Below are positions 1 through 34,808 of a stretch of DNA of 34,808 nucleotides, piece by piece. Origin of the DNA: Candidatus Thalassarchaeaceae archaeon (GTDB taxonomy: Archaea; Thermoplasmatota; Poseidoniia; Poseidoniales; Thalassarchaeaceae); the NCBI GenBank assembly GCA_029250665.1, contig JAQXEV010000021.1, positions 1 to 34,808 on the forward strand, written 5' to 3'. Each line of letters begins with the position of its first letter. Position 1 is the first letter of the stretch. The notes below the pieces were generated by a model. That model was not told the DNA's origin and searched no databases. It saw only the letters and a list, made by a program, of their open reading frames with translations. The position numbers and the translations under genes are program-made.

Positions 1-56
1 GGAGTGAAATCTATGGTTTCTCCTTCGCCGAAACGAACGCCCGATGAAGACTCCAT
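1..56 (-). CDS. 5' end of an unidentified gene (runs off the window)
   Basis: An ATG on the minus strand at 56 opens a frame that stays open to the window edge (18 complete codons, beginning MESSSGVRFGEGETIDFT). It follows the stop of the DoxX-like gene by 53 bp in the same direction, so it could be the last visible member of the folate/membrane gene group. A purine-rich AAGGAAGAAAGAG stretch lies just upstream and could serve as a ribosome binding site. The fragment is too short to assign a family. The overlapping plus-strand frame looks like a shadow. Confidence 0.4.
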   Translation of the reverse strand, partial: MESSSGVRFGEGETIDFT

Positions 57-109
57 GCCATCTCTTTCTTCCTTAGTCGAATTAAGTTTGAGTCGGCATG
101 AGTTCCAAA

Positions 110-514
110 CTACTTACCAGTCTGGTATTTTTTCTTCTCTAGATGGGATTCAGCAATCCATAAGCTTAGACTTATTCCGGCTAATTGTAAGAATAGTCTC
201 ACGATATTTCCTGTTTGAGATAGTGACTCCCCATCACCTAATTCGATCTCATTAATCCACATATTGAAATTTGCAGGATATAGTGAAACCAGCAACGCTG
301 CGCTTGCATAACCACCCCACTCTCTTGTCATTGGTAAAATCAACAATACCCCTACAATAATTTCTACTACTCCACTAAATAATACCCAAAATCTAGCCGA
401 GCCGAGAAATTCTGGAACTATTGGTTCGAACCAATCTGTGGCTGTGAAATGTAAAACTCCAACATATACGAAGAAAATCCCACCAGATAGGGCGGGCAAG
501 TCACGTAGATTCAT
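110..514 (-). CDS. DoxX-like small integral membrane protein
   Basis: This 134-residue protein has about four hydrophobic segments and resembles DoxX/DoxD-like membrane proteins: an N-terminal GGIFFVYVGVLHF segment, a second helix around FSGVVEIIVGVLLILP, then a short AALLVSLYPANFNMW segment and a C-terminal helix. DoxX-like proteins are four-helix membrane proteins often tied to redox or quinone functions; the exact role here is unknown. I placed the start at the ATG at 514, one base after the FolA stop codon (TGA-T-ATG), rather than at an upstream ATG that would overlap folA by about 70 bp. It is probably translated from the same transcript as folA and thyA. The charged C-terminal tail (HLEKKKYQTGK) is probably cytoplasmic. 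Confidence 0.7.
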   Translation of the reverse strand: MNLRDLPALSGGIFFVYVGVLHFTATDWFEPIVPEFLGSARFWVLFSGVVEIIVGVLLILPMTREWGGYASAALLVSLYPANFNMWINEIELGDGESLSQTGNIVRLFLQLAGISLSLWIAESHLEKKKYQTGK

Positions 515-515
515 A

Positions 516-1025
516 TCATCGCCTTGTCCAAATTGAATAGGTTGAATTGTATTCATTGTCGCCATCTTTGGCAACATTTTCAATTATATTTTCCAACCAA
601 TCATTACGATTCCATGGTGGGAATGAAACATCTCCACTTTGAGATGTATGTACAGTAGTCAAATGGATTTCATCGACTCTATCAAGGAACATTTCGTATA
701 TTTGCGAGCCACCAATTATCCAGCATTCTTCACAACCATCAGCATAGGATATCTCTATCGCTCTACCTGGATAAAGTGCGTTTTCAGCCCCTTCATGCTC
801 CCATCCCGTATCTCTAGACATTACGATGTTCAATCGTTCTGGAAGTGGACGGAAGGAGGAGGGTAGAGATTCCCAAGTCTTCCGACCCATTATCACAGCG
901 TTGAATCCATCACCCTCAGTCAGGCGCTTGAAGCGAGTCATATCACTAGACAAGCGCCACGGTAACTCGTTACCGCGACCGATGCAGCCATCCTCATCCA
1001 TTGCTACGATCATTGCGAGCTTCAT
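516..1025 (-). CDS. folA: Dihydrofolate reductase
   Basis: This 169-residue protein has the usual length for FolA, which reduces dihydrofolate to tetrahydrofolate with NADPH. The folate-site motif IGRGNELPWRL follows the first strand, with the conserved acidic residue in the first helix (SSDMTRFKRLT). The NADPH-binding MGRKTWESLP and the IIGGSQIYEMFL glycine-pair motif are both intact. The start is an ATG at 1025, 9 bp after the thyA stop. The thyA-folA order is the classic bacterial arrangement: thymidylate synthase makes dihydrofolate and FolA recycles it. FolA is patchy in archaea, so an old transfer from bacteria is likely, although composition here matches the neighbours. Confidence 0.95.
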   Translation of the reverse strand: MKLAMIVAMDEDGCIGRGNELPWRLSSDMTRFKRLTEGDGFNAVIMGRKTWESLPSSFRPLPERLNIVMSRDTGWEHEGAENALYPGRAIEISYADGCEECWIIGGSQIYEMFLDRVDEIHLTTVHTSQSGDVSFPPWNRNDWLENIIENVAKDGDNEYNSTYSIWTRR

Positions 1026-1034
1026 TCGACCACA

Positions 1035-1829
1035 TCATACAGAAATTGGCGCTGCGATATGAGGATGATGCTCGTATCCTTCAATCACGATATGCTCACC
1101 AGTAAATCCATCGATATCCAGCACGCTGGGGTCGAGGCGCAGTCGAGGTAGTTCTAGCGGCTGGCGCGAAATCTGCTCGCGAGCCTGATCTAGATGATTG
1201 AGATACAGGTGACAATCTCCTCCGGTCCAGACAAATTCGCCAGGCTCGAGACCGCAGACTTGCGCCATCATACAAGTCAACAAACTGTAGGAAGAGATGT
1301 TGAATGGGACGCCGAGGAAGGCATCGGCACTACGTTGGTAGAGTTGGCAAGACAGGCGACCCTCGTTGACGTAGAATTGGAAGAATGCGTGACAAGGCAT
1401 CAAGGCCATCTCGTCAAGTTCACCCACATTCCAAGCAGAGACGATAATCCGCCGTGAACTAGGATTGGTTTTGATCATTTCAATAGCGTTCTCAATCTGG
1501 TCGACGACACGTCCATCCGGAGTCTCCCACTTCCTCCACTGCTTGCCATAAACTGGTCCTAAGTTGCCTTCTTCATCCGCCCACTCATTCCAAATTCGAA
1601 CTTTATTCTCTTGCAGATAGGCTACGTTTGTATCTCCGGAAAGGAACCATAGCAATTCGTGAATTATACTTGGCCAATGCAAGCGCTTGGTTGTCACTGC
1701 CGGAAAAGTTTCGGACAGATCAAATCTCATCTGATGACCGAAAACAGAGATGGTTCCAGTCCCAGTTCTGTCCGACTTCTCGTCACCCTCGTCGAGGATG
1801 CGCTTGAGGAATGCGAGGTATTGCTCCAT
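1035..1829 (-). CDS. thyA: Thymidylate synthase
   Basis: Starting at the ATG at 1829 gives 264 residues, exactly the E. coli ThyA length; an in-frame upstream extension to 1883 has no family support. The enzyme methylates dUMP to dTMP using methylene-tetrahydrofolate. The catalytic cysteine is Cys146 in [10 protein letters not shown], followed by the RSAD and NISSYSLLT substrate-binding motifs. RTGTGT near residue 21 is the phosphate-binding loop, and the C-terminus ends IAAPISV as in the family. It lies upstream of folA with a 9 bp gap, so dTMP synthesis and folate recycling are coupled in one transcript. Confidence 0.96.
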
Positions 1830-1912
1830 GCCGACTATGCTGACTGAACCTCGCAAGTCCATGAAGGATGCGGCGGAAATCACTCAAATTCATCGACTGG
1901 AAGACAAGAATG

Positions 1913-2689
1913 TCAAGGTGCTCCGAGAATCCGAAGATTCTCGATTAACTGGTCTGTGAATCCACGATAAAGGGCTTTCATGATTGAACGTTGACCATGT
2001 TCATCGAGGCTGCCCAAGTTCGAAATGTCTTCGTTATCCATTGCTCCGCCTGCTTCGTCTACCATCCATTCAGCGAAACTGATTGGTTTGTCGATGCGCA
2101 CCATTACACGCGCGAAAGGATTGACCTTTGGCGAACCCGGAGCAAGGAAGTTCCGAGCTCCAAGAATTGCCATTGGCACCACAGGAACTTCCGGAAATCG
2201 AGCGGCGATTCGAGCAACACCTGTCTTGCCACGTTGGAGAAAGGGTGCTTCGGTGTGGCGCGACCGTGTTCCTTCTGGGAAAATGCCCATCACTCCACCT
2301 CCTTCGAGGACATCGACTGCCATTGCCAGTGCTTGTGCACCACCAGTCTCCCGAACAGTCTCAATCTGACCCGTGGAAGTCATCAATTTCTGGAATGTTT
2401 TGTCTTCAAAGAACTCTGCTTTTGCTAGATAATGAACCGGCCTGCGAGCTCCCATCATTTTGACGATTGGATCGATGTGCGATGTATGATTCCCAGCCAG
2501 AATCACAGGTCCACTCTTAGGAATTCTCTCGATGCCTTCGTATCGAACATTCGTCATGCTACGAACCACCGGCGGCATCACTTGCATCAGTGCCTTGTAG
2601 AAAAGTGGAGTCGAATAGTTCTGTCCGGTTCCATCTAAGCCAGTAAGCCTCGACAATTCGGCGAGACTATCCTTGGTCAGTGTCGCCAT
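1913..2689 (-). CDS. plsC: 1-acyl-glycerol-3-phosphate acyltransferase (PlsC family)
   Basis: This 258-residue member of the PlsC/LPLAT family transfers an acyl chain to a lyso-glycerophospholipid acceptor. Motif I (NHTSHID, the H-x4-D catalytic dyad) and motif III (FPEGTRSRH, phosphate binding) are both intact, and VPVVPMAILGA matches the later conserved block. The start is the ATG at 2689; an in-frame codon seven residues upstream is possible. Archaeal membranes are normally ether-linked isoprenoids made without this enzyme, so its substrate is an open question. Marine Group II genomes are known to carry bacterial-type acyltransferases. It lies upstream of thyA (83 bp gap) and diverges from the secreted protein at 2770. 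Confidence 0.88.
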   Translation of the reverse strand: MATLTKDSLAELSRLTGLDGTGQNYSTPLFYKALMQVMPPVVRSMTNVRYEGIERIPKSGPVILAGNHTSHIDPIVKMMGARRPVHYLAKAEFFEDKTFQKLMTSTGQIETVRETGGAQALAMAVDVLEGGGVMGIFPEGTRSRHTEAPFLQRGKTGVARIAARFPEVPVVPMAILGARNFLAPGSPKVNPFARVMVRIDKPISFAEWMVDEAGGAMDNEDISNLGSLDEHGQRSIMKALYRGFTDQLIENLRILGAP

Positions 2690-2769
2690 CGAGCCTTCCA
2701 ATCCACTCACGCATTATTGCTTTGCGCCACTGCGATGCTTTCTTCCCCTCCTCCTCGCACCCTCGTCAC

Positions 2770-3903
2770 GTGCTCAATCGACGGTTCGTGTGCCTCACGC
2801 TTACGGCACTCCTCCTTGTTCCGATTGTTGCTACTCCAGCCCTTGCGGAATGGGATGATGATAATTGGCTGTGGAATATCATCGGGCCGGAGCGTCTCGC
2901 CCTCGGCGATGAATTTGGCTGCCATGGCTACGAGGGCGTCGACATCCGTGAAGACATCCTTGTCGTCGAGGATTGTCGAGATTATCTTGTCGGATTCACC
3001 GATGCATCTCGATGGGGTGTGAATCCGGTCTCTTTCGGCCATCCAAACGGGGTTGTGACGTCCGAAACAGCTAGCAGCCTACAAAATGCGGGATTTTCCA
3101 TCATTGGAGACATGTTGGAAGGAGACTCACAAGGTCTTGAATCAGTCCAGCGAACTACCAGTTTGGAGAAGGGACAAGCCGACATGGAGGCTTTGGAGAA
3201 TGCCGAGGCAGATTCACTGGTCAGTATCTATTGGATCGCTCGCTGGCACGATGTGAAAATTCGTGAAGATAAGGATGCAATCAAATTACTGGAATCACAG
3301 GAAATTTGGTTCACTACATGGGGTGAGTGGCATGGCCACCGTGATTCGAGTGAATCATTCAACAGAATCCTCAACTCAGACCCAACCACTCAGTCATATC
3401 AGATTTCAAACTTTGATAATTCTAATTGGGATGTGCCAGGAACAGCCCTATTCGAGTGGTCTGAAGCGCCAAATCAGATTCTCTTTGATGGCGAGGAAGC
3501 CCTGCTTATCCCAGCTGGCCAGCGCCACCTGATTACAGGTGTCCGCCCAATAGAAGGTGGCGCCTTCATCACTTCCGCACCTGGGGTCACTATCGACCTA
3601 ATTTTCGATTCAGCCGATGTCTCAGTTTCCCAAACTCCACAAACAACATTCAACGGATTGCATCACTCAGTTACAATTGTTGGCCACCATGTCACTAACC
3701 TCCATGATTGGTCGTCTGATTTCCATGAATCTCCTCTCCGATTCACGTGGCTCATCGAGCGCCCAGCAGCACTCGAAATGAATTGGCATCTACCGGTAAT
3801 AGCAGCCGTAGTTCTCATCGCCACACCAGCCATCATCAAGTGGCTAGTCTCTCGTGATCAAGAATCACAGTATGTCGGGCCCGTCGATGCGGATTCTCTC
3901 TGA
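2770..3903 (+). CDS. Secreted, C-terminally anchored protein of unknown function
   Basis: I do not recognise the family. The best start is the GTG at 2770, which gives 377 residues beginning with a basic stretch (LNRRF) and a hydrophobic signal peptide (LTLTALLLVPIVATPALA), with likely cleavage after ALA. A frame opening at 2680 would overlap the divergent plsC start. The long extracytoplasmic region is rich in Trp, Asp and His, for example WDDDNWLWNI, EWHGHRDSSE and LHHSVTIVGHH. A single hydrophobic helix (LPVIAAVVLIATPAIIKWL) near the end anchors it, followed by a short cytoplasmic tail. The 3' end overlaps the convergent gene by 39 bp. Confidence 0.75.
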   Translation: MLNRRFVCLTLTALLLVPIVATPALAEWDDDNWLWNIIGPERLALGDEFGCHGYEGVDIREDILVVEDCRDYLVGFTDASRWGVNPVSFGHPNGVVTSETASSLQNAGFSIIGDMLEGDSQGLESVQRTTSLEKGQADMEALENAEADSLVSIYWIARWHDVKIREDKDAIKLLESQEIWFTTWGEWHGHRDSSESFNRILNSDPTTQSYQISNFDNSNWDVPGTALFEWSEAPNQILFDGEEALLIPAGQRHLITGVRPIEGGAFITSAPGVTIDLIFDSADVSVSQTPQTTFNGLHHSVTIVGHHVTNLHDWSSDFHESPLRFTWLIERPAALEMNWHLPVIAAVVLIATPAIIKWLVSRDQESQYVGPVDADSL

Positions 3904-4920
3904 TCGCATCATATCGACGATGTCCGAAATCACCACGTCGCTGAGAACTTCAGGTGCATGAACACCGGGTGGAAGCATTTCTGGGTTTGATAGCCAAGCT
4001 TCAACGCAGCAGGCGGTAACCATACCAGTCGTCCTTGCCATAGAATGGCCATCATCACCGCCATGGTCTTCGACTTCCCATTCGAGAATCTCTCCATTTC
4101 TCCCTTCTGCGCGCACCTTCATCCAAGTGAATTCTGGGACTTTGTGATCGTATTCCCATTCGAGAATCAATTGGTTCTCGTTTATTTCTCCTGCATCGCG
4201 CATGTCGATATATTTCTGAATATGTCCGGGCCATCGCACAGTGAATTCAGACATCTCCACCGCTGGAATTGATTTGAGTACAGAGCGTAACCCATCGGTG
4301 AGAAATGCCTCCATGTCACCATGTTCGCCTGTGTCAACTATATGTCGCAGGCTCAATGCTGGGAGAACCACCTCCTCACCATCGCGGATAACCCTCGCTG
4401 GTCGTGTGTATTCGGCGATCACGTCGATGGGCGAGAAGGGCGCCATGTAGGACCATTTACCGAAGGGCCCGGTAGGGTTTCCGCCGACCCAGACTTCGGC
4501 TTTTTGTAGAGGCCCTATTCGTCGATCAGCGATTGACAATAACATATTCGAAAGACCGGGTGCGATACCAACATCCCAGAGAATTGTCGCACCATAATCA
4601 CGCGCTTTCTCATCGTCGCGGTCTGGGGTGTGAGCGCTGAAACTTAGGTCGACTATACGAAATGACGATTCAGCGAGAATTGTGGTCGCAGCATGGCCGA
4701 TAGAACCCGGTAGCATATTGACAACCATGTCGACGGGCACATTATGCTCGAAGGGGGTCATATCATCGAAGAGATCACAGGGATGGGCAGTAACTCCCTC
4801 GACGCCGAGGACGCTGTGTGGATGGAGGTCGTAGGCATGGACTTCGTGCCCGGCCGCAGCCAACCTCTTGACCACCCAAGCTCCGACCAAGCCCGTACCG
4901 AGACAATGCACTACCGCCAT
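3865..4920 (-). CDS. Saccharopine dehydrogenase-like NAD(P)-dependent oxidoreductase
   Basis: This 351-residue protein opens with a Rossmann nucleotide-binding loop (CLGTGLVGAWVVKRLAAAG) followed by an acidic residue at the end of strand two (HAYDLHP). The block DVGIAPGLSNMLL matches the conserved glycine/proline segment of the saccharopine dehydrogenase/homospermidine synthase superfamily, and the second half (GGNPTGPFGKWSYMAPFSP) fits its catalytic domain. Members act in lysine metabolism or on related amino-acid imines; the substrate cannot be told from sequence. It starts at an ATG at 4920, divergent from trpS with 99 bp between the starts. Its last 39 bp overlap the end of the secreted-protein gene on the other strand. 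Confidence 0.82.
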   Translation of the reverse strand: MAVVHCLGTGLVGAWVVKRLAAAGHEVHAYDLHPHSVLGVEGVTAHPCDLFDDMTPFEHNVPVDMVVNMLPGSIGHAATTILAESSFRIVDLSFSAHTPDRDDEKARDYGATILWDVGIAPGLSNMLLSIADRRIGPLQKAEVWVGGNPTGPFGKWSYMAPFSPIDVIAEYTRPARVIRDGEEVVLPALSLRHIVDTGEHGDMEAFLTDGLRSVLKSIPAVEMSEFTVRWPGHIQKYIDMRDAGEINENQLILEWEYDHKVPEFTWMKVRAEGRNGEILEWEVEDHGGDDGHSMARTTGMVTACCVEAWLSNPEMLPPGVHAPEVLSDVVISDIVDMMRSERIRIDGPDIL

Positions 4921-5019
4921 GGCCCGGCAAGTCCCGCTGAGTTCTTGATAGGTTCCAGTCAGCCTCGTCGCGCAATTTTACGGCGATTAGTTGATTGAGG
5001 AGAGGATTCGCGTCGGGGT

Positions 5020-6402
5020 GTGGCCGACGGCGAACGCATCGATCCTTGGTCGTCTGAGCAGTCTACAGACTATGCTCGGATTCGAGACCAATTTGGGCTA
5101 GAAGGCGTCGATGTCTCTAGACTTCCAAATCCTGGGATGTTACATCGAAGGGGGATTGTCTTCGCCCATCGCGACCTCGATGTCGTGCTAGGCTGCATCG
5201 AGCGTTCAGACCCATTTGGAGTACTGACTGGATTAATGCCGAGCGGACGGATGCATCTTGGGCACTCGATGGTAATCGACCAAGTTCGTTGGTTCCAGCA
5301 ACAGGGTGCGGACATCACAGTCACTGTTGCTGATCTCGAGGCTCTTGCTACAAGGGGTACGAGCCTCGCTGAAGGTCGCGAGAATGCTATCAACGAATAT
5401 GTCCATAATTACGCCGCCCTCGGACTTGATCCGTCGAATACCAACGTCTACTTTCAGAGTGGTCGGCCGGCTGTTCAGAGGCTTGCATTTACCCTTGGCC
5501 GGCGCACGAACCTCTCAGAATTTGAGGCGATTTACGGATTCCGTGGCGATACGAACCTAGCTCACGTTCAGGCCCCGCTTGTTCAGGCGGGCGATATTAT
5601 TCACCCTCAACTCGAGGAATATGGGGGGCTGCGTCCAATCGTAGTCCCAGTTGGAGTAGATCAAGACCCTCATCTTCGGCTTACTCGTGGAATTGCTGGC
5701 AAAACCCATTGGTTTAACGTCAAACCTCGCAAAGCTGGAGGATTGACCGTGGCACTATCAGTTCAGAACGATAATGCAGAATTATTCGGGGTGGCGCCTA
5801 ATGGGCGAGTTGATCGCGACACTAGAGAGGAGATATTCCAACGATTGAAGAATAGCCTCGCTCCGATGGGTTACGCGGATTTCGTCGCCAACCCCAAACA
5901 CGGAACTCTCGATATTCCAGGAGCCAATCTCAGTGATGCAGGGCAGGTCCGGATGTGTGTACTTGCGCTTGAGAGAGAAATGGGTGGAATGGGACTGATG
6001 CCTCCTTGCTCGACTTACCACCGCTTCGCTGTCGGTATGACTGGTGACAAAATGTCATCTTCCAAGCCGCAGACGACGATTTTCATGGACGATAGCATCG
6101 AAGAGATGTCGAAGAAGGTCAAGCGGGCTTTCAGCGGCGGTCAGCCGACTGTCGAAGAGCACCGCCGCCTCGGCGGAGATTGCTCGAAAGATGTGGCTTT
6201 CCAATATCTGCAATTCTTCTTCGAACCAGATGATTCGGAACTTGCTCGTATTGCTCGCGAATACGAATCAGGACGCATGCTCGCGGGAGAAATCAAGCAG
6301 ATTTGTATTGATAGGGCGAGCGAATGGCTGACTGATTTGTCTGAGAAGCGCGATATGTGGGAAGGTAGGTTGGACGAATTCCTTGCAGCAGATGCTCTGT
6401 GA
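5020..6402 (+). CDS. trpS: Tryptophanyl-tRNA synthetase
   Basis: This 460-residue class I synthetase charges tRNA-Trp. The HIGH-type signature is PSGRMHLGH (residues 74-82) and the KMSKS-type loop is KMSSSK (344-349). VGVDQDPHLRLTR and the FQSGRPAVQRLAF block are typical of archaeal/eukaryotic TrpRS, which is longer than the bacterial enzyme. The start is the GTG at 5020 (GTG GCC GAC), with a purine-rich GAGGAGAGG about 15 bp upstream. It is divergent from the saccharopine-dehydrogenase-like gene and convergent with the ZPR1-like gene. I see no frame damage. Confidence 0.96.
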   Translation: MADGERIDPWSSEQSTDYARIRDQFGLEGVDVSRLPNPGMLHRRGIVFAHRDLDVVLGCIERSDPFGVLTGLMPSGRMHLGHSMVIDQVRWFQQQGADITVTVADLEALATRGTSLAEGRENAINEYVHNYAALGLDPSNTNVYFQSGRPAVQRLAFTLGRRTNLSEFEAIYGFRGDTNLAHVQAPLVQAGDIIHPQLEEYGGLRPIVVPVGVDQDPHLRLTRGIAGKTHWFNVKPRKAGGLTVALSVQNDNAELFGVAPNGRVDRDTREEIFQRLKNSLAPMGYADFVANPKHGTLDIPGANLSDAGQVRMCVLALEREMGGMGLMPPCSTYHRFAVGMTGDKMSSSKPQTTIFMDDSIEEMSKKVKRAFSGGQPTVEEHRRLGGDCSKDVAFQYLQFFFEPDDSELARIAREYESGRMLAGEIKQICIDRASEWLTDLSEKRDMWEGRLDEFLAADAL

Positions 6403-6429
6403 TCTTGGGCACCAAAACTTGGCTCATTC

Positions 6430-7029
6430 TTACAAATCGCTCGCATCGAATACCGGGATTTGTGGGCCTGTAGCAAGAACTGCGATTTCTTCAGTTGAAA
6501 GTTCGGCAGATTTTGCTTGATCTGAGAGAATTTGTGAATGCCCCATTGGGTCAAGCAATAGTAATTCGACACTATCTTCTCCTTCGCGCACGCGAGAGAG
6601 ACGTCCAATCAATTCTTGGCAGGCCTCAACTTGATCGATACCCTCTTCGCCTTCAATCATTGCTGACCTGAGAATAATACCAATTGCATCTTCAAATCTC
6701 TTCAACACACCTTCGACATTCGAGATATAGCCACTGGCATTGTCTCCTGGCTCTACCTCCAGCCCCAATTCTACAACCCGCACCGTACAAGATGAGGAAC
6801 GAACCACGCGTGTTGACATATGCTCAGATGAATTGACAATCAGTGACCAAGAACTAGGTTTCTTACCTTCAGATGGTATGAAATCGATGTTCCTCCAGCC
6901 GCATTCATCGCATACCAAGGTCATCTCGGTGTGTTCACCGAAATAGGCAATTTCCGATGTGTGAACGGTAAGTTTCAGCCCTGCTTGACTGTGGCATATT
7001 GGGCAGGGTTGCTGTATTTTACTCTCCAA
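6430..7029 (-). CDS. ZPR1-type zinc-finger domain protein
   Basis: This 199-residue protein has an N-terminal four-cysteine zinc finger, CPIC (residues 9-12) paired with CDEC (39-42), followed by the ZPR1 beta domain (STRVVRSSSCTVRVVELGLEVEPG) and a helical hairpin (SNVEGVLKRFEDAIGIIL). It corresponds to a single ZPR1 module as found in archaea; eukaryotic ZPR1 carries two and acts with elongation factor 1A. The function in archaea is unknown. The start appears to be TTG at 7029, with a GAGGTGAGGG stretch directly before it. It lies 9 bp after the SepF gene and is probably co-transcribed with it. Confidence 0.85.
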   Translation of the reverse strand: MESKIQQPCPICHSQAGLKLTVHTSEIAYFGEHTEMTLVCDECGWRNIDFIPSEGKKPSSWSLIVNSSEHMSTRVVRSSSCTVRVVELGLEVEPGDNASGYISNVEGVLKRFEDAIGIILRSAMIEGEEGIDQVEACQELIGRLSRVREGEDSVELLLLDPMGHSQILSDQAKSAELSTEEIAVLATGPQIPVFDASDL

Positions 7030-7038
7030 TCCCTCACC

Positions 7039-7446
7039 TCAGTAAGCGAATGACTCGCCCTCGGAAATATCGAAGGTGGATGGCAGAAGAAGAAGTCTCG
7101 ATTGTCCTAATCTGATGACTTCTCCAGCCATATCTGCCTCGACGAATGATTGAATCTTGTCAACGGCCATCTTTAATTCAGTCTCGGCCGTCATTAATCG
7201 ACTCATTTCGAGAATTACGATGTCCCCATCCGATAACCAATCAAGAATTTCGGGAATACCAGTTATGTCGTCGAGCACAGCTCGGTGGACTATCACATCT
7301 CCAACACCCCTAGATACAGGCGCGTCAGCGTACAACTCTCCAAGATCGTGATAGTCTTGGCCAGCTTCGATGTTTGTTGTCGATGCCTGCACGGGCAGGC
7401 TCGGCATCTCAATCCACCTCGGCTCGGGGCGCGATTCCTTGGCCAT
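7039..7446 (-). CDS. sepF: SepF-like cell division protein
   Basis: The C-terminal 80 residues match the SepF fold: GDIVILEMSRLM, then ELKMAVDKIQSFVEADMAGEV, then RLGQSRLLLLPSTFDI. Archaeal SepF tethers FtsZ to the membrane and polymerises through this domain. Starting at the ATG at 7446 gives 135 residues. A GTG at 7491 would add a 15-residue hydrophobic/basic leader beginning MWTVLLKEHV, which could act as the membrane-targeting helix that SepF normally has, so the upstream start deserves consideration. It heads a two-gene unit with the ZPR1-like gene and diverges from psmB. Confidence 0.85.
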   Translation of the reverse strand: MAKESRPEPRWIEMPSLPVQASTTNIEAGQDYHDLGELYADAPVSRGVGDVIVHRAVLDDITGIPEILDWLSDGDIVILEMSRLMTAETELKMAVDKIQSFVEADMAGEVIRLGQSRLLLLPSTFDISEGESFAY

Positions 7447-7654
7447 GCTCGCATCCGGAGTCACGTGCTCTTTGAGCAATACGGTCCACACTGTGTATCA
7501 GGACGCAAATCGCAAGGGTTCCACGTGTTTCCGGGAAACCCAGCCCTGCAGAGTAAGCAGAGTATAGCAAGGTTGGCTCCGTAGCCCCCCGTCGGATTGA
7601 TAAGGGGCCGGATTCGAGTTGACTTCGCAGGGAACTCTCCGTGTGGTCGATTAC
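7447..7654. promoter_or_regulatory. Divergent sepF / psmB promoter region
   Basis: This is one of the longer gaps in the window. It holds two CACGTG hexamers (7462-7467 and 7523-7528) and an overlapping inverted repeat GTTTCC-G-GGAAAC (7528-7540). A TATA-like GAGTATAGC lies at about 7560-7568, upstream of psmB. A GCCCC...GGGGC pair (about 7583-7608) could fold in the psmB leader. These sites are seen directly; a regulatory role is inferred from their symmetry and position. Confidence 0.4.
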
Positions 7655-8281
7655 ATGAATGCCGAAGCAAACGCCGTCAAGACCGGAACCAGCACCATAG
7701 GCATCACCTTCGATGGGGGTGTTGTAGTCGGTGCTGACCATCGAGCGACTATGGGGCACTTCATTGCTAACAAGAGCGTTCAGAAGTTGTTCAAGATCTC
7801 TGAGAACGTCGCGTTGACTACTGCAGGGCTTGTCGGACACGCTCAGTCACTGTCTCGCACACTCGCAGCCGAATTGCGGTTGTATGAACTGAAGCGCAAC
7901 ACTACGATGACTGTTAAGGGGGCGGCAACGCTCACTGCAAACATCCTAGTTGGCCGCCCGCATTACGTCCAACTCCTAATCGTCGGAACCGATGAAGACG
8001 GTCCTAGCGTCTATTCCATCGATTCCGCCGGCGGCTCGATTCCGGATGTCTACTGCGCCACTGGATCGGGCAGTCCGTTCATGTATGGTGTCCTTGAAGA
8101 CCAGTACAAGCACGGAATGAATCAAAATCAAGCCCTCAAGGTTGCTGCCAAGGCTCTCCTGGCTTCCGCGCAGCGTGATGCTGCTAGCGGAAACGGAATG
8201 GATTTGGCCGTTATAACCCAAGACAAGGGCTTCCAGCTATTGTCCGAGAGTGAGGTCGCTACCTTGCTCTCTAACCTGTAA
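7655..8281 (+). CDS. psmB: Proteasome beta subunit, catalytic
   Basis: This is the Ntn-hydrolase beta subunit of the 20S proteasome. With the ATG at 7655 the protein has 208 residues, and an 11-residue propeptide ends in ...KTG before the catalytic threonine (Thr12, in TGTSTIGITF). The mature-numbering Asp17 (GADHRAT) and Lys33 (NKSVQK) are both present, so the subunit should be active. The GSGSPFMYGVLE and DAASGNGMDLAVIT blocks are typical. An in-frame TTG at 7619 would give a 23-residue propeptide; the short form is closer to known archaeal subunits. It is immediately upstream of aCPSF1, an arrangement that recurs in euryarchaea. Confidence 0.96.
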   Translation: MNAEANAVKTGTSTIGITFDGGVVVGADHRATMGHFIANKSVQKLFKISENVALTTAGLVGHAQSLSRTLAAELRLYELKRNTTMTVKGAATLTANILVGRPHYVQLLIVGTDEDGPSVYSIDSAGGSIPDVYCATGSGSPFMYGVLEDQYKHGMNQNQALKVAAKALLASAQRDAASGNGMDLAVITQDKGFQLLSESEVATLLSNL

Positions 8282-8284
8282 TCG

Positions 8285-8345
8285 AACTCCACGGCTTCGC
8301 GCCGATCCTCCTCTTTCAAGAGGAATTTAGGCCGAGGGTGGAGTT
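8285..8345 (+). other. Nested inverted repeats between psmB and aCPSF1
   Basis: An outer 8 bp inverted repeat, AACTCCAC (8285-8292) with GTGGAGTT (8338-8345), encloses a tight inner hairpin TCCTCT-TTCA-AGAGGA (8309-8324). The element fills nearly all of the gap between the psmB stop and the aCPSF1 start and would be the aCPSF1 leader. A GAGGTG ribosome-binding-like sequence follows at about 8354-8359, outside the stem. A role in termination or leader control is inferred. Confidence 0.5.
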
Positions 8346-8364
8346 ACTCTTGCGAGGTGTTTGA

Positions 8365-10281
8365 ATGAGATTGACATTGTCAGAAGTTAAACAGAAAGTA
8401 TCGAAATTGATACCAGAAGATATTGACTATGAGGTCGATGTCGAAGCCGGCTCGATAGCCATAATTACGAAACAGCCCGATGCTTTCAGCTCCCCTGGTC
8501 AATCTTTGACCGTGAAGATTGCTAAGACTGTCAAGCGGCGAGTCATCATCCGCCCGCACCCAGATATCCTTGCCGATGAGGAAACTGTGCGCCAGAAAGT
8601 CACTGAAATTATTCCTCCAGATGCTGAAGTCCGTAACGTCTGGATTGACCCAGCTCTCTCCGAGGTAACCCTCGAATGTGACGACCCAGCTGCTGCTGTA
8701 GGCCCAAAGGGAATCAATATCAAGAATCTCAGGGACGAAGTTGGCTGGCTCATTTCAGTTGAACGAGCACCAGCATTCGAGAGCCGAACCCAGCACGATA
8801 TCCGCCGCTATCGCAAGGAACTCGCCGATGAGAGAAAATCACTCCTGCGCAAGTTCGGAACTCGAATCTACCGTCCAAAGCGTGCGGGCGAGTCTTGGGC
8901 TCGCCTCACCGCCTTGGGGTCGTACCGCGAGGTTGGGAGAGCCATGCATCTTGTTACTACAAATGAGTCTCGAGTTTTGGTTGATTGTGGAGCAAAGCCA
9001 ACAATGAACCGCAGCGAGGTTCAGCCATTTTTCAACGCCCCAGAGCTGCTTCCTCTCGACAATCTCGATGCAATCGTCCTCACGCATGCACATGTCGATC
9101 ACATCGCAATGTTGCCTGTTCTATTCCGCTACGGTTACAGAGGACCAGTGTACTGTACGCCTCCTACGAGAGATTTGATGACTTTGTTGCAGATGGATTA
9201 CATCAAGGTCGCTCAGGCTGAAGGTGTAGATCCACCTTATTCCAAGGCTGACATTCAAGAGTGTATCAAACACGTTGTAGATATTCGCTGGGGAGACAAA
9301 ACCGACATCGCACCGGATGTCAAAATTACTCTCGAAAACGCCGGACACATCCTTGGCTCATCGAGTGTTTACATGCAAATCGGAGAAGGGAATTCCGAAC
9401 ACCGATTGCTATTCTCTGGTGATATCAAATACGAACGGTCATGGCTCTTCGATGCAGCGACAGTTCGATTCCCTAAGGTTGAGACTCTGGTCATCGAATC
9501 GACTTATGGTGGAGCTCAGGATTTTCAACCAAATCGACAGGATGCGACTCAAGAATTACAGGATTTGATCAAATTAGCACTGTCTCGTGGTGGCAAAATA
9601 TTCTGTCCTGTATTCGCGGTTGGGCGCTCACAGGAAGTGATGATTGCTATCGACCAACTGTTCAAGTCTGGCGAAGTTAAACCTGTCACTGTTTGGCTTG
9701 ATGGGATGATCTCTGAAGCCACAGCAATTCATGCCAGCCACCCAGATTTCCTCAATCGCGATCTGCGCTCAAAGGTTCTGAGGGGTGGCGACGAGAATCC
9801 GTTCAATTCGACTTGGTTCCGCCAAGTCGATAGCCGAGAGCAACGGGAATCACTGCTCTACGACCCATCTCCATGCATTGTTCTTGCAACCTCAGGAATG
9901 ATGACTGGCGGCCCTATAATTGAGTACTTCAAGCACTGGGCTCCCGAGACCAATAACACACTCTGCTTCGTCGGCTACCAAGCCTCAGGCACACTCGGCC
10001 GACGGCTACAACAAGGGCACGCCGAGGTCCCTCTGATGGACAAAGGCAAGACTCACATGATTCCTGTCTCTTGCAATGTGGTAACTATCGACGGTTTCAG
10101 TGGACACTCTGATCGCCGCCAACTCATGGATTACGTCAAGGCGTTGAACCCAACTCCACGCAAGATCATCTGTCATCACGGTGACCCGAAGACCTGCAAT
10201 GCATTCCGCCAAGGTCTCCGCGACGAATTCCGTGTCCAGACCTATGCGCCCGCTAATCTTGAGACTCTGCGCTTGAAGTGA
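8365..10281 (+). CDS. aCPSF1 (FttA) KH-domain beta-CASP ribonuclease / transcription termination factor
   Basis: This 638-residue protein has the full archaeal aCPSF1 architecture. Two KH-type domains occupy about residues 1-170 (with GPKGINIKNL at 113), followed by a metallo-beta-lactamase domain with the zinc motif HAHVDH (241-246), a beta-CASP domain (PVFAVGRSQEVMIAI and SGMMTGGP blocks) and the C-terminal FSGHSDRRQL and CHHGDP motifs. The family cleaves RNA 3' ends and drives factor-dependent transcription termination in archaea. The ATG at 8365 has a GAGGTG Shine-Dalgarno-like site 5 bp upstream. It sits 83 bp after psmB. Inverted repeats occur both in the leader and across the stop codon. 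Confidence 0.96.
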   Translation: MRLTLSEVKQKVSKLIPEDIDYEVDVEAGSIAIITKQPDAFSSPGQSLTVKIAKTVKRRVIIRPHPDILADEETVRQKVTEIIPPDAEVRNVWIDPALSEVTLECDDPAAAVGPKGINIKNLRDEVGWLISVERAPAFESRTQHDIRRYRKELADERKSLLRKFGTRIYRPKRAGESWARLTALGSYREVGRAMHLVTTNESRVLVDCGAKPTMNRSEVQPFFNAPELLPLDNLDAIVLTHAHVDHIAMLPVLFRYGYRGPVYCTPPTRDLMTLLQMDYIKVAQAEGVDPPYSKADIQECIKHVVDIRWGDKTDIAPDVKITLENAGHILGSSSVYMQIGEGNSEHRLLFSGDIKYERSWLFDAATVRFPKVETLVIESTYGGAQDFQPNRQDATQELQDLIKLALSRGGKIFCPVFAVGRSQEVMIAIDQLFKSGEVKPVTVWLDGMISEATAIHASHPDFLNRDLRSKVLRGGDENPFNSTWFRQVDSREQRESLLYDPSPCIVLATSGMMTGGPIIEYFKHWAPETNNTLCFVGYQASGTLGRRLQQGHAEVPLMDKGKTHMIPVSCNVVTIDGFSGHSDRRQLMDYVKALNPTPRKIICHHGDPKTCNAFRQGLRDEFRVQTYAPANLETLRLK

Positions 10282-10298
10282 ACAACTGCTCTTCAAGC
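10271..10298 (+). terminator. Inverted repeat spanning the aCPSF1 stop codon
   Basis: GCTTGAAG (10271-10278) and CTTCAAGC (10291-10298) form a perfect 8 bp stem with a 12-base loop that contains the TGA stop (10279-10281). No long T-run follows, so it is not a classical intrinsic terminator. It lies between convergent genes and may mark or protect the 3' end of the transcript. Confidence 0.45.
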
Positions 10299-10332
10299 CG
10301 TTGCCGACTCAGGGTCAACAGGTGTAGGTGAC

Positions 10333-10635
10333 TTAGAGCACTGGCACATCGAAGCCGTCTTCGACTGGGTCGGGTGCATCTTTTGTCCCCACAAAGTCGG
10401 CTTCTTCTTCCTCAACCAATTCAACTGGGTCAGCACTAGAACGATTCCAAAACGAGTCAGGAGTCATCGCTGATGCTAGAGCAGCAGGCATCAACAGGAG
10501 GTATATCCAGACCTCGAGAGTCAGCGCACCATCGCTAATCAGACGCTTAACAGAGAGCCCAATCAGCATTGCAAAGGCCAACCAGCCAATGACCACACGC
10601 GCCTGAACCACACCTCCCGCCTTACTACCAAACAA
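10333..10635 (-). CDS. Small membrane protein with acidic tail, unknown function
   Basis: This protein of about 100 residues has two predicted membrane helices (VVIGWLAFAMLIGLSV and LEVWIYLLLMPAALASAM) and an acidic cytoplasmic-like tail (EEEEADFVGTKDAPDP...). The start appears to be TTG at 10635, with a GAGGAGGG stretch about 14 bp upstream; a GTG eight codons further in is also possible. I do not recognise a family. It is convergent with aCPSF1 and divergent from the zinc-ribbon gene. Confidence 0.6.
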   Translation of the reverse strand: MFGSKAGGVVQARVVIGWLAFAMLIGLSVKRLISDGALTLEVWIYLLLMPAALASAMTPDSFWNRSSADPVELVEEEEADFVGTKDAPDPVEDGFDVPVL

Positions 10636-10729
10636 ATTAGGATGGCCCTCCTCAACAGAACATACCTCTCTCTTTGACCAAGTTTACTCTTCGGACAACC
10701 TCTTGAACCGCGAATACTAACACCGTCTC

Positions 10730-11167
10730 ATGGAGTCGAACTGGATGTTGCTCAAATGCCAGTGCGGCCATTCATTTGGGGTCCGTCAAGGTTCCAGAGC
10801 TTCATGCAGTCGTTGTGGCGAGTCAGATAAGATTACCACAACAGCAGTCTTCTCCGATTCCGCACGACTCGCCCAAGCCGTCGCAACAGCCAATCTTCCT
10901 ACTGAAATCCGCGCTGAAGTCGAATCTAAGGTGAAAAAGGAGAATCTGCGCCGAGAAGCTTCCCGTGAACGTGCTGGCATCAACACGATTCACCGTATAC
11001 TCCGTGATTCAACCGATGCCCAGGGAATCCTCACCCTAGCCCGGCTCAGGGACAATTTAGCGGCCGAGGGTATCGCAGAGCCAACTGCAGAACAAGTAGT
11101 CGGTTCCGCTGAGGAAGAAGGTGTAGTTCACCGTTCAGGGCAAGAGCAGTGGAGGTGGTTAGCGTGA
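10730..11167 (+). CDS. Zinc-ribbon / winged-helix-like protein, unknown function
   Basis: This 145-residue protein begins with a four-cysteine zinc ribbon: CQCG at residues 10-13 and CSRC at about 26-29. A basic helical linker (EVESKVKKENLRREASRERAG) follows. The last 60 residues read like a small winged helix (ILTLARLRDNLAAEGIAEPTAEQVVGSAEEEGVVHR), where a shared strand would end in QWRWLA. A nucleic-acid-binding role is plausible but unproven. ATG starts at 10730 and 10745 are both possible. tRNA-Pro follows 36 bp downstream on the same strand. Confidence 0.7.
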   Translation: MESNWMLLKCQCGHSFGVRQGSRASCSRCGESDKITTTAVFSDSARLAQAVATANLPTEIRAEVESKVKKENLRREASRERAGINTIHRILRDSTDAQGILTLARLRDNLAAEGIAEPTAEQVVGSAEEEGVVHRSGQEQWRWLA

Positions 11168-11203
11168 ACTCCATAAGGACAGCGCAGGTGGCCGAATCAC
11201 TCA

Positions 11204-11281
11204 GGGCCCGTGGGTTAGTCTGGTCTATGCTAGATCGTTTGGGACGATTTGACCCAGGTTCGAATCCTGGCGGGCCCACCA
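11204..11281 (+). tRNA. tRNA-Pro (anticodon UGG), CCA encoded
   Basis: A cloverleaf can be drawn by hand. The acceptor stem GGGCCCG (11204-11210) pairs with CGGGCCC (11271-11277). The anticodon stem GATCG/CGATT closes loop TTTGGGA, placing TGG at 11240-11242 with the G37 typical of proline tRNAs. The T arm is CCAGG-TTCGAAT-CCTGG. The discriminator A (11278) is followed by a genomically encoded CCA. The D stem is weak (G-U pairs), and no intron is present. It lies 36 bp after the zinc-ribbon gene and is convergent with the Nudix gene. Confidence 0.93.
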
Positions 11282-11315
11282 CCAAATGATTTCAACGGCG
11301 AATGCTAAATCATAA

Positions 11316-12077
11316 TCAGAGGAATTTCTGAATTGCTTCGATGTCGAAAAGAGAGACTGCGACTTGAAGCGCCTCTTCTTTAGTGAACCAGCGTGCCTCT
11401 TCGATCTCATCATCCTTCGGTACGATATCTTCTGCTGCGATATCCGCTTCGCAACGATAAGTAAACGATAGCCAACAGATTCCGTCAGGCGTGAAAATTT
11501 CCTGCCTCACAATTTGAGTCCCTTCTCCTTCACTTCCTCGGCTGCTTTCTCCAAGTGGGTCAGCGATTCTGATATTGATTCCAAGTTCTTCCAGCGCCTC
11601 GCGTTCGGCCCCTGTTCTTGGATGTTCATCGTAATCGACAAAGCCGCCTGGAAGTGTCCAACAACCGGTGAAGAATCCCCGCGTGACTTTAGCCATCAAA
11701 ACTTCATTTCGCGGGTTGCTGACGACGACTTTACTGACGACCCGATGAAGCGTTCGATAGACCGATTCTCTCGCCACCGGGTCGACTTCGCTATCACTGA
11801 TTACCGCATCCTTCCAAGCCCATTCTCCGGGCCAAGGGATTTCTGGTGTTGCTACGATTACCTCATGCATTTCTTGACCTAACCTAAACCGATTGGTTCG
11901 CTTTGCTTTCCAAGTCAACCCCATCTTTGTTGCTTCTTCTGGGGTTGGTAATCGAATTGAGAATCCTCCATCTCCTTTTCTTCCCATTTGAGGGATTGCT
12001 GGGCCGCCACCATCTAAATCGACTAGTAGTAATTTGCCGTCGTGTTCGAGGTGAATGTGACGGCGGGTATCACTCAT
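11316..12077 (-). CDS. Nudix hydrolase
   Basis: This 253-residue protein has a perfect Nudix box, G-x5-E-x7-REALEELGI, read as GGFVDYDEHPRTGAEREALE and following residues. Nudix enzymes hydrolyse nucleoside-diphosphate derivatives; the box alone does not fix the substrate. The N-terminal 100 residues (GGGPAIPQMGRKGDGGFSIR...) form an extra domain without cysteine ligands, so it is not the NudC zinc type. The start is an ATG at 12077. It lies 91 bp after malate dehydrogenase on the same strand, and a TATA-like CTAAAATATCG is present in that gap (near 12138-12150 on the minus strand), so it may have its own promoter. Confidence 0.85.
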   Translation of the reverse strand: MSDTRRHIHLEHDGKLLLVDLDGGGPAIPQMGRKGDGGFSIRLPTPEEATKMGLTWKAKRTNRFRLGQEMHEVIVATPEIPWPGEWAWKDAVISDSEVDPVARESVYRTLHRVVSKVVVSNPRNEVLMAKVTRGFFTGCWTLPGGFVDYDEHPRTGAEREALEELGINIRIADPLGESSRGSEGEGTQIVRQEIFTPDGICWLSFTYRCEADIAAEDIVPKDDEIEEARWFTKEEALQVAVSLFDIEAIQKFL

Positions 12078-12168
12078 CAGTCATAGCGGGTGTAGTAAAG
12101 GCGATGAAACCGACGGCTCAATATCACAAGCAATTCGATATTTTAGAGCGGCTTCGTGACACTCGTGT

Positions 12169-13143
12169 CTACAAGAGTTCACTCACTGCATCTCGTTCCC
12201 CGAGGAGGGCAGCTACATTCTCGTCAATCTTTGCTTGCGCGAACGCGTCAACGGGGAGGTCATCCACCACAATCACCTCTCCCCCATCACATCGACAAGG
12301 GAAGCTAAACACAAGTCCCTCGGGCACTCCATACCATCCTTCCGAAGGGAGCGCGACGGACACGATGCGTCCGTTCGAGCCTTGCCACCAGTCACGCATG
12401 TGATCCACAGCAGCCGATGCAGCAGATGCTGCGGAAGAGGCGCCGCGCGCCATTATGACTGCCTTTCCACGAGTAGATACGGTATCGAGGAAGGATCCCT
12501 GAAGCCAATCGCTATCGAACAAATCGGTCGCTGAGCGTCCGTCCACAGTCCCAAAACGCGGGTCGGGGTACATCGTATTGGAGTGGTTACCCCAGATGAA
12601 TACGTCTAGAACTTTTGAGGCTGGGACGCCGGCGCGCTCTGCCATCAGGCCCACTGCACGGTTCTGATCGAGGCGAGTCATAGCGGTAAACTGTCGAGAG
12701 GAAATACCCGGTGCGTTAGCGGAGGCGATGAGCGCATTGGTATTGCAGGGGTTGCCCACCGTGATCACTTTGACATCGCGTGAAGCCACTGCATCGATTG
12801 CCTTACCTTGACCTACAAAGATGGGTCCGTTGGCGGCAACGAGGTCAGCCCGGTCCATGTCTTTTGTCCGTGGCCGTGAACCAACAAGGAATATCGCTTC
12901 AGCATCGTTAAACGCAACCTTTGGGTTATCGGTACCGATAATGCCGTGTACCAACGGAAACGCGGAGTCTTGGAGTTCCATAATCACACCATCGAGTCGT
13001 TGCATTCCAGGAGGGATTTCCAGTAACTGTAGAATTACTGGCTGATTAGCTCCAAAGCAATCACCACTTGCAATTCGCCACAACAAGGCGTATCCAATGT
13101 TTCCTGCGGCTCCAGTAACAGCAACTCGTATCGGTGTTCGCAT
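12169..13143 (-). CDS. mdh: Malate dehydrogenase (MDH type 2, NAD-dependent)
   Basis: This 324-residue enzyme oxidises malate to oxaloacetate in the TCA cycle. It belongs to the cytosolic/bacterial MDH2-type branch rather than the LDH-like type common in archaea: [19 protein letters not shown] is its nucleotide-binding loop, [14 protein letters not shown] carries the substrate arginines, TRLDQNRA the catalytic Asp/Arg region, and [12 protein letters not shown] the proton-relay histidine. The ATG at 13143 has a good Shine-Dalgarno site (GAGGAG, 6 bp away). It diverges from the CPBP protease gene across a 109 bp gap that contains an imperfect GGGTT...AACCC repeat. Confidence 0.95.
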
Positions 13144-13252
13144 TAGTTCTCCTCAATTGGTGGGGTTAGAATTCAACCCTTAGCCTTTGGTGAGGCGTTT
13201 GTTCGGCCGATGACGCCCTAAGCCTCAATTATGCCGTGTTCGACCAGAGTGC

Positions 13253-13951
13253 ATGGAGCGTCGTAGGCAAGCCCTTCTAGCATTGTTTCTAGTGTCTCTG
13301 ATGCCGACTACCTCGATTCTCTTCGCTTACTCGTGGAGCGACTCAGAACTCGCTGGGCAGGCCTTCTTCGTTTTCGCGAAGTTGTGGATAATCGCCATTC
13401 CAATCTATTGGTTGTATCGCGTCGAAGCTGGCAATTTCTCAATACGAAAATTGCTTGGCCTCGACTCACTTACCTCGTCATCTCGCAATGAAGCGATAAT
13501 CTCGGGGCTTGGTATGTTTGCGATTATTGCGGGAACTTATGCTGTGCTCGGCGATTCGGTTGATGTTACACTGATGAAGGAGGAGATTGGTGCGACGGGG
13601 TTGTTGAATCCGACTACATTCTTCCTTGGTGCAATCTATTGGATAACTCTCAACAGCCTTGTCGAAGAATTCGTTTTCAGGCAATTTGTTGGCGACCGTT
13701 TGCTCGAACTCACTGGTAGCAATTTCGCCTCGGTCGCCGGTTCAGCAATTGTATTCACTCTGCACCACACCGTCGCACTCACCTATTATTTCGCACTCTG
13801 GCAAAACACACTAGCGACAATCGCAATACTAGGAGCAGGTGCGATATGGTCAATTCTCTGGCTACGCCACCGCTCGCTCGCAGCCTGTTGGATATCCCAC
13901 GCGATAGCAGATGTCGCAGTCTTTGGCGTAGCCTATCTCATCCTCTTTTGA
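13253..13951 (+). CDS. CPBP-family intramembrane metalloprotease
   Basis: This 232-residue polytopic protein has about six to seven hydrophobic segments. The CPBP (Abi/CAAX-like) motifs are all present: motif 1 EEFVFR (Glu138, Glu139, Arg143), motif 2 TLHHTVAL (His171) and motif 3 SHAIAD (His216 and following Asp). Family members cleave within the membrane; substrates here are unknown. The start is an ATG at 13253, with no strong ribosome binding site, divergent from mdh. About 160 bp without a clear gene follow before pntAA, containing only a short TGAGCC-TAC-GGCTCA hairpin (14077-14091). Confidence 0.87.
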   Translation: MERRRQALLALFLVSLMPTTSILFAYSWSDSELAGQAFFVFAKLWIIAIPIYWLYRVEAGNFSIRKLLGLDSLTSSSRNEAIISGLGMFAIIAGTYAVLGDSVDVTLMKEEIGATGLLNPTTFFLGAIYWITLNSLVEEFVFRQFVGDRLLELTGSNFASVAGSAIVFTLHHTVALTYYFALWQNTLATIAILGAGAIWSILWLRHRSLAACWISHAIADVAVFGVAYLILF

Positions 13952-14110
13952 TCTTCATCCAACTCACTGTGACCTCTTATTGTCATTATCCGATGCTGCA
14001 CAATCGTGAATGCTGTTGGAACCAAACCATCCGTTTGATTCAATAATCGACTTCCGGTCGCTCGGCCTATCTGACTTGAGCCTACGGCTCATTTGGAGAG
14101 CGTGATCTCG

Positions 14111-15271
14111 ATGAGACTTGGTGTGCTGAAGGAACCTGAAGGAGAAGACAGGGTCGCCATCGTGCCGAAATCCCTGCGCAAATTGGGCAAGACTGGCTTT
14201 GAGATTGTCATTGAATCCGGTGCTGGAATTGCTGCGAATCACCTCGACGCTGATTACGCGGAAAGCGGCGCCACAGTTGGCTCTCGCTCCGACGCGTTGA
14301 GTGCACCTCTGATCATCTCGATTCACCTTCCTGATGTGGCCGACCTCCACTCAGGACAGGTCGTTGCTTGTGTTGCCGATCCTTTTCGGAACCCTGAGAA
14401 GGTTCAGGCGTGCCTAGATGCGGGAATCACATTGCTTTCGATGGATATGATTCCTCGTCGTCTTTCGCGTGCTCAATCGATGGATGTAAATTCGAGTCAG
14501 GATAACTTAGCAGGATACAAGGCTGTCCTGCTCGGGGCTGCGGCAGTTCCGAAAAGTATCCCGATGATGACAACTTCAGCTGGTACGATTCGTCCTTCTA
14601 AGGTCGTAATCATGGGTAGTGGTGTCGCTGGCTTGCAAGCCATCGCTACCGCCAAGCGTCTCGGCGCAGTTGTCTATGCATCTGATGTACGCAAGTCTGC
14701 CGCCGAGCAGATTGAATCTGTCGGCGGTCGATTCATCGAAGTCGATGGGATGGATGATTTCGAAGATGAATCAGGATATGCTAAGCCTTTGACTGCTGAA
14801 TTCATTCAAAAGGTGAACGACACCGTTTGCGGTGTCGCGAGCGATGCTGACATCATTGTCACTACCGCTCGTATTTTCGGCCGACCTGCGCCAATCACTG
14901 TCCCAAGCAGTGCAGTGTCCGGATTCAAACCCGGAGCAGTTATTGTTGACATGAATGCAGATGTCGGTGGCAATTGTGAGGATACAGTGGCGGGAGAGAC
15001 CGTGGTTACTGCGAATGGAGTAACAATCATCGGTATCAAGAATCTTCCAGGAACTCTGGCTAATACCGCCTCATTCCTATATTCAAACAACCTCACTACA
15101 TTCATCACCTCAATTTTCAAAGAGGGCGAATTGGTGATTTCCGAAGATGATGATGTCTTGGTCGGCGCTCCTGAAGGCAATGATTTTCACGTTCCCGGTA
15201 TGGGTGGCGTTCTGATCTGCTCAGGGGGCAATATGCATCCTAAGCAGACTCGACTTGGAGGTGTTCTCTGA
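14111..15271 (+). CDS. pntAA: NAD(P) transhydrogenase alpha subunit part 1
   Basis: This 386-residue NAD(H)-binding domain I resembles alanine dehydrogenase. MRLGVLKEPEGEDRVAIVP opens the family pattern, and KVVIMGSGVAGLQAIATAKRLGA is the dinucleotide-binding loop. The mobile-loop region and the closing GMGGVLICSGGNMHPKQ are typical. I chose the ATG at 14111 over an upstream TTG at 14093. The stop TGA overlaps the next ATG (ATGA arrangement at 15268-15273), so pntAA, pntAB and pntB are translationally coupled. This three-gene split resembles that of Rhodospirillum rubrum. Confidence 0.93.
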   Translation: MRLGVLKEPEGEDRVAIVPKSLRKLGKTGFEIVIESGAGIAANHLDADYAESGATVGSRSDALSAPLIISIHLPDVADLHSGQVVACVADPFRNPEKVQACLDAGITLLSMDMIPRRLSRAQSMDVNSSQDNLAGYKAVLLGAAAVPKSIPMMTTSAGTIRPSKVVIMGSGVAGLQAIATAKRLGAVVYASDVRKSAAEQIESVGGRFIEVDGMDDFEDESGYAKPLTAEFIQKVNDTVCGVASDADIIVTTARIFGRPAPITVPSSAVSGFKPGAVIVDMNADVGGNCEDTVAGETVVTANGVTIIGIKNLPGTLANTASFLYSNNLTTFITSIFKEGELVISEDDDVLVGAPEGNDFHVPGMGGVLICSGGNMHPKQTRLGGVL

Positions 15272-15585
15272 TGGATCCAACAATGCTCCTCGGCTCAATC
15301 ACATTATTCGCGCTCTCGATTTTCCTTGGCTTCGAGCTCATCACCAAAGTGCCTGCAACTCTGCACACTCCTCTGATGAGTGGTGCTAACGCGATTTCAG
15401 GAATCAGTATCGTCGGCGCTCTTGTTGGCGCCAATGTTGTCTACGCGGGCGGCGACACTCTTGTCAGTGGAATTCTTGCGTTCATCGCTGTTGTCCTCGC
15501 AATGATCAATGTCGTTGGCGGTTTTGCGGTAACAAATCGTATGCTCAACATGATCGCTGGAAAGAAGCGAGGTGGTAATCGATGA
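15271..15585 (+). CDS. pntAB: NAD(P) transhydrogenase alpha subunit part 2 (membrane)
   Basis: This 104-residue protein with three membrane helices forms the N-terminal part of membrane domain II: LLGSITLFALSIFLGFELI, then the conserved ITKVPATLHTPLMSGANAISGI block, then GILAFIAVVLAMINVVGGF. It ends in a basic tail (GKKRGGNR). It works with PntB to couple hydride transfer to proton movement across the membrane. It overlaps pntAA by one base and pntB by four bases (ATGA). Confidence 0.94.
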   Translation: MDPTMLLGSITLFALSIFLGFELITKVPATLHTPLMSGANAISGISIVGALVGANVVYAGGDTLVSGILAFIAVVLAMINVVGGFAVTNRMLNMIAGKKRGGNR

Positions 15586-17009
15586 TCAATGATGAATGGG
15601 TTGCTATCGGCTATCTTTTCTCAGCCGCTCTCTTCATCTTCGGATTGAAGAATCTCTCACATCCTCGCACCGCGCCACGCGGCAATCAACTAGGTGCGAT
15701 GGGAATGCTTGTTGCAGTCCTGACAACTGTCCTTCAGATGGAACTAGGTGAAGGTATTGTTGGATGGGCACTCATAGGTGGTGGATTGCTTCTGGGTGGA
15801 GTCATCGGCTGGATTATGGCCGTCCGTGTCGAGATGACTGGAATGCCAGAACTCGTCGCTTTGTTCAACGGTTTTGGAGGAGCAGCTTCCGCTCTTGTTG
15901 CACTATCGGAATCCTGGAAGTACATCGAAAATGAAAGTCTCGAGCTCCCCACGGGTCTCGAAATTCAGGTCGTCGTAGTCGCTGCAGGACTCTCAGCGCT
16001 CGTCGGTTGGATGACTCTGACCGGTTCTCTTCTAGCGATGCTCAAACTCAAGGGGGGCGTCGAAATATTCGGCAAGTGGATTCGCGTACCTACCTGGGGT
16101 CCTGAATGGTTGAATCCAATCAAGGCCATCTTATTCTTGGGGACTCTGGTTCTAATCGTTCTAGCGATTGACGATCCTACGAATACCGATTACCTCTACG
16201 CGATAATCGGAATTTCATGCCTTCTCGGAATTCTACTCGTTCTGCCTATAGGCGGCGCTGATATGCCAGTCGTCGTCTCTCTGCTTAACTCACTGTCTGG
16301 AATCGCCGCGGCATTCACCGGATTTATCATCTCCAACAGCGTCCTCATCGTAGCCGGTTCACTAGTCGGCGCAAGTGGTCTAATCTTGACTTTCATCATG
16401 TGCAAGGCGATGAACCGCCAACTCAAGGATGTCTTGTTCAAGTCCTTCGGAGGTTCGGATAAGGAACAGGTCACACGCACTAAGGTTGGCAGCGATGCCG
16501 ACGAGGTTGCAATGATGATTGATGGCGCCCAGAAAATTATCATCGTCCCAGGATACGGAATGGCGGTAAGTCAGTGCCAACACCAAGTGAAGGAATTCGC
16601 CGATTTGGTCAGCGAGAAGTTTGACACTGAGGTGAAGTACGCAATCCACCCTGTGGCGGGAAGGATGCCAGGTCACATGAATGTCCTACTTGCTGAGGCA
16701 AATGTGCCTTACGAACAACTCATCGAGATGTCCGAAATCAATCCTGAAATGCCTGAGGCTGACATTGCACTTGTCATCGGTGCCAACGACACCTGCAACC
16801 CTGCAGCACGCACCGGCGAGGGCCCTCTCGCTGGAATGCCAATCATCGATGCCGACGCCGCTCGAACGGTTGTAATAATCAAGCGGAGCCTATCAGTCGG
16901 CTATGCTGGAGTTGACAATGATCTTTTCTTCATGGACAAGACGATGATGCTCTTTGGCGATGGCAAGAAAATGATGAATGAACTCAATTCGGCTGTCAAG
17001 GAGCTGTGA
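15582..17009 (+). CDS. pntB: NAD(P) transhydrogenase beta subunit
   Basis: This 475-residue protein combines about eight to nine membrane helices (residues 1 to about 275) with the NADP(H)-binding domain III. The latter shows IIIVPGYGMAVSQCQHQVKEF, the HPVAGRMPGHMNVLLAEA block and GANDTCNPAARTGEGPLAGMP, all hallmarks of PntB. The enzyme uses the ion gradient to reduce NADP+ with NADH. The start ATG overlaps the pntAB stop. A strong hairpin (17016-17034) follows the stop within 10 bp and probably ends the transcript. Confidence 0.95.
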   Translation: MINDEWVAIGYLFSAALFIFGLKNLSHPRTAPRGNQLGAMGMLVAVLTTVLQMELGEGIVGWALIGGGLLLGGVIGWIMAVRVEMTGMPELVALFNGFGGAASALVALSESWKYIENESLELPTGLEIQVVVVAAGLSALVGWMTLTGSLLAMLKLKGGVEIFGKWIRVPTWGPEWLNPIKAILFLGTLVLIVLAIDDPTNTDYLYAIIGISCLLGILLVLPIGGADMPVVVSLLNSLSGIAAAFTGFIISNSVLIVAGSLVGASGLILTFIMCKAMNRQLKDVLFKSFGGSDKEQVTRTKVGSDADEVAMMIDGAQKIIIVPGYGMAVSQCQHQVKEFADLVSEKFDTEVKYAIHPVAGRMPGHMNVLLAEANVPYEQLIEMSEINPEMPEADIALVIGANDTCNPAARTGEGPLAGMPIIDADAARTVVIIKRSLSVGYAGVDNDLFFMDKTMMLFGDGKKMMNELNSAVKEL

Positions 17010-17015
17010 GCGCAA

Positions 17016-17034
17016 CGCCTCCCCTAGGGAGGCG
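17016..17034 (+). terminator. Hairpin after pntB
   Basis: CGCCTCCC (17016-17023) and GGGAGGCG (17027-17034) form a perfect 8 bp GC-rich stem with a CTA loop. It begins 6 bp after the pntB stop, and a loosely T-rich stretch (GGTTATTTGTTC) follows about 10 bp later. It most likely ends or stabilises the transhydrogenase transcript. Confidence 0.55.
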
Positions 17035-17089
17035 AGCAAGTAATGGTTATTTGTTCGACGAGGCCGGAGAAAGACGAAGGTGAGTGTAG

Positions 17090-18082
17090 ATGGGTCGTTC
17101 TCCAAGACTTCTGGTCGCATTGATTCTCATTGGCTTGCTGGCACTTCCAGCAATTGCGAATAGCCAGGGGCCGCCTCAATTCAATGCTGAGGATGACGAG
17201 ACAGCCAAGTATGGTTGCACCTGCCATGGTAACGCAGCACCCGGTGACCGTGCGGTTGTGATGATTTCCGGAGTGCCGGTGATGTATGATGCTGGTGCTG
17301 ATTACGAGATGATTATCACAGTCGCTGATTCGGTCACTCTAGCTGGTTCGGATGGTAATACGAAGGCTGGATTCCTCCTCACAGCGAATGGAATCGGCGG
17401 CTTCTCTTGGGATTCTGCTGAGGAGATTCGTGAGGCTGAGGACAATCCAGATGCAATTTCTCACGATCAAACAGGAAGTGGTGTTTGGACATTCACTTGG
17501 ACCGCACCCTCAAGCGACACCGGCACAGTCCACTTCAGCCTCGTCGGTAATTCGGTGGATTCGAGTGGGCTGCCCGACGAGGGGGATTATTGGAACATAC
17601 TAACGTTCTCAATCAATGCACCTGGAACGATTTCTGATGGTGATAACGATGCTGTGTTACAAACTCGCACCATCGCAGTCGGTGATTACGATACGCTCTT
17701 TGTCCTTGAAGAGAGTGAAGCAGAGAAGGAAGCAGAGCGGCAGAAGCATCTCTCGGAAACAATATTCGAAAAGGGTAATCTGTTCTACTGGACTTCACTA
17801 ACCGCTCTTCTTGTCGGAGCAGTCTACCAACGTGAAATCATGGAACGCCGATATGAAACCGGCCCTGAGTACCTTGCCATGGAACTCGCCTATCCTCAAG
17901 GAATTCGCAGAGGGCTAGTTGCCATCCTCGCCTTCTATCTGGCAGTTGATTGGACAGCCAATGCAGGACAAGGAGATTTCATTATTGGCTGTGCTTGGTT
18001 CATCGCGGCTTGGGCATCTTACGGTGTCTATCGAACAGTACGCTCGGCCCAAGCCGAGCCAACCGTTCACGATGTGATGTGA
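17090..18082 (+). CDS. Membrane-anchored reeler-like domain protein with CxCH motif
   Basis: This 330-residue protein starts with a signal peptide (LLVALILIGLLALPAIANS). A YGCTCHG motif (Cys43, Cys45, His46) follows, then a beta-rich domain with GFLLTANGIGGFSW and the VWTFTWTAPSSDTGTVHFSL block resembling reeler / choice-of-anchor-type domains, many of which carry a CxxCH haem-like motif at this position. A charged helix (ESEAEKEAERQKHLSE) leads to three C-terminal membrane helices. Here the motif is shortened to CxCH, so haem or metal binding is uncertain. The next gene starts one base after the stop, so the two are co-translated. Confidence 0.75.
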   Translation: MGRSPRLLVALILIGLLALPAIANSQGPPQFNAEDDETAKYGCTCHGNAAPGDRAVVMISGVPVMYDAGADYEMIITVADSVTLAGSDGNTKAGFLLTANGIGGFSWDSAEEIREAEDNPDAISHDQTGSGVWTFTWTAPSSDTGTVHFSLVGNSVDSSGLPDEGDYWNILTFSINAPGTISDGDNDAVLQTRTIAVGDYDTLFVLEESEAEKEAERQKHLSETIFEKGNLFYWTSLTALLVGAVYQREIMERRYETGPEYLAMELAYPQGIRRGLVAILAFYLAVDWTANAGQGDFIIGCAWFIAAWASYGVYRTVRSAQAEPTVHDVM

Positions 18083-18083
18083 G

Positions 18084-19202
18084 ATGGGATCAACTTCGAA
18101 CACCGACCGGCTTGTTCCGGTCGATGAGCACCTCGGTGCACTTCATTCAGTAATTCGTAGAGCGGCACTGGTTTTCCTTGCTTCCGCGGCTCTTGCATTA
18201 TTCTGGGTTGATGGAATCCTTCACGATTGGTCCCTCTCCCAATCTCCCAGCGGCGCGCTATCGATTTACGGGCCTTATGATTGGGTTGAGATGCGATTCA
18301 CTGCGATTTTCATCATCGCAGCAGTGGTCACTTTGCCTATCGCATCTCTCGACCTCCGAAACTTTGCGCGCCCCGGGCTCCTTCCTACAGAGCGAAGATG
18401 GCTTGATTCATTCCTCGTGATCAGCGCAATTTCACTACCACTGATTCTTCACACAGTTTGGTTCAAAATGATTCCACAATACATCGAAGCTGGAATTCAG
18501 TTTGATTCGATAGCAGGCGTCTCCGCTCACTTCGATGCAGCCGAAATCTTCGCCCTCGCGAGTGGTCTGTCTTGGATTTTGGTCCTCGCTTTCATGACTA
18601 CGCTATTTCTCTCCCTCTCACGACTTTTTGGTTTGGTCGAGGAAGGTCGGAGCAGATTCAGGAATCGAGCCCTCGCAATCTGCGGTGGAATGCTGATTCT
18701 TACTCTACCGGAGGTTTTCGAAGGAGTCCGCGTAATGACTGCGATTCTAGTAATATTCCTCGCCGAATCGATATCTAGAACCACCCCCTCTGGCCCACTC
18801 GGCCCCCGTAGACCAAAGGTGATGTCCATGGTTGACTCTCAAGGCATCCCACAACGCCCGGCTCTTCTCGCTTGCTCCTGCGAAGGCGCCTGCCCTAGTG
18901 TGGAAACCGCATGGATGGCAACAGACTCCTTACCCCTCCTGAACGCAACAGCCCTTTGCCTCGAAGAAGACGAGCAACAAGCTGTATTCGAGTTGGCACG
19001 AAGCAGTGGCATCACCCATCTGACAATAACCGGTTGCGACTCAACTCCGATTCCAGCATCTTTGAAGGCAAATTTAACCGCATCAGGCACTCAATTGGAT
19101 GGATTGAGTTGGCTCGACGACGAGCGGTCAACTGATACCGCTTGGAGAAAACAAGCCCTCCAATTACTTTCTTCGCGTTTTTCACCGGCAGGCGATGAAT
19201 GA
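18084..19202 (+). CDS. tatC: TatC-like translocase subunit fused to a cysteine-rich C-terminal domain
   Basis: Residues 15-235 align by eye with TatC, the receptor subunit of the twin-arginine protein export system. There is an N-terminal HLGALHSVIRRA helix, then YDWVEMRFTAIFIIAAVVTLP leading into FARPGLLPTERRW, where Glu103 matches the conserved TatC glutamate, and LILTLPEVFEGV matches the late TPPDVF block. The N-terminal HLxELR signature is degenerate (Ala and His replace Glu and Arg). Residues about 255-372 form an additional soluble domain with Cys264, Cys266, Cys270, Cys292 and Cys318. Its pattern (CxCEGxC, ALCLEEDEQQ, HLTITGCDSTP) resembles the N-terminal module of HdrA. The TatC part is fairly secure; the domain assignment is inference. 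It is co-translated with the upstream CxCH protein. Confidence 0.75.
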   Translation: MGSTSNTDRLVPVDEHLGALHSVIRRAALVFLASAALALFWVDGILHDWSLSQSPSGALSIYGPYDWVEMRFTAIFIIAAVVTLPIASLDLRNFARPGLLPTERRWLDSFLVISAISLPLILHTVWFKMIPQYIEAGIQFDSIAGVSAHFDAAEIFALASGLSWILVLAFMTTLFLSLSRLFGLVEEGRSRFRNRALAICGGMLILTLPEVFEGVRVMTAILVIFLAESISRTTPSGPLGPRRPKVMSMVDSQGIPQRPALLACSCEGACPSVETAWMATDSLPLLNATALCLEEDEQQAVFELARSSGITHLTITGCDSTPIPASLKANLTASGTQLDGLSWLDDERSTDTAWRKQALQLLSSRFSPAGDE

Positions 19203-19235
19203 CATCACGAATCAAGAGCATCTGCGTTCGTCAAC

Positions 19236-19256
19236 CCGTTCCCTTCAAGGGAACGG
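19236..19256 (+). other. Perfect hairpin upstream of the M6 protease gene
   Basis: CCGTTCCC (19236-19243) and GGGAACGG (19249-19256) form an 8 bp stem with a TTCAA loop. It lies 34 bp after the TatC-like gene and 17 bp before the protease ATG. It may be a terminator for the first pair, a leader structure for the protease, or both. Confidence 0.5.
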
Positions 19257-19273
19257 AATGATGCGTCAATAGC

Positions 19274-21307
19274 ATGAGAGTACACAGAGCGGTCATTGCG
19301 ACTATGCTTCTCGTGAGCGCTCTCTTCGTCCATATGAATGGTGAACTCGTAGATGATTGGGCCTCCAAACAAGTGCCAAGGGAGCAAACTGAACCCTTGT
19401 CGCTACTTGGCATACAAGCCAACGAAGAGTGGCTTGTTCTGCAAGTTGAATTTCCAAATAGTCCCTATTCAGAAAATCGTGCTAGAAGTCTACTGATGGG
19501 GGCTGGATCAGCCGAGGAATACATCGAGGAGATGACAGCAGGCTCATCCACCCTCTCAGCGACTCTATTCGACGAAGTCTGGGAAGCACCTCAAGGCGTC
19601 AAGCGTTGGGGCGAGGATGTCGATGGCGAACGTGACCACGGAGCCGACGGAAATGGAGCAGAGACACTTCTCAAAGAAGTCGCCACTGACATCCTTGTTG
19701 ACCAAGATTTGAGTCGTTGGGATCTCAACAATGACGGCGTAGTAGATCGAATTCTAATATTGCATTCCTCAGAACCACAGGAAAAAGGAGGTGGGACTAA
19801 TTCACTCTGGAGTCACTTCACTGGAATGCAGGAACCATTGGTTATCGGCGACTGGTCCATTGAACACTTCACAGTCGCTTCAGTCAATTCCGGTCTGGGG
19901 ACAATAGTCCACGAAATGCTCCATCAGATGGGTGCTCTCGACCTCTACGATGTCCACAGCGAATTGCCAACCAGCAATTGGAATGGCATTGGAGATTGGG
20001 GCTTGATGGCGAGTGGTAATTGGAATGGAAATGGAGCCATCCCTTCATTGCCTTCCTCGTCTACTCTGGACTTAATTGGAGTGCAAAGAAGCATTACTGT
20101 CGAACCTGATATTGATTCAACTCACTCTATTTCAGGAATCAGCGAAGGTGGTTCCTCGATAGAGGTTGAGATAGGTCCGAATGAGTGGATTCGCTTTACT
20201 CTACGTTCGGACGCCGGCTTTGACTCAGCCCTCCCCGGCCACGGCGTCCTCGTTGAACAACAAGATCGCAACAACGGAGACGAGGCTGAGAACCTCGTCA
20301 ATACAGATCCCGATTCGGCATGGTTACGGATAATTGAGGCAGATGGAGATGCTGCTCTTGAGAGAGGAAGAGACACTGGGGCAGCAGAAGATGTCTTCAC
20401 CGAAGGCGGCCAATTAGGTGCAACTGGAATGCAAATCCGCGACAGTCGCGGGCGTCTCGTCCCGTGGACAGCAAACATAGACTCACTTACATCCGGCCAA
20501 GCAATAATTTCCTTTGATTTCCCTGACCAATCCTCATCTGTGGATATTTTGCCACCGAGAGGTCCACTCGAGGTTCTCGGCGCAGAGACAATCTTCGCCA
20601 GCATCAGTGCTGACCAAGCCTGTAATTTACTGGTTGATGTACACTCTTCAGCTTCATCAGCCGAAAACGGTCCAAGGGTTGTGGAGGTCCCTGAAGGAAT
20701 TTCCACTTTCGAGTTATTGCCCGCCAGTGGGATAGAAGGTCCGGCTGGTTATTTGCGAGGCTCAGTCGGTTGCGAAGGTGAAAGACAATTGGAAATCGAC
20801 CTCGATTGGTATTCAGTTGGACACAGAATCGAAAGCGAACATCTCTCTGAGATTATTGCGTGGGATGAAGCATCTCGAATCTCCCTCATAACCTCGTGTT
20901 CCGGAAGCGCATCTCGGACATATTCGATAGCCATTGAAGGTGCACTTTCTAGAATCGCTTCCGTCCGTAATCAAGGAGAGTTCGATGCCTGTCCAATTAT
21001 CGAACTAGACATCGAACCTGCAGGTCTTTTGACACCAGGAATGGTAGCAGAAGGAGAATTAGTTCTCGTCGATACTTTTGGTCTTGAACAGCGTGTTGCT
21101 GTGACTTTGACTGCTCAATCCTCATTCAATGGCGATAGCCCTCTAAATTGGTTAGTTCAACCAAGTAATGCTATCATGATGATTATGTTACTTCTTGCGA
21201 TATCGGTTGTAACCGGAGGGACCACACGTATTCCGGCTTCCCCTCCATCTCCTCCTCAAACCCTTTCAGAGTCTGAACCGGCTGAGCGAGACTTCAGCGC
21301 CGATTAG
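19274..21307 (+). CDS. Secreted M6-family metalloprotease, membrane anchored
   Basis: This 677-residue protein has an N-terminal signal peptide (AVIATMLLVSALFVHMNGE), an M6 (immune inhibitor A-like) peptidase domain and a C-terminal membrane helix (AIMMIMLLLAISVVTGG) with a short cytoplasmic tail. The zinc site is HEMLHQMGALD (His213, Glu214, His217, Asp223), preceded by the M6 calcium-type motif WDLNNDGVVDRILI and followed by the Met-turn GLMASG. The remaining region is beta-rich with three to four cysteines. It should degrade extracellular protein at the cell surface, in line with a heterotrophic life. Its last 14 bp overlap endA on the opposite strand. Confidence 0.9.
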   Translation: MRVHRAVIATMLLVSALFVHMNGELVDDWASKQVPREQTEPLSLLGIQANEEWLVLQVEFPNSPYSENRARSLLMGAGSAEEYIEEMTAGSSTLSATLFDEVWEAPQGVKRWGEDVDGERDHGADGNGAETLLKEVATDILVDQDLSRWDLNNDGVVDRILILHSSEPQEKGGGTNSLWSHFTGMQEPLVIGDWSIEHFTVASVNSGLGTIVHEMLHQMGALDLYDVHSELPTSNWNGIGDWGLMASGNWNGNGAIPSLPSSSTLDLIGVQRSITVEPDIDSTHSISGISEGGSSIEVEIGPNEWIRFTLRSDAGFDSALPGHGVLVEQQDRNNGDEAENLVNTDPDSAWLRIIEADGDAALERGRDTGAAEDVFTEGGQLGATGMQIRDSRGRLVPWTANIDSLTSGQAIISFDFPDQSSSVDILPPRGPLEVLGAETIFASISADQACNLLVDVHSSASSAENGPRVVEVPEGISTFELLPASGIEGPAGYLRGSVGCEGERQLEIDLDWYSVGHRIESEHLSEIIAWDEASRISLITSCSGSASRTYSIAIEGALSRIASVRNQGEFDACPIIELDIEPAGLLTPGMVAEGELVLVDTFGLEQRVAVTLTAQSSFNGDSPLNWLVQPSNAIMMIMLLLAISVVTGGTTRIPASPPSPPQTLSESEPAERDFSAD

Positions 21308-22292
21308 GATTCGACCAGCGCGAATCCGCCGGAGGGCGTGTGATTGCAAGATAACACCAGTTTTCTCCATTTTGAACAGGATGCAACCAGATCTTGTTCA
21401 CTCCGGCCGCCAATCTCGACGCTAAACAAGCCCCACCCCAATCCTGAGGCGCCTCCGAAGGAAGGACCACGAGATATGGCGCGTGATCTTCTCCAAGCGG
21501 CTTATCGTAACAGCGCCATCGAGTACCATACTTGAATCCGGGGCGCATAACAAGTCCTCTCCCAAGTAAATCATTGAGAATTTGTGCCCCCTCTGAAAGT
21601 GGTTCTCGACCATCTATAATTTCGCAAGTAATTCCATCGACATACACCCCTGCCTCGGTTGGGACGCCAAGTTGTTGAATAGTCCATGAATCGGTGGAAT
21701 ACAAGCGACCTCCTGCAGAATTAACTCCATCAGAGGTTGCATTGAGTGCAGCAAAAACGCTAGTTGAATCCAATCCACCTTCCGGGTTGGCCGAAGACAC
21801 CCGGTAAGTGACAACACTCAACTCCGAATCGACAACGAGTACTTCAGCAACGCGCCCGTTAGATTCAACGCGCCCAGCCCACTCAAACAATCCATCCGAA
21901 TCCAAGGAATCTGAGTCTTGGAACCATCGTACCTCCGCTATCGGAGAAGAATCCCTCGGATGAGAATCCGAAGCCCAACGAGCAGCCCAACTTTCGGCCT
22001 GTGCCGTCTGGCCGACTACTTCCAAATTCGCAGATAAAATCACTTTATTCCCCGGCACACGTAACGCTTCCAAAACAGCGAATTTTTGCATCAAAAGGCG
22101 ATCTGCATTCAGAGCAGTGGATAACCAATCCTCTGAAGGGAAATCCACATTTCTATGATGGTGGACGAAGAGTGTCTCAGCCGACGAGAGCAATAGAGAA
22201 CCACCTTCTGCGGGTCGCCCAATAGCTGACTTATGCCACAACCTATCGGCAGCCGAACCACTGTAGGACCAGGGTGACGAGGTGGAGGGCAT
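21294..22292 (-). CDS. endA: tRNA-splicing endonuclease (two-unit form)
   Basis: With the ATG at 22292 this is a 332-residue endonuclease of the duplicated (alpha2) archaeal type. The C-terminal catalytic unit shows LLGRGLVMRPGFKYGTRWRCY with catalytic Tyr262, then DHAPYLV with His270, and ASRLAAGVNKIWL with Lys300; the His-to-Lys spacing of 30 fits the family. The N-terminal half (SSAETLFVHHHRNVDFP...) is a degenerate structural copy. The enzyme cuts bulge-helix-bulge introns in pre-tRNA. It shares a 14 bp convergent overlap with the protease gene and diverges from the sugar-kinase gene. Confidence 0.88.
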   Translation of the reverse strand: MPSTSSPWSYSGSAADRLWHKSAIGRPAEGGSLLLSSAETLFVHHHRNVDFPSEDWLSTALNADRLLMQKFAVLEALRVPGNKVILSANLEVVGQTAQAESWAARWASDSHPRDSSPIAEVRWFQDSDSLDSDGLFEWAGRVESNGRVAEVLVVDSELSVVTYRVSSANPEGGLDSTSVFAALNATSDGVNSAGGRLYSTDSWTIQQLGVPTEAGVYVDGITCEIIDGREPLSEGAQILNDLLGRGLVMRPGFKYGTRWRCYDKPLGEDHAPYLVVLPSEAPQDWGGACLASRLAAGVNKIWLHPVQNGENWCYLAITRPPADSRWSNPNRR

Positions 22293-22388
22293 GACCGTTC
22301 GAGAGGCCTGTTTCGCTTGAGTGCGTCGGTCGGGGCAGGAGGGCGTGTGGTCCCCAAAACTCATTCATCTCCTCCCTCACGAGGAGTC

Positions 22389-23447
22389 ATGGCAATGGGC
22401 GAAGACGAGGTCTCGCGGACTGATTCACTGCTTCGATTACGGGCTTCTCTTGACGCGATGGTAGGCTCAAGAGTGACACTTCTAGGTGATGTGATGCTCG
22501 ATCGCTACCACCACGGCTACGCAAACAACCTCAATTCAATCGCACCGGTTCCTGTGCTCAAAATTTTCCAAACAGATGAGAGCCCGGGAGCTGCTGCCCA
22601 CATCGCCCGCGGATTAAATTCGATTGGATTGGATGTCGGGTTCCATACCTTCGTGGGCGATGATCGCGAGGGGAGTTCCATCGTTGAAATGTTGGCAAAT
22701 GATGGTATTTCGACAGCTGGCATCGAGCACGTGGCGGGTAGGCACACGCTCGTCAAAATTCGCTTCTTCGGTAGTCGAGAGAGCCTTTTGGACGAAAGTC
22801 AAATCCTGTTGCAGGCAGATCGTGGTCCGTTAGAAGTGATGGATGATTCGATATCAGCCAAATTGGCAGGTAATGCGATGGCTGGATTGGCAGATAGTTG
22901 TGCCCTAGTAATTTCAGATTATGACAAGGGCGCAGTCACAGTCACAGGGGCTTCTTCCTTGATTTCTGCTGCGACCGAACAAGGCATCCCAGTAATTGTC
23001 GATCCAAAACTGACTGGCTTAGAACGCAGTAGAGGGGCCACAGTAGTTCTTGTCGAAATGCGAGGAATGGAATTGATGCGTCGTCGACTTGAAAGTGAGG
23101 ATTCACAGAGCGCGGCAGACGAGTTGATCTCAACCTATGATTGGGATGCCTTGGTGGTTCTCGGCGGTGTTCACGGAGTCACTCTTTACCAATCCGAAGG
23201 TGAGACTTTACACTTCGATTGCGCAGCAGCCACACCAAAACAACAGATTGGTCTGCATGACGCGGCTGCGACAGCCCTTGCAGTTGCTCTTGGAAATGGG
23301 TTGTCGATGGAGGATGCGGGATTATTGGCCGCGGCCGCTTGTGATTGCATTCTTACTGCCGAAGCGAGCCACGAATTCGTTGACCGTGAAACTCTCGGAA
23401 TTTGGCTAGATGAGTTATCATGGCAGTTGCATATCTCTGAAAGATGA
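22389..23447 (+). CDS. PfkB-family kinase resembling HldE/RfaE heptose kinase
   Basis: This 352-residue carbohydrate kinase has the HldE/RfaE kinase-domain signatures: TLLGDVMLDRYHHGYANNLN, then APVPVLK and ESPGAAAHIARGLNSIGL. DYDKGAV and IVDPKL are also characteristic. The nucleotide-site motif, usually GAGD, reads GLHD here; the catalytic Asp (about residue 291) is kept but the second glycine is His. In bacteria this domain phosphorylates heptose for lipopolysaccharide; an archaeon would use it for surface glycans or another sugar. The nucleotidyltransferase half of bacterial HldE is absent. The start ATG at 22389 has GAGGAG just upstream. Confidence 0.8.
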   Translation: MAMGEDEVSRTDSLLRLRASLDAMVGSRVTLLGDVMLDRYHHGYANNLNSIAPVPVLKIFQTDESPGAAAHIARGLNSIGLDVGFHTFVGDDREGSSIVEMLANDGISTAGIEHVAGRHTLVKIRFFGSRESLLDESQILLQADRGPLEVMDDSISAKLAGNAMAGLADSCALVISDYDKGAVTVTGASSLISAATEQGIPVIVDPKLTGLERSRGATVVLVEMRGMELMRRRLESEDSQSAADELISTYDWDALVVLGGVHGVTLYQSEGETLHFDCAAATPKQQIGLHDAAATALAVALGNGLSMEDAGLLAAAACDCILTAEASHEFVDRETLGIWLDELSWQLHISER

Positions 23448-23481
23448 TGCGAACAAATCGCCATGAGGTTCAAGACACGTA

Positions 23482-23501
23482 ATCGAACCCAAGGGTTCGA
23501 T
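23482..23501 (+). promoter_or_regulatory. Hairpin overlapping the start codon of the PKD-like gene
   Basis: ATCGAACCC (23482-23490) and GGGTTCGAT (23493-23501) form a perfect 9 bp stem with only AA between, and the right arm includes the A and T of the ATG at 23500. If transcribed from upstream it would occlude the start codon. A translational switch or protein operator is inferred. Confidence 0.5.
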
Positions 23502-24975
23502 GAAGCGCTTGAGTTTACTCTCATTGCTGTGTCTCGCTGCATTATTGGCGGCTTCGAGCAGCGTTCAGGCGGACTCAGAAGATGATCCCCCTCTCATTAG
23601 TATTGATGTGGAGAATGGCGCTAGCACCATGGATACTATCTCTTTCACAGGAATGCTCGAAGATGAGGTCGAGCCTTCCGAGTTTTTTTGGCGAGTCGCT
23701 AAGAATGGAACTGTATTCGACGGTGGTGATCTCAAATCCTCTCTTGACGAAATTGATTCAACCAGCAGTAGGCCACAGTGGGCTTGGTCATTCGATATCT
23801 CGTTCGATGCAACTGGAGAATGTGCTTGTTACGTCAGTTTGCATTCGAAGGATGCTTCGGGCACCGAGAAGATAGAAACACGTATCGTCTTCATGGCTGA
23901 CGAGAATACTACACATCTTCTCGGCTTCCTAATCGCAGAAGATCAAGCTGGGATGTTAGTCGATGGCTCTCTAAGTATTAGTGGATGGATTGGAACTTAT
24001 CTTGATGACGAGATGACACTTGGAATTCAGAGCTCTCTTGCTCAAGGTCTCATTACAGCAGCTCACACCCCCGATGTCTTTTCTTGCTCCGGTTCATCGA
24101 CAGCACAACAGGTAACGATACTCTCAGGTGGTAATTTTGAAATCGATTGGGATATCTCATCAAAGCTTGATGGTTGGCTGAATGTAGAATTGATGGCTTG
24201 TTCTCTTGAACGAGCTTTTGCAGACGGCGCCTCAGTGCATTACTCAATTCGAGTCAATAACGCGCCTCCAATCATCAAATTAGATGGTATTGATTCTGTT
24301 GAGGAAACAAATGAGTGGCACACCTTTGATGCCTCGTTGACCGAGGACCCTTATTGGGGCCGAACAGACATGTACTATGTTTGGACTCTAAGAAGGCCCT
24401 CACACACTGGAACGTTGCCAGTCGATGTCCAGATGGGTGATGATTTGACCACCTACAGTGTATCTGCTACAAGTAGTGGAAATTTCACTCTAAGCCTCAC
24501 TGTTTACGATCAAGGAGGCCTTTCATCGACAAGTGTGGTTGAATTTGACATTCACAATCGTGTTCCGACAGCATCTCTGGCTATTGATGGGATTGCGGTT
24601 ATCGACGGCGAAGAAATCCGCCTCAAGACTCCTTCTAACACTCTAATCGATGCCACTTCAAGCACAGATACGGAAAATGATGCAGGCTTACTTCGTTGCA
24701 TTTGGCTCTTTGACGGTGTTCCATTGTATGAGGGGTGCAATCGGGATTTCGTTTGGCCCGATGAGAACGTCCATCGTGCGTGGCTGACGCTGGAAGTAAT
24801 CGATGACGATGGCGAGGTAGCAACTCTATCGGTACAATTGGTCCATCCTGACGAAGTAAAACCATTTCCTGTAGCTCTCATCGGATTGGTTTTCAGTGCT
24901 CTTTTCCTGACTTACGCCATTGCTCAACGTCTTCGCGGAGGCAGTGAGAAGAGTATTCCAAAGTGGAAGTCCTGA
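23500..24975 (+). CDS. Secreted, membrane-anchored protein with PKD-like domains
   Basis: This 491-residue protein has a clear signal peptide (LSLLSLLCLAALLAASSSVQA) and a C-terminal membrane helix (FPVALIGLVFSALFLTYAIA) followed by a basic tail. The extracellular part contains Ig/PKD-like repeats: VNNAPPIIKLDG...FDASLTEDP, NRVPTASLAIDG...IDATSSTDTENDAG, and VIDDDGEVATLSV. Two Cys pairs are likely disulphides. Such proteins are common on the surface of marine planktonic archaea; the ligand is unknown. The start codon is covered by a hairpin. It stands alone between the sugar-kinase and peptidase genes, all on the plus strand. Confidence 0.8.
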   Translation: MKRLSLLSLLCLAALLAASSSVQADSEDDPPLISIDVENGASTMDTISFTGMLEDEVEPSEFFWRVAKNGTVFDGGDLKSSLDEIDSTSSRPQWAWSFDISFDATGECACYVSLHSKDASGTEKIETRIVFMADENTTHLLGFLIAEDQAGMLVDGSLSISGWIGTYLDDEMTLGIQSSLAQGLITAAHTPDVFSCSGSSTAQQVTILSGGNFEIDWDISSKLDGWLNVELMACSLERAFADGASVHYSIRVNNAPPIIKLDGIDSVEETNEWHTFDASLTEDPYWGRTDMYYVWTLRRPSHTGTLPVDVQMGDDLTTYSVSATSSGNFTLSLTVYDQGGLSSTSVVEFDIHNRVPTASLAIDGIAVIDGEEIRLKTPSNTLIDATSSTDTENDAGLLRCIWLFDGVPLYEGCNRDFVWPDENVHRAWLTLEVIDDDGEVATLSVQLVHPDEVKPFPVALIGLVFSALFLTYAIAQRLRGGSEKSIPKWKS

Positions 24976-25034
24976 ACATTTCCTCTCAGTTTATCGTCCC
25001 ACAGTCCTAAGAACGCCTCACTCGTCGCACAGAC

Positions 25035-26390
25035 GTGAGCAGTATGGTAGGGCTACCCTTCGATGAGGCGGAGTATCGCGGACGGCAGTCTCGATTTCTT
25101 GCACAGGTTCCTGAGGATTCCTTGGTTCTGATTCCGACCAACCCAACGTCTACACGCTCAAACGATGTTACCTATCCATACCGCGCGAGCTCGTCTGTTC
25201 TGTATCTCTGCGGATGGGCTGACCCTGATGCTATTCTCATGGCTCAACACGGCGACTCTGGTTGGAACGTCTCCTTGTTCGTCCAACCTCAGGACACACT
25301 CGCAGAAATTTGGGAAGGTAGGCGAATTGGTGTCGAGGGCGCAGTTGCTGGATGGCCTATTGATTCGGCGCACTCGTTAGATGATCTGGAAGATGTTGTT
25401 AATAGTGCTCTTTCTGACTCCAAAGCAGTTCATTTAGTTCAGAAATTACACGATGAACTAGATGAATTGGTGAATTCTGCTCTTACACAAAAGAGCCGTG
25501 CTCGCAATACCTATGGAAAGGGACCATTGTCGATTACCGATCCTTCTTCGATTATTGACGAGATGAGGATGTGTAAGTCGGCCGCTGAGGTCACTGTTAT
25601 GCAACGTTCGGCCGACTTGGCAGGAGAAGCACATGTTGCCGCAATGAGAGCTACACAACCTAGTATCGGTGAGTGGCAAGTTCAGGCGGTGATTGAGGGG
25701 CATTTCCTTTCAGCAGGCTCGCAGTGGAGTTATCCTTCGATTGTTGGTGGTGGTGACAATGCAACTATTCTGCATTATCACGCGAATAATCAACCTGTTG
25801 AGGACGGCGAACTAATCCTCGTCGATGCGGGATGTGAGGTAGACGGATACGCATCTGATATCACTCGCACTTGGCCGGTTAACGGTAAGTTCAGTGATGC
25901 TCAGCGCGAAATTTACGAATTGGTTTTGGCTGCTGAATTGGCTGGTATTGAGGCGTGTCGTGTGGGTGTGCCTTGGAATTCTTCTCATAAGGCGACCATG
26001 GAAGTTATTTCACGGGGTCTAATTGATTTGGGCGTGCTAGATTGTACTTTTGAGGAAGCCATGGGTGAGAATCTCGATGGAAAGACACGCCAATTCTTCA
26101 TGCATGGCACTAGTCACTCACTGGGTCTAGACGTCCATGATGTTGGTATTACTCGACCCGGTGGGGAGGGTGATGGAAGGCTGCTTGAGGCAGGTATGGT
26201 CCTGACTGTAGAACCCGGACTTTACTTCGGCTCGTGGCGATCAGATATCGAGGTTCCAGAGCGTTATTCTGGAATCGGCGTTCGAATCGAAGATGATGTT
26301 TTGATTACCGAGAATGGTCCAATAGTTCTGACTGCCTCCTGTCCCAAAACAGTTGCTGAAATTGAAGGACTGGTTGGCCACGGAGCATGA
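25035..26390 (+). CDS. pepP: Xaa-Pro aminopeptidase (M24 family)
   Basis: This 451-residue peptidase removes N-terminal residues ahead of proline. The N-terminal creatinase-like domain (about residues 1-170, with YLCGWADPDAILM) precedes the pita-bread M24 catalytic domain. Metal ligands are seen in order: Asp in LILVDAGCEVDGY, Asp in SDITRTWPV, His in GTSHSLGLDVHDVG, Glu in LTVEPGLYF and Glu in GVRIEDDVLI. The start is GTG at 25035 or ATG at 25044. The stop overlaps the mqnC ATG by four bases (ATGA), so the two are coupled even though their functions are unrelated. Confidence 0.92.
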   Translation: MSSMVGLPFDEAEYRGRQSRFLAQVPEDSLVLIPTNPTSTRSNDVTYPYRASSSVLYLCGWADPDAILMAQHGDSGWNVSLFVQPQDTLAEIWEGRRIGVEGAVAGWPIDSAHSLDDLEDVVNSALSDSKAVHLVQKLHDELDELVNSALTQKSRARNTYGKGPLSITDPSSIIDEMRMCKSAAEVTVMQRSADLAGEAHVAAMRATQPSIGEWQVQAVIEGHFLSAGSQWSYPSIVGGGDNATILHYHANNQPVEDGELILVDAGCEVDGYASDITRTWPVNGKFSDAQREIYELVLAAELAGIEACRVGVPWNSSHKATMEVISRGLIDLGVLDCTFEEAMGENLDGKTRQFFMHGTSHSLGLDVHDVGITRPGGEGDGRLLEAGMVLTVEPGLYFGSWRSDIEVPERYSGIGVRIEDDVLITENGPIVLTASCPKTVAEIEGLVGHGA

Positions 26391-27565
26391 GCAGCATGAG
26401 CGACTGGAGGTCAATCCTCGAGTCACAATTAGGGGATAATCCACCCCGTTTGAGTGTCGAAGAAGCTACGCTACTTTATGACGAAGCCGATCAGAATGAT
26501 CTTCTCTTCGCAGGCCTCGAAATGCGCCGCAAGAGAGTTCCAGGCAACAAGGTGACTTATCTTGTCGATAGGAATGTGAATTACACTAATGTCTGTACAA
26601 TCAATTGCCAATTCTGTTCCTTCTATCGTCCCCCTGGCCACGCAGAAACCTACACTCAAACTACCGATCAAATCAGCGCTCGTCTCTCTGAACTTGAGGC
26701 AATTGGCGGCTCTCGAGTATTGATGCAGGGAGGAGTTCACCCCGAATTGCCGATTGAATGGTATCTTGACTTGCTCAAAGAATTGAGATCGCGACACCCA
26801 TCGATTGACCTCGATTGCTTTTCTCCAATCGAAATCGAAGGAATAGCAGAGGTTTGCGACTTGTCAACAATAGAAGTGTTACGACGCTTCAAGGATGCAG
26901 GAATGCACGGTTTGCCTGGAGGCGGTGCCGAAATGCTCGTTGACGATGTAAGGTTGGACATTTCACCAAAGAAGGGTAGCGCAGATAATTGGCTCCGAGT
27001 CATGCAAGAGGCACAGCAACTAGGCTTGACGACTTCCGCAACCAATGTAATCGGCTTCGGAGAATCAAATAGACATCGAGTGCAACACATGCAACGAGTA
27101 CGTTCTTTGCAGGACGACAGTCTTGAGCAGGGTTTTGATGGTTTTACATCATTCATTGCATGGCCGGTTCAACTTGAAAACAATTCATTCGGAAAAAGAA
27201 ATCGTGGCCAGAATCGTGTCGAATTAGGTGCGAGTGCTCACGAATATCTTCGACATGTGGCTATTTCGAGATTATTCTTCGATAACATCCCTCACATCCA
27301 AGCCTCATGGCCTACGATGGGTATGGGGGTGGCTCAGATGGCTCTTTTCGCTGGGGCTGATGATGCAGGGTCTACGATGATGGAGGAGAATGTTGTATCA
27401 GCTTCTGGCACGACGAAAACACTTGCTGGAGAGGATGAATTACAGTGGACGATTCTACGCGCAGGATTCGAGCCACAGAGGCGCGATTCCGATTACCGAC
27501 ACCTTGAAACAGATGTCCTCAACGAAGGGATCCTGCCCTGTCCTCCACCGCTTCAGCCGGCTTAA
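26387..27565 (+). CDS. mqnC: Dehypoxanthine futalosine cyclase (radical SAM)
   Basis: This 392-residue radical SAM enzyme has the cluster motif C-x3-C-x2-C at Cys70, Cys74 and Cys77 (NYTNVCTINCQFCSFYR). Beyond that it carries the MqnC-specific blocks GLPGGGAEMLVDDVR, FTSFIAWPVQLENN and FDNIPHIQASWPTMG followed by TMMEENVVSASG, separating it from CofH/MqnE relatives. The enzyme cyclises dehypoxanthine futalosine in the futalosine route to menaquinone. The rest of the pathway is not in the window. It is coupled to pepP upstream and abuts the convergent membrane-protein gene with no spacer. Confidence 0.88.
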   Translation: MSSMSDWRSILESQLGDNPPRLSVEEATLLYDEADQNDLLFAGLEMRRKRVPGNKVTYLVDRNVNYTNVCTINCQFCSFYRPPGHAETYTQTTDQISARLSELEAIGGSRVLMQGGVHPELPIEWYLDLLKELRSRHPSIDLDCFSPIEIEGIAEVCDLSTIEVLRRFKDAGMHGLPGGGAEMLVDDVRLDISPKKGSADNWLRVMQEAQQLGLTTSATNVIGFGESNRHRVQHMQRVRSLQDDSLEQGFDGFTSFIAWPVQLENNSFGKRNRGQNRVELGASAHEYLRHVAISRLFFDNIPHIQASWPTMGMGVAQMALFAGADDAGSTMMEENVVSASGTTKTLAGEDELQWTILRAGFEPQRRDSDYRHLETDVLNEGILPCPPPLQPA

Positions 27566-28642
27566 TCAGTCCTTGGCGTCTTCAGAACGTGCTCCCCTTA
27601 GGGGTAATTCATCGATTATTACAGGCTCATCGGTCTGTGGCATAATCACCGGCTTCACCCACCTAACGCTCGTTCCATTCCATTCAGCATGAACATGAAT
27701 TTCCCAGTGGAATGCGATTACAGATGAGTAAATGGTTCCGGGCCAACGTTGCTCAGGTCCCTCCAGTCGTAAAGGAAACTCCGCACCAGAATGGACATAG
27801 GGTCCGAGTGCCCGAACTCTAAGAGGTTCCAGCAACAAAACTCGGGCGTGTTCTACAGGTAATGGCGTGGCTTCACCTACACCAGTTCCATGCTCATCAC
27901 CTGATGATATTCGCTTATCGGGAAGTTCAGTCGACATTCCAGGTGGCGGCTGACCTCCTTCCGGCCTGTCTAATGCTCGGAGCATGGTTTTCCTTTCTGG
28001 AATAGCTACCCCGGCTTGGAGGTGAAAACCTTCGGTTACAACCCCCTCAGGCAGGTCAATACTTTGCACTTCTAACCAACCATCGCCAGTGGTGAAAGAG
28101 ATTTCTGGGTCATCTATTGGGTTGGCAATATACGCATTTTGCCTCGAAATATCTCTAGAATTTGCAATCATCCTGATTACGATTGGTAAAACGAAGATTG
28201 GGAAACTGATGAAGAGTAATTTTGGGTAATCCAATGGTCCAATTTTGTAGGATCCTTGAGTTAACCACGAAATTATAGGAATGCCACTGAGAGCAGGTGC
28301 GATAGCGTGGAGAAATAATGAAACGATTAGCAGGACGACGGTTGGTGCAATCAAACGTCGTGCAACCGCGTGCAATGGGTCTGGATTGATGTACCATCCA
28401 TTACGAGTCCGCATCAGGAATGGAAGAGTTGCAGTGGTTGTTACGGAATTTATTCTAGGAAGATCCTCATCACCGGGTTTTGTATTCCTCCATTCTACTA
28501 GCCAACCGTCTTCCGAGCCGATTCTGAACGGAGTTGGTGGTGAAGAATTTGATGAAACTACAACTTCAGTGATAGGTAATGATGCGGGGTCAACATTCGA
28601 GTGATCGAATGGTGGATACCTGATCCTCTGAACTGATTCCAT
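27566..28642 (-). CDS. Membrane protein of unknown function
   Basis: This 358-residue protein has two central membrane helices (APTVVLLIVSLFLHAIAPAL and LLFISFPIFVLPIVIRMI), flanked by an N-terminal soluble part and a larger C-terminal soluble part (about residues 180-358) rich in Pro, Gly and Glu. I do not recognise the family. It follows the reductase-family gene by 4 bp, so it is probably the third gene of a topA-reductase-membrane protein transcript. Its stop codon directly adjoins the mqnC stop on the other strand, with no spacer. Confidence 0.65.
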   Translation of the reverse strand: MESVQRIRYPPFDHSNVDPASLPITEVVVSSNSSPPTPFRIGSEDGWLVEWRNTKPGDEDLPRINSVTTTATLPFLMRTRNGWYINPDPLHAVARRLIAPTVVLLIVSLFLHAIAPALSGIPIISWLTQGSYKIGPLDYPKLLFISFPIFVLPIVIRMIANSRDISRQNAYIANPIDDPEISFTTGDGWLEVQSIDLPEGVVTEGFHLQAGVAIPERKTMLRALDRPEGGQPPPGMSTELPDKRISSGDEHGTGVGEATPLPVEHARVLLLEPLRVRALGPYVHSGAEFPLRLEGPEQRWPGTIYSSVIAFHWEIHVHAEWNGTSVRWVKPVIMPQTDEPVIIDELPLRGARSEDAKD

Positions 28643-28646
28643 TCAA

Positions 28647-29915
28647 TCACCCCCAAATCAGTGCTCTTGCGGCCTTACTAGTCAGTCTTCTAAATTCTGG
28701 AATATTCTTCAGCATCTTTATTCCAAGAGGAATCGGATTCTCGATTTCTCCAAATTCATCTATTAATTCGATCACATCTGGACGAGACCAGACTTCGAAA
28801 ATTTCGTCGAGTTCTTCATCGGTACATTCAGTCAGGAAAGCATTCCTCAATCCCCGTGATCTGGATTGACTACGTCGCAATCCATCGAGGCTGGAATTCA
28901 AATTTTTAACAACTATTGGTGAGAAATCATTCACTTCAAGGGCTGAAACTAATCCCTCTATCATCAGGTCGACTTGATCGAATCCCTTGCCAATACCACC
29001 TCCTGTAGTCGGTTTGCAAAGTCCGGCCGCGTCTCCAAATACAGCAACTCTTTGTTTCACAGGTTTGAGGATTAAGCCAGCAGGTATTGGTCCACAAAAC
29101 CGGCCTACTTCGCGGCATTCAGAAAACCGTTCTTCCCAAATCGGTGACGATTTTAGTGTTACAAGGAGGTCTTCACAGGATCTACCATTCAATCTCTCAG
29201 GCAACGTCCAATTTCCTATTCTCGTAGTGTCCCCTGATGGAATAGCCCATGCGAAGAACCCTGGGGCGACGTCTTCACCAGTGAACATATCTAATCTGCC
29301 TTCTTCGCCAGGATAACCAGTTACTTCGACTTGGAATCCTATCATCAACTCCTTCGGTCTACCCATTCTGAATGTGCGACGAACCCATGAATGAGCTCCA
29401 TCGGCGCCGCACAATAATTTACAGGAAAATGATTGTGATTTACCATCTACATCCACATTTAATTTGACTCCAGAATCTGTGACAATCGCCTCAACTGGCT
29501 TTGACGAAAGCAAAATGTCGGCCCCGAAATCAAGGGCTTGAGTGACGACTCGCTCATCGAATAATTTTCTGCAAACTGACCAGGTACGAGTGGACTCTTC
29601 TGATCCGATCTTAATTTCGATTCCTGATGGGCTGTACATTCTGGCGCCCCAAATTCGGCTCAAAACGGTGTCGTATGCACCGATCCTTTCCATTGCTGAA
29701 GGATTGACCAATCCAGCACACTGGAAAGGCCGACCGATTTCTGCATGCTCCTCGATGAGTAGCACACGCATGTTGTGTTCACCCAGCCTCCTTGCGAGAT
29801 ATCCACCAACAGGGCCAGCACCGATGATGATGACGTCATATTCGTCGTGTGGCAAGAAGTCGACCTCCTGAGCAGGTGCTGAGGATGTCTTGACGTGAAT
29901 GGCTTTTGATTTCAC
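28647..29915 (-). CDS. Geranylgeranyl reductase family flavoprotein
   Basis: This 422-residue FAD protein has the dinucleotide-binding motif DVIIIGAGPVGGYLARRLG and the family marks QCAGLVNP (substrate cavity Cys-Ala-Gly), GFFAWAIPSGDTTRIG and VFGDAAGLCKPTTGGGI. Members saturate isoprenoid chains of archaeal lipids or of menaquinone. Which of the two is the substrate here cannot be read from sequence, though mqnC lies close by. It starts at GTG 29915, whose first four bases overlap the topA stop (GTGA), so it is translationally coupled to topA. Confidence 0.88.
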   Translation of the reverse strand: MKSKAIHVKTSSAPAQEVDFLPHDEYDVIIIGAGPVGGYLARRLGEHNMRVLLIEEHAEIGRPFQCAGLVNPSAMERIGAYDTVLSRIWGARMYSPSGIEIKIGSEESTRTWSVCRKLFDERVVTQALDFGADILLSSKPVEAIVTDSGVKLNVDVDGKSQSFSCKLLCGADGAHSWVRRTFRMGRPKELMIGFQVEVTGYPGEEGRLDMFTGEDVAPGFFAWAIPSGDTTRIGNWTLPERLNGRSCEDLLVTLKSSPIWEERFSECREVGRFCGPIPAGLILKPVKQRVAVFGDAAGLCKPTTGGGIGKGFDQVDLMIEGLVSALEVNDFSPIVVKNLNSSLDGLRRSQSRSRGLRNAFLTECTDEELDEIFEVWSRPDVIELIDEFGEIENPIPLGIKMLKNIPEFRRLTSKAARALIWG

Positions 29916-32197
29916 TTCTTTCGTTGACGCCGGCGCGCCTGGATTGTCTTTTTTAGCCGGTCGATGAGGGTGCTAGCATCATTCTTAGAGATCTCATCAA
30001 TCGTGGTCGTATCAACAAGAGCCATTGCATCCTCAACCGCCATTTCGAGATTCTCACACATTGACTTGATAGTCGCTACCTGCTTTTCAGTTGCAGGAGA
30101 ATCTCGGTCTCTTTGAATCAAATCATTGATGACTCGGCTTGCAGTCCCTTCTCGACCACCAGTTAAAGAATCAAGGTCTTCTAATTCCCTTTCTTTTAGG
30201 AATTGGTCCATATCGATACTGTGCTTATCAGCGAGTTTGATGATGAGAGCCATTTGCTTCTCACTCGGTGGGATTTCACCGGCATCTTCGCCATTCATTG
30301 CTTCGATAATCCTTCGAGCATCATCTCCTGTGAGTTCCTCGTAGTCTTTCCCTTGAAGGAACTTGGAGCGAACATCATCTTCCATCCGAACCAATCTATT
30401 CTTCATGTAATTCATTTGCTTCGGCGTAGGCTTTTGTTTTCGTAATTCTAGCGCGCTATTGTGCATGGCGCGAAAATCTCCAACGAAAGCGTGCCATACA
30501 TCTGCACCGCTAGAACCCCCACCTTCAACTTGGTCGAGATTGGTTTCCATCAAAGCTGTAAATCTCGGTGTGAATAGTCCCTCTGACATAGTTCCTGATG
30601 AGTCGTCGCCAGAGCCGTAGAATGGAACAACTTCAGTCCAGAGTGTCCTTCCTTGATCAGTCGGACTCAATGATGAGCCATCCTTGAGAGCATATCCTCT
30701 GTCAACCAATTTTCCAACAGTGGTTAGGTAGGTGGAAGGACGTCCGATGTCTGCTTTCTTCATTTCTTGGATTATCGAACTCTCAGTGAATCGTCGAGGT
30801 GGTTTCGTTTCATCTGATATCATTCGTGGATTTTCCTCTTTCTTCTGGAAGGACCATGACGAGCCGATATCGAATCCTGCTGCAGGAGGGCTCGTCATGA
30901 CTTTTTTGTCGTCTGAATAGACTACTTCCCATCCGCTGTGTATTCTCCAAGAAGATGTACCGTACAGAGGCTTGTCGAGACCAGGGACACTAGCAGTTAG
31001 GTCTCGTCGCTCGCGAACCGAATCTGACATTTGGCTCGCAGCGAATCGCGCCCAAATCAAACGATACAGGGCTTGTTGATCAGCATCGACTCCATCAAGC
31101 GTGCGCGCTTCCGGTTGAGTTGGTCGAATTGCTTCGTGAGCATCTTGTACATTCTTTGCACCTTTGCGGGCGTCTGGGCCAAGGGCACCTGCGCCGAGAT
31201 GATTCGCGCCGTATTCCTTTTCGATTAATTTCCTGACTCGGTCTCTGGCATCTTTGTTAGTCCTTGTTGAATCGGTTCGAATGTAAGTGATATAGCCGGC
31301 TTGATAGAGTCCGGTAGCTACTCGGCTTGTCCTAGATATCGCCCAGCCCATTCTGCCATTGGCGCCCCTAAGCATGGTCTCAGTTGTGAATGGTGGCTGC
31401 GGTCGGCGGTTGGTTTTGCCTTCCTTTACAGAATCGAGGGTCACTGCGCCGGCCTTGCGTGTAGCATCTTCGGCAGAGCGTGCTAGATCTTCGTCATAGG
31501 TTCGGTCTGGATGGTGTTTTCCATCATCTCCAGTCCATGCCTCTGAGTCATCCTTTTCGTGAAATCTAACTTTGAATGTGACCGCATTCGAATCAACTTG
31601 TACCGAGTGATATGGAATTGGTACGTGGGCATCTCGTTCGAGTTCACGGTCGACGATGAATCCGAGTGTTGGTGTCTGAACTCTCCCCATTGAAGCGAGA
31701 CTCCAAGAACGGCTGAATCTTGAGCATCGGAACCCAACCAATCTGTCCATGAATCGACGTACTTTTGCAGCATCGACCAAGTCCATATCGATTTCACGTG
31801 GATTCGAAATGGCTTCTTGAACAGCGTTGTTTGTTATCTCGTTGAATGAGACTCTATGGATGGTTGGGTATTCATGGAAAATTTCCTTCAATCTCCATGC
31901 AATGAATTCTCCTTCTCGGTCTGGGTCGGTCGCGATATAGATTTCATCGACCTTTTTTGTCTGCGCTTTCTTCAATAGCGCATTCATTGTCTTCTCCGCT
32001 CGCTCAGTATAACTCCAAGGTGGCTTAGGAAGCTCTCCTGGCTTTGAGGACCACATGGCCTTGTTGTCTTGCTTGCTGCGGCCACGGTTTGGTAGATCCT
32101 GAACGTGGCCGTTACACGAATCGACAATCCATCCACGCCCGAGATATTTCTTGATGGTGCGAGCTTTGGCTCCAGATTCCAAAATCATTAACTTCAA
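29912..32197 (-). CDS. topA: DNA topoisomerase I (type IA)
   Basis: The TTG at 32197 gives 761 residues beginning KLMILESGAKARTIKKYLG, which matches the usual TopA start. ATG 32188 and GTG 32206 are alternatives; an in-frame extension to 32401 would read through low-complexity GC repeats and is not credible. The TOPRIM motif is IYIATDPDREGEFIAW, and the catalytic tyrosine lies in AGYITYIRTDSTR. The enzyme relaxes negative supercoils. The C-terminal 170 residues lack the usual four-cysteine zinc ribbons and instead contain about three KQ-motif repeats. It heads a unit with the reductase-family gene (4-base overlap). Confidence 0.94.
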   Translation of the reverse strand: MKLMILESGAKARTIKKYLGRGWIVDSCNGHVQDLPNRGRSKQDNKAMWSSKPGELPKPPWSYTERAEKTMNALLKKAQTKKVDEIYIATDPDREGEFIAWRLKEIFHEYPTIHRVSFNEITNNAVQEAISNPREIDMDLVDAAKVRRFMDRLVGFRCSRFSRSWSLASMGRVQTPTLGFIVDRELERDAHVPIPYHSVQVDSNAVTFKVRFHEKDDSEAWTGDDGKHHPDRTYDEDLARSAEDATRKAGAVTLDSVKEGKTNRRPQPPFTTETMLRGANGRMGWAISRTSRVATGLYQAGYITYIRTDSTRTNKDARDRVRKLIEKEYGANHLGAGALGPDARKGAKNVQDAHEAIRPTQPEARTLDGVDADQQALYRLIWARFAASQMSDSVRERRDLTASVPGLDKPLYGTSSWRIHSGWEVVYSDDKKVMTSPPAAGFDIGSSWSFQKKEENPRMISDETKPPRRFTESSIIQEMKKADIGRPSTYLTTVGKLVDRGYALKDGSSLSPTDQGRTLWTEVVPFYGSGDDSSGTMSEGLFTPRFTALMETNLDQVEGGGSSGADVWHAFVGDFRAMHNSALELRKQKPTPKQMNYMKNRLVRMEDDVRSKFLQGKDYEELTGDDARRIIEAMNGEDAGEIPPSEKQMALIIKLADKHSIDMDQFLKERELEDLDSLTGGREGTASRVINDLIQRDRDSPATEKQVATIKSMCENLEMAVEDAMALVDTTTIDEISKNDASTLIDRLKKTIQARRRQRKK
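29915..30427 (-). repeat. Three KQ-motif protein repeats at the TopA C-terminus
   Basis: Inside topA, three segments of about 50-55 residues share the pattern (T/S)-(E/P)-KQ-x4-(I/M), then a helix, then A-(R/S)-x-(I/L)-(I/L). The openings are TPKQMNYMKNR, SEKQMALIIKLADK and TEKQVATIKSMCEN; the closings are DDARRIIEAM, TASRVINDLI and DASTLIDRLK. The protein then ends in a very basic tail (QARRRQRKK). The repeats occupy the place of zinc fingers in other topoisomerases and probably bind DNA. Confidence 0.6.
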
Positions 32198-32207
32198 CGA
32201 AACCACT

Positions 32208-32221
32208 CTCAAAATTTTGAG
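32208..32221. promoter_or_regulatory. Perfect palindrome next to the topA start
   Basis: CTCAAAATTTTGAG is a 14 bp perfect palindrome located 2-11 bp upstream of the candidate topA start codons on the minus strand. Its position in the expected leader suggests an operator or an mRNA hairpin. The role is inferred. Confidence 0.45.
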
Positions 32222-32230
32222 GCGCTGCTG

Positions 32231-32242
32231 GCTGACGTCAGC
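32231..32242. promoter_or_regulatory. Perfect palindrome at the expected topA transcription start
   Basis: GCTGACGTCAGC is a 12 bp perfect palindrome. It lies about 10-20 bp past the start site predicted from the TATA box at 32276-32281 on the minus strand, a typical place for a repressor site. No known regulator is assigned. Confidence 0.45.
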
Positions 32243-32273
32243 ATACCTCGGTTCGCGGTGGCAACAAACTCCC

Positions 32274-32288
32274 TGTATAAACGTGAGT
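32274..32288 (-). promoter_or_regulatory. Putative TATA box of topA
   Basis: Read on the minus strand, this is ACTCACG followed by TTTATACA, a good match to a euryarchaeal TATA element. It would place the start of transcription near 32252 and give a leader of roughly 45-55 bases before topA. No other gene fits this element. Confidence 0.5.
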
Positions 32289-32305
32289 GGCGATGGAGCG
32301 ATGCA

Positions 32306-32356
32306 ACACGCGCACGCCCACGCGTGTGTAGCGCGCGCGCCCTGTGTACGCGCGCG
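32306..32356. repeat. Alternating purine-pyrimidine tracts with two hairpins upstream of topA
   Basis: Four alternating tracts lie almost back to back: ACACGCGCACGC (32306-32317), ACGCGTGTGTA (32320-32330), GCGCGCGCGC (32331-32340) and TGTGTACGCGCGCG (32343-32356). Two inverted repeats overlap them: ACACGCG/CGCGTGT (32306-32312 and 32321-32327) and CGCGCGCG/CGCGCGCG (32332-32339 and 32349-32356). Such sequence readily adopts left-handed Z-DNA or cruciforms under negative supercoiling. It begins about 25 bp upstream of the topA TATA box, in the longest protein-free gap of the minus-strand block. Confidence 0.7.
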
Positions 32357-32397
32357 AGGGAAGCGTCGATTGTAGCCCTTGAGAGTAGTTCTCAGAA

Positions 32398-32799
32398 TCA
32401 AAAATCGAGTCGAGTTGATTTCTCATCCCACATTTCTTCAGCATCAGGTCCACCACAGCCGACACATCCAGGATAGCCGGCTGCCGCTAGTTTCAGAACC
32501 TGTCCAATCAATTCCGAAAAGCCATCCTTGACTCCCATCGGAATCCAAACTTGAGAGATGTTGGGCTCATTCATACCGATGGATCCACCATCTTCTCCAA
32601 TCAGTGAAACTACAATTTCGTTATTCGAATGCACTTTGGATTCAAGGCCGAAATGTAAGGACGGAGCCAGATCAGAAATCTCCAAGGATAGTTCCGAAGA
32701 AATCTCAACTTCAGCCGGATGACGGATGATTACACCTCTAGATCGGAGTATCCTCCGGGCAAGTTCCCGCAATGACTTGGTGCAGTCATTCGCGCTCAT
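32398..32799 (-). CDS. Small protein with C-terminal CxxCG motif, unknown function
   Basis: With the ATG at 32799 this is a 133-residue soluble protein. The N-terminal part (TKSLRELARRILRSRGVIIRHPAEVEIS) looks helical and basic, the middle beta-rich, and the C-terminus carries GYPGCVGCGGPDAEEMW, which could be half of a metal site; only one other cysteine (Cys6) is present. I do not recognise the family. It diverges from pyrD across 53 bp and lies upstream of topA in the same direction, with the GC-alternating region between them. Confidence 0.6.
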   Translation of the reverse strand: MSANDCTKSLRELARRILRSRGVIIRHPAEVEISSELSLEISDLAPSLHFGLESKVHSNNEIVVSLIGEDGGSIGMNEPNISQVWIPMGVKDGFSELIGQVLKLAAAGYPGCVGCGGPDAEEMWDEKSTRLDF

Positions 32800-32852
32800 A
32801 CAACTCGCACTGCACGCAAGCCTTGAAGGATGCCTCATCGGCCGACAGCAGG

Positions 32853-33956
32853 ATGGGCCTGCCATATCGCTTAGTGGTGCGGCCTGCGATGCGTTTCATA
32901 GACTCGGAAAGAGCTCACGGATTGAGTGTACGAGCGCTCTCGACTTTTGTTGAAAACAGAGGAGCTCAGAAGTTAGTGAGTTCAATTTACAGAACTCCAT
33001 CTCTGCCGATCACAGTTTTTGGAAGATTGTTCAGACATCCACTAGGTTTGGCTGCTGGCTTCGATAAATCGGCCAAGGCTTTGGGGGCTTGGCCGGCATT
33101 AGGATTCTCATGGTTAGAGTATGGGGGGGTTACTCGATTCCCACAAGAGGGTAATCCAAAACCGAGGATGTTCCGTTCCGATACTGACAGTGCCTTGATT
33201 AATCGTATGGGATTCAATAATCCTGGAGCTCAGAGTATCAGAGAGACGCTAACTGCTCGGCGTACTGCCGGACGGTGGCCTCACACGCCTGTTGCTGCTA
33301 ATATCGGGCGTTCAAAAACCGTGGACAATGCCCGCGCCCCTGCTGATTACGCTGAGACGTTCAACTTACTATACGATCACGCGGACATCTTTGTCCTCAA
33401 TGTCTCCTCACCGAATACACCAGGTCTTAGGGAACTTCAGGAGGATTCCCACATTCGTGATGTTGTCAGGGCCTGCACCGCGATACGGGAAAGGCGCTCG
33501 GGACTGAAACCCATTCTTCTGAAATTTTCACCCGACCTTGAGCCTGATGTTCTGTTGTCGTGTGCGGGCGCTGCACTCTCCGCTGGAATCGATGGCTTTG
33601 TTGCTACGAATACCACGATTGGGCGCCCTCCTCCTTCGAATACGAGGTCGAGGCGTATACTTGCAGAACAGGGTGGATTATCGGGGCGCCCACTACATTC
33701 GAAGTCAATCGAGATGATTGGTGAATTGTATGACGCTGTCGGGGATAAAGTTCCGATCGTTGGTTGTGGAGGTATCGAATCTGGTGAGACTGCATGGAAT
33801 GCGATTACCAATGGGGCATCGTTGCTTCAGTTGTATTCAGCTATGGTTTTCCAGGGTCCTTCTGTGGTTGGTAGGGCTACTCGAGGCATCAAAAAGAGAC
33901 TGGCTGCCGATGGATTCACCGACTTGCAGGAAGCGGTCGGTTATTCACGAACTTGA
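32853..33956 (+). CDS. pyrD: Dihydroorotate dehydrogenase, class 2 (quinone-dependent)
   Basis: With the ATG at 32853 this is a 367-residue FMN enzyme that oxidises dihydroorotate to orotate in pyrimidine synthesis. It is class 2: GLAAGFDKSAKAL, the GGVTRFPQEGNPKPRMFR block and INRMGFNNPGA match membrane-associated, quinone-linked enzymes, and the catalytic serine is in VLNVSSPNTPGLRELQ. VGCGGIESG and LLQLYSAMVFQGP close the FMN site. The N-terminal segment (LVVRPAMRFIDSERAHGLSV) fits the membrane- and quinone-binding helix pair. Many archaea use class 1 instead, so this implies electrons flow to a quinone pool. It is followed by ccmE. Confidence 0.92.
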   Translation: MGLPYRLVVRPAMRFIDSERAHGLSVRALSTFVENRGAQKLVSSIYRTPSLPITVFGRLFRHPLGLAAGFDKSAKALGAWPALGFSWLEYGGVTRFPQEGNPKPRMFRSDTDSALINRMGFNNPGAQSIRETLTARRTAGRWPHTPVAANIGRSKTVDNARAPADYAETFNLLYDHADIFVLNVSSPNTPGLRELQEDSHIRDVVRACTAIRERRSGLKPILLKFSPDLEPDVLLSCAGAALSAGIDGFVATNTTIGRPPPSNTRSRRILAEQGGLSGRPLHSKSIEMIGELYDAVGDKVPIVGCGGIESGETAWNAITNGASLLQLYSAMVFQGPSVVGRATRGIKKRLAADGFTDLQEAVGYSRT

Positions 33957-34015
33957 GCGAATTGTTTGCTCGGTTTGGAGTAATGCTATTCAACACCGCA
34001 CTTGGGGGAGTGATT

Positions 34016-34399
34016 GTGCGCAACGACCGTCTTACGCGACTAGCTCTGGTAGCTGTAGTAATGCTCGGGCTAGTTGGGCTGATGTTCCTGACTGTAGACC
34101 CTGAGATTCAGTACACTGTCGATGAAGTCATGGAATCACCCGAGGATCATGATTCGAGTGAGATCCATCTTAGAGGGATTGTTCGCTTCGGCTCTGTGGA
34201 CAATCAATCCTCGACTTTTACTCTGGAAGGATTGTCTTCCGAACTGAGCGTATCTTTCGCTTCAATCGCCGTTCCTGATGGCTTTGAGGAGGGTCGCACC
34301 ATCGCTGTCAAAGGTGAATTATCGCAAGATGGTGGCAATTGGCATTTGTCTGCGAATGAGATTCAAACTGGTTGCCCCTCGAAATATGAGGCTGAATGA
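34016..34399 (+). CDS. ccmE: Cytochrome c maturation haem chaperone CcmE (CxxxY type)
   Basis: This protein has one N-terminal membrane anchor (LALVAVVMLGLVGLMFL) and an OB-fold domain: YTVDEVM, HLRGIVRFGSV, VPDGFEEGRTIAVKGEL and NWHLSANEI. It ends in CPSKYE, the C-x3-Y haem-binding form known from archaeal and some bacterial CcmE, in place of H-x3-Y. It hands haem to the c-type cytochrome assembly machinery. I chose GTG 34016, preceded at 5 bp by GGGGGAG, giving 127 residues; ATG 33983 and a TTG at 33953 overlapping the pyrD stop are alternatives. It is probably co-transcribed with pyrD. Confidence 0.83.
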   Translation: MRNDRLTRLALVAVVMLGLVGLMFLTVDPEIQYTVDEVMESPEDHDSSEIHLRGIVRFGSVDNQSSTFTLEGLSSELSVSFASIAVPDGFEEGRTIAVKGELSQDGGNWHLSANEIQTGCPSKYEAE

Positions 34400-34483
34400 A
34401 TCAAATCCTCTTGAAATCGAGGAAGTTTGAGTTTCAAGCGGGCTAATCCACATCGTTTCGTTCATAGGTGAGCGCTACCCGCG

Positions 34484-34799
34484 ATAGTTGGGCTAGGGGG
34501 AGTGTTGACGTGCTCTATCATCCACAAATCGTCAAAAATGGTGGCCTGAAGTCTGAGGGCGGCGAATACGAGCCGATGATAACCCTGCGGTTAACGTCGA
34601 TGTCTCGCCCCCAAGAGATCCAGGTTGGCGGAGAACACTTCCGTAGGGAAGTGTCGACCGTCTCAAGCTCGGGAATCAGGTCAGGCGCGGAAGCGAGCAG
34701 CCCGACCGGGGATGCTGGATGCCTTGGGAAAGCGGGGCGGAGGAGATCGTGGAACATTTATCGTTGGTGACGAGCGTCCACCGAAGACATGCCCACTAT
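34484..34799 (+). ncRNA. Archaeal signal recognition particle (7S) RNA
   Basis: The helix 8 signature is clear: GGTCAGG then CGC-GGAA-GCG then AGCAG (34679-34700), with GGAA at 34689-34692. Helix 6 is ACACTTCC-GTAG-GGAAGTGT (34635-34654), with the GNAR loop bound by SRP19. Part of helix 5 pairs CCCAAG/ATCCAG (34610-34623) with CTGGAT/CTTGGG (34715-34728). The ends pair as ATAGTTGGGC (34484-34493) with GCCCACTAT (34791-34799), forming helix 1. The 5' GGGCTAGG and following hairpin fit the Alu domain. The length of about 316 bases suits archaeal 7S RNA. It scaffolds SRP54/SRP19 for co-translational membrane targeting. A 100-codon open frame across it is not a gene. Confidence 0.9.
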
Positions 34800-34808
34800 T
34801 CTATTCTA

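Follow-up and report, generated by a model that had tools for sequence, protein, structure and literature searches.

The tatC2 gene of a marine archaeon of the order Poseidoniales encodes a divergent TatC protein followed by a domain homologous to the N-terminal domain of HdrA, with four invariant cysteines. It belongs to a pair of TatC paralogues that have lost complementary sets of functional residues: TatC2 keeps those that bind the twin arginines, and TatC1 keeps those of the TatA/TatB docking site. The reading proposed here, at a probability of roughly 0.6, gives TatC2 the part of signal-peptide receptor and TatC1 that of TatA-docking half; the domain of HdrA type would be an iron-sulfur or thiol-switch module placed beside the receptor. 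The window analysed, a stretch of 34,808 nucleotides, lies on contig 11 of a genome of 1.48 Mb that is 91% complete. Its named relatives, Thalassarchaeum and the Thalassarchaeaceae, are Marine Group IIb of the order Poseidoniales. In a targeted, incomplete search of the literature, no account of a Tat system in Poseidoniales turned up, nor, among the papers listed, any TatC-HdrA fusion.

The TatC core

The gene and the landmarks of its membrane part are as follows.

18084..19202, + strand: tatC2 gene (372 aa, ATG start), divergent TatC with an HdrA-N-like four-cysteine domain
18084..18788, + strand: TatC core, residues 1-235 (Pfam PF00902, AlphaFold2, Foldseek TatC matches)
18129..18146, + strand: N-terminal HLxELR signal-peptide-binding motif, degenerate as HLGALH, residues 16-21 (alignment to E. 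coli TatC)
18363..18392, + strand: first cytoplasmic loop, F94-ARPGLLPT-E103, the retained twin-arginine recognition site (F94 and E103 in 19/19 TatC2)
18591..18602, + strand: degenerate TM4 motif FMTT, residues 170-173, replacing F-E/Q-x-P (alignment)
18705..18716, + strand: degenerate TM5-6 site LPEV, residues 208-211, replacing T/S-P-P-D (polar-cluster T208 lost)

Residues 15-201 score 52.5 bits with the Pfam TatC model PF00902 (cut-off 25.1; E 7.3e-14). Scores for the NCBIfam TatC equivalogs fall below their cut-offs (TIGR00945, 31.5 vs 132.7; TIGR01912, 29.0 vs 192.6). The full-length AlphaFold2 model, computed from an alignment of 40 sequences, has a mean pLDDT of 86.9 and consists of six long TatC-type helices (residues 13-53, 64-95, 101-140, 152-181, 191-207 and 216-231) and an alpha/beta domain. 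When this model was compared with the PDB by Foldseek, TatC structures came out on top (4hts, 9e01, 4b4a) and HdrA second (5odc, probability 1.00). An earlier note, made from the DNA letters, had read residues 1-235 as TatC; the profile match, the predicted topology and the structure search all agree with it.

The core shares with E. coli TatC (b3839; PF00902) the six-helix fold and the residues F94, L99 and E103, and most orthologues share E15 as well. The first cytoplasmic loop reads F94-x-x-P-G-L-x-x-x-E103, with F94 and E103 at the same numbers as in E. coli, and the glutamate that the note had singled out in this loop is the conserved one. TatC2 differs from the E. coli protein in the absence of E170 and P172 of TM4 and of T208 of the polar cluster, in its extra C-terminal domain, and in presumably needing a partner paralogue. 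The HLxELR motif is degenerate in the window, as had been noticed, with Ala at the position of E15, although the sampled orthologues mostly have E there. The "PEVF block", which had been taken as a mark of TatC, fared differently: it aligns to the canonical TPPDVF yet is unconserved, a degenerate position rather than a hallmark.

Two TatC proteins with complementary losses

At least two TatC loci are present in 91 of 97 Poseidoniales genomes, and the other Thermoplasmatota with TatC have one locus per genome in nearly all cases. The tatC1 and tatC2 genes are not neighbours. The TatC1 of the same genome (G000 contig 27:3428-3772, L001:1057-1899) is without the signal-peptide loop and keeps FQVP and SPPD. 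In a tree of 70 TatC sequences, TatC2 groups with copy b of MGIII (support 100/97) and TatC1 with MGIII copy a (96/88); the two groups are joined (99/93) and stand apart from the single TatCs. The two paralogues thus trace back to a single duplication at the base of Poseidoniia.

Alignment to E. coli TatC of 24 single TatC, 19 TatC2 and 22 TatC1 sequences showed which residues each paralogue has given up. F94 and E103 are present in 24/24 single TatC (one with Tyr at 94) and 19/19 TatC2, and in 0/22 TatC1. E15 is found in 22/24 single TatC and 15/19 TatC2 and is deleted in 22/22 TatC1. The docking residues show the reverse: E/Q170 with P172, and likewise T/S208, occur in 24/24 single TatC and 22/22 TatC1 but in 0/19 TatC2. 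The MGIII copy b is intermediate, with P172 and T208 kept. In E. coli TatC, E15, F94 and E103 contact the twin arginines, T208 lies in the polar cluster that binds TatB, and TatA uses the same region (PMC13323110). The complementary losses, set against these residue roles, point to TatC2 as the signal-peptide receptor and TatC1 as the TatA-docking half, the two acting together. From the motif complementarity and the co-occurrence of the two proteins we infer a mixed TatC1-TatC2 complex; the separate location of their genes counts against it.

The multiple TatC isoforms of bacteria, as far as is known, each retain a full motif set. They resemble the Poseidoniales pair in that there is more than one TatC per genome, as with Bacillus TatCd/TatCy, and at least two tatC loci are present in about 5% of bacterial species surveyed; a split of signal-peptide and TatA-docking motifs like that in Poseidoniales is not described in the available part of that survey (PMC3827258). 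Extra folded modules also occur in the TatC proteins of Myxococcus xanthus and Nitratifractor salsuginis, as large inserts in periplasmic loops (PMC13323110), whereas the module of TatC2 is a C-terminal, cytoplasmic cysteine domain.

The C-terminal domain and its cysteines

18819..19199, + strand: cytoplasmic C-terminal domain, residues 246-372, HdrA N-terminal domain homologue (AlphaFold2, Foldseek, hhalign)
18873..18875, + strand: Cys264 codon, invariant putative ligand
18879..18881, + strand: Cys266 codon, invariant putative ligand
18891..18893, + strand: Cys270 codon, unconserved across the order (42/45 in family 1, 5/20 in family 2)
18957..18959, + strand: Cys292 codon, invariant putative ligand
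19035..19037, + strand: Cys318 codon, invariant putative ligand, GC.....P motif

The soluble domain that the note had placed behind the last membrane helix, at about 115 residues, is indeed there; it begins near residue 246 and has about 120 residues. AlphaFold2 predicts strands at residues 259-264, 285-288, 312-315 and 337-340. As read from this predicted secondary structure, C264/C266, C292 and C318 lie at or just past the ends of the first three strands, and the strand-end edge of such an alpha/beta fold is the usual place where sites form. Family 1 keeps all four of these cysteines in 45/45 sequences, counting one that reads X at C318 because of ambiguous bases, and family 2 in 20/20. Five cysteines had been pointed out at the start, all at their correct positions; conservation holds for four of them and fails for C270. 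The two most degenerate C-terminal domains (L188:1566-2558 and L189:2449-3519) keep all four cysteines and little else.

Modelled alone, the domain has an AlphaFold2 pLDDT of 86.4, and Foldseek matches it to HdrA chains (5odi, 8rvy, 5odc, 5odh, 8rvu) with probabilities of 0.97-1.00 and TM-scores of 0.53-0.58. In the same search periplasmic binding proteins and dehydroquinases give E-values similar to those of HdrA, so the fold alone would not decide. A Pfam search with 26 members and a comparison of the profile with PDB sequences gave no significant match for the C-terminal domain. A profile of 30 diverse domains was searched blind, in six frames, over 390 genomes of the phylum. Its matches outside Poseidoniales number 16; they are weak, with E from 5e-5 to 1e-3, and all lie within large open reading frames. 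Every one has the sequence pattern of HdrA_N, and HdrA-type NCBIfam models match each of the five that were run against them.

Profile-profile comparison by hhalign gave a probability of 97.6 and a score of 66.9 for the domain profile against HdrA_N, while 100 column-shuffled HdrA controls reached at most 3.5 and 18.3. With every cysteine masked the probability was still 94.0 and the score 44.2. This first HdrA set had been picked by the domain profile itself, which introduces a selection bias; a second, independent set was drawn by a search with an HdrA family model. Against this set the probability was 90.1 and the score 38.6, with 100 shuffles at or below 6.7 and 20.1. The score thus drops from 66.9 to 38.6 once the bias is removed, yet it stays clear of the shuffles. 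The four cysteines, in the arrangement CxC...C...(A/G)C, do not vary among the TatC2 domains or within the HdrA set, and hhalign aligns those of the one with those of the other. FlpD/MvhD (PF02662), which is likewise small and rich in cysteines, has a GC motif and transfers electrons in Hdr complexes, was considered as the closest relative and rejected, with an hhalign probability of only 2.8; a search of 15 Poseidoniales genomes found no FlpD. The significant HdrA_N match beside the FlpD/MvhD value makes the homology specific to HdrA_N. The C-terminal domain is therefore homologous to the HdrA N-terminal domain, and the HdrA-N-like character first suspected from its cysteine pattern is upheld.

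The likeness to the HdrA N-terminal domain (5odc, 8rvy; NF041778, NF040770) extends to the fold, the CxC...C...(A/G)C.P-type pattern, the order of secondary structure elements and the profile match. Compared with whole HdrA, only the N-terminal module is present; the FAD/thioredoxin-reductase and ferredoxin domains are absent, and the module is placed C-terminally on a membrane translocase. The domain in HdrA holds an iron-sulfur cluster, one ligand of which, Cys197, is supplied by the partner HdrA subunit (PMC9012536). That ligand is absent from TatC2, which would count against a cluster bound in the same way.

Distribution, gain and loss of the domain

The fusion had been worth looking for in other Poseidoniales, and it proved widespread: a profile search detects the domain in 206 of 319 genomes and 19 of 22 genera. 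The domain is not a chance product, since the E-values go down to 1e-49 and the matching frames are long and open wherever the contig leaves room. The MGIII TatC copies have frames of 232-240 aa, too short to include it; most simply, then, the domain would have been gained in the ancestor of Poseidoniales. One contig of a Gemmatimonadetes bin (L093, PBPC01000068.1) also carries a TatC2 of Marine Group II type and is probably mis-binned.

The domain was also lost repeatedly, and some genera of the order are without it. Within the Thalassarchaeaceae TatC2 is present in 129 of 148 genomes and the domain in 71; somewhat under half of the TatC2-bearing genomes lack it. The order-wide profile search found no stand-alone copy in genomes with a short TatC2, and no domain was found in the DNA downstream of short tatC2 genes. 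In two loci, scraps of the end of the lost domain remain past the new stop (DSEYSDNNI in L061 and KLNSLKDS in L062, by eye against L041), so the losses there are recent deletions. Because many Thalassarchaeaceae genomes without the domain keep TatC2 and the Rieske protein described below, the domain is not needed for basic export, and its repeated loss suggests a regulatory or cargo-specific role rather than an essential one.

Gene neighbourhood and likely substrate

14093..17009, + strand: pntA, small pnt subunit and pntB (NAD(P) transhydrogenase), upstream of tatC2 (Pfam, synteny)
17090..18082, + strand: choice-of-anchor V / Reeler-like exported membrane protein with a conserved GCxCH, 1 base upstream of tatC2 (NCBIfam NF041895, 71.6 bits)
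19274..21307, + strand: M6-type metallopeptidase (Pfam PF05547), the downstream neighbour in nearly all loci

The gene of the GCxCH protein lies directly upstream of tatC2 on the same strand in 61/61 loci examined, with a spacing that is typically -4 to +39 bases. The pntA-pnt-pntB genes lie upstream in nearly all loci where the contig reaches far enough. The GCxCH motif falls short of the heme motif CxxCH by one residue, and metal or heme binding is possible. The protein was considered as a consistent Tat substrate and rejected, as it has no conserved RR. A relative of it is encoded upstream of Rieske-cytochrome b genes in 3/3 loci read (L347:140-979, L348:3-971, L350:156-980), which suggests a link between the GCxCH family and the bc-type complex.

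The likely substrate is an order-wide Rieske protein. Its twin-arginine motif, (D/N)RRxF(L/M/I)(R/K), is present in 39/39 copies read, and its gene in 113 of 116 genomes. Rieske is an iron-sulfur protein that needs to fold before export. It is a plausible main Tat cargo. In Shewanella, the poor aerobic growth of tat mutants is reported to come mostly from mislocalisation of the Rieske protein PetA (PMC3623810). The Poseidoniales protein (L374:2523-3377 and homologues), reached through weak matches to the family model TIGR01409, has little or no Pfam Rieske score and carries CTHLCC/CPHLCC and CICHSS boxes. Two longer Pfam Rieske matches were rejected as Tat substrates, being ring-hydroxylase-like and without a Tat signal. 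A crude count of RR motifs in 800 kb of one genome gave no excess over KK/RK/KR (7 vs 10). The only TIGR01409 match over the cut-off in 20 genomes is a substrate-binding-type protein of genome G032 (L345:487-1593) with a strong Tat signal, KRRDFLKKAG, possibly a contamination.

Proposed mechanism and alternatives

TatC2 would be the cargo-recognition half of a subfunctionalised TatC pair, with the twin-arginine-binding residues retained. TatC1, with its recognition residues lost and its TM4 motif and TM5-6 docking site kept, would recruit TatA, and translocation would require a mixed TatC1-TatC2-TatA complex. The C-terminus of TatC is cytoplasmic, which should place the added HdrA-N-type domain on that side of the membrane, close to the signal peptide when it is bound. 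The most likely occupant of the four invariant cysteines is an iron-sulfur cluster, as HdrA has in this domain; they might instead hold zinc or work as a thiol/disulfide switch. The receptor would most likely respond to the state of this site. It could, for instance, give preference to cargo that is already folded and cluster-loaded, like the Rieske protein of the bc-type complex; alternatively, it could tune export to the cytoplasmic redox or iron state. A cluster on the TatC2 domain and a gating of export are speculative, and the full proposal, in which a two-part translocase gates the export of iron-sulfur cargo (Rieske) by redox or cluster status through the HdrA-derived domain, is tentative. 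The Ala at the E15 position of the window copy itself is a point against the receptor assignment.

The same domain might be a docking or proofreading platform for the cytoplasmic iron-sulfur assembly machinery or the Rieske apoprotein, its cysteines holding a structural zinc or a transient cluster with no redox sensing. The cytoplasmic position of the domain, the likelihood that the main substrate is an iron-sulfur protein and the dispensability of the domain in some lineages would all suit such a platform. It is nevertheless rather unlikely, given that the homology is to an electron-transfer iron-sulfur domain and that the neighbouring pntAB genes and GCxCH protein carry a redox theme. These neighbours lend themselves to another idea, that TatC2 has left Tat export altogether and anchors the HdrA-type domain in the membrane for electron transfer with the GCxCH protein and PntAB: TatC2 always adjoins the former, and on contigs that extend far enough pntAB belongs to the same row of genes; TatC2 has also lost its TM4 motif and the polar-cluster residue for TatA/TatB. 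Against an anchor stand the twin-arginine-contacting F94 and E103, kept in every TatC2 compared while every TatC1 lost both; the conserved RR-bearing Rieske protein of the order must be recognised by something, and domain-less TatC2 is still retained in several genera. This makes the anchor improbable.

That the domain is an ordinary alpha/beta fold with incidental cysteines and a chance resemblance to HdrA_N is close to refuted. The lack of a significant match in the Pfam and sequence-only PDB searches and the similar Foldseek scores of other alpha/beta folds would speak for it. Against it are the profile-profile scores, which with either HdrA set far exceed those of 100 shuffles and which stay high when the cysteines are masked, the blind recovery of HdrA from six-frame genomes, and the conservation of the cysteines across the order. 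The receptor with an adjoining cysteine module remains the preferred reading.

Significance

In the Tat systems studied so far, to our knowledge, the signal-peptide site and the docking site for TatA/TatB sit together on one TatC. In Poseidoniales evolution appears to have split these sites between two proteins, and this separation provides a natural test of the role of each site and of the cooperation of TatC subunits in the core complex. A cysteine domain of HdrA lineage on the receptor would tie the export of folded cofactor proteins to the redox or iron-sulfur state, a candidate form of quality control in the translocase. The hosts, Marine Group II, are abundant and uncultured archaea of the ocean; if the proposal is true, their TatC2 would be a redox-gated export receptor.
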